Shown: piece after piece, positions 1-25,688 of the stretch
Layout of the letters: every line of letters begins with the position of its first letter
How positions within the stretch are numbered: the stretch's first letter is position 1
From: a virus
DNA length: 25,688 nucleotides
Reading direction: 5' to 3' (one strand)
IMG/VR virus record: IMGVR_UViG_3300025138_000312
Span: 1 to 25,688 of that record
Notes under the pieces: generated by a model
What the model was told of the DNA's origin: nothing
Seen by the model: the letters and a program-made list of their open reading frames with translations, nothing else
Database searches by the model: none
Made by a program: the position numbers and the translations under genes

Positions 1-417
1 GTATGAAACAGGGAAGCCATCATCATCTAACGCTTTGCCGTCAATCGTCGAGACACCGCTAGGAGTCAAAGCTAACGTGCTTGGAATTGAATTGACAAAA
101 ACAGGAGCGGCATTGTCAGAAAAATCCTCTGCTGACATAGTAACAAAGATTACAGCAAGCGCACCGCACGTGATTGCATTTCCACCATTACTACTTTCAT
201 GAATAGTGTTCCTAGCTAATGTAGGTCCAGTAGCACTATAGTACCCTAAACCTACCTCCCAACTAGAACCATCCTCTATGGCATATCTTACATGGTCACC
301 AGTAGAAACCCCTGAATCTGCAAAGGTTTGATACCCGTCAACGGCGGTGCCTAGAGTTAAAGTACCCGCACCGCCACTAGCGACTGTCATTTTGGCTCTG
401 TTGACTAGCTTTACCAT
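1..417 (-). CDS. Phage tail/structural protein, N-terminal part (truncated by window edge)
   Basis: Reading leftward from an ATG at 417, the frame stays open for 139 codons to the window edge, so only the N-terminus is seen. It begins MVKLVNRAKM and contains a Gly/Thr-rich beta-type stretch with GDHVRYAIEDG, LARNTIHESS and GNAI. I recognise this as a recurring small module of marine phage virion proteins, often in tail or fibre proteins; its exact role is not known to me. It lies 25 bp downstream of the 161-residue structural gene and reads the same way, so it is probably co-transcribed with the packaging genes. The C-terminus lies outside the window. Confidence 0.6.
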   Translation of the reverse strand, partial: MVKLVNRAKMTVASGGAGTLTLGTAVDGYQTFADSGVSTGDHVRYAIEDGSSWEVGLGYYSATGPTLARNTIHESSNGGNAITCGALAVIFVTMSAEDFSDNAAPVFVNSIPSTLALTPSGVSTIDGKALDDDGFPVSY

Positions 418-442
418 AAGACTTTAATCCCTTAAGAGTGTA

Positions 443-928
443 TTAGGCTAGGCGAAGAATAGAAGTTGCTGCGCCCGGTGCTGGGAACTGTACGGTAAAG
501 TCACCAGAGGTAGCACTAACAGTTCCACCAAAGTCAAAGATAGCAATAATATTATTAGTGGTAAACTGGGGATTGTATAATATACAACCATCAGCAGATG
601 TTGTTACACTTTGGAACACTGCATCGTTAAAGTCCAAGATAGCAGTTGTGCCATCCATTTGGGGATAGACTGTGGCATTACCACTTGCATCTGTTGTTGA
701 TAAGGTAGCAGTTGCACCTGTGCTAAGAGTGTTATAGACACTAGTATAACCACTGCCAGATGCTTGATCGGAACCTAACTCCGAGTAAGACACTGTAGTA
801 GGTCCATAACTGGAAGTAGGGTCTTCTTTAATCAGTGCAACTCGCATTGTGTCACTATCAAAATCGTGGTTTCCTTTAAGCAACTCTAGTTTAAAAGCGT
901 TACTAAGTCCTGTTGTAATAGTACCCAT
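443..928 (-). CDS. Putative virion structural protein, 161 aa
   Basis: The protein begins MGTITTGLSNAFKLELLKG. It is rich in Gly, Ser, Thr and small residues, with no membrane segment, signal peptide or catalytic motif visible. The pattern (NAFKLELLKG, then DTMRVALIKED, then Thr-rich beta strands) resembles small structural or decoration-type proteins common in marine phages; this is recognition of a type, not of a named family. Its start ATG shares a base with the stop of the portal gene (position 928), so the two are translationally coupled. Position between portal and a tail-type protein supports a virion role. Confidence 0.5.
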   Translation of the reverse strand: MGTITTGLSNAFKLELLKGNHDFDSDTMRVALIKEDPTSSYGPTTVSYSELGSDQASGSGYTSVYNTLSTGATATLSTTDASGNATVYPQMDGTTAILDFNDAVFQSVTTSADGCILYNPQFTTNNIIAIFDFGGTVSATSGDFTVQFPAPGAATSILRLA

Positions 929-2298
929 TATGTATTTTCCTTGTTGTCTTCTTCTGCCTCATCGGACAGGTCAGTTTCAGTTGCGACCTCTTTAATAGGG
1001 TCATAGTTCAGTTCAGCTATATCCATAAGGTCTTGTATAACCTCTGGATGATCACTGACGTTAATGTCTGCACCGTTAAGGTTACGAAGAAATGCTGCAA
1101 TCTCACGTAGGTCGTGTGGGGCAACATCACCAGCCTTGATACAGGGCATAAGGTCGTAGTTAAGTCCGTTAAGCTGCCATAGGCGTCCTACTAGCTGCTT
1201 GTTCAACACATCTACAATAGCTTGGATGTAGCTTTCTAATGCACGTAGAAACAGGTCAGTTTTACTCTTAGAGAGTGCGTATGATCCGTTGTTACCCCCA
1301 CCGAGCATAAGAAACTCAGAGAGAACACTACGAGCAATGTCATGTTGATAACGCCTAACAATGGGGTCGATGTCTAGGTTACGAGTGCCACTAGAACTCA
1401 TCAACTCTACATCTACCAGACGTATATCTGTAGGAGAACCATCTTTATCAGGGTAGGTATCACTAGGCGTAATAATATACCCCTGCTCGTTGAACTTTAC
1501 ATCTCGTAAGATTCGTTCAAGATTGGCAACAAAACCAGACTGTGCTGTTGTAGCATCTCCTGAGAGGTACTCAGAGGGAATACGAGCAACAGGGATACCA
1601 GCTAACTCACGTTCCACTGCTATAGCTTCTATGCTCTGTAGGTTGTTTAAGTACTGGTAAGACGTATAAGCATTACGTAGGATACTACGGCCACTAGGAT
1701 CACCGTTAATGCTGGTAGTACGGTAATAAAGGCTTTTGTTAGCTGGGATATAGTGTTGTGAGAGGGCATAGCCTGTGTCCTGATAAAGTCCTAATACTTC
1801 GCCTGTCTTGGTGTCTACATCAAACCGAGAGACTGTCCAAGGCGCACGGCACACAATCTTGCGCACACCCATACGTCCGTCAGTATGCTTACTATATTTC
1901 TTGTACGACCTCTGAGTAGGCCCAACACGGCGCTTATAGACAACCTCAAACCAAGCAAAGCCATAACTAAGGCTTGATAGTGCTTCTGCAATATGATCAT
2001 CAAGGGAGTGTTCCATATCATCAAGGACACTCTCGACAAACTCTGCTTCAGCCTTTGCTGCAGGGGTATCATTAGCTGGCTCCACCTTGAGTTTGACATC
2101 ACGAAGTACTTGTTCAGCTGCATACATAACCGCACCAATAGTACTGTCATTGTCCCTCATTTCTCGATACTTTCGTATCGCAGCTTTACCTCGTAACTCA
2201 GGTATAAACTCGTCAGAACGAATCTGACCGTTACGAACATTCTGACCACTTACTCCAAGGGTCTGTGTGGCCTTACTCTGGCTTAGTTTTCTAGGCAT
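928..2298 (-). CDS. Portal protein (DUF935 / Mu gp29-like)
   Basis: This 456-residue protein lies immediately after terminase large, the usual position of the portal. The portal is the dodecameric ring at the capsid vertex through which DNA is packaged and ejected. Features seen: an N-terminal region with IRKYREMRDND and IGAVMYAAEQ, a central SLSYGFAWFEVVYK stretch, and a C-terminal half with DIARSVLSEFLMLGGGNNGSY followed by KSKTDLFLRALESY and an amphipathic helix. These match the DUF935 portal type. The C-terminus is acidic (DEAEEDNKENT). The start codon abuts the terminase stop with no spacer. Length is normal for the family. Confidence 0.82.
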   Translation of the reverse strand: MPRKLSQSKATQTLGVSGQNVRNGQIRSDEFIPELRGKAAIRKYREMRDNDSTIGAVMYAAEQVLRDVKLKVEPANDTPAAKAEAEFVESVLDDMEHSLDDHIAEALSSLSYGFAWFEVVYKRRVGPTQRSYKKYSKHTDGRMGVRKIVCRAPWTVSRFDVDTKTGEVLGLYQDTGYALSQHYIPANKSLYYRTTSINGDPSGRSILRNAYTSYQYLNNLQSIEAIAVERELAGIPVARIPSEYLSGDATTAQSGFVANLERILRDVKFNEQGYIITPSDTYPDKDGSPTDIRLVDVELMSSSGTRNLDIDPIVRRYQHDIARSVLSEFLMLGGGNNGSYALSKSKTDLFLRALESYIQAIVDVLNKQLVGRLWQLNGLNYDLMPCIKAGDVAPHDLREIAAFLRNLNGADINVSDHPEVIQDLMDIAELNYDPIKEVATETDLSDEAEEDNKENT

Positions 2299-3672
2299 CT
2301 ATAATAGTCCTTTAGCCGAACTGTAGGCCAATTTAAGTTGAGGCTTGGCGTATCCGTTAAGACTAAGATCAGTGATAGCCCATACCATCGCATCAAGTCT
2401 GTCTGGTGATCCCATAGACCCAAGAGGTTCCCACTGAACCATCTGATCTTCTAAGTCGTTAAGCCCTCTGACGTGTTTAACACGCCCCTGTTCGTAGAGT
2501 GCAGATACTGGCTCTGCTCTAGCCATCTTGCCTCTTGAGGCGTGGACTAGGCGTATTGGTAATGTCTCATCTTCGGTGTGCAGGGTATGTCTAACCATGT
2601 CGCCACCTTGGTTCTTCTCGGCAACAATCCTATCAGCCATATGCTCTCTATATAACTCAACAGCTTTAGCAGCCCAAGCTTGAGGACTGTAGTTGCCTGT
2701 ATGGTCTTCTATGACATATGCAGTGCCGTTAACGTCTACACCGGCTACAATAATACCAGTCATGTCCGAATCAGTGTTATTACTAATAGCTGGGTCGATA
2801 GCTACTACAATACGGTTTAACTGAGGTAATTCGTCTTTGTCTATCTCACAGGATGCTAGGAGGTTTCTGTTCCATAAGGCGCCAGAGGCTTCATCTAGTA
2901 TTTCTGCGTAGAGTTCCTGTCGCCCTAATCGTGTTCCCTCGTAGGTCTTCTTTACGGCGGTAAGAAAAGTATCAGCGAGATTAGCACTATTATCAAAAGT
3001 TGATCCAGTAGATACATGTGTCGTTTCATCATCTAGTATGCCACGGAGAAGCTTAGTAGTCTTAGGTGTGGTAGTTACGAAGACTACAGGTCGCTTACCT
3101 AATCGTAGTCCAAACTGCATCATGTCCCAAGTGTCTTGTGCGTTTCTCCAAGCACATAACTCATCACACCATGCACTATGAGCCTGTGGACCCCTAAGTC
3201 TCTCAGGGTCTTCTGCTGAGAAGAAAACAGCCTTAGCACCATTAGCCCAAGACATGCTGTTATTAGTAGGAGACCAGACAGGATAACCCATGTCAGCCTT
3301 ACGGTACGTTTTGTCGCTCTTGTGGCAAACATTAAGGAGACCAGAGTCTCCCTCAACCATAACTCGTCTGACGTCCCCTTTAGTGGGGGCAACACAATGA
3401 ACGATACGATCGCCCATCTTGATTCTATGCCTGACCCACTCAGCACCAGCTCTAGTCTTACCCCAACCCCTACCAGCTAAGGCTACCCAAGTGTTCCACT
3501 TACCCTCTGGCTCTAGTTGGTCTTGTCTAGCCCAGAATGACCAGTCATGCTTTAACTCTTCTGCTTGTTCAGGAGTTAACTGACTGAGAGCCTCTTTAAG
3601 CTTACTTGAGCTTAAGTTTCGTAGAGAGTCTGCTGTCAGTTTACGTTTCGTTTGTTGTGTCAGGGTCTTCAT
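2299..3672 (-). CDS. Terminase large subunit (packaging ATPase/nuclease)
   Basis: The large terminase motor pumps DNA into the prohead and cuts the concatemer. The 457-residue protein has a Walker A motif AGRGWGKT around residues 66-73 (K72), Walker B followed by the catalytic acid in AWCDE (D170/E171), and a coupling motif VVFVTTTPK near 196-204. The C-terminal RNase H-like nuclease has AIDPAIS (D293), RIVAEKN and DRLDAMVWA. It starts at an ATG preceded by AAGGAAT at good spacing, and overlaps the small-subunit gene by 32 bp. All domains are intact. The packaging strategy cannot be deduced from the sequence alone. Confidence 0.93.
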   Translation of the reverse strand: MKTLTQQTKRKLTADSLRNLSSSKLKEALSQLTPEQAEELKHDWSFWARQDQLEPEGKWNTWVALAGRGWGKTRAGAEWVRHRIKMGDRIVHCVAPTKGDVRRVMVEGDSGLLNVCHKSDKTYRKADMGYPVWSPTNNSMSWANGAKAVFFSAEDPERLRGPQAHSAWCDELCAWRNAQDTWDMMQFGLRLGKRPVVFVTTTPKTTKLLRGILDDETTHVSTGSTFDNSANLADTFLTAVKKTYEGTRLGRQELYAEILDEASGALWNRNLLASCEIDKDELPQLNRIVVAIDPAISNNTDSDMTGIIVAGVDVNGTAYVIEDHTGNYSPQAWAAKAVELYREHMADRIVAEKNQGGDMVRHTLHTEDETLPIRLVHASRGKMARAEPVSALYEQGRVKHVRGLNDLEDQMVQWEPLGSMGSPDRLDAMVWAITDLSLNGYAKPQLKLAYSSAKGLL

Positions 3673-4057
3673 CAGATTCCTTGCCCAGTAAGGTCATCAG
3701 TGCGTCAATGGCACTAGAGTCCTGATCTGGGTCTGTGTACTCATCGGGGTCGTTAACAGTGCTCTGAGGACTCCAACCACCTTTACTACGCAAGAACAGC
3801 TCTTGTGAGGCGAAGTGCCCGTCTATAGCTTGCTGTACAACTACATTGCCTACCTTAGATACAATCTCTGATCTAGCTTCTGCTATGTCACTACCGTACA
3901 ACTTATAGAAGGTACCAAGGGAACTAGGGGCGCTCTCATACTTATTAGCTACAGCAGCCATAATATCTTTAATCTGTACACCGTCTTGCACTGCCTGACG
4001 GACATACTTAGAGATAGGCTTACTATAGGGCAACACCTGATTTTTAGGATAAGTCAT
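3641..4057 (-). CDS. Terminase small subunit
   Basis: The small terminase recognises viral DNA and presents it to the large subunit. The 138-residue protein has an N-terminal helical, helix-turn-helix-like part (SKYVRQAVQDGVQIKDIMAAVANKY), a central helix, the phrase LFLRSKGGWSPQSTV seen in small terminases, and an acidic tail ending DPDTTNET. I place the start at the ATG at 4057 because GAGAG lies 6 bases upstream; a TTG at 4087 and an ATG at 4069 in the same frame lack a ribosome site. Adjacency to terminase large supports the call. Family assignment is from context plus this pattern. Confidence 0.75.
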   Translation of the reverse strand: MTYPKNQVLPYSKPISKYVRQAVQDGVQIKDIMAAVANKYESAPSSLGTFYKLYGSDIAEARSEIVSKVGNVVVQQAIDGHFASQELFLRSKGGWSPQSTVNDPDEYTDPDQDSSAIDALMTLLGKESDEDPDTTNET

Positions 4058-4161
4058 AAGGTCTCTCATGGGAAAATAAGGGGGCAAGGTCAGCTACTCT
4101 GCGTCTCACTCATTGATAAAACAGTTGGGGAGGTATGAGTTTGACTCTTGCCGTGTTATAC

Positions 4162-4189
4162 CACATAGGTACTATTTTGCAAATGTCAA
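4162..4189 (-). promoter_or_regulatory. Leftward sigma70-type promoter for packaging genes
   Basis: On the minus strand TTGACA (4184-4189) is followed after 16 bases by TATGTG (4162-4167). The minus-strand word TAGTACCTATGT in this promoter is repeated exactly, at the same distance from TTGACA, in a second promoter at 4572-4599. It lies about 105 bp upstream of the terminase small start. The -10 is imperfect, so activity is an inference. Confidence 0.6.
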
Positions 4190-4251
4190 CCCCCAAAGGG
4201 TAACTATTTTGTATATTTCGTATAAACTATTGATTGGCAACAAAAGAAAGT

Positions 4252-4464
4252 TTAAGGCTCTAGTTCCTCTACAAAGATTTCTTCTTTAGTTATATCTTCT
4301 ATGAGGTCTAGTAAGCAGTCCTCTTTAGATTTATTTATATAGTAAGACTTCTTGCCCTTATACTTGACAACACAATAAACACTAAAGTCTATGATCTTTT
4401 TGTTGTCATGGTGTACGATTTCTCTAAAGTCTACTAACATATACCTACCACTTAAGTTAAACAT
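4252..4464 (-). CDS. Hypothetical protein, 70 aa
   Basis: I do not recognise this protein. It starts MFNLSGRYMLVDFREIVHHD, is rich in Lys, Ile and acidic residues, and ends in a strongly acidic EEIFVEELEP tail. No membrane segment, cysteine cluster or DNA-binding motif is evident; the pattern suggests a small alpha/beta soluble fold. The ribosome site is weak (AAGAGAC about 12 bases upstream). It sits alone between two TTGACA promoters, about 110 bp downstream of the 4572-4599 promoter that would drive it. Small size, position and AT-richness suit an early or middle phage protein that modifies the host, which is only an inference. Confidence 0.5.
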   Translation of the reverse strand: MFNLSGRYMLVDFREIVHHDNKKIIDFSVYCVVKYKGKKSYYINKSKEDCLLDLIEDITKEEIFVEELEP

Positions 4465-4493
4465 ATGTTGTCATTTGTCTCTTTTAATTATTA

Positions 4494-4517
4494 ACTATTA
4501 TGATTAAAACTAATAGT
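4494..4517. promoter_or_regulatory. 24-bp dyad, copy 1 (putative operator)
   Basis: ACTATTA and TAATAGT form 7-bp inverted arms around a central TTAA with three bases on each side (TGA and AAC). The same dyad with identical spacing is present at 11584-11607. A conserved dyad upstream of promoter words in two control regions suggests a binding site for one regulator; which protein binds is not known. Confidence 0.55.
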
Positions 4518-4571
4518 AATCTAATTAAGCTTAACAAATGTATAACATATGTAGCCTGTCCTGTCTTATGA

Positions 4572-4599
4572 TACATAGGTACTAACTTTTGATTGTCAA
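4572..4599 (-). promoter_or_regulatory. Leftward sigma70-type promoter, twin of 4162-4189
   Basis: Minus-strand TTGACA (4594-4599), 16-base spacer, TATGTA (4572-4577). It shares TAGTACCTATGT, at the same spacing from the -35, with the promoter at 4162-4189. It would transcribe the 70-residue gene at 4252-4464 and possibly read through to the packaging genes. Confidence 0.6.
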
Positions 4600-4621
4600 G
4601 GGGTGGACATGTGTTTATTTG
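4593..4621 (+). promoter_or_regulatory. Possible rightward promoter sharing the -35 of the leftward one
   Basis: TTGTCA (4593-4598), 17-base spacer, TATTTG (4616-4621). The word TTGTCAAGGGG and the TTTATTT at the -10 are repeated at 11663-11691 with the same spacing. No rightward gene follows, so a product would be a short RNA running into the hairpins at 4693-4753 or antisense to the genes at 4764-5283. Function is uncertain. Confidence 0.35.
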
Positions 4622-4692
4622 GGTTAATGTGACACTTTGTCGCTACTGCTGTTAGTCCAAGGTATTTTTTTATGTTATAGATAGGGGTGAAG

Positions 4693-4753
4693 TCGCCAAG
4701 GGCGAGAACCTATACTTTAGAATATAGGGGACCCATACCTTAGTACAGGTCCC
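4693..4753. other. Three consecutive hairpins (possible structured RNA or terminator)
   Basis: Three perfect short stems follow one another: TCGCC/GGCGA (4693-4697 with 4701-4705), CCTATA/TATAGG (4709-4714 with 4723-4728) and GGGACC/GGTCCC (4728-4733 with 4748-4753). They lie just past the stop of the leftward 30-residue gene and downstream of the possible rightward promoter. They could be a 3' UTR or terminator of the leftward unit, or part of a small RNA. No strong T-run follows on either strand. Confidence 0.4.
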
Positions 4754-4763
4754 TTACTTTAGT

Positions 4764-4856
4764 CTATCCCATACCCAGTCCGAGAACTAAAACTATCCAA
4801 AAGATAGCTGCGAGGAGGACAGCCTGCAAAAGGATGTATAACATATCCTTAAACAT
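4764..4856 (-). CDS. Small single-pass membrane protein, 30 aa
   Basis: An ATG at 4856 opens a 30-codon frame beginning MFKDMLYILL and continuing with an unbroken run of Leu, Ile, Val, Ala and Gly to MG-stop. Nearly all of it is one transmembrane helix; the only charges are Lys3 and Asp4. The start lies one base beyond the stop codon of the upstream gene (TAG then T then ATG), so translation is probably coupled; GGGACG upstream may act as ribosome site. I know no family. Tiny membrane peptides in phages sometimes act in host takeover, superinfection exclusion or lysis timing; nothing here decides between them. It could also be a chance ORF. Confidence 0.45.
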   Translation of the reverse strand: MFKDMLYILLQAVLLAAIFWIVLVLGLGMG

Positions 4857-4857
4857 A

Positions 4858-5283
4858 CTATTCGTCCCATTCGGATGCGTCACCATCGTCTTTAGCAACG
4901 TTCTCTATACTTTTGATTACTTCTTGCATTTTACCACCTTTTGAGATAAGGAGATATTCTTCTGGTGAGAAGACTGTCTTTAGGGTAGTAACGAACAATA
5001 CTTTAGATGGTAGACCAAAGGCTTGGTTACCACCATTAGTAAATTCCCTTACATACGAATTGACGACCCCGTCTACCATTTTGATACGGTTATCATCCGA
5101 AAGTTTGGGAAACCGCACTAAGGTCTCCTTTAGTAAATCACATACCACCGTAAGCATGGCACGGCGTAATACTTTCTGAGGTGCAAGGGCATACTCAAGA
5201 GAGGTCTTAGCACTTTTGAGTAGTTCACCATCCAAAAGGTGTACTGGGGTCTCGATAGTAGGGGTGTTTGTCTCTTTAGTCAT
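4858..5283 (-). CDS. Hypothetical protein, 141 aa
   Basis: I do not recognise this protein. It begins MTKETNTPTIETPVHLLDGE, is predicted mostly helical (SLEYALAPQKVLRRAMLTVVCDLL, MVDGVVNSYVREF, EYLLISKGGKMQEVIKSIENV) and ends in an acidic KDDGDASEWDE tail. No catalytic motif is visible. The start is supported by GGAGA 8 bases upstream. It is the first gene of the leftward unit next to the repeat-rich intergenic region and is coupled to the 30-residue membrane peptide downstream, a typical place for an early or regulatory phage protein. An acidic-tailed helical protein could bind a host protein or nucleic acid; that is speculation. Confidence 0.6.
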   Translation of the reverse strand: MTKETNTPTIETPVHLLDGELLKSAKTSLEYALAPQKVLRRAMLTVVCDLLKETLVRFPKLSDDNRIKMVDGVVNSYVREFTNGGNQAFGLPSKVLFVTTLKTVFSPEEYLLISKGGKMQEVIKSIENVAKDDGDASEWDE

Positions 5284-5475
5284 GGTAGTATCTCCAAAGG
5301 TTAATGCCTATACTTTAGGCGGTAAAGGGTATCTTATGACCCATAGGAATACAATGACATACTTTAGGGGTAATTGCAAGCACTATTAGGCATAGTCAGA
5401 GGTATCATAAGATAGTGCCTAATACAACCTATAGGCGAGTGACCGCAATGCAACCATAGGTTGTATGAACAAACA

Positions 5476-5618
5476 CTAATACAACTTATAGGCGATACAA
5501 CCTATACGGTACTTAGAATCGTTCTAATACAACCTATGGGCGATACAACCTATACGGTACTTAGAATCGTTCTATACAACTTAAAGGCGATACAACCTAA
5601 AGCTGTATTAGAATCGTT
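5476..5618 (+). repeat. Three 48-bp direct repeats (iteron-like)
   Basis: Units at 5476-5523, 5524-5571 and 5572-5618 (48, 48 and 47 bp) run head to tail. Each carries two TACAACYTAWRG-type words around GGCGA and ends in TTAGAATCGTT. At each junction this reads as TTAGAA-TCG-TTCTA(A), an interrupted palindrome. Units 1 and 2 differ at only two or three positions and unit 3 is more diverged. A partial related copy (AATACAACCTATAGGCGA) precedes them near 5421. Iterons, operators or a promoter array are all possible. Confidence 0.75.
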
Positions 5619-5721
5619 CTAATCAACCTAAAGGAGATCACCTTAAAGGAGAGCGAGTAAAACAAAATACACTCAACCTATAGGAGAGTGCCTCTGAGTC
5701 TGACTCATAGTATTACTCATA

Positions 5722-6053
5722 CCCCTACCATGGGAAATAGCCGTACCCCTACCATGGGAAATAGCCCCCACCGTGGGAATTGGCCTGACCCCTACCGTGG
5801 GAAATAGTCTTAGTCTGACCTCGCTTCGCTCATGGGGCCTGAGTCATACTCATAGTAATAGTCTGACCCCTACCGTGGGAATTGGTCCGAACAATAGTAT
5901 TACTTTCGCTTCGCTCATGGGGCCGAGTCATACTCTGAGTCTTAGTCTGACCCCTACCGTGGGAATTGGTCTGAGTATGATTTCGTCTATTACTCCGCAA
6001 GCGGCTCTGAGTCTTACTAATAGTAATACTATGACCCCTACCGTGGGAAATAG
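5722..6053 (+). repeat. Seven copies of a 19-bp motif, left cluster
   Basis: Copies start at 5722, 5746, 5765, 5789, 5867, 5951 and 6035. The consensus is CCCCTACCRTGGGAA followed by ATAG or TTGG. From 5789 the copies are 78, 84 and 84 bp apart, with related spacers: TCGCTTCGCTCATGGGGCC occurs in two of them (5821 and about 5908), and AGTCTGAC-type runs occur throughout. The same core recurs at 10222-10350. The CCC...GGG core could form a short hairpin or be a protein site. Confidence 0.8.
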
Positions 6054-6280
6054 TCTGAGTAATCATATGTTTAATAGCCGTAGTTCATCCGTTTACTCAA
6101 GAAAATACTAAGACTATGACTAAGAGTTTGCACCCTATCTGGACCTATGATTTTGTTGCCCGATAAGTCCAGTTTACGATTCTCAGACGATATTTCAGAC
6201 CTTAAACCCCCGACAACAAAAGAAAATCCCCCAGAGAGCTTTCCCGCCGACCACTCTGAGATAAACTCTTAGAATAACTA

Positions 6281-6336
6281 TTGTGATCACAAGCTGGGAA
6301 TTTTGTGATCACAGACTTTTGCATTTGTGATCACAA
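6281..6336. promoter_or_regulatory. Three TTGTGATCACAA operators, 22 bp apart
   Basis: Perfect or near-perfect 12-bp palindromes lie at 6281-6292 (TTGTGATCACAA), 6303-6314 (TTGTGATCACAG) and 6325-6336 (TTGTGATCACAA). Spacing is exactly 22 bp, about two helical turns, so bound dimers would sit on one DNA face. They lie about 130 bp upstream of the first rightward gene. This is the classic layout of a repressor or activator array; the protein is not identified in the window. Confidence 0.75.
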
Positions 6337-6467
6337 TAGTTTAACTATGAGTAAACCTCAGAGAACAAATACCTGCTTGACTTCTGAGGCTATTTGTGGT
6401 AATTAAAGGATGGGTCAGAATGACTTTGGCCTGCTCACTCTGAGCTTTTACTAATAGGGAAACTATT

Positions 6468-6626
6468 ATGACACGTGAACAGAAAAACAACGACGATTTA
6501 GTCAGAGCTTTTACCTGCCCAAAGGGCGGCAAGCCTAAATACATTGGCCTTAAGACCAGAGAACAGATTGCAGCTCTGCATGCCTCTAATACCACTGGTG
6601 CAGCTTTTTGGCATCAAGCCAAGTAA
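6468..6626 (+). CDS. Hypothetical protein, 52 aa
   Basis: An ATG preceded by AATAGGGAAACTATT opens a 52-codon frame. The product starts MTREQKNNDDLVRAFTCPKG, is basic and hydrophilic, and has a short modular look (KYIGLKTREQIAALHASNTTGAAFW), reminiscent of a small helix-turn-helix or DNA-associated peptide. No family is recognised. It is the first gene of the rightward accessory block and has a leader very like that of the next gene (TAGG-GAAACTATTATG against TAGGAGAACTATTATG), hinting at common control. The single Cys speaks against a zinc site. Confidence 0.55.
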   Translation: MTREQKNNDDLVRAFTCPKGGKPKYIGLKTREQIAALHASNTTGAAFWHQAK

Positions 6627-6664
6627 TACCTAACCTTAACAGTAGAACCTATAGGAGAACTATT

Positions 6665-8236
6665 ATGATCAGCTATGATTTAGCCGACCGTTACATTCCA
6701 GAAATATCTTTGCGCCCTTGGGATAAGACCCTCAAGTCATTCCCTGACTATTCAATAGTCTCTGACCCACCATCTCTGGGTCTTGCTCGTAGGGTTAAGA
6801 ACTGGATCGAACCTCGCATCCAGAGATTAGCTAATCAAGAACTGGACCAGATGTACTATACTCTGAGACAAGCTAAGAGGGATTGCTGGGAAGCTGCCGA
6901 GGCTGGTGATATTACTGAGCAAGAGGCGGACACCCTAATATACATGATGACGGCAATGTCTAGGAACTATCGGTATTACGTACCTTTAGCAATCCAGTTA
7001 ATACTGTCAGCTATGTTGCCCAATGTAGAGCCTGCGTCTGCTGGTTTCATGGTACTCTGGCCTGATCAAAAGGGCAGAAACAAGGGCAGGGAAGGCCGCA
7101 TAATGGTTCGGGGCGGCAAAGGTATTAGACGGATGTTCCCTTGTCTGTCTGATAAGGAAATAGAGATACTTAATGACGCCTACCGTCATGAGTTCTCAGT
7201 CAGAGAGCTGACCCTCAAGTCTGGTCAGAGCAGAGCTAATTTTGCTCACGCATACCATTCTCCCATGGGCAAGTTAGAGAACCCTGACACTACCAGCGCC
7301 AGAAAGAACCTCGGCAATAGTTGTATGAGATACAATTTTACTGACACTCGGCAATTACGTTTCCAACCTACTGAGGCTTATGGCTCTGGGGATTTTACTA
7401 TCTATTGGACAGAAGATGCTAAGGGATTGATATGCTCCCGTTGTGTCGTACTGACTGCCAAAGAAACTCCCAGAGCTGCACCAATATATGGCGTCTGTGA
7501 GAAATCATTAGACATGATCCAAACGGCTCTGGAAGCCAACGGTACGGAACTTTATAATAGTCGTCACTCTAACTGGGAAGGCGGCAGGCTTCTTAGGTTT
7601 GATCACGACGAAGGCGAATACATCGCCCCGTACTTAGACGTCATGCCTCAGTCTCTGAACGAGGATGCGCACGATGATAAATACCTTATCATAGACGCTG
7701 GCGGGGATATTAACGCCAGCTCTTATCAAGGTATCTTATACGGCTCTAGTTGTCGTTGTGAGAGTTGTGGTGATAACGTCACTCAGTATGATAGTATGAG
7801 CCATGACGGCGATACCTACTGCCAAGACTGTTACTATGAGCGAGTGACCAGCTGCGAATACTGCGGAGATGATACTGACAACGATGATATTATACGTGTT
7901 CAGACTATGAACGGAGAAGAGAACTGGTGTAATCATTGCGGTCGTAATCATACCGAAGTCACAGACTCTGGCGAAAGATGGCACGATGAGTTTGTTATGA
8001 GCACTGCCCACAGTGTCACTATTAGTCAGGAAGAATACGACGACGACCACTTTACTTCTGACTGGGACCTGCAGATATATCCTCATAGTGAAATGGCAGA
8101 CATCGAAGACGGCTCTATCGTAGGGCTTAGCGAAGTGTCAGACAACCCAGACTACTTTTACTGCAACGACTCAGAGATTTGGAAAGAAAAGACAGATGAC
8201 AATGACAACCCGACAACCCTTCATACTGAAAGCTAG
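6665..8236 (+). CDS. Phage protein with C-terminal zinc-cluster region, 523 aa
   Basis: The start at 6665 is chosen because AGGAGA lies just upstream (CCTATAGGAGAACTATTATG); the frame is open further upstream without a ribosome site. The first 350 residues have no recognised fold but include a basic, Gly-rich patch (GRNKGREGRIMVRGGKGIRR). Residues about 363-425 hold paired cysteines (CRCESC at 363-368, CQDC, CEYC, CNHC at 422-425) separated by acidic loops, arranged like several small zinc ribbons or a treble-clef array; His residues nearby may also be ligands. The C-terminus is very acidic. This suggests binding to protein or nucleic acid. It directly precedes the metallopeptidase gene. Large zinc-cluster proteins occur in diverse phages without known function; no enzyme activity is assigned. 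Confidence 0.7.
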   Translation: MISYDLADRYIPEISLRPWDKTLKSFPDYSIVSDPPSLGLARRVKNWIEPRIQRLANQELDQMYYTLRQAKRDCWEAAEAGDITEQEADTLIYMMTAMSRNYRYYVPLAIQLILSAMLPNVEPASAGFMVLWPDQKGRNKGREGRIMVRGGKGIRRMFPCLSDKEIEILNDAYRHEFSVRELTLKSGQSRANFAHAYHSPMGKLENPDTTSARKNLGNSCMRYNFTDTRQLRFQPTEAYGSGDFTIYWTEDAKGLICSRCVVLTAKETPRAAPIYGVCEKSLDMIQTALEANGTELYNSRHSNWEGGRLLRFDHDEGEYIAPYLDVMPQSLNEDAHDDKYLIIDAGGDINASSYQGILYGSSCRCESCGDNVTQYDSMSHDGDTYCQDCYYERVTSCEYCGDDTDNDDIIRVQTMNGEENWCNHCGRNHTEVTDSGERWHDEFVMSTAHSVTISQEEYDDDHFTSDWDLQIYPHSEMADIEDGSIVGLSEVSDNPDYFYCNDSEIWKEKTDDNDNPTTLHTES

Positions 8237-8243
8237 GTACAGA

Positions 8244-9236
8244 ATGCACAAATTAGTAGAAATGCTGGCGTTCTGTCGCCCACAATCATCACTTACTCAG
8301 AACGAGTTTTGTGACAAATATCTTAGACCAGTGTTCGGTCAGCCTGACAGGGAAGGTAATTATATTCTAGTCATAGGCAAGGCCCCGAAGGTTTGCTTTG
8401 CCAGTCACCATGACACGGTACACAAAGTTGACGGTATGCAAGAAGTATTAGTCAAGGGCGATACTATATCCCTGCCGCCTATATCTGACAGTTCTTGCTT
8501 AGGCGCAGACTGTACCACTGGCATATGGTTGCAACTAGAGATGATCAGAGCAGGTATCGAGGGCGTCTATGTCTGCCATGCCTCAGAAGAGATAGGCTGC
8601 CTTGGGTCCAGATATGTAGTCGAGCGTTTGCCCAGATGGTTACAACGACTAGATGCCGTAATATCATTCGACCGCAAAGGTACGGAGTCTATTATTACAC
8701 ATCAAATGGGTTTGCGTACTGCCTCAGATGCCTTTGCAATATCCCTAGCAGGTATCTTAGACTTGCCCCTGCGTCCAGATGATACAGGCTCTTATACTGA
8801 CAGTAACGAATATGCCTCAGACGTGTCAGAGTGTACTAACCTGTCTGTCGGTTACTATGCCCAGCATACTAAGAACGAGCATCAGGACGTGTACTATTTG
8901 CAGCAACTCAGAGATGCACTGATTGCAGCTGACTGGTCAAAGCTAGTCATAGCTCGTGACCCTAGTATATCAGAGTTCAAGTATGAGGCTGGCGGCTATG
9001 CTAGTGACTGGGTTGCTGGTAATAGACGTATCGCAACCAACGCTTACTTTGACGACCCTTATATGTCGTCTGTCTCTACCTCAGAACGTGACGAGCGGGA
9101 TGACATTACAGACCTACTCCGAGAATACCCGTCACAGGTTGCAGACTGGCTTGACGCTAATAACATAACCTATGACGACCTCATACAAGAGCTAGACATA
9201 GTAGATGTAAAGCTGCAAGGACGTGCTTACTGGTAA
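8244..9236 (+). CDS. M20/M28-type zinc metallopeptidase-like protein
   Basis: Numbering from the ATG at 8244 (330 aa), the co-catalytic zinc ligands of the M20/M28/M42 superfamily can be traced: HHDTVH (H55-x-D57), GADCTTG (D89), SEEIGCLGS (E115/E116, the second acid being the catalytic-base pair), SFDRKG (D143) and a late His in QHTKNEHQD. The site appears intact, so an aminopeptidase, carboxypeptidase or deacylase activity is plausible. The C-terminal 90 residues are a less conserved acidic tail. The frame is open back to an ATG at 8196, which would overlap the previous gene by 41 bp; 8244 begins 8 bp after that gene and is my choice, with moderate certainty. It has no signal peptide, so it probably acts in the cytoplasm. 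Substrate unknown. Confidence 0.75.
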   Translation: MHKLVEMLAFCRPQSSLTQNEFCDKYLRPVFGQPDREGNYILVIGKAPKVCFASHHDTVHKVDGMQEVLVKGDTISLPPISDSSCLGADCTTGIWLQLEMIRAGIEGVYVCHASEEIGCLGSRYVVERLPRWLQRLDAVISFDRKGTESIITHQMGLRTASDAFAISLAGILDLPLRPDDTGSYTDSNEYASDVSECTNLSVGYYAQHTKNEHQDVYYLQQLRDALIAADWSKLVIARDPSISEFKYEAGGYASDWVAGNRRIATNAYFDDPYMSSVSTSERDERDDITDLLREYPSQVADWLDANNITYDDLIQELDIVDVKLQGRAYW

Positions 9237-9453
9237 TACCTACCTATCATACATGACCTAAGAGGTTCGCTCAGAGTTAACAGGCTGGGCGGGCCTTTTT
9301 CGGTGAAAGAGGCAGGCCACCACACAGGCCGTGAGAGGCCCCTTGCAGGGCCATGTCGCCAATCAGGCGATAACCATAGCCCAAACCACTGAAGGGCCTG
9401 TGAGGGCCGCATACGCAGGCAAACGCCCAGACGGGCAAACTATGAGGGATACT
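9237..9453. other. GC-rich, hairpin-rich spacer (possible structured RNA)
   Basis: This 217-bp gap has no gene. From about 9280 to 9440 it is much richer in G and C than its surroundings and full of GGCC words. Stems seen: GGCCC/GGGCC around CTTGCA near 9338-9353, TCGCC-AATCA-GGCGA near 9356-9370, GCCC-AGAC-GGGC near 9426-9437, and AGGC...GCCT followed by TTTTT near 9281-9300, the last a weak terminator-like element just past the peptidase gene. It could be a terminator followed by a structured leader or a non-coding RNA, or DNA of foreign origin. Confidence 0.5.
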
Positions 9454-9657
9454 ATGAGCAGAAAAGATATAGATACGAGCTGGCTGGAACACTTAGATAC
9501 AGTCATAGCTCAGAACCCAACCGAAGCGCCCTTTGCCGAGGACGTTAACCAACTAATAACTGACATTATTTGGTCTTGCCCTGTCCGAAACCTCGGACAC
9601 TCTACTATTACACAACTCGCCTATCATCACGATAACAAACCTCAGAGGAAAAGATAA
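9454..9657 (+). CDS. Hypothetical protein, 67 aa
   Basis: I choose the ATG at 9454, preceded by GAGGGATACT, rather than the in-frame ATG at 9442 or the long upstream open frame that runs through the GC-rich spacer. The product begins MSRKDIDTSWLEHLDTVIAQ, is acidic in the first half (FAEDVNQLITDIIW) and basic at the end (KPQRKR). No family is recognised. Its stop overlaps the next start (TAATG), so it is coupled to the 84-residue gene. Confidence 0.55.
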   Translation: MSRKDIDTSWLEHLDTVIAQNPTEAPFAEDVNQLITDIIWSCPVRNLGHSTITQLAYHHDNKPQRKR

Positions 9658-9911
9658 TGAAAATACGGATACACGTTAACCAACACATAATCAGAGCCAA
9701 TGCTAAGAACGGCAGGAATGACCCGACTCTGACCGCTAAGACTTATAAACATAATTACAAGGTGCATGAGGTAGACCTGCAAGTCAGCTCAGAAGTAAAG
9801 TATGAACCAGATCACCCGCTACCATGTGGAGCAAAGGTCTGGATCGAGGCAGAGGCTCAGGAAATAGGACTAACAAGTATTAGAGGAAGGGAGATTCTCC
9901 GTGTATTATAA
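9657..9911 (+). CDS. Hypothetical phage protein, 84 aa
   Basis: The protein begins MKIRIHVNQHIIRANAKNGR, followed by DPTLTAKTYKHNYKVHEVDL and a C-terminal half rich in beta-strand pattern (CGAKVWIEAEAQEIG). The N-terminal phrase is one I associate with small conserved proteins of diverse tailed phages, but no function is known to me. It is probably a small all-beta, DNA- or protein-binding fold. Coupled to the gene before (one-base overlap) and overlapping the next by 11 bp. Confidence 0.6.
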   Translation: MKIRIHVNQHIIRANAKNGRNDPTLTAKTYKHNYKVHEVDLQVSSEVKYEPDHPLPCGAKVWIEAEAQEIGLTSIRGREILRVL

Positions 9912-10056
9912 TTACCGCTTAGAGTTCTATGACCCATACTATGAGTTCGGCAAAGAGTTGCTCTACTATAAGTTCTTTAGAAATCAGTCAGACGCAGAGT
10001 CAGCACTAACCTCAGCAAAGAAAGCAGGACTATGGGTCAGACTATTACCCTGTTAA
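9901..10056 (+). CDS. Small hypothetical protein, 51 aa, GTG start
   Basis: A GTG at 9901 preceded by AGGAAGGGAG begins a 51-codon frame that overlaps the end of the previous gene by 11 bp. The product starts VYYNYRLEFYDPYYEFGKEL (first residue read as Met), has nine Tyr and several Phe, and finishes with a basic helix SAKKAGLWVRLLPC. No family is recognised, although small YRLEF..Y-type proteins of phages and plasmids have a similar flavour. The good ribosome site and tight overlap support it as real. Confidence 0.55.
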   Translation: MYYNYRLEFYDPYYEFGKELLYYKFFRNQSDAESALTSAKKAGLWVRLLPC

Positions 10057-10130
10057 ATACTAATAATATTAATCTGACTAAGGCTCTGAGTATTACTCAG
10101 GGTCTTTTTCTTTGTCTTACTCTGAATAGT

Positions 10131-10202
10131 ACTCTTAGTCATACTCTTACTAATACTCTTAGTCATACTCTTACTAATACTCTTAGTCAGACTCTTAATC
10201 AG
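10131..10202 (+). repeat. Tandem repeat, three 24-bp units of two 12-bp halves
   Basis: Units at 10131-10154 and 10155-10178 are identical (ACTCTTAGTCAT then ACTCTTACTAAT); the third at 10179-10202 is diverged. Every 12 bases the word ACTCTTA recurs. Similar AGTC/TAATAGT low-complexity text fills the spacers of the left repeat cluster. Confidence 0.85.
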
Positions 10203-10221
10203 ACTCCCAGGATTTTCAATA

Positions 10222-10350
10222 CCCCTACAATGGAAAGCCCTCCGTGGGAATTTGGCCCCTACGTGGGAATTTTGTGTGACAAATATGTCACCCCTACGTG
10301 GGAATTTGTACCCTCCGTGGGAATTTGCTTGCACCCTCCGTGGGAATTTG
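10222..10350 (+). repeat. Six copies of the CCGTGGGAATT motif family, right cluster
   Basis: Copies begin near 10222 (degenerate, CCCCTACAATGGAAAG), 10238, 10256, 10291, 10311 and 10334, with the form CCCCTACGTGGGAATTT or CCCTCCGTGGGAATTTG. They are shorter-spaced variants of the seven copies at 5722-6053. TGGGAATTTTGTG is shared between the copy at 10256 and the sequence between the first two operators at 6294-6306, tying the two regions together. Confidence 0.8.
10276..10291. promoter_or_regulatory. GTGACA-AATA-TGTCAC inverted repeat (putative operator)
   Basis: Perfect 6-bp arms with a 4-base centre lie between two copies of the GTGGGAATT motif. The layout (motif, then TTTTGTG, then palindrome) parallels the TTGTGATCACAA operators at 6281-6336. 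Binding protein unknown. Confidence 0.5.
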
Positions 10351-10378
10351 ATTTAGTACTGGCAGAGGAGAAAATAAT

Positions 10379-10516
10379 ATGAGCGAAGAACTAAAAAAAG
10401 AGTTGCGTATGCTTGGTGTACTAGATCATAAAGTCCCTACGGTGGAAAATGATACGGCACCCATATGGGTAAGAGACGATGTAACATTTGATGATAACGG
10501 TGAGCCAAACTTCTAG
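10379..10516 (+). CDS. Small acidic hypothetical protein, 45 aa
   Basis: An ATG preceded by GAGGAGAAAATAAT opens a 45-codon frame beginning MSEELKKELRMLGVLDHKVP and ending DDNGEPNF. It is acidic, without Cys or a membrane segment. No family is recognised. It is the first gene of the ThyX block, immediately after the right repeat cluster, and lies 9 bp ahead of the next gene. The strong ribosome site is the main support. Confidence 0.55.
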   Translation: MSEELKKELRMLGVLDHKVPTVENDTAPIWVRDDVTFDDNGEPNF

Positions 10517-10525
10517 GAGAGAGCT

Positions 10526-10690
10526 ATGATAAACAGAGATGTGTGGGTAGAGACAATAGATAAATGTAAGGAAGACTACAGGATAGTAAGGAGAGAGGCA
10601 GATATGTGGGAGAGAGAAGCCAAACGTCTGCTAGAAGAGAACCACAAACTAAAGGCACAGTTGAAGCTGTGGAAAGGCACAGGACTATGA
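10526..10690 (+). CDS. Small coiled-coil protein, 54 aa
   Basis: Starts at an ATG after TAGGAGAGAGCT. It begins MINRDVWVETIDKCKEDYRI and continues as one highly charged helix (READMWEREAKRLLEENHKL) with heptad-like Leu spacing, i.e. a short coiled coil ending LKLWKGTGL. No function is assigned; such short coils in phage nucleotide operons may oligomerise or bind a partner. Its TGA overlaps the ThyX ATG (ATGA), so the two are translationally coupled. Confidence 0.6.
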   Translation: MINRDVWVETIDKCKEDYRIVRREADMWEREAKRLLEENHKLKAQLKLWKGTGL

Positions 10691-11328
10691 TAGAAGTAAC
10701 GTACATAGACCACATGGGTTCAGACCTGAGTGTAGTCAATGCAGCTAGGGTAAGCTTTGGTAAGACACACAAGGCTATGACAGAGGGTGACACCAAGCTT
10801 ATCCACTACCTAGCCAAGCATAAGCACATGTCACCATTTGGTCATGCCTTTGCCAGCTTTCATGTCAAGGCTCCTATCTTTGTAGCCCGACAATTGGTGA
10901 AGCATAAGTTCTTACGTTGGAATGAGATTAGCCGTAGGTATGTGGATGACCTACCTGAGATATATCACCCCGAAAAGTGGCGTGGACGTAGTGTTGATAA
11001 AAAGCAGGGTAGTGAAGGCTTTATAACTCAGATGGAGACAAGAAGTGATCAAACCGTAGACCACTTCTATCGTATCCAATGTGTCAATGCCCTTGACGCT
11101 TACCATGATGCCATTGCTACAGGAGTGTGTCCAGAGCAAGCACGTATGGTACTACCCCAGTCTACAATGACAGAGTGGTACTGGTCAGGGTCACTAGATG
11201 CCTTCATGGACATGTGCAACCTAAGATGTAAGCCTGACACACAGTATGAGACAAGGTTAGTAGCAGACTACGTAAGAAGTGAGATGATCAAACTGTTCCC
11301 AGTATCAGTAGAGGCGTTAGTAAAGTAA
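10687..11328 (+). CDS. thyX: FAD-dependent thymidylate synthase ThyX
   Basis: ThyX makes dTMP from dUMP using methylene-tetrahydrofolate, FAD and NADPH. The start at 10687 follows from the ATGA overlap with the previous gene; the open frame upstream is a shadow. The 213-residue product has the N-terminal strand IEVTYIDHMGSD, the SHxNFEH-like substitute HMSPFGHAFASFHV, and the signature region VARQLVKHKFLRWNEISRRY. The usual RHRX7S is here KHKX7S (K72, H73, K74, S82), a conservative double Arg-to-Lys change. The downstream conserved MVLPQSTMTEWYWSGSL (substrate region) and DTQYETRL are intact. Together with NrdJ and the MazG-like protein it supports phage DNA precursor supply. Confidence 0.93.
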   Translation: MIEVTYIDHMGSDLSVVNAARVSFGKTHKAMTEGDTKLIHYLAKHKHMSPFGHAFASFHVKAPIFVARQLVKHKFLRWNEISRRYVDDLPEIYHPEKWRGRSVDKKQGSEGFITQMETRSDQTVDHFYRIQCVNALDAYHDAIATGVCPEQARMVLPQSTMTEWYWSGSLDAFMDMCNLRCKPDTQYETRLVADYVRSEMIKLFPVSVEALVK

Positions 11329-11438
11329 CACCCCTGTATTAGTTAAGGGGCAATACTTGCCTATACTAAGACCCCAGTAGTAGTAAGCAAATGGTCAAGG
11401 TTCTAACCAACAAATGACCGACAACAAGGAGAAGAGAT

Positions 11439-11561
11439 ATGAAGATTGAATGGCTAGACCCCTATACGTTGTACATTACACACAACAACTACATGTACTG
11501 TGTGTTTGAACAAGATGGTAAAATCATTATGGAATGTAGAAAGTTACCCGCTAGTGACTAA
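11439..11561 (+). CDS. Small hypothetical protein, 40 aa
   Basis: An ATG preceded by AAGGAGAAGAGAT opens a 40-codon frame. The product starts MKIEWLDPYTLYITHNNYMY, is rich in Tyr and ends CRKLPASD. It is probably a tiny beta-sheet protein; no family is recognised. The ribosome site is strong. It stands alone between ThyX and the AT-rich control region. The 110 bp before it contains CCCCT-N10-AGGGG (about 11331-11350), a weak hairpin without a T-run. Confidence 0.5.
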   Translation: MKIEWLDPYTLYITHNNYMYCVFEQDGKIIMECRKLPASD

Positions 11562-11583
11562 CATAAGTTTAACATAAGTTATT

Positions 11584-11607
11584 ACTATTATGTTTAATAC
11601 TAATAGT
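11584..11607. promoter_or_regulatory. 24-bp dyad, copy 2 (putative operator)
   Basis: ACTATTA and TAATAGT arms around TTAA, with three bases (TGT, TAC) on each side: the same 24-bp dyad as 4494-4517, differing at two positions in the loop. It lies about 55 bp upstream of the promoter word at 11663. Flanking AACATAAG words (11561-11578) and CTTATGTT (11613-11620) form a further inverted repeat around it. Confidence 0.55.
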
Positions 11608-11662
11608 TAAAAGCTTATGTTTAACTAAAGGGTACTTAAGGTAAATGGAACTTTTTATTTTT

Positions 11663-11691
11663 TTGTCAAGGGGCACATAAATATTTATTTT
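11663..11691 (+). promoter_or_regulatory. Rightward promoter of the replication operon
   Basis: TTGTCA (11663-11668), 17-base spacer, TATTTT (11686-11691), about 75 bp before the primase-helicase start. TTGTCAAGGGG and the TTTATTT -10 context are shared with 4593-4621. Host sigma70 use is inferred, since no phage RNA polymerase is visible in the window. Confidence 0.5.
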
Positions 11692-11767
11692 CTACTTGTA
11701 TCTTTGTTGCCATATGATATGTAGATCATACTAAGGGTTTATGACCTGAGCGCCATAGGAGAAAGAC

Positions 11768-13351
11768 ATGACTGAAACAACACACCAACCCTGCCCCTTC
11801 GTAGACTGTGGCTCGTCTGACGCCTTTGCGTACAACACAGAAGGCTATGGCAAGTGTCACAGCTGCGGACAAGGCTACCCTGCCAACAAGTCACACGCTA
11901 CCTTTGACTGGGCAGACGATAAGTACCCGAAGAAAGAAAGAGGAAACATGAGCGAACATATCCCGACCACAAAGACCATACCCACTACGGGTGATGGCAA
12001 GTACGTAGACATGAGGGGCATCAAAGCCTCTACTATGGAAGACTACGGTGTAATGACCTACGACAACACACAAGAGTACAAGTACCCTAGTGGTGGCGTG
12101 AAGGTGCGTAACCTTAAAGAGAAAGGCTTCTGGGCTAAAGAGGGGTTCAAGGGTGACGAGTTGTTCGGCATGAACTTTTTTACCGCTGGTTCATCTAAGA
12201 TGTTGACCATCACTGAGGGAGAGCTGGATGCCCTCTCTGTGTCCCAGATGCTTAAGAACGGTACCTACACTAACCCTGTGGTATCGTTGCCCTCTGCGAC
12301 CCCCTCTAAGAAGCTGTGGGAGAACTGTAGTGAGTGGATCAACAGCTTTGAGAAGATCATTATCAGTGTTGACGGTGATGAGGCTGGTGATGCTATCGCC
12401 ACTAAGATTTCAAAGTTGTTCCCTAACAAGACATACAGGGTGTCGCATGACAAGTACAAAGACGCTAACGAGTTTCTACAGGCTGGGGCTGGACAAGAGT
12501 TTAAGTCTGCTTGGTGGAACGCTAAGAAGTATGTTCCTGACAATGTTCTTAACACTGCTGATCAGTTCCTTAAGCTGTTTAGAGAGACTCCCGACCATCA
12601 GTTTGTGCCTACAGGTATCCAATCCCTTGACGACAAAATCATGGGACTCATGCAAGGTCACTTTACCGTCATTAAGGCACCCACTGGTATCGGCAAGACA
12701 GAGGTAATGCGGTACTTAGAGTACAACCTGATCCAACGTGATGTACCCTTCGCCAGTTGGCACTTGGAAGAGACAAAGCTTAGGAGCCTCTTAGGGCTCG
12801 TTAGTTACAAGTTGGGCATGAACGTGACCCGAAGAGACCTGATCGACGCTGGTGGTGCCACTGAGCAAGTGGAAGAGGCCATTCGACAGATAGCTGCCAA
12901 CGAGTGTATCTATCAATTCTTCTTAGGTGACGGCCAAGGTACTGAAGAGTTGTGTGAGCAGATCAGATACTTCCGTGAGGCTTGCGGTGTTCGTTATGTA
13001 TTCTTTGAGCCTATCCAAGATGTAGTGTCAGGTCGATCAGAGAGTTCTAAGGAAGAGTTGTTGTCGGACTTGTCTGTACGATTGTCTAAGTTAGCAGCAG
13101 AGCTTAACGTAGGTATCATCACTATCGCACACACTAACGATGACGGTGATCCGAAGTACTGTAAAATGATTGGACAAAGGGCTTCAGTTATTATAGACCT
13201 TAGTAGAGACAAAGAAGCAGAGGACGATCAAGAGAGAAACACAACTACCTTGAAGGTCGAAAAGAACCGCCCATGTAGTGAAGAGGGTTACGCTGGTTCA
13301 CTTCGCTTTAATATGGACACGTTTACACTACAGGAGTTAGACTATGGATGA
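11768..13351 (+). CDS. Primase-helicase, T7 gp4-like
   Basis: This bifunctional replication protein primes lagging-strand synthesis and unwinds DNA. The 527-residue product has an N-terminal zinc-binding motif (CPFVDC and CHSC, residues about 9-34) for template recognition, a TOPRIM primase domain with TEGELDA (E150) and VDGDEAGD (D202, D204), and a DnaB-family helicase domain with Walker A APTGIGKT (residues 304-311, K310). Helicase motifs follow, including VRYVFFEPIQD, IITIAHT and the arginine-finger region KVEKNRPCSEEG. All domains are present at normal length for T7 gp4. The start follows CATAGGAGAAAGAC. It heads the long rightward operon. Confidence 0.93.
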   Translation: MTETTHQPCPFVDCGSSDAFAYNTEGYGKCHSCGQGYPANKSHATFDWADDKYPKKERGNMSEHIPTTKTIPTTGDGKYVDMRGIKASTMEDYGVMTYDNTQEYKYPSGGVKVRNLKEKGFWAKEGFKGDELFGMNFFTAGSSKMLTITEGELDALSVSQMLKNGTYTNPVVSLPSATPSKKLWENCSEWINSFEKIIISVDGDEAGDAIATKISKLFPNKTYRVSHDKYKDANEFLQAGAGQEFKSAWWNAKKYVPDNVLNTADQFLKLFRETPDHQFVPTGIQSLDDKIMGLMQGHFTVIKAPTGIGKTEVMRYLEYNLIQRDVPFASWHLEETKLRSLLGLVSYKLGMNVTRRDLIDAGGATEQVEEAIRQIAANECIYQFFLGDGQGTEELCEQIRYFREACGVRYVFFEPIQDVVSGRSESSKEELLSDLSVRLSKLAAELNVGIITIAHTNDDGDPKYCKMIGQRASVIIDLSRDKEAEDDQERNTTTLKVEKNRPCSEEGYAGSLRFNMDTFTLQELDYG

Positions 13352-13580
13352 CGAACAGGACTACTACAACTACAACGAAGTTTACACAGTGATCGTACCA
13401 GCACTTGACGGGCCACAGGACATCATAGTAAGGCTAGGCATGGACGATAAGTACGACCCCGAAGCTTGGACACTACTGGGCGCCTACGGAGATACAGACG
13501 GCAAGGACTTCGACATCAACATCGAGCAGTACTGCATGGCTATAGAGTTAGTGCAGACAATACACAGGAGGTTGTTATGA
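13344..13580 (+). CDS. Acidic hypothetical protein, 78 aa
   Basis: Starts at an ATG 7 bases after AGGAG, overlapping the primase-helicase end by 8 bp. The product begins MDDEQDYYNYNEVYTVIVPA, is strongly acidic (many Asp) and Tyr-rich, and ends with a basic helix EYCMAIELVQTIHRRLL-like segment. No family is recognised. An acidic small protein between primase-helicase and polymerase could mimic DNA or adapt replisome parts, which is speculation. It ends in an ATGA overlap with the next gene. Confidence 0.55.
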   Translation: MDDEQDYYNYNEVYTVIVPALDGPQDIIVRLGMDDKYDPEAWTLLGAYGDTDGKDFDINIEQYCMAIELVQTIHRRLL

Positions 13581-13927
13581 TAAACCTAGAGGAACTGAAC
13601 GTATGGATTGAGGAGCAGAAGCCTGTTGCGGAACGTGAGAGGGTTCAAAGGTATGACAGTTATAAGACTGAAGGCCCAGAACAGAGGGAGCTTAGTAGAT
13701 TAGAGACTATTAGAGAGTTGATTGTTGCGGGTGCAACGGTAGATGAATATGCAAATGGTTACGTTTATATACAAGAGGGTGATAGGACTTTTAGGTTCTC
13801 TCTCCTCAAACAAAAGTGGAGCGCAGCAAATAACCCTACGGGCGGTAAGATGGACTGGAAGTTTAGGACTAGGTATAGGTGTAAAAGTCCCAAAGATTTT
13901 GTAAAAAGGTACGTGAAAGGAGACTGA
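13577..13927 (+). CDS. Hypothetical protein, 116 aa
   Basis: I choose the ATG at 13577, preceded by AGGAGGTTGTT and overlapping the previous stop as ATGA, over the longer open frame from 13466. The product starts MINLEELNVWIEEQKPVAER, has a charged helical N-terminal half (ELSRLETIRELIVAGATVDEY) and a basic C-terminal half with aromatic residues (KMDWKFRTRYRCKSPKDFVK), suggesting nucleic-acid contact. No family is recognised. It ends 1 bp before the DNA polymerase start, so co-expression with replication proteins is likely. Confidence 0.6.
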   Translation: MINLEELNVWIEEQKPVAERERVQRYDSYKTEGPEQRELSRLETIRELIVAGATVDEYANGYVYIQEGDRTFRFSLLKQKWSAANNPTGGKMDWKFRTRYRCKSPKDFVKRYVKGD

Positions 13928-13928
13928 G

Positions 13929-15785
13929 ATGACTGTATTCGATATTGAAACTGACGGGTTCTTGGACAAGCTAACCAAGATACACGTTGTAAGCTACAAG
14001 ACACCTGACATGGCAGAGCCTGTATCTATCTTTGACTATGATGAGATGCGTAAGTTCTTCTTGAGCCAAGACACGCTCATCGGACACTTCATTGTAGGCT
14101 TTGATGTCCCTGCTATCGAAAAGGTTTTGGGCATTAAGGTCACTGCAAAACTAATCGACACACTGAGTGTCAGTTGGTACTTGTCGCCTGAGAGAGCCAG
14201 TCACGGTCTTGCCTCTTATGGTGAGGACTTCGGTGTACCTAAGCCTGTAGTAGAAGACTGGGACAACTTGTCGCAGGATGAGTATGCTCACCGTTGTCAG
14301 GAAGACGTAAAGATTAACTCTCGTCTGTGGTCAATACAAGACAAGAAGCTTGACCGTTTGTACCTGAATGACTTCGACAAGTTTAGGTTTTTGGACTACC
14401 TGACCACCAAGATGCAGACTGCTAGAGAGCAAGCTGACAATGGCTGGCGTTTAGATCATGGCTTGGCTAACGACTTGTTAATTAAGTGGGAAGCAGCCAA
14501 GTCAGTTAAGGTCGATCAGTTGGTACAAGTTATGCCTGAGAAGCAACACTGGGTTATGAAGCACAAGCCAGCACTAGATCGTATGACCCTTAAGAATGGC
14601 CTACCTTCTGCTGCTGCAACTAAGTGGTTTGCACTACTGGCTGAAGCTAAGTACCCCATGACTACGGAGAGCCTACGGCACTGCCAGAAGACTGAGCCAG
14701 CTAACCCTAACTCACCAGATCAGGTGAAAGAGTGGTTATACTCAATGGGCTGGGAGCCCTGTACGTTTAACTTCATCAAGGAAGGTGATGGTGTCAACAT
14801 GGTAGAAAGGAAGGTACCACAAATCCGTAAGGACGGTGAACTATGTAACAGTGTTAAGCGTCTTATAGACGTCAACGAAGGTGTAGCCCTACTAGACGGT
14901 CTTACTGTATTGTCGCACCGTATCGGTATCATTAAGTCGTTCATCTCTTGTGAGAGAGACGGGTTCCTCAAGGCTACCATCAGTGGTCTGACTAATACCT
15001 TTAGGTTCAAGCACTCACGGCCTTTGGTTAACCTACCTTCAGTAGACAAGCCTTACGGGCAGGAAATCCGTAGCTGTCTGATAGCAAGAGAAGGTATGAC
15101 TTTGTGTGGTGCTGATATGGTTAGTTTAGAGGATACTACTAAACGTCACTACATGAAGCCTTTTGACCCTGACTACGTTAACGAGATGTCTAAGGAAGGG
15201 TTTGACCCTCACCTTGACCTTGCTAAGTTTGCTGGTGCTGTCACACAAGAGGACATTGACAAGCACAACTCTGGGGAAGTTAGCCTCAAAGCTTTACGGA
15301 AGAATTACAAGGTGGTGAACTACAGTGCCACGTATGGCGTAGGAGCCCCTAAGCTGGCACGTGAGACAGGTCTTACACAAACGGCAGCAGCTAACCTACT
15401 AGAAGCTTTTTGGGCTCGTAACTGGGCCGTACAGAAGGTGGCTAACCAAGCTAAGGTTAGGGAGTTGTTCGGCAAGTCTTGGATACAAAACCCTGTGTCA
15501 AAGTTCTGGCATGTGTTGCGTAGTGACAAGGACAGGTTCAGTACACTAAACCAAAGTACGGGTGTCTACTGTTTTGACACTTGGGTTAGTTACGTTAGAG
15601 GTCATGGGGTCAACATACTAGGCCAGTTCCATGACGAGATAATTGCAGAAATACCACAAGCAAAGGGGGATGAACTGGCTAAAGACCTTAAAGACTGTAT
15701 GAGATATGCCAATCAGGATGTTAACCTAAACATACCATTAGGTATCGACTATTCTTTTGGTAAAAATTATGCAGAAATCCACTAA
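13929..15785 (+). CDS. DNA polymerase, family A (T7 gp5-like)
   Basis: The replicative polymerase, 618 residues, somewhat shorter than T7 gp5 (704). An N-terminal 3'-5' proofreading domain is seen: FDIETDG (D5, E7), GHFIVGFD and YAHRCQEDV. The polymerase domain has motif A GADMVSLE (D396, E401), motif B RKNYKVVNYSATYGVG (R457, K461, Y465) and motif C QFHDEIIAE (H568-D569-E570). Y465 corresponds to E. coli Pol I F762 and T7 Y526; Tyr or Phe there is associated with virulent phages and Leu with temperate ones. In T7 the processivity factor is host thioredoxin; I cannot identify a clear thioredoxin-binding insert here. The start follows AAAGGAGACTGAG. Confidence 0.95.
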   Translation: MTVFDIETDGFLDKLTKIHVVSYKTPDMAEPVSIFDYDEMRKFFLSQDTLIGHFIVGFDVPAIEKVLGIKVTAKLIDTLSVSWYLSPERASHGLASYGEDFGVPKPVVEDWDNLSQDEYAHRCQEDVKINSRLWSIQDKKLDRLYLNDFDKFRFLDYLTTKMQTAREQADNGWRLDHGLANDLLIKWEAAKSVKVDQLVQVMPEKQHWVMKHKPALDRMTLKNGLPSAAATKWFALLAEAKYPMTTESLRHCQKTEPANPNSPDQVKEWLYSMGWEPCTFNFIKEGDGVNMVERKVPQIRKDGELCNSVKRLIDVNEGVALLDGLTVLSHRIGIIKSFISCERDGFLKATISGLTNTFRFKHSRPLVNLPSVDKPYGQEIRSCLIAREGMTLCGADMVSLEDTTKRHYMKPFDPDYVNEMSKEGFDPHLDLAKFAGAVTQEDIDKHNSGEVSLKALRKNYKVVNYSATYGVGAPKLARETGLTQTAAANLLEAFWARNWAVQKVANQAKVRELFGKSWIQNPVSKFWHVLRSDKDRFSTLNQSTGVYCFDTWVSYVRGHGVNILGQFHDEIIAEIPQAKGDELAKDLKDCMRYANQDVNLNIPLGIDYSFGKNYAEIH

Positions 15786-15848
15786 AGGGGGTTGAAAGCT
15801 CCTTTACCACTACTATATACTATAAACACTCAGACAAAGGAATGTAAA

Positions 15849-16343
15849 ATGAGTAAAGCAAGAGTTATCGTAATGAATGGCTTCGTAGAGTATGCAAGGG
15901 TATTCAAAGAAAACATGGATAGCAACCCTGACTTCCACCCTACAGGTCAGTTCAACATGAACTTCTATCCAGCTACACAAGATGACCTAGAAATGTTCTG
16001 GGAAGCTGGCGTAGCAAAGGAGTTCCGAGGACACCAGCGTCTTAAAGACCCACGTAACGGTGATGGCTATGGTATCGGTCAGTTCATTCGCCTCAAGCGG
16101 GACAATGTAAACCCCGTAGCAGAGGCACTGGGTGGCGCCCCACAGGTCGTTAACTGGTCAGGTGATGAGTTGACTAAGGGTGCTGCTTGGTCGTTCGCTG
16201 ACGGTGAGCTAGGTAACGGTACTGAAGTGCGTGTCAAGGTCACTGTGTATGGTGAAGGCGATCGTACAGGACACCGTGTCGATAAGATCGGTGTGATCAA
16301 CTTGGTGCAGTACCAGTCCACCGTATCAGAGGATGGCTTCTAA
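15849..16343 (+). CDS. Putative single-stranded DNA-binding protein (T7 gp2.5-like)
   Basis: I choose the ATG at 15849, with AAAGGAATGTAAA upstream. The 164-residue product begins MSKARVIVMNGFVEYARVFK, is beta-rich and OB-like in pattern, and ends in an acidic, Phe-terminated tail (TVSEDGF), the type of tail by which T7 gp2.5 and bacterial SSB contact partners. The position between DNA polymerase and the 5' exonuclease is typical for a phage SSB. No DNA-contact residues can be assigned by eye, so the call rests on context, size and tail. It could instead be another small replication accessory protein. Confidence 0.65.
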   Translation: MSKARVIVMNGFVEYARVFKENMDSNPDFHPTGQFNMNFYPATQDDLEMFWEAGVAKEFRGHQRLKDPRNGDGYGIGQFIRLKRDNVNPVAEALGGAPQVVNWSGDELTKGAAWSFADGELGNGTEVRVKVTVYGEGDRTGHRVDKIGVINLVQYQSTVSEDGF

Positions 16344-16538
16344 GTGAAGCTTATCACCCTTAGCCAAGAAGCATGGGGGCCTGACGATAATCGTGAGGCT
16401 TCCTACTCATCCTCTAATGTAGAGACAATCGAAGACTTCCTAGACCACTGTCAGAATGTGGCTAGGGTTGCTGGGTTCGGAGACTTAGCTATAGGCTCAA
16501 AGTATATGGGCGGAGAAGAAGTATGGTCTCAGTTTTAA
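16344..16538 (+). CDS. Hypothetical protein, 64 aa, GTG start
   Basis: GTG at 16344 immediately follows the TAA of the SSB-like gene, with AGAGGATGG upstream serving as ribosome site. The product reads MKLITLSQEAWGPDDNREAS at the start, then a helix (VETIEDFLDHCQNVARVAGF) and ends EEVWSQF. It is small, acidic and of unknown family. It overlaps the exonuclease gene by 16 bp. Tight packing on both sides supports it as a real gene. Confidence 0.6.
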   Translation: MKLITLSQEAWGPDDNREASYSSSNVETIEDFLDHCQNVARVAGFGDLAIGSKYMGGEEVWSQF

Positions 16539-17263
16539 AGACTATCGTGGATGGCGACATAGTGGCATACCGTGCCGCTGCCCACAAAGTAGAAGACAAT
16601 GACGGTAAGCGTGAGTGTACTGCGGTAGAAGCTCTAGAGTATGCTAAGGCGTTTATGAAAGAGATACTAGCAGAGTGTTCCTTCTACAATGAGAAGGGTG
16701 ACTACTCAGTTTACTTAACTGGCAAGGGCAACTTTCGTTTCGATATTGCAAAGACTGCGGTCTACAAAGGAAACAGAAGTGATAAGCCTAAGCCTAGTAT
16801 GTTGCCAGTTGTTCGCAGGTATCTGTCTGAAGAGTGGGATGCTATTACATCAGAAGGAGAAGAAGCAGACGATCTGATAGCTATAGATGCAGCTAACACT
16901 GGCTATCGTGCAGTTGTGGCTACCATCGACAAGGACATGCTGCAAATCAAAGGCCTTCACTACAACCTGACTAAGAAGACCTTTACCTATATGGACAGGT
17001 TTGACGGACTACACTGGTTCTACAAACAAATCCTTATGGGTGATGCAGCAGATAACATCAAGGGTCTACACAGAGTGGGTCCAGTTAAAGCAGAGGACAT
17101 GCTAGTTCATTGCACTAACGAGAAGGAGTTGTATCACGCTGTGGTACATCGGTATGACGGAGACGAAGAGAGGGTACTAGAAAATGCCCGACTACTGTGG
17201 CTCAGACGAACGGAGGGAGAGTTATGGGTTCCGCCGCATCATCGAAAGCCAAAGGCCGCTTAG
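16523..17263 (+). CDS. 5'-3' exonuclease / flap endonuclease (T7 gp6-like)
   Basis: This enzyme removes RNA primers and 5' flaps and degrades DNA ends for recombination. The 246-residue product has the metal-site acids of the FEN/5'-nuclease superfamily: IVDGDI (D10, D12), the basic FDIAKTAVYKGNR segment, EGEEADDLI and ATIDKDMLQI. A helix-hairpin-helix segment (ILMGDAADNIKGLHRVGPVKAEDML) binds DNA. Length is in the normal range for small phage flap nucleases. The start follows CGGAGAAGAAGT. It overlaps both neighbours slightly within the replication operon. Confidence 0.9.
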   Translation: MVSVLKTIVDGDIVAYRAAAHKVEDNDGKRECTAVEALEYAKAFMKEILAECSFYNEKGDYSVYLTGKGNFRFDIAKTAVYKGNRSDKPKPSMLPVVRRYLSEEWDAITSEGEEADDLIAIDAANTGYRAVVATIDKDMLQIKGLHYNLTKKTFTYMDRFDGLHWFYKQILMGDAADNIKGLHRVGPVKAEDMLVHCTNEKELYHAVVHRYDGDEERVLENARLLWLRRTEGELWVPPHHRKPKAA

Positions 17264-17571
17264 GTCAACAAGAGATAAGAGATAAGATACTGAAGACGTT
17301 CCCAACACTAGAACCTGACGATGTTAGGTCAACGGCTATGGGCCAACAAGGGGAAGACATTCAGTTAAGTCCAAGGGCAAGAGAGCTTATCCCTATCTCT
17401 GCTGAAGTAAAGCGCAGGAAGAACTTGAAGACTATCTATGACTTTGTTGACCAAGCCAAGCAAGGCGGTGAGTATGAGCCAGTAGTTTTCTTTAGAGCAG
17501 ACAGACAAGAGTGGCTAGTAATAACCAAGCTAGATCACTATATGGAACTAATTAAAGGATGGAAGACATGA
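17224..17571 (+). CDS. Putative PD-(D/E)XK endonuclease, possible Holliday-junction resolvase
   Basis: I place the start at 17224, preceded by GGAGGGAGAGTT; upstream frame (from 17197) is in the end of the exonuclease gene. The 115-residue product has GEDIQLSPRARELIPISAEVKRR, i.e. D45 followed after a basic strand by E61-x-K63, the core of a PD-(D/E)XK nuclease, as in Hjc-type resolvases where GxD...ExK recurs. A following helix and FFRADRQEWLVIT strand fit that fold. In T7-like phages a resolvase (gp3) sits with exonuclease and polymerase, matching this place. The call is from motif and context; RNase or other nuclease specificity cannot be excluded. Confidence 0.6.
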   Translation: MGSAASSKAKGRLGQQEIRDKILKTFPTLEPDDVRSTAMGQQGEDIQLSPRARELIPISAEVKRRKNLKTIYDFVDQAKQGGEYEPVVFFRADRQEWLVITKLDHYMELIKGWKT

Positions 17572-17690
17572 GTAGCTTATTTGAATTTACTAAGATGCTG
17601 GAAGACATGAAGAAATCTAGTGTTGAACGGGCGTATCAACTCTATGCAATCGACTATCACCTTAACCAGCATGTAGACCCTGAGACCTAA
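17568..17690 (+). CDS. Small helical protein, 40 aa
   Basis: ATG overlaps the nuclease stop (ATGA), with AAAGGATGGAAGAC upstream. The product starts MSSLFEFTKMLEDMKKSSVE and is a single amphipathic, charged helix followed by a short tail (HLNQHVDPET). No family is recognised. Its stop overlaps the next start (TAATG). The chain of overlaps argues that it is translated. Confidence 0.5.
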   Translation: MSSLFEFTKMLEDMKKSSVERAYQLYAIDYHLNQHVDPET

Positions 17691-17854
17691 TGACTAACTA
17701 CCATGATGATCCCACACTACGTGGTGTTGTGGAAGACTTTGGGCTACTTCAACTAATGTTAGACGCTGGTTTGACACATGATGAAGTAGCCCTTCACTTG
17801 CACCACACAGGTTTAATAGACTTAGATGAATACTTAAACGATGAGGAGTACTAA
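17690..17854 (+). CDS. Small acidic protein, 54 aa
   Basis: ATG overlaps the previous stop by one base. The product begins MTNYHDDPTLRGVVEDFGLL and is rich in Asp, Glu, His and Leu, with a helical pattern (LQLMLDAGLTHDEVALHLHH) and an acidic end (DLDEYLNDEEY). It may be a small adaptor; no family is recognised. It lies 1 bp before the MazG-like gene, whose ribosome site (GAGGAG) is inside its last codons. Confidence 0.5.
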   Translation: MTNYHDDPTLRGVVEDFGLLQLMLDAGLTHDEVALHLHHTGLIDLDEYLNDEEY

Positions 17855-17855
17855 G

Positions 17856-18293
17856 ATGATTACCCAAGATGACATAGACGCTTTCATGGAGATGAACGAT
17901 GACATCTCTATCGCCCAGTTTCCTATGTTTGCTGATGCAACAACACAAGAGATGGTTACACAGTTCGTTGACCACATGGGTCAGCCTATGGACAAAGAGT
18001 ACAAGCTGGGCTCAGACCTAGAGGACTTTAGGTTTGCCTTGATCAGAGAGGAGTTCTACGAGGCCACAGACGAGACGCAGGCACACGCCAGATTAAAAGA
18101 GTTAGCCGACCTAGTATACGTAATATATGGGTATGCGGTTACCTTTGGTTGGGACTTAGACGAAGCCTTTAAGCGGGTACATGAGTCCAATATGTCAAAG
18201 CTGGGTGAGGATGGTAAGCCTATTAAAGACCAACACGGTAAGGTTATGAAGGGTCCAAACTATAAGCCACCTAACCTGAAAGACTTAGTATGA
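17856..18293 (+). CDS. MazG-like nucleotide pyrophosphohydrolase
   Basis: All-alpha NTP pyrophosphatases of the MazG/PRA-PH type hydrolyse non-canonical or alarmone nucleotides to monophosphates. The start is the ATG at 17856 with GAGGAG upstream. The 145-residue product has the family's two acidic helices: LIREEFYEA (E-x-x-E) and KELADLVYVIYG (E-x-x-D), spaced as usual. A C-terminal extension (LGEDGKPIKDQHGKVMKGPNYKPP) resembles the substrate-side tail of phage MazG-like proteins. Phage versions are thought to adjust nucleotide pools or alarmones; here it lies just before DUF1127 and NrdJ. It ends in a 4-bp overlap with the next gene. Confidence 0.8.
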   Translation: MITQDDIDAFMEMNDDISIAQFPMFADATTQEMVTQFVDHMGQPMDKEYKLGSDLEDFRFALIREEFYEATDETQAHARLKELADLVYVIYGYAVTFGWDLDEAFKRVHESNMSKLGEDGKPIKDQHGKVMKGPNYKPPNLKDLV

Positions 18294-18478
18294 ACTGGCT
18301 AACTAGATACTGGAAATACTTACAGACTTGGCGACTACACCGAGAGACTATCAAGCAGCTAAACACCCTGCCTGAGTCTATACTAAAAGACATAGGCATT
18401 AACCGTGGTGACATTAATCGTATGATCTGGTTAGACGAAGATATTATTCAACGAGGAAAGAACACACATGAAAAGTAA
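18290..18478 (+). CDS. DUF1127 (YjiS-like) small protein, 62 aa
   Basis: The product begins MNWLTRYWKYLQTWRLHRET and continues IKQLNTLPESILKDIGINRG and DINRMIWLDEDI. The core W...R...I..L..LP...L.DIGI.R.DI is the DUF1127 signature. In alphaproteobacteria such small proteins act in stress, phosphate and carbon control and at least one binds RNA. A copy in a phage nucleotide operon is unusual and may imitate or interfere with the host's regulators (inference). Start ATG overlaps the MazG-like stop; its own end overlaps the NrdJ start by 11 bp. It may derive from the host. Confidence 0.75.
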   Translation: MNWLTRYWKYLQTWRLHRETIKQLNTLPESILKDIGINRGDINRMIWLDEDIIQRGKNTHEK

Positions 18479-20375
18479 CTATCTACCAACAGACTACCAA
18501 ACCTTTATTGCGACCAGCCGTTATGCTCGGTGGCTTGAAGGTCTTGGACGTCGAGAGACTTGGGGCGAGACAGTAAATCGGTACATGACTAATATTGCTG
18601 GCAAGTACTTAGCTGATGATCCCGACACCATGAGTGAGATCGAGTCAGCTATTCTTAGCTTATCTGTTATGCCAAGTATGCGATCGCTTATGACTGCGGG
18701 TATTGCTGCTGAACGTGACAACACTTGTATGTACAATTGTAGTTACCTACCCGTAGATGATCCTAAGTCTTTCGATGAGGCTATGTTCATCTTGCTTTGC
18801 GGTACGGGGGTTGGTTTCAGTGTTGAGCGTCAGTTCGTCAGTAAACTCCCTGAGGTTCCTACGCTTTTCGAAAGCGAAACGACTGTCGTCATCAAGGATA
18901 GCAAGGAAGGCTGGGCTAAGGGTCTCAGGCAAGTGTTGGCACTCCTATGGGCTGGTGAAATTCCTAAGTGGGATGTGTCTAAAGTTCGCCCTGCTGGTGC
19001 TAAACTAAAGACGTTTGGTGGTCGGGCTAGTGGCCCTGCACCTTTGGTTGACCTGTTCAACTTTGCAGTCACTACATTCAAAACCTCACAGGGCCGTAGC
19101 CTGTCAAGTCTTGAGTGTCATGACCTTATGTGTAAGATCGGTGAAGTTGTCGTTGTAGGGGGTGTTAGACGGTCTGCTATGATCTCTCTAAGTAACCTAT
19201 CTGATGATCGTATGCGTCATGCTAAATCAGGGGCTTGGTGGGAAAATGCAACTCATCGTGCCTTGGCTAATAACTCTGTAGCCTATACAGAGAAACCTGA
19301 TAGTATGTCCTTCATGCGTGAGTGGACTGCACTTATGGAAAGTGGGAGTGGTGAACGTGGTATCTTCAACAGACAAGCATCAGTTAAGCAAGCTTCAAAA
19401 AACGGCCGTAGAGAGTCTTGCTATGAGTTCGGAACAAACCCCTGCTCGGAGATCATTTTACGACCGAATCAGTTCTGTAATCTCACAGAGGTGGTCATCC
19501 GTGCAAAAGACACTGTGGAAGACCTTGCAGACAAAGTCCGCCTTGCGACTATACTTGGAACCATACAGTCAACCTACACACACTTCCCATATCTGCGAAA
19601 GATGTGGAACACAAATACCGCAGCAGAACGACTGCTCGGTGTGTCACTCACGGGGATAATGGACAACAAACTAATGACACTGGCTAATGATGGCTTGTCA
19701 GAAACTTTGGAGCATTTGAGGGATGTGGCTATTTCTACTAACGCTGAGTGGGCTGACCGTCTTGGTATCCCTCATAGCACTGCTATTACTTGCGTTAAGC
19801 CCAGTGGAACAGTTTCCCAACTGGTTGACTCAGCTTCTGGTATTCATGCTCGTCACAGTCCCTATTATATCCGTACTGTGCGTGGAGATAATAAAGACCC
19901 ACTGACACAGTTTATGATAGATCAGGGTATCCCTAATGAGCCTGACGTTATGAAGCCCGATGCTACTACAGTGTTTAGCTTTCCTATGCAGTCTCCTCTG
20001 GGCGCCGTTCATACTGCTGACATGACTGCGATCGAGCAGCTAGAGATGTGGCTGATGTATCAACGTCACTGGTGTGAGCATAAGCCTAGTGTTACGATTA
20101 ACGTCAAGGGAGAGGAGTGGCTAGAGGTAGGTGCCTTTGTGTACAAGCACTTTGATGAAATGTCAGGTGTATCGTTCTTGCCTTTCAATGAGCATACGTA
20201 CCAACAGGCACCCTATCAAGAGTGTAACAAAGACCACTACCTTGAGGTCACTGACACCTCACCTAAGAGTATCGACTGGACTAAGTTATCTGAGTATGAG
20301 GTAGAGGACAACACCAGTGGCATGCAGACTATGGCTTGTACTGGTGACGTCTGTGAAATGGTGGACATCACATGA
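18468..20375 (+). CDS. nrdJ: Ribonucleotide reductase class II, adenosylcobalamin-dependent
   Basis: Reduces ribonucleotides to deoxyribonucleotides without oxygen dependence, using B12 to make a thiyl radical. The 635-residue protein follows the monomeric RTPR type: MYNCSY (C91, redox cysteine), WDVSKVRPAG, GGVRRSAMI, the active site NPCSEI (N324, C326 thiyl, E328), QFCNL (C337, second redox cysteine), VKPSGTVSQLVDSASGIHARH, and the C-terminal CTGDVC pair (C624, C629) that re-reduces the site. All key residues are present. It is shorter than the Lactobacillus enzyme (about 739). Phage class II reductases are known in roseophages, whose hosts make B12. The product pairs with ThyX and the MazG-like protein in dNTP supply. 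Confidence 0.95.
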   Translation: MKSNYLPTDYQTFIATSRYARWLEGLGRRETWGETVNRYMTNIAGKYLADDPDTMSEIESAILSLSVMPSMRSLMTAGIAAERDNTCMYNCSYLPVDDPKSFDEAMFILLCGTGVGFSVERQFVSKLPEVPTLFESETTVVIKDSKEGWAKGLRQVLALLWAGEIPKWDVSKVRPAGAKLKTFGGRASGPAPLVDLFNFAVTTFKTSQGRSLSSLECHDLMCKIGEVVVVGGVRRSAMISLSNLSDDRMRHAKSGAWWENATHRALANNSVAYTEKPDSMSFMREWTALMESGSGERGIFNRQASVKQASKNGRRESCYEFGTNPCSEIILRPNQFCNLTEVVIRAKDTVEDLADKVRLATILGTIQSTYTHFPYLRKMWNTNTAAERLLGVSLTGIMDNKLMTLANDGLSETLEHLRDVAISTNAEWADRLGIPHSTAITCVKPSGTVSQLVDSASGIHARHSPYYIRTVRGDNKDPLTQFMIDQGIPNEPDVMKPDATTVFSFPMQSPLGAVHTADMTAIEQLEMWLMYQRHWCEHKPSVTINVKGEEWLEVGAFVYKHFDEMSGVSFLPFNEHTYQQAPYQECNKDHYLEVTDTSPKSIDWTKLSEYEVEDNTSGMQTMACTGDVCEMVDIT

Positions 20376-20809
20376 CAGAGGTAAAGAAGCGGTTTGAACA
20401 AAGTTTGTACGATAGGTTTGACAACCCTGCTAAGGTCAAGCTTATCGAAATCTTGGAGAAGCAGGGACACACAGTGTCTAACGTAAAGGAGAACTACTTT
20501 GCAGATGTAGAGACAATCAAGAAGGGTGTCACCTATTACTCAGAAGGCGAAGTCAAGAGGGCATGGAAGGAGGAGTGGCCCGATGAGTGGGCAGAGATAC
20601 GTATACCTCATCGCAAGGAGAGGCTATTAAAGAAGTATGACAGTAACGTAAACTTCTATGTCTTTAACGCCTACTTGACACAGTGCTGGATGATTAGGGG
20701 GCAACAAATGACAGAGGAGACTGTCCGAGGCGCCACCGGTAGGTACATTCAAAAGGGTGAGTTGTTCTATCATATCCCATACAAAGAAGCGGAGTTGATC
20801 AGACTGTGA
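20372..20809 (+). CDS. Putative PD-(D/E)XK-type nuclease-like protein, 145 aa
   Basis: The product begins MTEVKKRFEQSLYDRFDNPA. A FADVE strand (D45) is followed by YYSEGEVKRAW (E60-x-K62), the arrangement of a PD-(D/E)XK active site. Then come a Trp-rich segment (EEWPDEWAEIRIPHRKERLL) and a strand NVNFYVFNAYLTQCWMI. I know similar hypothetical proteins from marine phages without tested function; a nuclease or nuclease-fold binding role is inferred from the motif. It begins in a 4-bp overlap with nrdJ and ends in a GTGA overlap with the PhoH-like gene. Confidence 0.5.
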   Translation: MTEVKKRFEQSLYDRFDNPAKVKLIEILEKQGHTVSNVKENYFADVETIKKGVTYYSEGEVKRAWKEEWPDEWAEIRIPHRKERLLKKYDSNVNFYVFNAYLTQCWMIRGQQMTEETVRGATGRYIQKGELFYHIPYKEAELIRL

Positions 20810-21501
20810 CACAGCAGCAACCCAAGACAAGACGTAAGACAACCTATAAAGGTGCAGATCAGAGGGTAACTTCTGGCCTCACCCCTAAGACCACTAAGCA
20901 AAAGGAGTTTATAGAGGCCCTTAAAGACCACACTCAGGTCTTTGTGTTAGGACCAGCAGGTACGGGTAAGACCTACATTACTGCCACAGTAGCTGCTGAC
21001 CTGTACACCACTAAGAGTATTGATAAGATTGTTATTACTAGGCCTCACGTAGCTGTAGGAAAAGACTTAGGGTATTTGCCAGGTTCTTTAGAAGAGAAGA
21101 CTTACCCTTGGGCCTTGCCAGTCTTAGACGTACTCATCAAACACTTAGGTAAGGGTACAGTGGAAACAGGTATTAAGTCTGGTAATATTGAAATGGCACC
21201 ACTGGCATTAATGAGAGGACGAAGCTTTGAGAACGCCTTTATCATAGTTGACGAGACTCAGAACATAACCACCCACGAACTTAAGATGTTACTAACTAGG
21301 GTAGGGGAGAACTCTACTATCGTGCTTAACGGTGACGTCCAACAGTCGGACTTAAAGGAAGCAGATGGGTTGTCTAAGGTGATCCACCTAGCTAAGAAAT
21401 ACTTGTTGCCCGTATCAGTTATTGAGTTTGGGGTTGACGACATAGTGAGAAGTGATATATGTGCTCAATGGGTACGTGTTTTTATGAAGGAGAAGTTATG
21501 A
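20806..21501 (+). CDS. PhoH-like ATPase
   Basis: A GTG start at 20806 overlaps the previous stop (GTGA). The 231-residue protein has Walker A GPAGTGKT (residues 49-56), ITRPHV, Walker B IIVDETQN, and the LNGDVQQSD segment typical of PhoH-family P-loop ATPases. The N-terminal 30 residues are basic (TRRKTTYKGADQR). PhoH-like genes are common in marine phages; the host gene belongs to the phosphate regulon in some bacteria, and an RNA helicase/RNase partner role is proposed elsewhere. Function in phage is unsettled. It is coupled to the next gene by an ATGA overlap. Confidence 0.9.
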   Translation: MTQQQPKTRRKTTYKGADQRVTSGLTPKTTKQKEFIEALKDHTQVFVLGPAGTGKTYITATVAADLYTTKSIDKIVITRPHVAVGKDLGYLPGSLEEKTYPWALPVLDVLIKHLGKGTVETGIKSGNIEMAPLALMRGRSFENAFIIVDETQNITTHELKMLLTRVGENSTIVLNGDVQQSDLKEADGLSKVIHLAKKYLLPVSVIEFGVDDIVRSDICAQWVRVFMKEKL

Positions 21502-21722
21502 TATACGTGTACGTTGTGATACTCAGCATGTGGGAGGACGGGGTACCTGTCTACTCGGTGAGAGCCCCTAATGCGGTGTATAAGACGGAAGAGAGGTGCC
21601 AAGCAGTGAGAGAGTTAAATATGCTATATCTGCTTGAGACTTCACCAAGCCCTACAGCAGAGTTTCGTAGTCTTTGCGTAGGGATGCAGTTTCAGAACCA
21701 GAAGCCTAAAGGAGACTTGTGA
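21498..21722 (+). CDS. Hypothetical protein, 74 aa
   Basis: I choose the ATG at 21498, preceded by AAGGAGAAGTT and overlapping the PhoH stop; the frame is open further upstream inside PhoH. The product begins MIYVYVVILSMWEDGVPVYS, possibly a beta strand rather than a membrane segment, followed by a helical part (TEERCQAVRELNMLYLL) and a Pro-rich, basic end. Two or three cysteines are present. No family is recognised. The end overlaps the DUF3310 start. Confidence 0.6.
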   Translation: MIYVYVVILSMWEDGVPVYSVRAPNAVYKTEERCQAVRELNMLYLLETSPSPTAEFRSLCVGMQFQNQKPKGDL

Positions 21723-21973
21723 TGGCTAAGTGGAAAGAGATGATCAGTGACTTTGACAGTGACATGGTTAATCACCCGCCCCACTACGGGACAGGTTCCA
21801 TTGAATGTATTGAATACATCGAAGACTTCTTAACCGAAGAGGAGTACATCGGGTACCTACGTGGGAATATCGCCAAGTACTTACACCGATGGCGATACAA
21901 GAATGGCATAGAAGACCTGAAGAAAGCCCAGTGGTATGGGAACAGGTTGATGAAGGTGGTGGAAGATGCCTGA
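21722..21973 (+). CDS. DUF3310 protein, 83 aa
   Basis: The product contains MVNHPPHYGTGSIECIEYIE, then LRGNIAKYLHRWRYKNG, then IEDLKKAQWYGNRLM, which is the DUF3310 pattern (VNHPxHY, GNxxKYxxR, DLxKAxWY) of small phage proteins, sometimes annotated as nucleotide kinase-like. Biochemical role is not firmly established. The start may be GTG at 21719 or ATG at 21722; AGGAG sits 8 bases before the ATG, and TGATG overlaps the previous stop, so ATG is preferred. The C-terminus overlaps the next gene. Confidence 0.8.
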   Translation: MAKWKEMISDFDSDMVNHPPHYGTGSIECIEYIEDFLTEEEYIGYLRGNIAKYLHRWRYKNGIEDLKKAQWYGNRLMKVVEDA

Positions 21974-22121
21974 TGTTGTGTCCATCATACTGGTAGTTCA
22001 AACACTACTGATCCTTTGGTTAGCAGGAAAGGTAGACAGGCTAGAGAAAGACATAGACTTTAAGATGAAGGTTCCCATGTATGCTCTCTTTAGGCACTTA
22101 GACGAAGAGCACGGAAAATAA
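21966..22121 (+). CDS. Small membrane protein, 51 aa
   Basis: ATG at 21966 inside the end of DUF3310 opens a 51-codon frame. An N-terminal transmembrane helix (VVSIILVVQTLLILWLAG) is followed by a charged, coiled-coil-like part (KVDRLEKDIDFKMK) and ends HLDEEHGK. Topology is probably N-out, C-in. Last gene of the plus operon, ending 2 bp before the terminator stem. It might be a late-timed membrane factor; no family is recognised. Confidence 0.6.
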   Translation: MPDVVSIILVVQTLLILWLAGKVDRLEKDIDFKMKVPMYALFRHLDEEHGK

Positions 22122-22123
22122 AA

Positions 22124-22159
22124 AAAGCCCCCGTATCCTTAATTGGACGCAGGGGCTTT
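22124..22159. terminator. Bidirectional intrinsic terminator between convergent operons
   Basis: AAAGCCCC (22124-22131) pairs perfectly with GGGGCTTT (22152-22159); an inner TCC/GGA pairing around TTAATT extends the stem. An A-run before the left arm gives a T-run on the minus strand, and TTTACTTT follows on the plus strand. It ends the replication operon (plus) and the lysis block (minus), which meet here. Confidence 0.85.
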
Positions 22160-22169
22160 ACTTTGTGTA

Positions 22170-22301
22170 TCACTTTTTGTTATTAGTCTTGGAGATTAAA
22201 TCTGCTTGTTGTTTAATTAGTTGTTGCTGCCTCTCTAGATCAAGGTATTGCTTGTCTAGCTCTGATATTTGCGGGAACTCTAATACGCTACCGCTTTCCA
22301 A
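22170..22301 (-). CDS. Possible small coiled-coil protein, 43 aa, TTG start
   Basis: A frame opening at a TTG at 22301 runs 43 codons to a TGA just before the terminator. It would read ESGSVLEFPQ after the start, then ISELDKQYLDLERQQQLIKQ and finish LISKTNNKK: one very Gln- and charge-rich helix. It overlaps the holin end by 14 bp. No ATG or strong ribosome site is present, which lowers confidence; without it the 116 bp up to the terminator would be an untranslated end. The helical composition is far from random, so I keep it as a candidate. Confidence 0.35.
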   Translation of the reverse strand: MESGSVLEFPQISELDKQYLDLERQQQLIKQQADLISKTNNKK

Positions 22302-22641
22302 AGAACTTACTCACAGATCTCATACCTATACTGGCACTAACGATACCACCTAAGGCAATCTGATACCACTGAGGCATAACTTCAAGTGCAGCAAAACCTC
22401 GGGCTACTATGTCGTTGCCCCAGTCTCCACAGAACGCAAGTATGAGAGGGATACTGAACAGTAGGGTGATCCATTCGTCCTTCCAACTGTTCTCAGTAGC
22501 TTTCATAGCTTCTATGTCCCAGTCAATCTCGCCTGTAAGCTGCTTCTTCTTTATCTCAGCTTCGGTTAGCTTGACCTGAGTCTTACCATCTATGATGCTT
22601 GTAGCAAGCCCTGTAAGGCTATTAATAATAGAACCAATCAT
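22288..22641 (-). CDS. Holin, 3TM type (gene-transfer-release family)
   Basis: Holins open the inner membrane to end infection. The 117-residue protein has a hydrophobic N-terminal segment (MIGSIINSLTGLATSIIDGK), a charged middle (TEAEIKKKQLTGEIDWDIEA), the characteristic SWKDEWITLLFSIPLILAFC membrane segment, and a C-terminal hydrophobic segment (YQIALGGIVSASIGMRS) ending KFFGKR. This matches the 3TM holin family first named in the Rhodobacter gene transfer agent. It overlaps the upstream gene by 4 bp (ATGA) and lies with other lysis genes next to an M15 endolysin. Confidence 0.75.
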   Translation of the reverse strand: MIGSIINSLTGLATSIIDGKTQVKLTEAEIKKKQLTGEIDWDIEAMKATENSWKDEWITLLFSIPLILAFCGDWGNDIVARGFAALEVMPQWYQIALGGIVSASIGMRSVSKFFGKR

Positions 22642-22844
22642 TTTTCATGTCCTAACCATACAGCAAAGGCTCCGGTCATAGCACCTGTCACAGTAGCTGT
22701 CAGAGCAGTGGCCTGTGAGGTCATAGCATCAGGTGGTAGGTGCATAAACCAGAACAGTACTTCGATGTACATGTATGTCATAACCATCATCATAATACGG
22801 GGAAGTATCTTCCAGTGTAAAAGTCTTTCCATAGTCACGGTCAT
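22638..22844 (-). CDS. Two-span membrane protein, 68 aa
   Basis: The product begins MTVTMERLLHWKILPRIMMM, with one transmembrane segment (IMMMVMTYMYIEVLFWFMHL) and a second (ATVTGAMTGAFAVWLG) separated by a short loop, ending HEK. PxxMTxx-type sequences ending TGAFAVWxGHE are familiar from marine phage lysis cassettes. It could be a second holin, an antiholin or a holin regulator. Its start touches the stop of the upstream secreted protein and it is coupled (ATGA) to the holin. Confidence 0.65.
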   Translation of the reverse strand: MTVTMERLLHWKILPRIMMMVMTYMYIEVLFWFMHLPPDAMTSQATALTATVTGAMTGAFAVWLGHEK

Positions 22845-23144
22845 TCATCGTCCTTTCAATCCGTCTATAATTTCTTGTGCAGAAGGTCTACGTTTCTTAA
22901 AGTCGTATACACATTCAAAACTCTGAGGGCATTGTCTGTAAGCAGCCCCATACTCATACTTAGGTATCAAAGGTGTAGGAAAGAACGTAGCAGAAGACCC
23001 GTTAGGTCCACGATACCAGCACTGCTGTACACCCATTATGCTAATACGTTTCCACAGCTTACAAATAACCATCTTAGGTTCTTTAGCCTCCGACACCCCC
23101 ACAGTGAAAATTAAGAGTGCCGACAACAATAATGTTTTTACCAC
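22845..23144 (-). CDS. Secreted cysteine-containing protein, 99 aa
   Basis: The product has a clear signal peptide (MVKTLLLSALLIFTVGVSEA, cleavage probably after SEA), followed by a periplasmic domain with four cysteines (VICKLWKR, QQCWYRG, YRQCPQSFECVYD) able to form two disulfides, and a basic end KRRPSAQEIIDGLKGR. No lipobox is visible, so it is not an Rz1-type lipoprotein. Its place in the lysis block suggests a periplasmic role in cell-wall or outer-membrane disruption; not recognised further. Confidence 0.6.
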   Translation of the reverse strand: MVKTLLLSALLIFTVGVSEAKEPKMVICKLWKRISIMGVQQCWYRGPNGSSATFFPTPLIPKYEYGAAYRQCPQSFECVYDFKKRRPSAQEIIDGLKGR

Positions 23145-23620
23145 GAACCTGTACCTAACCCAATTAAATATACCCCACCAAAGACAACAAAGATAATTCC
23201 TATAGACAGTACAAACAAAGCTATGTTATTGATGATCTCTTTCTTAGCTTCCATAGCCTTGTAGACAGTCTCTTCACGTTCTTTTCTGATCTGCCTTCTT
23301 AACTTAATCATTTCGTCCCAAGTATTAGGACCAAAACGCATATTCAAAAGAAACATCAACTCTTTTTGTTGAGCCGCTAGTTTTTTCTTATGCACGATTA
23401 TTTCAAAGGCTTCCTTTTCTATACTGTCGGCAGACGTTAGCTTTTGTATAGTCGAAGGGGCCTTTCTTTGTTGTTCCGCTTTATGAAGATCAGAGGCGGC
23501 TCCGAACCATTCCCCTAGCTGCCCCATAACGTCTTCTATCTCTCTGCCATGTTGCACTAGCTTCTTAGTCATAGTGAAGGCAGCAGTACAGGCTGATATA
23601 GCCGTTATGGGGTCTAGCAT
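23138..23620 (-). CDS. C-terminally anchored coiled-coil membrane protein, 160 aa
   Basis: The product begins MLDPITAISACTAAFTMTKK and has a long charged, helical middle (EKEAFEIIVHKKKLAAQQKE, LRRQIRKEREETVYKAMEAK) followed by a transmembrane helix (NIALFVLSIGIIFVVFGGVY) and a short Gly-rich end. Domain order, coiled coil then C-terminal anchor, and the LxxCTAAFTxxKxxxQ start are seen in several marine phage genomes next to lysis genes. A role as spanin-like or virion-associated membrane protein is possible, not established. Overlaps the genes on both sides. Confidence 0.6.
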   Translation of the reverse strand: MLDPITAISACTAAFTMTKKLVQHGREIEDVMGQLGEWFGAASDLHKAEQQRKAPSTIQKLTSADSIEKEAFEIIVHKKKLAAQQKELMFLLNMRFGPNTWDEMIKLRRQIRKEREETVYKAMEAKKEIINNIALFVLSIGIIFVVFGGVYLIGLGTGSW

Positions 23621-23871
23621 TAGTCTCTCTCCATTACCTCAAGCATCCTTTCAAGGGACTCTTTAATTCCCTTTATGTTCTCTTCTATCTTACCTAACTG
23701 TACGGCTTGGGTAACTGAGGATGTTTCAACAGCCTTAACATCAGCACTTATTCTAACTATAGACGACGAGTTAGCATCTACATCTGCCCTCATCTGTGAT
23801 ATACTCCAAACTATCATTGCAGCTTGTAGTACTAAGGCAAACAATAAACTTGCCGATATATTTTTACCCAT
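23620..23871 (-). CDS. Small membrane-anchored coiled-coil protein, 83 aa
   Basis: I choose the ATG at 23871 rather than the in-frame codon at 23901, because GAAGAAGAG lies at a usable distance and the product then begins with a normal membrane anchor (MGKNISASLLFALVLQAAMI). The rest is a coiled coil (VETSSVTQAVQLGKIEENIK, GIKESLERMLEVME). It looks like a small Rz/i-spanin-like or holin-associated protein: N-terminal transmembrane helix with a periplasmic coil. Its stop and the next start share a base. With the secreted protein downstream it could form a spanin-type pair, an inference. Confidence 0.55.
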   Translation of the reverse strand: MGKNISASLLFALVLQAAMIVWSISQMRADVDANSSSIVRISADVKAVETSSVTQAVQLGKIEENIKGIKESLERMLEVMERD

Positions 23872-23893
23872 TACAAAGCACTCTTCTTCCCCC

Positions 23894-24274
23894 CTAGTCA
23901 CAGGGGTAGGCTTTCCAATCTAACTGAAAATGAGGACCATCTGGGAACTTCTTCCAATCGCCACCCCAAACAATTTTAATATCTAACTCCTCCGCTGCCT
24001 TCTTCATTGCATCACCAATAGGGTAGAACTCGTCCCACTCCCATGATACAGGATAAGGCACAACATCTACTGCATGTCCTGTCAGGTGACGAGACTTAAG
24101 TGTAGTTGACTTGCCTGTCTTCTTAAGCATACGCTGACGTTCAATATTACGAACACCTTCAGTTACACTAAAGTCCTTTTCACTAATCTCTAATGCTCTT
24201 GTGACAACAGCAACCATATCAGGATGTACCCCAGACAAGTTCTGCTTACTTCGTAGTCCTAGTTTGTATCCCAT
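23894..24274 (-). CDS. Endolysin, peptidase M15 (D-Ala/L-Ala-D-Glu type)
   Basis: Cuts peptidoglycan cross-links or stem peptides. The 126-residue protein has the zinc motif SRHLTGHAVD (H63, D70) and DGPHFQL (H115), the signature SxHxxGxAxD plus late His of the M15 family, with VRNIERQ and VWGGDWKKF as conserved neighbours (the Trp-Gly-Gly-Asp-Trp turn). No signal peptide, so it needs the holin for release. It is compact and full length. Start ATG follows TAAGGAGCAACC. Lies upstream of the membrane lysis proteins in the same direction. Confidence 0.9.
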   Translation of the reverse strand: MGYKLGLRSKQNLSGVHPDMVAVVTRALEISEKDFSVTEGVRNIERQRMLKKTGKSTTLKSRHLTGHAVDVVPYPVSWEWDEFYPIGDAMKKAAEELDIKIVWGGDWKKFPDGPHFQLDWKAYPCD

Positions 24275-24284
24275 TGGTTGCTCC

Positions 24285-24566
24285 TTAAGATGGTTTAGTG
24301 GGCCAAGTTATTGTGTTAGGGAATCCTTCTTGTGCAGGTACGTCCCTAAGAGAAGACCTATAGGAGACCCACTCAGATGACATTGTAAGGTCGCTAGAAG
24401 CCATCCAATCAGTTTCAGCTAACTTAACGTCTCGTTCCTCACGAACAGATACAGCAGCCCTTTCATTGGCTCCGTCAGCCCATGCTTGTTCTTCAGCATG
24501 CCTTGCAGTCTGTTCTTCAGAACTTAATTCAATAAGCTGTCCATTTACGTTTTTATAATTTGGCAT
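24285..24566 (-). CDS. Phage tail assembly chaperone (Phage_tail_APC type), 93 aa
   Basis: Such small proteins aid tail fibre assembly. The product starts MPNYKNVNGQLIELSSEEQT, has an Ala/Glu-rich helix (EEQAWADGANERAAVSVREE) and ends with the family's signature: LAETDWMASSDLTMSSEWVS, YRSSLRDVPAQEGFP and ITWPTKP. It lies just downstream (leftward) of the tail fibre gene, the normal place for a chaperone. A second copy of its C-terminal half starts before the fibre gene at 25549, so the fibre is flanked by both. Confidence 0.8.
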   Translation of the reverse strand: MPNYKNVNGQLIELSSEEQTARHAEEQAWADGANERAAVSVREERDVKLAETDWMASSDLTMSSEWVSYRSSLRDVPAQEGFPNTITWPTKPS

Positions 24567-24576
24567 ATCAATTTCC

Positions 24577-25536
24577 TTATGAATTTTTGAAGCCGTAGCA
24601 AGTTATTGTGCCAGATTTATAATTACCACTGCTGGTTTTAAACCGAACGGCATCAACATCAGTTTGGCTTACCCGAGCGCCAAATCTTAGTTCTGAGTTA
24701 GGCACGTTTGTGTTGTTAAAGCCCGTCAAAAAGCTGTTGAATATTGTGTACTGTGCTAAGTGTGGCCCATAACAGTATACTACACCACTTGTGCCACCGT
24801 CAGTATCGGCATTGCCTGTGTTGTCCTTAATTTGCATGTATCCAGCATTACCGCCGTTGGCACCAACAGCACCATGCTTATAATCAGTTCCTCCAGCGTC
24901 AAAACTTGACTGACCATTCCTTCTGATTTGCATGTGAAAATTTTGAACGTCAGTCATCGGTTTTACATTCTGCAAGAAAAACACATAGTTGTCATAAGAG
25001 CCTGCATCACCACTCAAATCAAAATCAACATACGTCACATTATTTATATCAACTGATTCAATGAAGCCTGTACCACCACCGCCAGCAGCAGCAGCCCACG
25101 AAATATCTGTACCATCTGAGGTAAGAACCGTTCCAGCACTACCCTTAGCTAGTCTTGCAGTAGCACCAGAGGCGTTGCCATAGACCAGAGAGCCTCTAGT
25201 TAGGTCATTTAGAGTATTAATCTCATCAGCACTAGCTAGTATTGCTGTAGAACCAAGAGTTAGCCCCTGCGTAGTAATAGAGACAACATTAGCACCAGCA
25301 GCATCTAAAGTAGCTATGACTGTCCAACCTGTACCAGCAGTGTTTCTAATCTTAAGCTGGTAGTTAGTTGTGTCGTACCACCACTGATGGCCCCTGTCCG
25401 TAACTGGGTTCGTTGTAGGGATAGCAGGCTCAGTAGCACCAGAAGAGTTAGTTGCGATAGCTTGAAGAGCGGCGTTAATGTCAGCCCTAGTTTGGGGGAA
25501 GAACTGGTTATCTATAATAAAGTCGTGCTGGCTCAT
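24577..25536 (-). CDS. Tail fibre / receptor-binding protein, 319 aa
   Basis: The product begins MSQHDFIIDNQFFPQTRADI and has the NAALQAIATNSSGATEP segment and a WWYDTTNYQLKIRNTAGTGW repeat seen in tail fibres of marine phages. A middle region of Gly/Thr-rich strands (ITTQGLTLGSTAILASADEI, GSAGTVLTSDGTDISWAAAA) suits a trimeric shaft, and a C-terminal beta-rich tip (YDNYVFFLQNVKP, RRNGQSSFDAGG) is probably the receptor-binding domain. It lies between two tail-assembly chaperone copies, suggesting a fibre module. Host receptor cannot be predicted. Start at the ATG at 25536 after AAGGAGCGTAAGAC. Confidence 0.8.
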   Translation of the reverse strand: MSQHDFIIDNQFFPQTRADINAALQAIATNSSGATEPAIPTTNPVTDRGHQWWYDTTNYQLKIRNTAGTGWTVIATLDAAGANVVSITTQGLTLGSTAILASADEINTLNDLTRGSLVYGNASGATARLAKGSAGTVLTSDGTDISWAAAAGGGGTGFIESVDINNVTYVDFDLSGDAGSYDNYVFFLQNVKPMTDVQNFHMQIRRNGQSSFDAGGTDYKHGAVGANGGNAGYMQIKDNTGNADTDGGTSGVVYCYGPHLAQYTIFNSFLTGFNNTNVPNSELRFGARVSQTDVDAVRFKTSSGNYKSGTITCYGFKNS

Positions 25537-25548
25537 GTCTTACGCTCC

Positions 25549-25688
25549 TTATTCTGGTTTAGTGGGCCATGTTATTGTGCTTGGGAAACCTGCTTGGGCG
25601 GGTATGTCCCTAAGAGAAGACCTATAGGAGACCCACTCAGATGACATGGTAAGGTCGCTAGAGGCCATCCAATCAGTTTCAGCTAACT
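25549..25688 (-). CDS. Second tail assembly chaperone copy, C-terminal part (truncated by window edge)
   Basis: Reading leftward into the window, 46 codons are seen, ending at a TAA at 25549-25551. The product reads LAETDWMASSDLTMSSEWVS, YRSSLRDIPAQAGFP and STITWPTKPE: the same Phage_tail_APC end as the gene at 24285-24566, with only a few changes (V to I, E to A, N to S, S to E at the end). At DNA level the stretch from about 25607 to 25688 matches 24339-24420 almost base for base. Either a recent duplication or gene conversion. The N-terminus is outside the window, so it may serve an upstream fibre gene. Confidence 0.85.
   Translation of the reverse strand, partial: LAETDWMASSDLTMSSEWVSYRSSLRDIPAQAGFPSTITWPTKPE

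Follow-up and report, generated by a model that had tools for sequence, protein, structure and literature searches.

A nearly inseparable gene pair of phages, prophages and plasmids encodes a clan-MH metallopeptidase and a partner with a predicted GNAT-like core

Peptidases of the family phrog_4191 are encoded by KP34-like Drulisvirus, phiM1-like Phimunavirus and Vibrio podophages, and the records of these phages annotate the peptidase alone, its neighbour being labelled hypothetical. In KpV475 and Peat1 this neighbour belongs to phrog_6980/phrog_13313. A phage GNAT protein linked to proteolysis has been described in phiKMV, where Rac (gp28) causes cleavage of the alpha subunit of the host RNA polymerase, apparently via host proteases (PMC7552054). 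A search of the open-access literature retrieved no description of the gene pair reported below.

The pair was studied in a 25.7-kb virus record, the whole of which (25,688 nt) is referred to here as the window. Terminase and portal genes lie on its minus strand, and its plus strand carries a replication block of ThyX, primase-helicase, DNA polymerase, ribonucleotide reductase and PhoH. Between the two are located the genes of a 523-residue protein, here called Z, and of a metallopeptidase, P (Table 1). Z opens with an ATG at 6665, runs for 523 codons to a stop at 8236 and has a good ribosome-binding site. Translation of P from the ATG at 8196 would yield 346 aa and a 41-nt overlap with Z; the true start is probably the ATG at 8244, giving 330 aa, because the model gives residues 1-15 a pLDDT of less than 50 and most homologues begin near the stop codon of Z.

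Table 1. Features of the Z-P region in window coordinates
Feature	Coordinates	Strand	Basis
CCTACCRTGGGAA repeat, upstream copies bracketing Z-P	5724..6049	+	Repeat count
Shine-Dalgarno AGGAG of Z	6653..6657	+	Sequence
Z, 523 aa, distant relative of phrog_6980/phrog_13313 (unknown function)	6665..8236	+	PHROG matches of homologues
Z N-terminal part, residues 1-118, two long predicted helices, fastest-evolving	6665..7018	+	AF2, regional identity
Z core, residues 119-350, predicted GNAT-like fold	7019..7714	+	AF2, Foldseek
Invariant S219-C220-M221 motif of Z	7319..7327	+	Conservation among 83 Z
P322-Y323-L324-D325 motif of Z, D325 invariant	7628..7639	+	Conservation among 83 Z
Z zinc/LIM-like tail, residues 357-508, repeated hairpin-helix units	7733..8188	+	Weak LIM and BFVD matches
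Four CxxC pairs of Z, C365/368, C386/389, C397/400, C422/425	7757..7939	+	Sequence
P, clan-MH (M20/M28-type) metallopeptidase, phrog_4191	8196..9236, likely start 8244	+	Profile, Foldseek
Co-catalytic metal site of P, H71, D73, D105, E131/E132, D159, H224	8406..8867	+	Sequence, homologues
CCTACCRTGGGAA repeat, downstream degenerate copies	10224..10448	+	Two mismatches in each copy

An earlier, sequence-only reading of this DNA had described P as an intact metallopeptidase with all zinc ligands visible, and this description was borne out. The five metal ligands and the catalytic Glu (HxD...D...EE...D...H) are complete in P and were invariant across 37 diverse homologues; hence the peptidase site is retained in the family. 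P matched the phrog_4191 'peptidase' profile over residues 17-333 of 346 (E 4e-75). Its match to Pfam M28 (PF04389) was weak (5e-4; 20.2 bits against a curated cut-off of 21.3), and the P homologues of Peat1, KpV475 and BDU-MI-1 scored above that cut-off. In Foldseek searches, the P model gave 226 PDB matches at E<=0.001, with E values down to 2e-10, led by PepT, PahZ2 and M42 enzymes and also including M28. Beyond its one catalytic domain, the model has an unordered stretch and ends in a small helical part; the M20 lid domain is apparently missing. On the basis of the modelled fold and the metal-site residues, P is assigned to the clan-MH metallopeptidases.

The same reading had counted about four CxxC pairs in the 523-residue protein, and four pairs, beginning at C365, C386, C397 and C422, do occupy its last third. 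A fifth, C257-C260, falls within a predicted strand of the core. The number is above chance: shuffled residues averaged 0.46 CxxC, and 0 of 20,000 shuffles reached five. However, the name 'zinc-cluster protein' given to Z in that reading needs correcting. The pairs are present, yet they belong to a variable LIM-like tail, and the invariant part of the protein is the central GNAT-like domain with its S-C-M motif. In a non-redundant set of 82 Z proteins, eight lacked CxxC pairs altogether, and the zinc cluster is therefore not a defining part of Z. Among 83 diverse Z proteins, by comparison, S219, C220, D325 and G356 were invariant, M221 was conserved in 96%, and R259, Y275, P322 and Y323 were nearly invariant; no fully invariant His accompanied C220 in this set. 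In a Pfam scan of 44 Z members, eight matched LIM weakly (best 0.0017), the second half being degenerate, and in BFVD the tail matched LIM-, RING- and metallothionein-like proteins; these weak matches suggest a LIM-like zinc tail. The Z homologues of KpV475 and Peat1 matched phrog_6980/phrog_13313, whereas the Z of the window gave no match to these families at E<=0.001 and was connected to them by transitive alignment only. Second, shorter Z cores of 312-318 aa with no CxxC pair occur at L089:6622-7560 and L099:8043-8999; both phages also have a full Z, and the short core is a paralogue.

Structure prediction of Z alone, using AlphaFold2 on 44 viral sequences, produced a three-part model with a mean pLDDT of 92: two long helices (residues 41-117), a central alpha/beta domain (approximately 119-350) and a hairpin-helix tail (357-508). 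FemX (E 4e-3) was the best PDB match found by Foldseek; the rest of the top 50 matches, among them the spermidine acetyltransferase SpeG, were nearly all of the GNAT superfamily, comprising GNAT acetyltransferases and other aminoacyl transferases; no PDB match reached E<=0.001, and TM-scores were low. Viral GNAT proteins were also among the BFVD structure matches. The order of structural elements in the model suggests that the core is the part of Z that gives the GNAT match. The acetyl-CoA motif [QR]xxGx[GA] was missing from 79 of the 83 Z proteins, no Acetyltransf family was among the matches listed in the Pfam scan of 44 Z members, and comparison of the core with the Acetyltransf_6 and Leu_Phe_trans sets revealed no profile similarity (hhalign probability about 1-2%). 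Because the acetyl-CoA loop is missing and GNAT profile similarity is lacking, we call Z GNAT-like in predicted fold only, an assignment that the model is consistent with but supports weakly.

Two more specific identities for Z were considered and discarded. An acetyl-CoA-dependent GNAT was rejected, the motif being present in just 4 of 83 proteins, and the lack of sequence-profile similarity spoke against relating the core to the Leu/Phe-tRNA transferases or to FemAB-like families. An amidoligase or peptide-ligase link was looked for because Z had matched a phage amidoligase in BFVD; PF12224 was detected in 0 of 50 records, a result that does not decide the matter, as no control genome gave a hit either.

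To what extent Z and P belong together was examined by a gene-neighbourhood survey of their homologues, which showed that the two families co-occur in other phages. On viral contigs, a Z homologue was found within ~1.6 kb or less of 87/87 close P homologues that had enough upstream sequence. Among 97 P loci from IMG/VR and named phages, 77 had Z upstream on the same strand and 10 had it nearby on the opposite strand; the other 10 comprised eight at a contig end and two distant peptidases. The reverse search recovered P at 66/66 Z loci with room downstream, the other 8 of 74 being at a contig edge; many of these 74 loci are contigs already in the P search. Since some loci are near-duplicates, the counts do not represent independent events. 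The sequence-only reading had proposed a functional pair; this is strongly supported, and the linkage is far stronger than it had guessed.

Bacterial genomes and plasmids gave a similar result, with a detectable Z at 40 of 52 P loci and two more recognized by motif: L137 and L151 at first appeared to have no Z, but the adjacent ORF, which scored under the HMM threshold, carries SCM and PY(I/V)D motifs. Over all searches, the other P-like loci lacking Z encode peptidases that are distant (L025, about 33%; L026, 28%), short, truncated or of another group. The overlap or spacing between the genes is mostly -83 to +9 nt when measured on longest ORFs. The linkage is kept through REARRANGEMENT: inversion, reversed gene order and duplication. 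Divergent-strand Z is carried by one viral group, with 11 loci in a single region of the P tree; in a locus from a Spirochaetaceae bin (L109) the order is reversed to P-Z, with a ribosome-binding site of its own; and a Methylobacterium plasmid (L105) and a Mesorhizobium (L112) carry the pair twice, as Z-P-Z-P. The P tree requires at least three arrangement changes. By plain BLAST, the best other neighbour family was present at 6 of 38 bacterial loci, compared with 28 for Z. Z and P hence form a conserved, nearly inseparable unit. Adjacency of this kind shows a shared pathway, not physical contact.

This linkage bears on the idea of auxiliary metabolism, namely that P recycles host dipeptides for phage protein synthesis and that Z is an unrelated neighbour. 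The phage of the window does carry RNR, ThyX and PhoH, which are common auxiliary genes. However, Z adjoins P in unrelated phages, prophages and plasmids, even after inversion, and dipeptide recycling would bring no gain to plasmids; the idea is already disfavoured and we regard it as barely credible. The neighbours likewise weigh on a role in hypermodification of phage DNA or nucleotides, in which a Mom-like GNAT would aminoacylate bases or nucleotides and P would trim them. GNAT enzymes do modify DNA in Mom systems (PMC7824862). In phages, though, the sole other frequent neighbours of the pair are the replication genes for primase-helicase, DNA polymerase and ThyX, and no hypermodification genes were seen to recur beside it, which makes this role very improbable.

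Relatives of P were found in at least 375-384 phage records, including 231 from Klebsiella, 51 from Pectobacterium, 42 from Vibrio and only 3 from Pseudomonas, and plain tblastn with the KpV475 Z homologue retrieved the same numbers of Klebsiella (231) and Vibrio (42) records. A Z homologue is directly upstream of P in Pasto, BDU-MI-1, Peat1 and KpV475; the partner is mostly annotated 'hypothetical protein'. Carriers include T7-like phages, KP34-like and phiM1-like phages, a 121-kb phage with rIIA, and prophages with an integrase and a T7-like RNAP. A Thiothrix bin (L124:2308-9339) has Z and P in a row with an integrase-like gene and one for a T7-like RNA polymerase, and the locus is probably a temperate T7-like prophage. 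At L107:2975-5845 (Shinella sp. PSBB067), a T7-like RNA polymerase is in-frame with a Z tail, upstream of P and an integrase-like gene; a functional fusion was rejected as the explanation of this 956-aa 'Z', which is a T7-like RNA polymerase plus a Z tail in what is probably a decayed Pasto-like prophage.

The pair directly follows an ArdA-like antirestriction gene in Pasto; in plasmid pTEGF4 it lies about 4.5 kb from the relaxase gene, near an orphan DNA methylase; and in pMC4 it adjoins ParB-like, toprim and DUF2493 genes. Plasmid leading regions are hotspots of anti-defence genes, orphan methylases included (PMC11541004), and the position in pTEGF4 is consistent with placement in the leading region. 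These surroundings in Pasto and on the plasmids would be in keeping with a pair that acts early in a new host; they do not prove anti-defence. PADLOC profiles run against three Z and three P proteins gave no match to known anti-phage defence systems.

The sequence-only reading had also placed the pair within a repeat-bracketed module. Repeats on both sides are real: the window holds 12 copies of CCTACCRTGGGAA with two or fewer mismatches against 0.7 expected, and the upstream cluster (window 5724-6049) was also present in 4/4 close relatives checked (L011, L012, L014 and L017). The bracketing nevertheless holds for this phage clade only, because the pair is found in many unrelated contexts. 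Immediately 5' of the bracketing repeats, positions 5476-5618 contain three tandem 48-nt copies (CTAATACAACTTATAGGCGATACAACC...). Between the bracketing repeats and Z, at 6254-6363, there is an inverted repeat with 39-nt arms that are 82% complementary, which may be terminator-like or regulatory. A 145-nt direct repeat, 91% identical, occupies 24280-24424 and 25544-25688, its second copy being at the very end of the record.

The two proteins differ in their rates of evolution. Between the window and L011, identity was 95% for the primase, 92% for the polymerase, 94% for terminase and portal and 81% for P, compared with 52% for Z. Across 69 phages, mean conservation in every identity band decreased from P to the Z core to the Z ends. 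As judged from these identities, the two ends of Z are diverging at a much higher rate than P, the replication genes or the packaging genes, a pattern that fits a constant hydrolase working with a partner whose binding surfaces would track a changing target.

The same contrast between fast-evolving ends and a constant P could be produced by a non-catalytic Z, an adaptor or inhibitor whose tail and helices bring a host protein to P or keep P inactive, all chemistry being left to P. LIM-like repeats, such as those of the Z tail, usually serve to bind proteins, and the core has no acetyl-CoA motif. The invariance of S219, C220 and D325 across 83 very diverse Z proteins, on the other hand, goes beyond an adaptor's needs, and the L089 and L099 contigs carry an extra core without the CxxC pairs. 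We consider a purely non-catalytic Z unlikely, though a serious candidate. Less probable still is that Z acylates or aminoacylates, and P hydrolyses, a small molecule or free peptide of host defence, for example a peptide antibiotic, a signal peptide or an amino-acid conjugate. M20/M28 enzymes mainly cleave small peptides and amino-acid conjugates, and the P model, a single catalytic domain, is nearest to PepT and M42 peptidases, both of which are in keeping with such a substrate. Arguing against it, a fast-evolving partner with zinc repeats of a protein-binding type would not obviously be needed, and no biosynthesis or export genes recur near the pair.

A role in host takeover or counter-defence, as first suggested for the pair, is plausible. 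Our leading proposal, to which we give somewhat less than an even chance, is that Z and P form a two-component early system whose covalent change to a host protein or peptide would serve host takeover or anti-defence. In its fuller form, which we hold just as tentatively, phages, prophages and plasmids would share a two-protein system made of a dedicated metallo-exopeptidase and a GNAT/Fem-like transferase that depends on a cysteine and reads its target with a zinc tail, both directed at one host protein or peptide. Z and P would be made early in infection or upon plasmid entry. Z would bind the host target through its N-terminal helices and LIM-like zinc tail, both of which evolve fast, and its GNAT/Fem-like core would transfer an aminoacyl or acyl group to this target through C220/D325, or at least hold it. 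P, as a single-domain co-catalytic zinc amino-exopeptidase or deacylase, would trim the same target; the two could act in sequence or as writer and eraser. Given their near-inseparability across unrelated phages and plasmids, two orphan annotations become one testable system, and since cultured phages with the pair exist, knock-outs of Z, of P and of both are directly feasible. Should Z-P act against a host defence or rewire a host protein, it would rank among the more widespread systems of this kind that still lack an assigned function.

Compared with the described families, P adds a new member to a known one; no function has been described for the two-gene system. The phrog_4191 phage peptidases, of which the window P is a clear member, also sit directly downstream of a Z homologue, and share only about 31-41% identity with the window P. 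The phrog_6980/phrog_13313 neighbours align with Z across the SCM...PYLD core at about 20% identity. PepT, M42 TET and M28 aminopeptidases have the clan-MH fold and complete co-catalytic metal site in common with P, which differs in its apparently single catalytic domain. The Fem/GNAT transferases gave the best, though weak, Foldseek matches to the modelled Z and differ from it in sequence profile, in the acetyl-CoA motif and in the invariant S-C-M, which is not a known GNAT motif. Rac offers a parallel to the role proposed for Z-P, as a phage GNAT that works with proteolysis to take over the host and occurs in related T7-like phages; it differs in that it has an acetyl-CoA pocket, makes use of host proteases and is encoded after the RNAP gene. 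Rac was found in 194 Pseudomonas records and in none from Klebsiella or Vibrio, so that Rac and Z-P are largely complementary by host genus, a pattern for which phage ancestry alone may account.

Follow-up and report, generated by a model that had tools for sequence, protein, structure and literature searches.

Switching of fibres together with their chaperones, position-specific N-termini with movable receptor modules and successive fibre-chaperone pairs are all already known, as far as the available parts of the relevant reports go. For the R-type syringacin of Pseudomonas syringae, Rbp-chaperone switching has been published (PMC6331570); in the available text, a conserved fibre N-terminus serves as the anchor point, the fibre end and the chaperone switch cleanly and a breakpoint lies upstream of a lysozyme-like gene, as in the locus described here, but no consistent downstream breakpoint is given, whereas in the present phage group, which has two fibre positions, it falls within the 3′ part of the chaperone gene. 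The tail spikes TSP1-TSP4 of Ackermannviridae carry position-specific conserved N-termini and movable receptor modules (PMC8432352), and share with the present group receptor modules on different spikes and a conserved motif at the border; the sections available concern large spikes and describe no separate travelling chaperone gene, in contrast to the short fibres of the present group.

In the accessible text on cyanophage Pam3 gp24-gp25, the chaperone attaches to the fibre tip with its variable N-part and trimerises through its conserved helical C-part (PMC9608196). This two-part build, with a variable N-part and a conserved C-part, is shared by Mu Tfa and by the chaperones analysed here; Pam3 differs in its single fibre, and the text available does not map an evolutionary cut between the chaperone parts. 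Alteromonas phages A5, V22 and P24, in the part of the report available, likewise show a fibre and cognate chaperone common to distant phages, but with DUF4376 chaperones and one fibre-chaperone pair (PMC10579305). Cobaviruses, e.g. Lentibacter phage ICBM2, resemble the present group in that one isolate carries several fibre-chaperone pairs in a row, although module borders are not analysed in the portion available (PMC6775973). Within the literature covered, which took in few subscription journals, no published report was found in which the border of a module lies within the gene for a fibre chaperone, and such a border in combination with two matched sockets appears to be new with respect to the texts available.

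The window, i.e. the whole stretch of DNA analysed, comprised all 25,688 bp of the virus record IMGVR_UViG_3300025138_000312, which is probably a genome fragment. Its terminase was 81.3% identical to that of Roseobacter phage CRP-6, every other match being below 60%, and this places the window with the CRP-6-type marine Roseobacter phages, for which marine abundance is described in the available text (PMC6918029). CRP-6 also has a large tail protein, an anchor-bearing fibre and an M15 peptidase in the order of the window, but it has one fibre, and the PF16778 chaperone was not found between fibre and peptidase. Since the terminase is closest to that of CRP-6 and the gene order is common to both, the host is likely to belong to the Rhodobacteraceae. 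A nucleotide search of named phages with the locus gave no match, and a search of bacterial and archaeal genomes gave two weak relatives only. One locus in a Rhodocyclaceae MAG (L224, 1732-6240) carried a sequence related to the fibre N-terminus (54% over residues 1-89) directly after a J-like C-terminus; this pair sits in a 3.46-Mb bacterial contig, perhaps as part of a prophage.

Table 1. Features of the fibre locus in the window
Feature	Position	Strand	Basis
Conserved small downstream genes, fixed markers	22288..23901	-	comparison with relatives
Individual small marker genes	22288-22641, 22638-22844, 22845-23144, 23138-23620, 23620-23901	-	
M15-type endolysin, fixed downstream neighbour	23894..24274	-	PF13539 and PHROG endolysin, 205 bits
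Junction before the endolysin: final 11 codons of the chaperone (P-S-TAA) with the endolysin ribosome-binding spacer	24275..24317	-	P-S-stop rule
Direct repeat, copy 1	24280..24424	.	self-comparison of the window
Chaperone gene of the endolysin-adjacent (last) cassette, 93 aa, complete	24285..24566	-	Pfam and PHROG
Fibre gene, 319 aa: anchor (residues 1-60), linker (81-150), tip (151-319)	24577..25536	-	N-terminus matches and AlphaFold2
Fibre tip, variable, putatively receptor-facing module	24580..25086	-	tip DNA compared with relatives
Fibre linker; left boundary of the cartridge at linker end	25087..25296	-	DNA alignment borders
Fibre anchor segment, second-position class	25357..25536	-	anchors of relatives
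Junction before the fibre: final 11 codons of the chaperone upstream (P-E-TAA) with the spacer to the fibre start	25537..25581	-	P-E-stop rule
Direct repeat, copy 2	25544..25688	.	self-comparison of the window
Chaperone 3′ end of the upstream cassette, cut by contig end	25549..25688	-	PF16778, 56 bits

The complete chaperone matched PF16778 (Phage_tail_APC) with 68.1 bits, the gathering cut-off being 26.6, and the PHROG for tail fibre assembly; its residues 1-48 (about 24423-24566) make up the tip-specific N-part and residues 49-93 the PF16778 C-part, with repeat copy 1 corresponding to the 3′ half of the gene. The structure 2kz6 was identified as a solved PF16778 relative (E 5e-15). In the AlphaFold2 model of the chaperone (pLDDT 91), a short β-hairpin is followed by helices; a likeness to pieces of DnaK (Z at most 5.8, rmsd 6.5) was taken as a common helical arrangement. 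Foldseek at E <= 0.001 gave no match for the chaperone, the gp25 and Mu Tfa fold included, or for the fibre, and a search of solved structures with the fibre profile gave none. Residues 1-78 of the fibre matched Roseobacter phage proteins annotated as tail fibre. The fibre tip was modelled as all-beta with a pLDDT of about 90, and residues 93-152 stayed below 50, which places the left border described below in a linker that is probably flexible according to this model.

Loci of relatives were collected in three scans, with the chaperone (80 of 82 kept), the fibre (80 of 226 kept) and the neighbouring gene (68), and 179 loci, the window counted in, were left after removal of redundancy. All comparisons were made on assembled contigs, relatives were sampled by similarity, and some loci represent one phage twice, e.g. 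L193 and L129. The locus order was a J-like tail protein, a fibre-chaperone cassette present once or twice, the endolysin and small genes; the M15 endolysin gene was kept in relatives. Among 81 anchor-bearing cassettes, 23 were single, lying between J and the endolysin, 19 were first and 20 last of two, and the remainder were open or unplaced. PF16778 was missing from the second cassette of L186, the first of L111 and that of L191, and some cassettes have another small gene instead of it.

The first cassette of the window is cut off by the contig end, and only the 3′ end of its chaperone gene is visible; this fragment comprises 45 codons at 25549-25686 and was colinear with L082 3747-4357 and L193 6329-6587. 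When compared with L082, L084 and L177, the window was colinear at 85% over the stretch that begins with the upstream chaperone and includes the linker; its tip DNA could not be aligned with the second-cassette tip of these loci, though the flanks aligned on both sides, and from the chaperone end onward the identity was 86-96%. In the relatives L193, L159, L161, L084 and L082, the anchor class of the window fibre occurred at no other position than the second, and the anchor preceding it was of the MAQFDF class in all five of these relatives showing it. Furthermore, the chaperone-to-fibre junction was colinear at 85-88% in the separate contigs of L082, L084, L177 and L193. Because the same junction and a first fibre gene are present in relatives, the concern of the earlier note that the upstream copy might be an assembly artefact has been answered, and another fibre gene is predicted past the contig end.

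It had been claimed in the same note that duplicated chaperone C-terminal ends flank the fibre gene and that about 82 bp of them are almost identical, and both statements were confirmed. The two copies, both matching PF16778, were identical without gaps at 132 of 145 bases, and their core (24343-24424 against 25607-25688) at 80 of 82. This identity is far above chance: the top score of any other ungapped 145-nt pair in the window was 84, and the best 145-nt pairs in three block-shuffled windows scored 66-67. The copies have the same orientation, and copy 2 is truncated by the contig end. Mismatches between them concentrated in the final ~20 codons, where the neighbours differ; the copy before the endolysin ends in P-S-stop and the copy before the fibre gene in P-E-stop. 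Over the last 46 codons the two window copies were 90.6% identical, and only 12 of 983 inter-locus chaperone-end pairs reached this value; the downstream copy was nearer to L168 (94.2%) than to its own partner. A 31-mer from the window end, searched exactly in viral contigs, was found in three of them (loci L222, L005 and L223), none of which extends the window; in L005 and in L168, which lies on one contig with L222, it falls in the endolysin-adjacent chaperone.

Among seven further loci whose two cassettes both carry a chaperone, the between-copy identity was 35-72%, as against 91% in the window; near-identical copies within one genome are thus an exception. These values fit a near-identity that is unusual, not required for exchange and not a general recombination device; most simply, it would reflect tips of one family in both positions.

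Associations between modules were determined with 45 nonredundant of 54 complete cassettes, homology families being cut by E-value. Tip similarity was correlated with similarity of the chaperone N-part at r 0.563 (0/1000 permutations) and with anchor similarity at r 0.012 (370/1000), the permutation tests ignoring shared ancestry and the pairs not being independent. Homologous chaperone N-parts were found in 184 of 210 tip-homologous pairs as compared with 15 of 780 other pairs, and were lacking in 26 of the 210. The N-part adjoins the tip, and this linkage accounts for some of the association. By sequence association, then, the chaperone consists of a variable N-part matched to the tip and a conserved C-part, which by analogy fits the division of labour described for Pam3.

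The module borders were located in DNA alignments. In 493 of 519 pairs with different tips, the left border lay at most 30 nt from where the linker ends, with the end of the linker profile set by choice at residue 150 of the window protein and distances given relative to it. The median position of the right border was 71 nt ahead of the endolysin for 277 pairs with different tips and 293.5 nt ahead of it for 74 same-family pairs. In 41 cassettes, chaperone codons 46 to 31 before the end followed the tip and the chaperone N-part, and the last 11 codons followed the next gene (0/500 permutations); the latter were weakly associated with the tip (r 0.094, 10/500). P-S-stop ended 26 of 27 endolysin-adjacent chaperones and P-E-stop all 14 fibre-adjacent ones, and both copies in the window conform to these neighbour-specific endings. 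Read from these borders, the tip and the chaperone front form a putative cartridge open to exchange, with the linker on one side and the chaperone end on the other, both of them conserved. The exchange handles across cassettes are shorter ones, namely the linker and about 20 codons at the end of the chaperone.

In 15 locus pairs each of the two flanks reached an identity of 93% or more over 400 nt or more; the tips of seven pairs had no blastn match, and those of the other eight were alignable, several being the same phage in two samples. With these seven pairs, and with the upstream cassette seen in close relatives, the idea of homologous exchange at this locus stood as far as exchange of fibre modules is concerned. 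Inversion between the copies, which are direct, fell away, and loss or duplication by crossing over between the chaperone copies was not seen: a first-position anchor was found in 0 of the 23 single-cassette loci, and because none has it, these are not simple deletion products. Inverted repeats around a variable part, as in Mu, were not found, since the inverted pairs at 20000-25688 were short and did not flank the fibre gene. Whole replacement of tips does not suggest a diversity-generating retroelement. The host-range change that had been attached to fibre exchange may follow from it.

Anchor similarity followed position (2/1000 permutations) in 41 cassettes, whereas tip similarity did not (266/1000). 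Covariation was further determined in 17 nonredundant of 19 two-cassette loci: the first anchor covaried with the second (r 0.776, 0/2000) and the J C-terminus with the two anchors (r 0.847 and 0.777, each 0/2000). The first tip, located between the anchors, showed no covariation with J (r 0.126, 149/2000), and the second anchor no association with the endolysin in 11 measurable loci (r -0.09). By nearest neighbour, the J C-terminus separated single from two-cassette loci in 32 of 32 cases; the endolysin region was correct in 62.5% for the same task, a value reached by 90 of 500 shuffles. The window's group thus appears to have position-specific N-termini with position-swappable receptor modules, as described for Ackermannviridae. 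J and the two anchors may be a merely inherited frame.

Taken together, we consider it probable that this is a modular adhesion locus with position-specific anchors and exchangeable tips with cognate chaperone fronts; its modules, their boundaries and associations, and the replacement of tips between nearly identical flanks were observed directly. The J-like tail protein would bear one or two fibres, each starting with an N-terminal anchor that is specific for one docking position, continuing with a flexible linker and ending in a tip that can be exchanged. Every tip would be paired with its own chaperone, whose variable N-part would fit, and by analogy with Pam3 and Mu presumably contact, the tip and whose C-part would be shared. 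The cartridge, which begins where the linker ends and stops within the 3′ part of the chaperone gene, would move between positions and between phages, probably via homologous recombination in the linker and chaperone-end stretches; this route and the physical docking are presumed. The duplicated DNA of the window would then come from two cassettes of one, or nearly one, tip-chaperone family in two positions. More tentatively, and with somewhat less than even confidence, a standard cartridge can be proposed, in which any tip with its chaperone N-part would fit either of two sockets, the linker and the last chaperone codons would be universal couplings, the chaperone gene would be built for internal cutting and its end would go with the following gene, and the J C-terminus would form a co-inherited socket set together with two matched anchors. 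Sequence data by themselves could show where receptor-binding cartridges start and end in this abundant group of marine phages. With a border running through the chaperone gene, it becomes possible to test which part of the chaperone has to match the tip, and also whether two-fibre phages supply both docking sites from one common tip pool.

Conservation of the chaperone end might instead reflect protein constraint on the trimerising domain alone, with no special recombination role. PF16778 is widely conserved and, in the available text, the C-part of Pam3 gp25 trimerises (PMC9608196), but DNA similarity in the last 11 codons goes with the following gene rather than with the tip, which constraint alone does not predict, and we regard this explanation as unlikely. 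A recent tandem duplication of the whole cassette in the window phage, with copies now diverging, would account for a 91% identity that so few inter-locus pairs (12/983) equal; it is nevertheless quite unlikely, given that the two positions hold different anchors in relatives and the window fibre has the second-position class, that the downstream copy is nearer to L168 than to its partner, and that each copy has the ending expected from its neighbour.

The repeat as a dedicated programmed-switching device, acting by deletion, inversion or gene conversion between copies, is very improbable: the fibre gene is indeed flanked by repeats and close relatives do differ by tip replacement, but the copies are direct, between-copy identity is low in the seven other two-chaperone loci, and no single-cassette locus resembles a deletion product. 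A recombinase may be encoded in the part of the genome outside the record. It is hardly credible at all that misjoining or collapse of the downstream chaperone copy produced the contig end. The contig does break within the repeat, a usual site for short-read assembly breaks; against this, 13 of 145 positions differ between the copies, a distinct last codon included, and the chaperone-to-fibre junction recurs at the identity given above in four loci from other contigs. The modular adhesion locus is therefore retained as the best explanation.

Several further arrangements were observed among the collected loci. Within 9.7 kb of another viral contig (L069, 2039-9335) there is an alternating series of seven PF16778-type chaperone genes and short fibre genes, an array far longer than those in the window's phage group. 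In the cultured podovirus ICBM2, three annotated tail assembly chaperone genes alternate with larger genes (L221, 2152-6156). Two anchor classes occur in L183 (1-2071) in reversed order compared with the usual one, and in L186 (7415-8350) and L111 (5651-6365) an ordinary anchor is present with no chaperone between the fibre and the following gene. An alternative unit, in which the fibre is followed by a glycine-rich protein and by a small protein of another kind that gave no PF16778-type match, was found in L193 (6477-8337), L166 (2723-4749) and L167 (1818-3844), both as second and as single cassette.

Elsewhere in the window, tandem repeats with periods of 6-84 and a common motif containing CGTGGGAAT lie at 5476-6061 and 10109-10350; the best ungapped match between these two regions was 84/145, and they are possibly replication or regulatory elements. 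Repeated palindromes around TTGTGATCACAA at 6267-6350 are perhaps operator sites.
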